Below are positions 1 through 8,578 of a stretch of DNA of 8,578 bases, in pieces. Within the stretch, counting starts at the first letter, position 1; each line of letters opens with the position of its first letter. The stretch is from contig JAUWMJ010000102.1 in NCBI GenBank assembly GCA_030613225.1, positions 1-8,578 on the forward strand, in the 5' to 3' direction. The stretch comes from Desulfobacterales bacterium. GTDB taxonomy: Bacteria > Desulfobacterota > Desulfobacteria > Desulfobacterales > JAUWMJ01. The translations under genes and the position numbers were made by a program. The notes under the pieces are model-generated. The model had not been told where the DNA came from. It made no database searches and saw only the letters and a list, made by a program, of their open reading frames with translations.

Positions 1-2
1 AA

Positions 3-161
3 AAAATCATTGGCATCAAAAAAAATTATGCGTTTATTGTAGGGTATGCCATTAAATGGCTTAGATGGCAGGTTGATGAGGGTCTGCGACTGCCTCCGGG
101 CAAGTCACCAATAGGAGATCTGCTAGTGTCTGAACCACAGATCCACTTAGCTGCCAATTAA
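3..161 (+). CDS. 3' end of an unidentified protein gene (partial)
   Basis: The third frame is open from the left edge to a TAA at 159-161 and gives 52 residues; the start lies outside the window. The tail holds a hydrophobic/aromatic stretch (YAFIVGYAIKWLRW), a basic-proline segment (LRLPPGKSP) and a polar end, which reads like real protein rather than random translation. A well-placed Shine-Dalgarno and the next small gene follow within 30 bases, as in an operon. I do not recognise the family. The call rests on codon content and context only. Confidence 0.5.
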   Translation, partial: KIIGIKKNYAFIVGYAIKWLRWQVDEGLRLPPGKSPIGDLLVSEPQIHLAAN

Positions 162-191
162 CAATAAACCGAAGTAAGGAGAATAAATATA

Positions 192-386
192 ATGCCATTG
201 GAAAAGGAAATTCAACGATTAGAAAAAGAAATTAGTTTAATACCAGTCAATGAACTTTACAGTCAGGAATATACCAGATTAACGGATGAATTAGAAGCTA
301 TAGACCCCTATAATGATTTATTTCATTTAGGCTGTCCTGGTTGGCCTAATTGTGAAGATATCGGATGTAGGGATCATCTATTATAA
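192..386 (+). CDS. Small acidic protein with a Cys-rich C-terminus, unknown function
   Basis: A 64-residue protein with an AAGGAG Shine-Dalgarno at 176-181, ten bases before the ATG. Residues 1-35 are charged and heptad-like (EKEIQRLEKEISL), suggesting a helix or short coiled coil. The C-terminus carries three cysteines in GCPGWPNCEDIGC, followed by a histidine, a possible small metal-binding knuckle (inference). Its TAA stop overlaps the Shine-Dalgarno of the next gene, so the two are probably translationally coupled. I do not recognise a family. The good ribosome site and the non-random composition support a real gene. Confidence 0.6.
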   Translation: MPLEKEIQRLEKEISLIPVNELYSQEYTRLTDELEAIDPYNDLFHLGCPGWPNCEDIGCRDHLL

Positions 387-403
387 GGAGGCAAATAAAA
401 ATC

Positions 404-568
404 ATGGGAAGAGGGTCGGAACTATACTGGTTTTTAAATGAGAAAAAGATACCAACAGAAAAACAGATACAGCATTATTACACACACCTTTCAATCACGC
501 CAGAAATAAAGAAGGTTCGGCGGGAACACTTAAAGTTAATTAAAGCGGAAAAAATAAAAAATAATTAA
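404..568 (+). CDS. Small basic protein, unknown function
   Basis: A 54-residue protein beginning MGRGSELYWFLNEKKIP and ending in a lysine-rich tail (HLKLIKAEKIKNN). The Shine-Dalgarno AAGGAGG at 385-391 overlaps the stop codon of the upstream small gene and sits 12 bases before the ATG, a layout typical of coupled translation. The protein is predicted to be mostly helical and basic. There is no recognisable domain. The strong ribosome site is the main evidence. Confidence 0.55.
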   Translation: MGRGSELYWFLNEKKIPTEKQIQHYYTHLSITPEIKKVRREHLKLIKAEKIKNN

Positions 569-670
569 AACCATTATTATCTTTGGTATATTTTGAACCA
601 TAAAAAAACATATAAATTCTACTGAAAACGTAAAACAGCGATAAACATACAATTAACACAAAATCAGCAA

Positions 671-699
671 AACTATATAGAAAGCTTACAGGAAGAGAC
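671..699 (+). repeat. Degenerate direct repeat, copy 1
   Basis: The 11-base core CAGGAAGAGAC (689-699) is repeated exactly at 765-775, 76 bases downstream. The bases before the core are also partly similar (TATATAG versus TACATAG). Each copy encodes a similar peptide, YI-x3-QEET-(R/K), in its own frame, suggesting an old tandem duplication of a coding segment. Confidence 0.45.
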
Positions 700-746
700 C
701 AGAAAGTACCAAGGAACTAATAAAGAAAATTAATATTATTTTTACA

Positions 747-775
747 GCATACATAGGAGTCAATCAGGAAGAGAC
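747..775 (+). repeat. Degenerate direct repeat, copy 2
   Basis: Second copy of the CAGGAAGAGAC core (765-775), with similar flanking bases to the left. See the copy at 671-699. Confidence 0.45.
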
Positions 776-907
776 TAAAATATCAGAACCTAATATTACT
801 GAAGATATTATAGATAATCGTAAACAGTGTAAAAATTCATTATTAACGTAAATTGTAGAGCAGGATTGATGCCTCACGGTAACATAAAAATATAAAGGGG
901 GGAAATT

Positions 908-1150
908 ATGAAAGACATTATTTTAGGAGTTGCAGGCAGCACCAAGAGTGCAATTAATAAGGTATCCCGGTCTATCCGGCAGAGTTCACCAGATCATGAA
1001 CTCGTTACATCTTTATCAAAGTTGGTGGACAGTTTCAGCAAATTGATTTCTGTTACCAGAGAACAGCCGGAAGGTGGAAATTATTACGAACAGATGGAAC
1101 GGGAAGTACAAGAAGAAAACAAAAACCATAAAACTAAAATTAAGGAATAG
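908..1150 (+). CDS. 80-residue protein of unknown function
   Basis: Starts at an ATG behind a purine-rich ribosome site (AAGGGGGGAAATT). Residues 30-55 form a hydrophobic-periodic helix (LVTSLSKLVDSFSKLI) and the tail is highly charged (QMEREVQEENKNHKTKIKE). The layout, a short Leu/Ser helix followed by an acidic tail, resembles small accessory proteins of phages and conjugative elements, but I cannot assign a family. Its TAG stop overlaps the AGGTGAT ribosome site of the next gene, so it forms an operon with 1160-1549 and 1542-2306. Confidence 0.65.
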   Translation: MKDIILGVAGSTKSAINKVSRSIRQSSPDHELVTSLSKLVDSFSKLISVTREQPEGGNYYEQMEREVQEENKNHKTKIKE

Positions 1151-1159
1151 GTGATTATT

Positions 1160-1549
1160 ATGACAAAAAATTATACCAGAGAAGAAATTAAGGAAATGCT
1201 ATTTGTTCGGGAAACCGTCAGACAGCTTTACAACGAAATTAAAGATGTTCCCACGATTGCAAAATTGGCAACAGAAATATTTTCAGCCAGGGAGGAAGGC
1301 GCTTACATTTCGGAAGAGAACGTTCGTAAGCAAATTGCTGCTATCGAAAGAGATTCATTGTTGGTGGAAAAGGAAACCGATGTACTTGTCGATTCGATGC
1401 TTAAAAGCATTGGTCAGAATTTAGAGGAAAATGAAGAAAAAGCAGAGGAAAAGAAAAAAGGTCTTTTCGATAAAAACAGCCCGGAAAATCATTTACGTTT
1501 TTGTGAGGTTTTGGTCGATAAAGAAGCGGAGGGGGTGCAGCATGGATAA
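1160..1549 (+). CDS. 129-residue charged helical protein, unknown function
   Basis: I start at the ATG at 1160 (MTKNYTREEIKEML), because AGGTGAT at 1149-1155, a close match to the 16S 3' end, lies five bases upstream; an in-frame GTG at 1151 overlaps that site and is less likely. The protein is mostly helical, with a Glu/Lys-rich segment around residues 92-105 (ENEEKAEEKKKG). The last eight bases overlap the start of the coiled-coil gene (ATGGATAA), and GGAGGGGG at 1529-1536 inside this gene serves that start. The family is not recognised. Confidence 0.65.
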   Translation: MTKNYTREEIKEMLFVRETVRQLYNEIKDVPTIAKLATEIFSAREEGAYISEENVRKQIAAIERDSLLVEKETDVLVDSMLKSIGQNLEENEEKAEEKKKGLFDKNSPENHLRFCEVLVDKEAEGVQHG

Positions 1550-2306
1550 CAGAGAACAGGCAAAAGAACTTACCAATAAGCTTACTCAGATTCAACTTGA
1601 GATTGATGACAAGAATCAGAAAATTACAGTTCTAAGGCAAGAGAACTCAAAATTGATTGAGCAGAATTTACACAAGGAAAGAAAACCTCCCAGCCTACGT
1701 TTGGGACGTGAAAAGATTTTTGAGTTGAATAATGAGATTGAAGAAATGGAGCTTACCCGGATATCATTACAGGAACGTCTTGAGTCTGCTAATTCTGCTA
1801 TTCGGAAAGAACAGCTAAAAGGTAAAATATCCCAGTTTCAGGAATCTTCAAAAGACCAATTGGCACTTGTCGAAAATGTTAGAAGGAACGTCAAAGCCTT
1901 AGAAATCTCTATTTCTGCATTGGAAAAGAGTTCAGGCAAAAGACATGCGATTTATGCCTTGTTGAACTTATGCTGGGATTATCCTGATACCAAAAAAGAG
2001 ATAAACTTGGATAATGTTCTTTCCGACTGGGCACCTGATAAGGTTGTTATAGATGTTGGTTTTGATGATCTTATGAAACGGTTAGACCGCTTGCGAGTTG
2101 ATACCACAAACTTTTGGAATCAGCTTGCAGCACTCAGGGAAAATAAACGATCTTACCATAAAGTTGAGCCAGTGAGAAAAGATAATCCGCCTCTAGCATC
2201 AGACAGCTTTGTCAGGATACAGCAGGCAGGAAAAGAAGCTGAAAAAGTAAGACAGCAACCAGCGAGACGTTATATTAATCATAATGTGGTTGCCCATGTT
2301 GGATGA
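1542..2306 (+). CDS. 254-residue coiled-coil protein, unknown function
   Basis: The start is the ATG at 1542, seven bases or so after GGAGGGGG; an upstream in-frame ATG at 1431 would read through the preceding gene in another frame and gives a poly-basic leader, so it is rejected. Residues 5-45 and 55-130 have long heptad-like runs of Leu/Ile with Glu/Lys, predicting two coiled coils with a PPSLRLG break near 49-55. Residues 135-200 look globular (AIYALLNLCWDYPD, DVGFDDLMKRLDRL), and the C-terminus is basic and disordered. There is no signal peptide or membrane segment. It may be a structural or scaffolding protein of the element. The hairpin region begins only four bases after its TGA. Confidence 0.7.
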   Translation: MDNREQAKELTNKLTQIQLEIDDKNQKITVLRQENSKLIEQNLHKERKPPSLRLGREKIFELNNEIEEMELTRISLQERLESANSAIRKEQLKGKISQFQESSKDQLALVENVRRNVKALEISISALEKSSGKRHAIYALLNLCWDYPDTKKEINLDNVLSDWAPDKVVIDVGFDDLMKRLDRLRVDTTNFWNQLAALRENKRSYHKVEPVRKDNPPLASDSFVRIQQAGKEAEKVRQQPARRYINHNVVAHVG

Positions 2307-2407
2307 TCTGCCAGACTTTTCACCTGGCTTTTCATAAGGGAGCTTTTCACTTCCTGGGCTTTAGCCTAAATCATTTAAATCCAGAGGTGGTACTTTTCAC
2401 CTCGCCC

Positions 2408-2440
2408 GTGCAAGGCAGGACTTTTCACCCTGCCTTGCAC
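2408..2440. repeat. Perfect 12-bp hairpin with an ACTTTTCAC loop
   Basis: GTGCAAGGCAGG at 2408-2419 pairs perfectly with CCTGCCTTGCAC at 2429-2440, leaving the 9-base loop ACTTTTCAC. This is the clearest member of the array. A U-run is missing after the stem, so it is not an ordinary terminator. Confidence 0.8.
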
Positions 2441-2494
2441 ACCTGCACTTGTGAGCCCTTTTCTCCTTTGGGGAAATCCTGCAAGCGCAAAAAA

Positions 2495-2527
2495 GGGACA
2501 GGCTTTTTTCTAAGTTTATCCTGTCCC
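2495..2527 (-). terminator. 8-bp hairpin, possible minus-strand terminator
   Basis: GGGACAGG at 2495-2502 pairs with CCTGTCCC at 2520-2527 across a 17-base loop. Six A residues precede it (2489-2494), so on the minus strand the stem is followed by six T's, the form of an intrinsic terminator. No minus-strand gene lies directly upstream, so it would stop only antisense or read-through transcription. Confidence 0.4.
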
Positions 2528-2534
2528 AAATTAT

Positions 2535-2568
2535 GTGATATCCGGGTTCAATCCTTCCCGGATATCAC
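2535..2568 (+). terminator. Perfect 12-bp hairpin, terminator-like
   Basis: GTGATATCCGGG at 2535-2546 pairs perfectly with CCCGGATATCAC at 2557-2568 around a 10-base loop. AACTTTTTAC follows, so it could end plus-strand transcription from the 908-2306 operon, although it lies about 230 bases past the last stop codon and is part of the motif array. Confidence 0.45.
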
Positions 2569-2597
2569 AACTTTTTACTTTTCATCCTCTATGCATA

Positions 2598-2625
2598 GAT
2601 GGGATGTTTTTAGTAACATCCCATC
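2598..2625. repeat. Perfect 11-bp hairpin with a flanking ACTTTTCAG
   Basis: GATGGGATGTT at 2598-2608 pairs with AACATCCCATC at 2615-2625 around the loop TTTAGT. The array motif follows directly (2626-2634). A separate 10-base palindrome, CTATGCATAG (2589-2598), abuts it on the left. Confidence 0.65.
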
Positions 2626-2640
2626 ACTTTTCAGCGCAAA

Positions 2641-2916
2641 TAACACTTGGCACTCATTCAGTCCATATCAGCATATACAATGAAACAAGAACCCTCAACC
2701 ACGCCCTTCTGGCTGTGTCTGGTGTGTCCTGATAGACTCGTTTGATATGCATTATTCACGTTTCAGATCCCGAACAGCTTTTTTGACGTTATCCCATTAT
2801 CTATTGTCAAAGTATATTAACTTTAACAGTAAAGTTAATAATCATCAAATTACATGAATGCCTTACAGTGGCGCTTCTTGGCAAGGATTTTAAGCATTTT
2901 GCTTTGAAAATAGCTC
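2641..2916. other. Intergenic stretch before the tyrosine recombinase
   Basis: No gene is supported. The stretch holds a strong AT-rich inverted repeat (2815-2840) and otherwise no repeat or RNA signature that I can identify. Short open frames that cross it overlap the hairpin array and look like accidents. Confidence 0.4.
2815..2840. promoter_or_regulatory. 10-bp inverted repeat upstream of the integrase promoter
   Basis: TATTAACTTT at 2815-2824 is the exact reverse complement of AAAGTTAATA at 2831-2840, with the spacer AACAGT. It lies about 75 bases upstream of the recombinase -35 box. Without a T-run it resembles a protein-binding site more than a terminator. It shares the GTTAA/TTAAC words with the dyad on the promoter itself. 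Confidence 0.45.
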
Positions 2917-2945
2917 TTGACAGAGATTAAGTTAAGTTATATATT
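2917..2945 (+). promoter_or_regulatory. Sigma-70 type promoter of the tyrosine recombinase
   Basis: TTGACA at 2917-2922 and TATATT at 2940-2945 are separated by 17 bases. The predicted start of transcription, near 2952, gives a short leader with AAAGGAG at 2971-2977. Confidence 0.7.
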
Positions 2946-2966
2946 TGATTAAAACTTAACATTAAT
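2926..2966. promoter_or_regulatory. Dyad over the -10 box, probable operator
   Basis: GTTAAGTT at 2931-2938 is the exact reverse complement of AACTTAAC at 2953-2960, and the symmetry extends outward (ATTAA before, ATTAAT after) with one extra base. The arms flank the -10 element at 2940-2945, the usual place for a repressor site. The binding protein is unknown; the recombinase itself or an element regulator are candidates. Confidence 0.5.
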
Positions 2967-2983
2967 CAAGAAAGGAGACAATC

Positions 2984-3589
2984 ATGGAAAAACAAGAAAA
3001 TTACAATCATCCAGAAAAAGGAAAATCAATCAAAGTTCAACCAATTACAAAGTTAAAGGACATTAAGACAATCAAAGAACTATTATTAAAAAGCAATCCC
3101 CGGAACTATGCACTTTTTACAGTGGGAATAAATACGAATTTACGTGCAAGCGATTTATTAAATCTTAAAGTCGAACAAGTCCGGGGACTGAAAGCAAAGG
3201 AAAGCTTTGAGATTACAGAGCAGAAAACTAAAAAACCCAGAAGGCTTACTCTGAATAAAAGCTGCATTGATTCAATACGTGATCTGCTTGCTTCAAAGGA
3301 AAACTTCAAAGATTCTGATTATCTTTTTCAAAATACAAGAACAGGGAATAAGCTAACAGTCCCTTACTTTAGTGGTCTTGTGAAATTATGGTGTAAGAAA
3401 ATAAATCTTAAAGGCAATTATGCTTCTCATACTTTACGTAAGACCTGGGGTTATCATCAAAGAAAGACTTTCAAGATAAGCATTCCTGTTCTCATGGAAT
3501 GTTTTAATCATTCTACCCAAAGACAAACGTTTGATTATCTGTGCATTCAACCGGAAGAGATAGAGAACGTCTATTTGAATGAACTGTAA
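2984..3589 (+). CDS. Short tyrosine recombinase (phage-type integrase family)
   Basis: A 201-residue protein with the catalytic set of tyrosine recombinases: Arg54 in NLRASDLLNLK, Lys in the beta-hairpin region (QKTKKPR, 80-86), His149 and Arg152 in SHTLRKTWGYH, His176 in FNHSTQRQTF, and nucleophile Tyr185 in FDYL. The family cuts and rejoins DNA through a 3'-phosphotyrosine and mobilises phages and islands. Only about 25 residues precede the catalytic domain, so the usual N-terminal core-binding (SAM-like) domain is missing; the frame starts cleanly behind AAAGGAG, so this is a naturally short form and not a visible truncation. It is transcribed alone from a strong promoter. It could integrate the element, resolve dimers or invert a local segment; which one cannot be seen. 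Confidence 0.88.
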   Translation: MEKQENYNHPEKGKSIKVQPITKLKDIKTIKELLLKSNPRNYALFTVGINTNLRASDLLNLKVEQVRGLKAKESFEITEQKTKKPRRLTLNKSCIDSIRDLLASKENFKDSDYLFQNTRTGNKLTVPYFSGLVKLWCKKINLKGNYASHTLRKTWGYHQRKTFKISIPVLMECFNHSTQRQTFDYLCIQPEEIENVYLNEL

Positions 3590-3898
3590 AGAAGAGCGCT
3601 GATACATGCTTGCTTGAACACGTATTACAAGAGATCGTGCAACCAGCGAGCACTCACAGAGCTATATTACTGTGAACCATTGTGAAACAAGCGCTACCAC
3701 CCCCTCGATTAATCATAGAGCATAGGACGTGCTGCAATTGGACTGAGTCTGCCCCACAAAATTTTACATGGAATCTGACAGTTTATCTTTTATCGGGCGT
3801 CCTAAAAAAGTGTTGGCTTTATCAGAGGCCGCAGGTTGGACAATTTCTGTTTGTATATGGAGTATATTTGATAGGAATAAAACTTAGCTCGTTTTGAA
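3590..3898. other. Intergenic stretch between convergent genes
   Basis: No strong gene is seen between the tyrosine recombinase and the minus-strand operon. A GTG-started frame (3682-3897) has no ribosome site and an odd composition. A small dyad, TCACAG/CTGTGA (3654-3659 and 3670-3675), lies in the left half. No clear intrinsic terminator is visible for either side. A possible gene remnant occupies 3768-3887. Confidence 0.35.
3768..3887 (+). pseudogene. Possible remnant of an unidentified gene
   Basis: An ATG-to-TAG frame of 39 residues reads like protein in its middle (SFIGRPKKVLALSEAAGW) but has no ribosome site before the ATG. It may be a fragment of a longer gene lost by rearrangement next to the recombinase. 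The function is unrecognised and the call is weak. Confidence 0.2.
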
Positions 3899-4300
3899 TT
3901 ATTTGCGTTTCTTAATTTGTAAAACAATTTCATCTTTAGTGTTTTTGTCATTATTAAATATTATTTCTAATTTATAAGTACCAATCTTGCTGATTTTTAG
4001 TGGAGAATATTTGGCAAGCATAGTAAATTTTTGGATGTTTTTAACTTCTTCAGGGATAGAACCATTTATTGGTTTGCTAAGCGCTTTATCAGAAGAGTCT
4101 TTAAGGTTTATCAAGAAAGAATCGCCACTCTTGATATTTTTATAGAAAATGGCGAAACAGATTTGTGGGAAAACATATGGTGTTCTTGGAATAAAAATAT
4201 CATTTCCATAGGCTCCCATGAAAGATAGTTTGTTTCCAACTTCTTCTCGAATATCGTCACAAATTATTGAAAATATGAGCTTTGGTTTTCTTGGTGCCAT
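3899..4300 (-). CDS. DUF6941-like protein, third gene of the TA operon
   Basis: A 133-residue protein with FSIICDDIREEVGNKLSFMG (residues 10-29) followed by alternating beta-like segments (DIFIPRTPYVFPQICFAIFYK; TYKLEIIFNN). The CDDIR-E-GNKLS-MG-YG pattern resembles the uncharacterised DUF6941 family as I recall it; the assignment is from memory of the motif. No catalytic residues can be named; the fold is probably a beta-sandwich. The ATG is served by AGGAG five bases upstream and lies 37 bases inside the antitoxin gene in a different frame, so the three minus-strand genes are one translationally coupled operon. It might assist or modulate the toxin-antitoxin pair, or be an unrelated cargo gene. 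Confidence 0.65.
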   Translation of the reverse strand: MAPRKPKLIFSIICDDIREEVGNKLSFMGAYGNDIFIPRTPYVFPQICFAIFYKNIKSGDSFLINLKDSSDKALSKPINGSIPEEVKNIQKFTMLAKYSPLKISKIGTYKLEIIFNNDKNTKDEIVLQIKKRK

Positions 4301-4992
4301 TTGTTCTCCTGTGTTTTGAAAGCAAAAACTGAGGTTTCAGCTATGTCTGTTCGGTCATATAAAGTTTCTAAAGAGGGGTCTATGTCTAAGCTATTTGGGT
4401 AAGTCCATAGTGGATTTGCAGTTGCACCGGTGGAGAGAGGCGAAACACTGTAAATCATGGCGGGCTCGACATCTTGAGTAAAAGCAATTTGTTTAAGTGA
4501 AACAACATAGTCGTCACCCATTCTATTTGCAATGATAATATATTCTAATTTAGCCTCTTCGAGCTTTAGATTTGACAAGTAAGATAAATATTTTTTAGAT
4601 TTGCCAGCTGCAACTCCTTTAACAAGCATGTATGTCGTTCTTATTAATCTATCATTTTTTTCACTATGTTTTTGATTATTATTTTCCCATTTTGAGAGGG
4701 TGGTTTTTCCAACACCTAATAAATCAGCAAAAACTTTTGATGCAAGAAATAACCTTTTTCTTAAAAACTTTATTTCTTTGCCAGTAAGCAAAGATGGTTT
4801 TTGTAATAATTGTTCACCAATCAAATCATTTAATCTTGATAATTTAAATATAGATGAGAATGAATTGCCACATGAACAAATATATACAGGAGCATCTTCG
4901 ATATAAACGTTATCAAGGCCTGATTCTTCATAGTGATATGTGCGAATATCCTTTTTATAATTTTTGCCACAATCATGACATTTAATTTTCAT
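4264..4992 (-). CDS. MqsA/YgiT-type zinc-finger HTH antitoxin with long C-terminal extension
   Basis: I prefer the ATG at 4992 (MKIKCHDCG) because GAGG, just after the toxin stop, lies nine bases upstream; an ATG at 5001 adds three residues (MSS) but leaves no gap to that site. Counting from 5001, Cys8, Cys11, Cys42 and Cys44 form the YgiT-type zinc finger, with the YHYEESGLDNVY segment typical of these antitoxins. Residues 72-125 form the Xre-like helix-turn-helix (LLTGKEIKFLRK, FADLLGVGKTTLSKWEN). Such antitoxins neutralise the partner toxin and repress the operon. About 95 residues follow the DNA-binding domain (from KLEYIIIANRMG), more than in the compact members I know, and match nothing I recognise. 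The toxin gene is immediately upstream. Confidence 0.82.
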   Translation of the reverse strand: MKIKCHDCGKNYKKDIRTYHYEESGLDNVYIEDAPVYICSCGNSFSSIFKLSRLNDLIGEQLLQKPSLLTGKEIKFLRKRLFLASKVFADLLGVGKTTLSKWENNNQKHSEKNDRLIRTTYMLVKGVAAGKSKKYLSYLSNLKLEEAKLEYIIIANRMGDDYVVSLKQIAFTQDVEPAMIYSVSPLSTGATANPLWTYPNSLDIDPSLETLYDRTDIAETSVFAFKTQENKWHQENQSSYFQ

Positions 4993-5004
4993 TGAAGACA
5001 TCCT

Positions 5005-5313
5005 CTATTTAGGTTTTATTGTTAAGCAAACTAATTCAGTTTCACTTAAAATTGCTGTAACAACAATTGCGATATCTCCCTCTATTGAAGCACCTTCCAC
5101 ATTGCAAACCCAGTTTTCATATTGTTGATCGAAAACAGGTTGTTCTTTGATTTGCCCTTTTGAAAGAACTAATTCAACATCTAAGATATCATACCCTCTA
5201 AGCTTCATCCTTGATTTGCAATGCAACGATGGGGTCACGTATCCAAATTTAACCGTTCCACGGATTATTTCTTCGGCTTCTTTAATGGTGAGGTTACTAT
5301 TATTATCAAGCAT
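5005..5313 (-). CDS. DUF4258-like toxin of a type II toxin-antitoxin pair
   Basis: A 102-residue protein. His31 with nearby Arg35 and Arg39 (SLHCKSRMKLRGYDILDVELVL) and the beta strands YENWVCNVEG and IAIVVTAI...ETELVCLTI match the DUF4258 layout, a small fold related to RelE/MqsR-like RNA-cleaving toxins. The activity is inferred from the family, and the active site is not proven here. The order toxin then zinc-finger HTH antitoxin is the MqsRA/HigBA arrangement, with only a few bases between the genes. The ATG at 5313 has no visible Shine-Dalgarno, and a promoter-like -35/-10 pair straddles it, so the true start may be downstream or the message may start very close to the ATG. The frame is also open upstream of 5313. 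Confidence 0.68.
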   Translation of the reverse strand: MLDNNSNLTIKEAEEIIRGTVKFGYVTPSLHCKSRMKLRGYDILDVELVLSKGQIKEQPVFDQQYENWVCNVEGASIEGDIAIVVTAILSETELVCLTIKPK

Positions 5314-5330
5314 ATTTAGGATAAAGTCAA
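5302..5330 (-). promoter_or_regulatory. Promoter-like pair overlapping the toxin start
   Basis: Read on the minus strand, TTGACT (5330-5325) and GATAAT (5307-5302) are 17 bases apart. The -10 box falls inside the first codons of the toxin as called. If this is the real promoter, the ATG at 5313 cannot be used. A weaker upstream alternative is TTGAAG (5374-5369) with TTTAAA, 18 bases on, covered by the palindromes. Confidence 0.4.
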
Positions 5331-5337
5331 GAGATAA

Positions 5338-5356
5338 AGTTGGTTTTAAACCAACT
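5338..5356. promoter_or_regulatory. Palindrome 1, probable TA operator
   Basis: AGTTGGTTT and AAACCAACT form a perfect 9-bp dyad around one central T. It lies directly upstream of the toxin gene, where an MqsA-type antitoxin would bind; known MqsA sites are short AACC...GGTT dyads, and this one contains AACC and GGTT in opposite order around its centre. Confidence 0.6.
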
Positions 5357-5358
5357 AA

Positions 5359-5377
5359 ATATTGAAAACTTCAATAT
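5359..5377. promoter_or_regulatory. Palindrome 2, probable TA operator
   Basis: ATATTGAA and TTCAATAT form a perfect 8-bp dyad with an AAC spacer, two bases from palindrome 1. The centres are about two helical turns apart (21 bases), which would put two bound dimers on the same face of the DNA. The arm sequence differs from palindrome 1, so a second regulator is possible. Confidence 0.5.
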
Positions 5378-5600
5378 GAAAACCATACACATGTTTATTG
5401 GATAATTGCTAATATTTATATCTTACCATTAGCCCATCACTGAAAACAAGATTATTTTATCTTTTTTAGAAAAAAATAAATATATATTTACTACCAAAAG
5501 TTGACAGGAAAACAGCTTTAAAACGTATTTTAAAGCACTTTTTTCAGTAGTAAAGATGCTGTGAGCAGGCCTGTATCAAGACTTCACAGAAATATTACTA
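5378..5600. other. Divergent intergenic region between the TA operon and the RHH-recombinase operon
   Basis: Very AT-rich, with no gene. It holds a TTGACA at 5501-5506, the dyad at 5515-5536, a 14-base AT palindrome (TAAATATATATTTA) near 5479-5492, and a CTGTGA/TCACAG pair at 5559-5564 and 5584-5589. The last shares its arms with the dyad at 3654-3675 in reversed order. Confidence 0.4.
5515..5544 (+). terminator. AT-rich dyad followed by six T's
   Basis: GCTTTAAAA (5515-5523) pairs perfectly with TTTTAAAGC (5528-5536) around CGTA, and TTTTTT follows at 5539-5544. It has the form of an intrinsic terminator, but the stem is weak and no plus-strand gene lies upstream. As TTGACA sits at 5501-5506, the dyad may instead be an operator on a minor promoter. 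Confidence 0.35.
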
Positions 5601-5629
5601 TTGACATTTATATAACAATTGATTATGTT
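5601..5629 (+). promoter_or_regulatory. Sigma-70 type promoter of the RHH-recombinase operon
   Basis: TTGACA at 5601-5606 and TATGTT at 5624-5629 are 17 bases apart. The predicted message starts near 5636, about 30 bases before the first ATG, and carries the strong GGGGGTGA ribosome site at 5651-5658. Confidence 0.65.
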
Positions 5630-5665
5630 TTATAGAAAAATAATATTTAAGGGGGTGAGATACAT

Positions 5666-5827
5666 ATGGATACAAAAAGCTATTTATTGAAAGATATTCC
5701 TGAAAGCTTCTGGCGACAGATCAAGTCAACAGCAGCACTTAAAGGCGTATCAATTCAAAAGTTCATAGTCGGTCTTATCGAAAAGGAACTGAAGATTAAA
5801 TCTGTACAAATAAAGAGGGCTAAATAA
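5666..5827 (+). CDS. Small ribbon-helix-helix-like protein upstream of the serine recombinase
   Basis: A 53-residue protein with SYLLKDIPESFWRQIKSTAALKGVSIQKFIVGLIEKELK. A short N-terminal strand followed by IPE-x-FW-x2-IK and GVSIQKFIVGLIEKEL is the pattern of Arc/CopG-type ribbon-helix-helix DNA binders. These act as dimers, usually as repressors or accessory DNA-binding factors. The TAA stop shares one base with the recombinase ATG (TAATG), and the recombinase ribosome site (GAGGG, 5815-5819) lies inside this gene, so the two are translationally coupled. Likely roles are control of the recombinase operon or of recombination direction (inference). Confidence 0.7.
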   Translation: MDTKSYLLKDIPESFWRQIKSTAALKGVSIQKFIVGLIEKELKIKSVQIKRAK

Positions 5828-6801
5828 TGAAACAATTAAGATTTGCTCCTATCGTCCGTGTATCCACTGAAAAGCAGGAAAAGCAAGGTGAATCCTTAGA
5901 GACTCAGAAAAAACAGATTATTAGATATGTCGAACAGCTTGGCGGTGTTATTCCTGATTCTTGTTGGCGTTACAGCGGGCAGGAGCATGCAACAGCACAG
6001 TTTCAGTTTGAACGTGCAAAGCTGGAACTGCTCTTAAACGATGCTTCAAGGGGTTTTTTTGATGCTGTTATCATTTGCAATGCTGATAGATGGAGTCGAG
6101 ACAATCGGAAATCTAAAGAAGGTTTGCAAATTCTCAAGGATAATGGCATCCTGTTCTTTATCGGCTCGACTGAAATCAATTTGTTTGTGCCTGAACAAGC
6201 TTTATTTCTTGGAATGTCTACAGAGATCAACGAATTTTTAGCACAACAGTCAGCATTGAAATCAATTATGAACAAAGTTGAAAAAGCAAAGAAAAACATT
6301 CCTGTTTGTGGGAAATTGCCGTCAGGCAGGACTTATGATAAAAAATCAGGAAAGTGGGGAATTGATCCAGAATTTAAAAAAAAGATTGAGTATGCAGCGA
6401 ATCAGCTAATCAGAGGAAACACGCTGCTTAAAATAAGCCAGACTATAGGCATGAATCGTGCGAATCTACGAAACATCTTATTTGATGGAAGCGGAGATAT
6501 ATGGACACAGCACTTTCGAGCCGATAGGTTTAAAATCAATGAAGCGATTGAAACCAAAGTGCCCCGATTATTGACACAGGATGTTATTGAAAAAGTAAAG
6601 CTGCGAGTTCAAAACAACAGAACGGTTTTTCATAAACAACTAAAGAACAAATACATATTAGGCCGTATGATTATGTGTGGTCATTGTGGCGGTGCACTTG
6701 GAGGCAATACAAGAACTGAACGAAACAATTTGCAATATTACAAACATCTGCCTTATAGGAACTGTAAGCACTTTCTATATGTGCCTGCTAAAATGATTTA
6801 G
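5827..6801 (+). CDS. Large serine recombinase, N-terminal part up to an in-frame TAG
   Basis: 324 residues before the amber codon. The N-terminal resolvase domain has the nucleophile Ser13 in VRVSTEKQEKQGESLETQ and the DRWSRD motif (Arg88, Arg91). A Recombinase domain follows (about 160-260: CGKLPSGRTYDKKSGKWG, TIGMNRANLRNIL), then a zinc ribbon beginning MCGHCGG (Cys284, Cys287) with Cys313 and His315 in RNCKHF. The family joins attP and attB through a 5'-phosphoserine and moves phages and islands. The reading frame continues unbroken after TAG at 6799-6801 into a typical coiled-coil C-terminus, so one nonsense change (for example GAG to TAG) or amber read-through explains the break. Without that part the protein would lack the coiled coil that controls synapsis. 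The start is the ATG overlapping the RHH gene. Confidence 0.85.
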   Translation: MKQLRFAPIVRVSTEKQEKQGESLETQKKQIIRYVEQLGGVIPDSCWRYSGQEHATAQFQFERAKLELLLNDASRGFFDAVIICNADRWSRDNRKSKEGLQILKDNGILFFIGSTEINLFVPEQALFLGMSTEINEFLAQQSALKSIMNKVEKAKKNIPVCGKLPSGRTYDKKSGKWGIDPEFKKKIEYAANQLIRGNTLLKISQTIGMNRANLRNILFDGSGDIWTQHFRADRFKINEAIETKVPRLLTQDVIEKVKLRVQNNRTVFHKQLKNKYILGRMIMCGHCGGALGGNTRTERNNLQYYKHLPYRNCKHFLYVPAKMI

Positions 6802-7464
6802 GATGCTGTTCTGGTTCATCTGTTTGGAATGTTCGGCAATCAATCGGAAATGGTAAAAGCTGTAGGCAATGCTATTCCTGATTTTAAACATATCGAATCA
6901 CTTGAATCACAAATTAAGAATCATGAAAAAGAATTAAAGAAAATTGAAAGAGGAAAAGACAGAATAATTGATATGATTCAAGACGGAAATATCAGCCGTG
7001 AGGATGTCAAAAAAAGAATGTCTGCATTAAAAGAAAGGGAATCCCTCTTAAACAAGGAAGTTGAAACTATCAGAGATAAGATAAAAGCAGTTCCAAAGAA
7101 AAAGGAAATAAAAGCAAGAGCAGATTTACTGAAAGCACATATTCAAAGCATTTATACCAACTCTACTGAATTCAAGAATATGGGCTTTGAAGAGAAGAGG
7201 AAATTATGTCAATTTGCTTTTAATGGAAAAGATTTTGAGGGCAATCGTTCAGGTGTCTATGTAAAAAAAGAAAATGATGGCTCATGGTCTTTTGAAATTA
7301 AAGGAATCTTGAACGATTCAGACATCAAAGATTACTTGCCTATGGATAAAGAAAAAGCTAACAGCATACTTGGTATAGAAGATGATAAATACAATCCTTT
7401 TGAAGTTAATACAGATGGTTATGAAAGTACAGAATTGTCATTATCTCGTGGCGATCAACCATGA
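6802..7464 (+). pseudogene. C-terminal coiled-coil part of the same serine recombinase
   Basis: Same frame as the upstream part, starting straight after the TAG. DAVLVHLFGMFG completes the helix that normally follows the zinc ribbon, then a long coiled coil rich in Glu/Lys (LESQIKNHEKELKKIERG ... MSALKERESLLNKEVETI) and a C-terminal globular segment (FEEKRKLCQFAFNGKDF, WSFEIKGIL). The ATG at 6829 has no convincing ribosome site, so independent expression is doubtful. There are no other frameshifts or stops over the whole region 5827-7464, so the inactivation, if real, is recent. Confidence 0.75.
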
Positions 7465-7515
7465 CAACGGCCCCAGGACACGGTCAATCGAAGTTACAAT
7501 AATAGGCCTTTCCGC
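7465..7515. other. Candidate right junction of the mobile element
   Basis: Between the recombinase stop and the DUF4186-like frame lie 51 bases, richer in G and C than the element, with no ribosome site. Serine integrase genes usually sit beside one attachment site. The frame stays open from the recombinase TGA into the DUF4186 frame, and no native start is seen, so the core att site may lie here. The matching partner repeat at the left end is not in this window. Confidence 0.35.
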
Positions 7516-7899
7516 TTGAAAGATTCAGCGCATAAATTTTGCTCGCCTAAAAAGGTTGACAGTGCGCTGGAATTGCTGAAACGTTCTTCCTTCAGGTCAA
7601 AGTTTAAGCTTAACGACAGGGATCGACAGTATATTCAGGATAAAGGTATGGAGACCATAAGGAAACACGCCTTTGATTTTATTCATTCAAGGATAGCTCC
7701 GCAGTTTCCGAAAAATGATGGAAAACAGACGCCCATGAAGGGGCATCCGGCTTTTATTGCCCAGCATGCAACCGCAACATGCTGCAGGGGTTGCCTGCAG
7801 AAATGGCATAACATACAAAAGGATAGGGCATTAAGTGATAATGAGGTTGAATTTACAGTTAATCTGATAATGGGATGGATTGAAAAACAAATTGGCTGA
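7516..7899 (+). CDS. DUF4186-like protein, 5' end probably disturbed
   Basis: A 127-residue frame from a TTG. It matches the DUF4186 layout: SSFRSKFKL (24-32), GMETIRKHAFDFI (44-56), NDGKQTPMKGHP (67-78) and HATATCCRGCLQKWH (84-98), whose Cys89, Cys90, Cys93 and nearby His may bind metal; the function of the family is unknown. The TTG has no Shine-Dalgarno, and the next in-frame ATG is residue 45, inside the domain, so the native start may have been removed by integration of the element just upstream, or may lie elsewhere. The stop is seven bases before the DUF2889-like ATG, so the two genes form an operon. Confidence 0.75.
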   Translation: MKDSAHKFCSPKKVDSALELLKRSSFRSKFKLNDRDRQYIQDKGMETIRKHAFDFIHSRIAPQFPKNDGKQTPMKGHPAFIAQHATATCCRGCLQKWHNIQKDRALSDNEVEFTVNLIMGWIEKQIG

Positions 7900-7906
7900 G
7901 GGAGAG

Positions 7907-8449
7907 ATGAGCTCATTAAACAGCAGTAAGGGTAGAAAAATTCATACCAGAAATATTGAAATTTCCACATATGAATCAGGCGGTGAAAACATAATAGTTG
8001 AGGGAATATTAAAAGAGGATCGTTTGATAGCTTTTTATCATAATTTCGGAGAAAAGCACCCACCTCAGACAGTACATAATATGGTCATACAAATGCTTGT
8101 TGAATGCTCATCTCTCACCATAAAGGAAATAAATGTTGAAATGCCGGAAACACCTCACGAAGAGTGCATTCAGACATCTAATAGTATTCAAAAAATAAAG
8201 GGGCTGAGGATTGCACCTGGTTTTACATCAAAAGTCAAAAAAGCTTTGGGTGGTATTAACGGTTGTCTGCATTTGACAACGCTTGTTCTTGCTATGGCGC
8301 CTGCAATTATCCAGGGTTACTGGGTTAATCGAAATAAAGAAAAAGGGGACAATGAGATTTCTCCCGAAATTATAAACGATTACCTGATTGATACATGCTG
8401 GGTGTGGAGAAAAGACGGCCCTCTTGCAGAACAATTAAACCTAAGTTGA
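7907..8449 (+). CDS. DUF2889-like protein
   Basis: A 180-residue protein. The start is the ATG at 7907; the in-frame TTG at 7880 lies in the previous gene. GAGGGAG lies directly upstream, rather close to the ATG. The DUF2889 family pattern is present: KIHTRNIEISTYE (11-23), HNMVIQMLVECSSLTIKEI (57-75), GLRIAPGF (99-106) and LGGINGCLHLTTLVLAMA (114-131), with the conserved GxxGC-H segment. The biochemical role is unknown. There is no signal peptide. It follows the DUF4186-like gene closely and both look chromosomal rather than part of the element. Confidence 0.8.
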   Translation: MSSLNSSKGRKIHTRNIEISTYESGGENIIVEGILKEDRLIAFYHNFGEKHPPQTVHNMVIQMLVECSSLTIKEINVEMPETPHEECIQTSNSIQKIKGLRIAPGFTSKVKKALGGINGCLHLTTLVLAMAPAIIQGYWVNRNKEKGDNEISPEIINDYLIDTCWVWRKDGPLAEQLNLS

Positions 8450-8489
8450 GCGATTTTTTGCGAAGATATGTGCTGAGATCTTGATGCAT

Positions 8490-8576
8490 AAGGATTTGCA
8501 AAAACCGCAGGTGCCCCGCAGGAAATGCCCTTGGGGTGCATACCCGTGGATATGTCGAGGATTTTTGCAAAGCCTT
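8490..8576. repeat. Long imperfect inverted repeat after the DUF2889-like gene
   Basis: The arms 8490-8504 and 8562-8576 pair at 14 of 15 positions (core TTTGCAAAAA / TTTTTGCAAA, outer AAGG / CCTT). The 57-base centre can pair a little further (GCCCC with GGGGT). It may be a small non-autonomous repeat, an extragenic palindrome, or a long terminator-like structure. An ATG at 8484 opens a frame running off the window (MHKDLQKPQVPRRKC) without a good ribosome site, which I do not call as a gene. Confidence 0.5.
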
Positions 8577-8578
8577 TA

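Follow-up and report, generated by a model that had tools for sequence, protein, structure and literature searches.

CsrB contains copies of GGA in loops and in single-stranded regions, and a single RNA thus provides many sites (excerpts of PMC8383071). ANTAR targets are short-stemmed hairpins next to each other, with conserved loop residues, and the coiled-coil part of the reader protein improves binding; the motif consists of two hairpins with hexanucleotide loops that have A at position 1 and G at position 4, and the examples are found in leaders before genes (excerpts of PMC3369931). In antisense RNAs with C-rich loops, e.g. RNAIII, several loops contain a word that can pair with ribosome-binding sites (the pertinent part of PMC8383071). 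REP and REPIN elements are intergenic hairpins that are clustered in some genomes, and subsets of REP differ in stem, loop or tail (the pertinent part of PMC3733652).

Here we analyse an array of hairpins at positions 2310-2634 of a stretch of DNA of 8,578 bases (“the window”). A short word is kept in the array, while the stems are free, and no description of such a layout was found in the literature searched. The run of hairpins and its recurring loop and spacer word had been pointed out in an earlier note, and both were confirmed in place, with small corrections.

Anatomy of the array and excess over chance

The array is bipartite (Table 1). The part at 2310-2440 is composed of four hairpins with the motif CTTTTCA in their loops and with the stems GCCAG, AGGGAG, GAGGTG, and GTGCAAGGCAGG. 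The part at 2490-2634 is composed of three longer hairpins (8, 13, and 11 bp) with other loops, and CTTTTCA is located 3′ of the second and the third of them. Most stems of the array are perfectly Watson-Crick paired. The first hairpin starts 3 bases past the stop codon of a coiled-coil gene, and the array ends about 350 bases upstream of a tyrosine recombinase gene.

CTTTTCA, which the earlier note had counted at least six times in loops or beside stems, is present in seven copies, all on the plus strand, starting at 2316, 2328, 2343, 2393, 2421, 2578, and 2627. The start-to-start spacing is irregular (12, 15, 50, 28, 157, and 49 bases), and Tandem Repeats Finder reported no repeat in 2200-2720. 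Only four of the seven copies are in hairpin loops, on differing stems, and three lie between or beside hairpins. In the second half, the loops of the three long hairpins (2495-2625) lack the motif. The hairpins for which stem lengths had been given were all recovered, with a stem of 13 bp instead of 12 bp at 2534-2569. The stems had been called unrelated, and those of the motif hairpins do differ; the layout with free stems and a kept short word is real and rare.

Table 1. Coordinates of the array, its hairpins, and the neighbouring features in the window
Feature	Position	Strand	Remark
Hairpin run, whole	2310..2634	+	Probably non-coding, probable structured RNA
Hairpin GCCAG(ACTTTTCAC)CTGGC	2310-2328	+	Motif in loop
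Hairpin AGGGAG(CTTTTCA)CTTCCT	2337-2355	+	6 bp, one G-T pair, motif is the loop
Hairpin GAGGTG(GTACTTTT)CACCTC	2384-2403	+	Motif overlaps 3′ arm, its CAC inside the stem
Hairpin GTGCAAGGCAGG(ACTTTTCAC)CCTGCCTTGCAC	2408-2440	+	12 bp, motif in loop
Hairpin, 8 bp, loop CTTTTTTCTAAGTTTAT	2495-2527	+	Loop without motif
Hairpin, 13 bp, 10-nt loop TTCAATCCTT, then ACTTTTTACTTTTCA	2534-2569	+	Loop without motif
Hairpin, 11 bp, loop TTTAGT, then ACTTTTCA	2598-2625	+	Loop without motif
80-aa gene	908..1150	+	hhalign probability 82%, E 1e-5, 43 columns
Coiled-coil gene, 254 aa	1542..2306	+	Directly upstream of array
Inverted repeat TATTAACTTTA ACAG TAAAGTTAATA	2815..2840	.	Likely tyrosine recombinase site, outside array
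Tyrosine recombinase, 201 aa	2984..3589	+	Neighbour, integrase-family domain

For comparison, 500 dinucleotide shuffles of 2310-2634 were generated (200 for the fold energies). The seven copies of CTTTTCA compare with a mean of 0.18 and a largest value of 2 in the shuffles, and the three copies of ACTTTTCAC with a mean of 0.004 and a maximum of 1. Four perfect stems have 8 or more bp (mean 0.07, largest 2) and three have 10 or more bp (mean 0.006, maximum 1), while the number of stems with 6 or more bp, i.e. five (mean 1.07), was equalled by 1 of the 500 shuffles. Folding of both strands, which the earlier note had proposed as a check, yielded an energy of −126 kcal/mol for the coding strand versus −74 ± 5 kcal/mol for shuffled sequences (z −10.5), and a z of −8.0 for the other strand (200 shuffles).

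CTTTTCA was picked after the sequence had been read, and therefore a control with any 7-mer is fairer. In 6 of the 500 shuffles, at least one 7-mer was present seven times or more, i.e. the motif excess is weaker when the word is not chosen beforehand. In the whole window, both strands together contain nine copies versus 3.8 expected, a number that 5 of 200 shuffles equalled, and only two of these copies are located outside the array. The excess is thus local to the array.

The coiled-coil gene, its 3′ flanks, and a possible structured RNA

For the coiled-coil protein, two long helices (residues 3-41 and 50-131) are predicted with a mean pLDDT of 68.7, and a Foldseek search with the model against viral and PDB libraries gave no match at E ≤ 0.001. 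The protein collection contained only four relatives (P0121-P0124; 99, 64, 62, and 43% identity). Profile searches revealed remote relatives in 1 of 35 hand-picked genomes and in 4 of 85, 3 of 395, 2 of 389, and 1 of 24 genomes, whereby the sets overlap and several genomes were searched repeatedly; a wider profile was positive in 5 of the 85 genomes, one of them marginal. Without the marginal one, the positives amount to six genomes (G003, G059, G098, G099, G629, and G764). No such protein was found in viral contigs and plasmids.

A tRNA gene is present within the stretch in five of the six contexts examined (L221-L226). In L221, Pfam identified genes for Prim-Pol and NlpC/P60, and a further gene reads like an integrase-type gene; in G629 the neighbour of the coiled-coil gene is a head maturation protease gene (PHROG 3244, E 3.8e-20). 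In mobile elements of other genomes, the coiled-coil gene is preceded by a small gene, to which the 80-aa gene of the window is probably related, as judged by its profile match. From the tRNA-adjacent relatives, the neighbours in L221 and G629, and the probably related small gene, we infer that the first 2.6 kb of the window are part of a phage-satellite-like element.

Several copies of this element type are found in one genome, G003 (L053/L301, L302, L303, L221, and L222). The NlpC-type gene is preceded there by a tyrosine recombinase in L053 and by what reads as a serine recombinase gene in L221; a long frame in L053 is a product of masked bases. Downstream of the coiled-coil gene of G059 (L214/L226), there are TGAAAAGTGA-type repeats, putative terminal repeats of the IS21 family.

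The flanks of the family were folded over the first 85 nt past the stop codon. The mean z was −2.55 (150 shuffles) for 15 flanks, those of the window and of 14 relatives (L212 and L303 being near-repeats of others), compared with −0.24 for the equivalent stretch after 62 other genes of L221-L226 (60 shuffles; Mann-Whitney p 7e-7, with non-independent family members). The first 85 nt fold well in 13 of the 14 relatives examined (z −1.7 to −5.2), with loop words that differ from CTTTTCA. Folding is weak for the window (z −0.42) and L227 (z −0.13), both of which have their strongest hairpins further on. Among 13 flanks (L212 and L303 left out), 11 have the slightly more stable fold on the coding strand.

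By eye, a short hairpin, a linker with GCTTCAC, GCTTGCC or GCTTTGCC, and a long hairpin were recognized in this order in 8 of the 14 relatives (L211, L212, L053, L215, L217, L219, L302, and L303); the likeness of linker words such as GCTTCAC to CTTTTCA was likewise noticed by eye alone. Arrays of CTTTTCA were not found in the 3′ flanks of the relatives. RNAalifold kept 17 pairs in the flanks of six relatives, 5 of them with two-sided changes, and covariation is not established, because the net covariation term is unfavourable (+1.8). The relatives support the view that a hairpin-rich flank after the coiled-coil gene is a general property.

The earlier note had proposed a structured RNA with a repeated recognition element, and this is still the best reading, in view of the excess of hairpins and motif copies and the rare layout. 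It is quite possible, and our tentative preference, that the array is a structured 3′ RNA that displays one loop word many times. The element that carries the array would be a mobile element of a Desulfobacterota-type bacterium, judging from the relatives of the recombinase, and the array would be the non-coding folded 3′ end of the coiled-coil transcript or a small RNA released from that transcript. The loop word ACUUUUCAC would be displayed by four hairpins, each with its own stem, and by three spacers, offering one partner several copies of one binding site. As the partner, an RNA-binding protein comes into question, as does an RNA that would pair with the loops through a ribosome-binding site of the GGUGAAAAGU type. 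The stems would merely hold the loops open, and therefore would not need a common sequence; as they differ, they would not be read for sequence, and as the loop word is kept, it would be the part that is read. Several copies of one word per transcript point to a many-site partner, as with CsrB. We infer that the array is transcribed, acts at the RNA rather than at the DNA level, and displays many sites.

The structured RNA is supported by the fold energy (z −10.5), the excess of hairpins and motif copies, the rare layout, the position 3 bases past a stop codon, the hairpin-rich flanks of the relatives, the lack of a homolog for the overlapping open reading frame (see below), and the best promoter-like match of 1-3700 (TTGACA-17-TATATT, 2917-2945, 11/12), which is located downstream of the array and gives the tyrosine recombinase gene a promoter-like site of its own. 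Other observations argue against it. Promoter-like matches across 1-3700 are at chance level (12 versus 10.8), and a 9/12 match at 2249-2276 just upstream precedes the array. The first 85 nt of the window and L227 are unremarkable, and the flanks of the relatives lack CTTTTCA arrays. Both strands fold well, 6 of 500 shuffles reached the copy number with any 7-mer, and the covariation term of the flanks is +1.8.

Rather doubtful, and less probable than the structured RNA as such, is a new class of mobile-element RNA, in which the coiled-coil gene is regularly trailed by its own free-stem hairpin module with a lineage-specific kept loop word, amplified here into a multi-site array. If this were true, specificity between element, helper, and rivals would lie in the loop word. 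A multi-site RNA would represent a kind of sponge or scaffold RNA on a small mobile element that we did not find described in the literature searched, and the coiled-coil protein made just upstream would be the obvious candidate partner.

A role of the DNA itself and a terminator cluster are serious rivals to the structured RNA, though each of them is unlikely. As DNA, the hairpins might form in the single-stranded or supercoiled state and serve replication, packaging or transfer, with a protein reading the ACTTTTCAC loops. The strong folding of both strands (z −10.5 and −8.0) and the perfect pairing of most stems are compatible with this, as is the presence of relatives of the upstream gene in tRNA-near elements, including L221 with its Prim-Pol replication gene. 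However, the slightly higher stability of the coding strand in 11 of 13 flanks speaks against it, the location past a stop codon suits a transcript, and a scan of ten window ORFs gave no Rep, relaxase or primase family.

Alternatively, and with about the same low probability, the hairpins would terminate transcription or protect the mRNA at the end of an operon, CTTTTCA would be a weak U-tract, and the repetition of the loop would be a local copying accident. A scan for terminators found none in the array, although its loops were limited to 3-8 nt, which excludes the hairpin with the 10-nt loop at 2534-2569. Four motif copies are in loops and not 3′ of stems, and seven exact copies exceed the shuffles. 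A terminator cluster alone would leave the repeated loop word unexplained. In favour of terminators, an operon end precedes the array and the best promoter-like site of 1-3700 comes after it, the hairpins 2534-2569 and 2598-2625 are 5′ of ACTTTTTACTTTT and ACTTTTCA, respectively, and hairpin-rich flanks are usual after the coiled-coil family (13 of 14 relatives).

Similar arrays elsewhere and less probable origins

The window and L001-L304, 5.32 million bases on both strands, were scanned for at least three non-overlapping hairpins within 300 nt that have a common loop 6-mer and different stems. Apart from the window, only two weak places were found (L004 and L177). Among 389 genomes of one class, which was selected as a class in which recombinase relatives occur, 84 have three CTTTTCA with gaps of 14-44, and 36 have two RCTTTTCAC with gaps of 6-36. 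A control with the backward pattern yielded fewer matches than the three-CTTTTCA scan, whose count is inflated by coding repeats. The DNA was examined for 38 of the 84 genomes (30 loci, and 16 stretches adding 8 genomes) and match strings for others; for the RCTTTTCAC pattern, the DNA was examined for 30 of the 36 genomes and three more. Viral contigs were scanned with gaps of 8-38, which would miss the window itself, and then of 14-44; 14 of 50 viral loci were read by eye, and 9 loci from the 14-44 scan and at least 109 further new loci were judged by script.

Among the examined matches from the 389 genomes of one class and the viral contigs, no other CTTTTCA array had at least three different stems. 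The examined matches were coding repeats, heptamer runs, chance pairs, and repeats of a single palindrome, and plasmid and phage DNA gave matches at chance level alone (E 0.4 and above). As far as examined, the array is rare and private to the element, perhaps including its close kin. The earlier note had regarded the absence of the clustered motif from other genomes as counter-evidence to its proposal. At the depth examined, arrays with different stems were indeed not found again, whereas arrays of a single motif-loop palindrome do exist in other genomes.

Examples of such single-unit repeats are GGGGTGCT(CTTTTC)AGTACCCC and GGGACGTCCC(CAACTTTTCA)GGGACGTCCC. Tandem repeats of palindromes that have CTTTTCA in their loops are present in L275 (G490, 3343-3456) and in L271-L273 (G657 and G623). 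The GGGACGTCCC repeats of L275 adjoin an ORF whose tail presumably resembles a REP-associated transposase; a Pfam search with this ORF gave no match to that family. The recurrence of CTTTTCA loops across genomes (L271-L273, L275, and L277) is no evidence, because these loci were selected by a CTTTTCA search. A match in G777, in which two copies flank a small palindrome, reads like reverse-strand 23S rRNA, and the other matches in the last three RCTTTTCAC genomes examined are chance pairs. In L423 (G557), a two-copy case, two GCTTTTCACC copies adjoin overlapping GGCTCC-type palindromes.

The array could be a remnant of repeated mobile DNA, i.e. of REP/REPIN-type palindromes, IS ends, or a decayed CTTTTCA heptamer repeat, which we consider improbable. 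The tandem palindromic arrays in L271-L273, L275, L277, and L278 would fit, as would the ACTTTTCAC heptamer runs, which are frequent among the RCTTTTCAC matches. However, those arrays repeat one unit with one stem, whereas the stems of the window differ, the spacing is irregular, and Tandem Repeats Finder reported no repeat. In addition, no GTAG or CGTC tag is present in 2310-2634, and the ten window ORFs scanned contain no transposase family, only one integrase-type and one resolvase-type recombinase.

The family of the neighbouring tyrosine recombinase comprises 2,536 proteins, for which 80 genome loci and 80 viral loci were kept; it is also present on small circular plasmids, e.g. the 9.6-kb pDCAR5 of Solidesulfovibrio carbinolicus. 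The earlier note had named the recombinase as a possible partner of the array, which it probably is not. The 44 relatives that are best by identity, some of them near-repeats, were inspected. In 12 of these (L051, L053, L055, L056, L058, L060, L066, L068, L069, L072, L112, and L153), the inverted repeat that ranks best in the upstream 300 bp belongs to the GTTAACT-spacer-AGTTAAC type, and such repeats (GTTAACTTT-spacer-AAAGTTAAC type) start 153-221 bp before the recombinase start codon; in the other 32, no repeat of this type ranked best. The inverted repeat at 2815-2840 is thus likely to be the recombination site of the tyrosine recombinase, more so than the array, as judged from the sequence comparison. 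That the array itself comprises these recombination sites is very improbable, although the gene with its integrase-family domain starts only 350 bp downstream: the enzyme has its own upstream repeat type, and CTTTTCA is scarce near the relatives. In the 800 bp upstream, 41 of the 44 have no copy and three have one, compared with seven for the window, and the densest 400 bases of 103 recombinase loci (L051-L153) contain at most three.

Further downstream, a serine recombinase frame (5827-7464) is split by an in-frame TAG at 6799-6801. Its relative in L067 was matched in two stretches of one frame and is located just downstream of a tyrosine recombinase relative. On the minus strand at 3899-5313, genes for a DUF6941 protein, a protein that weakly matches MqsA-antitoxin and helix-turn-helix (below curated cut-offs), and a DUF4258 protein form a row that looks like a toxin-antitoxin module.

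The array is probably non-coding. An open reading frame of 126 aa (2303-2683) traverses it, starts within an ATGA overlap with the stop codon of the coiled-coil gene, and reads ACTTTTCAC as T-F-H. A search among 5.8 billion proteins, which needs shared 5-residue words and in which three candidates were scored, found no homolog except the frame itself at E up to 10. A small coupled gene can be virtually dismissed, since the start-stop overlap of the coupled type and the frame open across 126 codons are outweighed by the homolog search that found this frame alone (E up to 10), by the motif copy at 2392 that falls in another frame, and by long perfect inverted repeats, which are unexpected in a coding stretch.

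Comparison with known systems

The units of a REP family have a common stem. The array is an intergenic hairpin cluster like the REP/REPIN elements, as far as the excerpts portray them, but it keeps the loop and varies the stems, with no same-stem repetition, and GTAG and CGTC are absent from both of its strands. As for the C-rich loops of the RNAIII type in the source excerpt, complementarity exists between ACUUUUCACCU of the array and AGGUGAAAAGU. In contrast to that type, the only GTGAAAAG on the plus strand of the window lies inside the coiled-coil gene (1708-1716), and no target ribosome-binding site of the form AGGUGAAAAGU was found within the window.

Neighbouring hairpins with a kept loop word are a feature that the array has in common with the ANTAR targets of the excerpted account. 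It differs from them in having four motif loops of 7-9 nt without G at position 4, and in its location after a gene, whereas the excerpted ANTAR examples are located before genes.

CsrB-type genes are usually free-standing, whereas the array sits after a mobile-element gene. With CsrB/RsmZ, as excerpted, the array shares the many hairpins and the one short word in loops or single-stranded regions. The word, however, is ACUUUUCAC (GUGAAAAGU on the other strand). GGA is absent from the four motif loops on either strand, and among the other three loops it occurs only in that of 2534-2569, on the minus strand; elsewhere in the stretch there are six copies on the plus and 11 on the minus strand. 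The array also has no Rfam match at gathering scores; at E ≤ 10, seven weak matches were obtained in 2200-3000 (miRNA, snoRNA, and Mu-gpT-DE families), all below these scores.

The array thus fails the defining loop features of both CsrB and ANTAR. By analogy, it is CsrB-like in its layout, and not a member of CsrB. Hairpin arrays that keep a loop word on free stems are known from CsrB, and would have arisen again with another word if the present array is a multi-site RNA.
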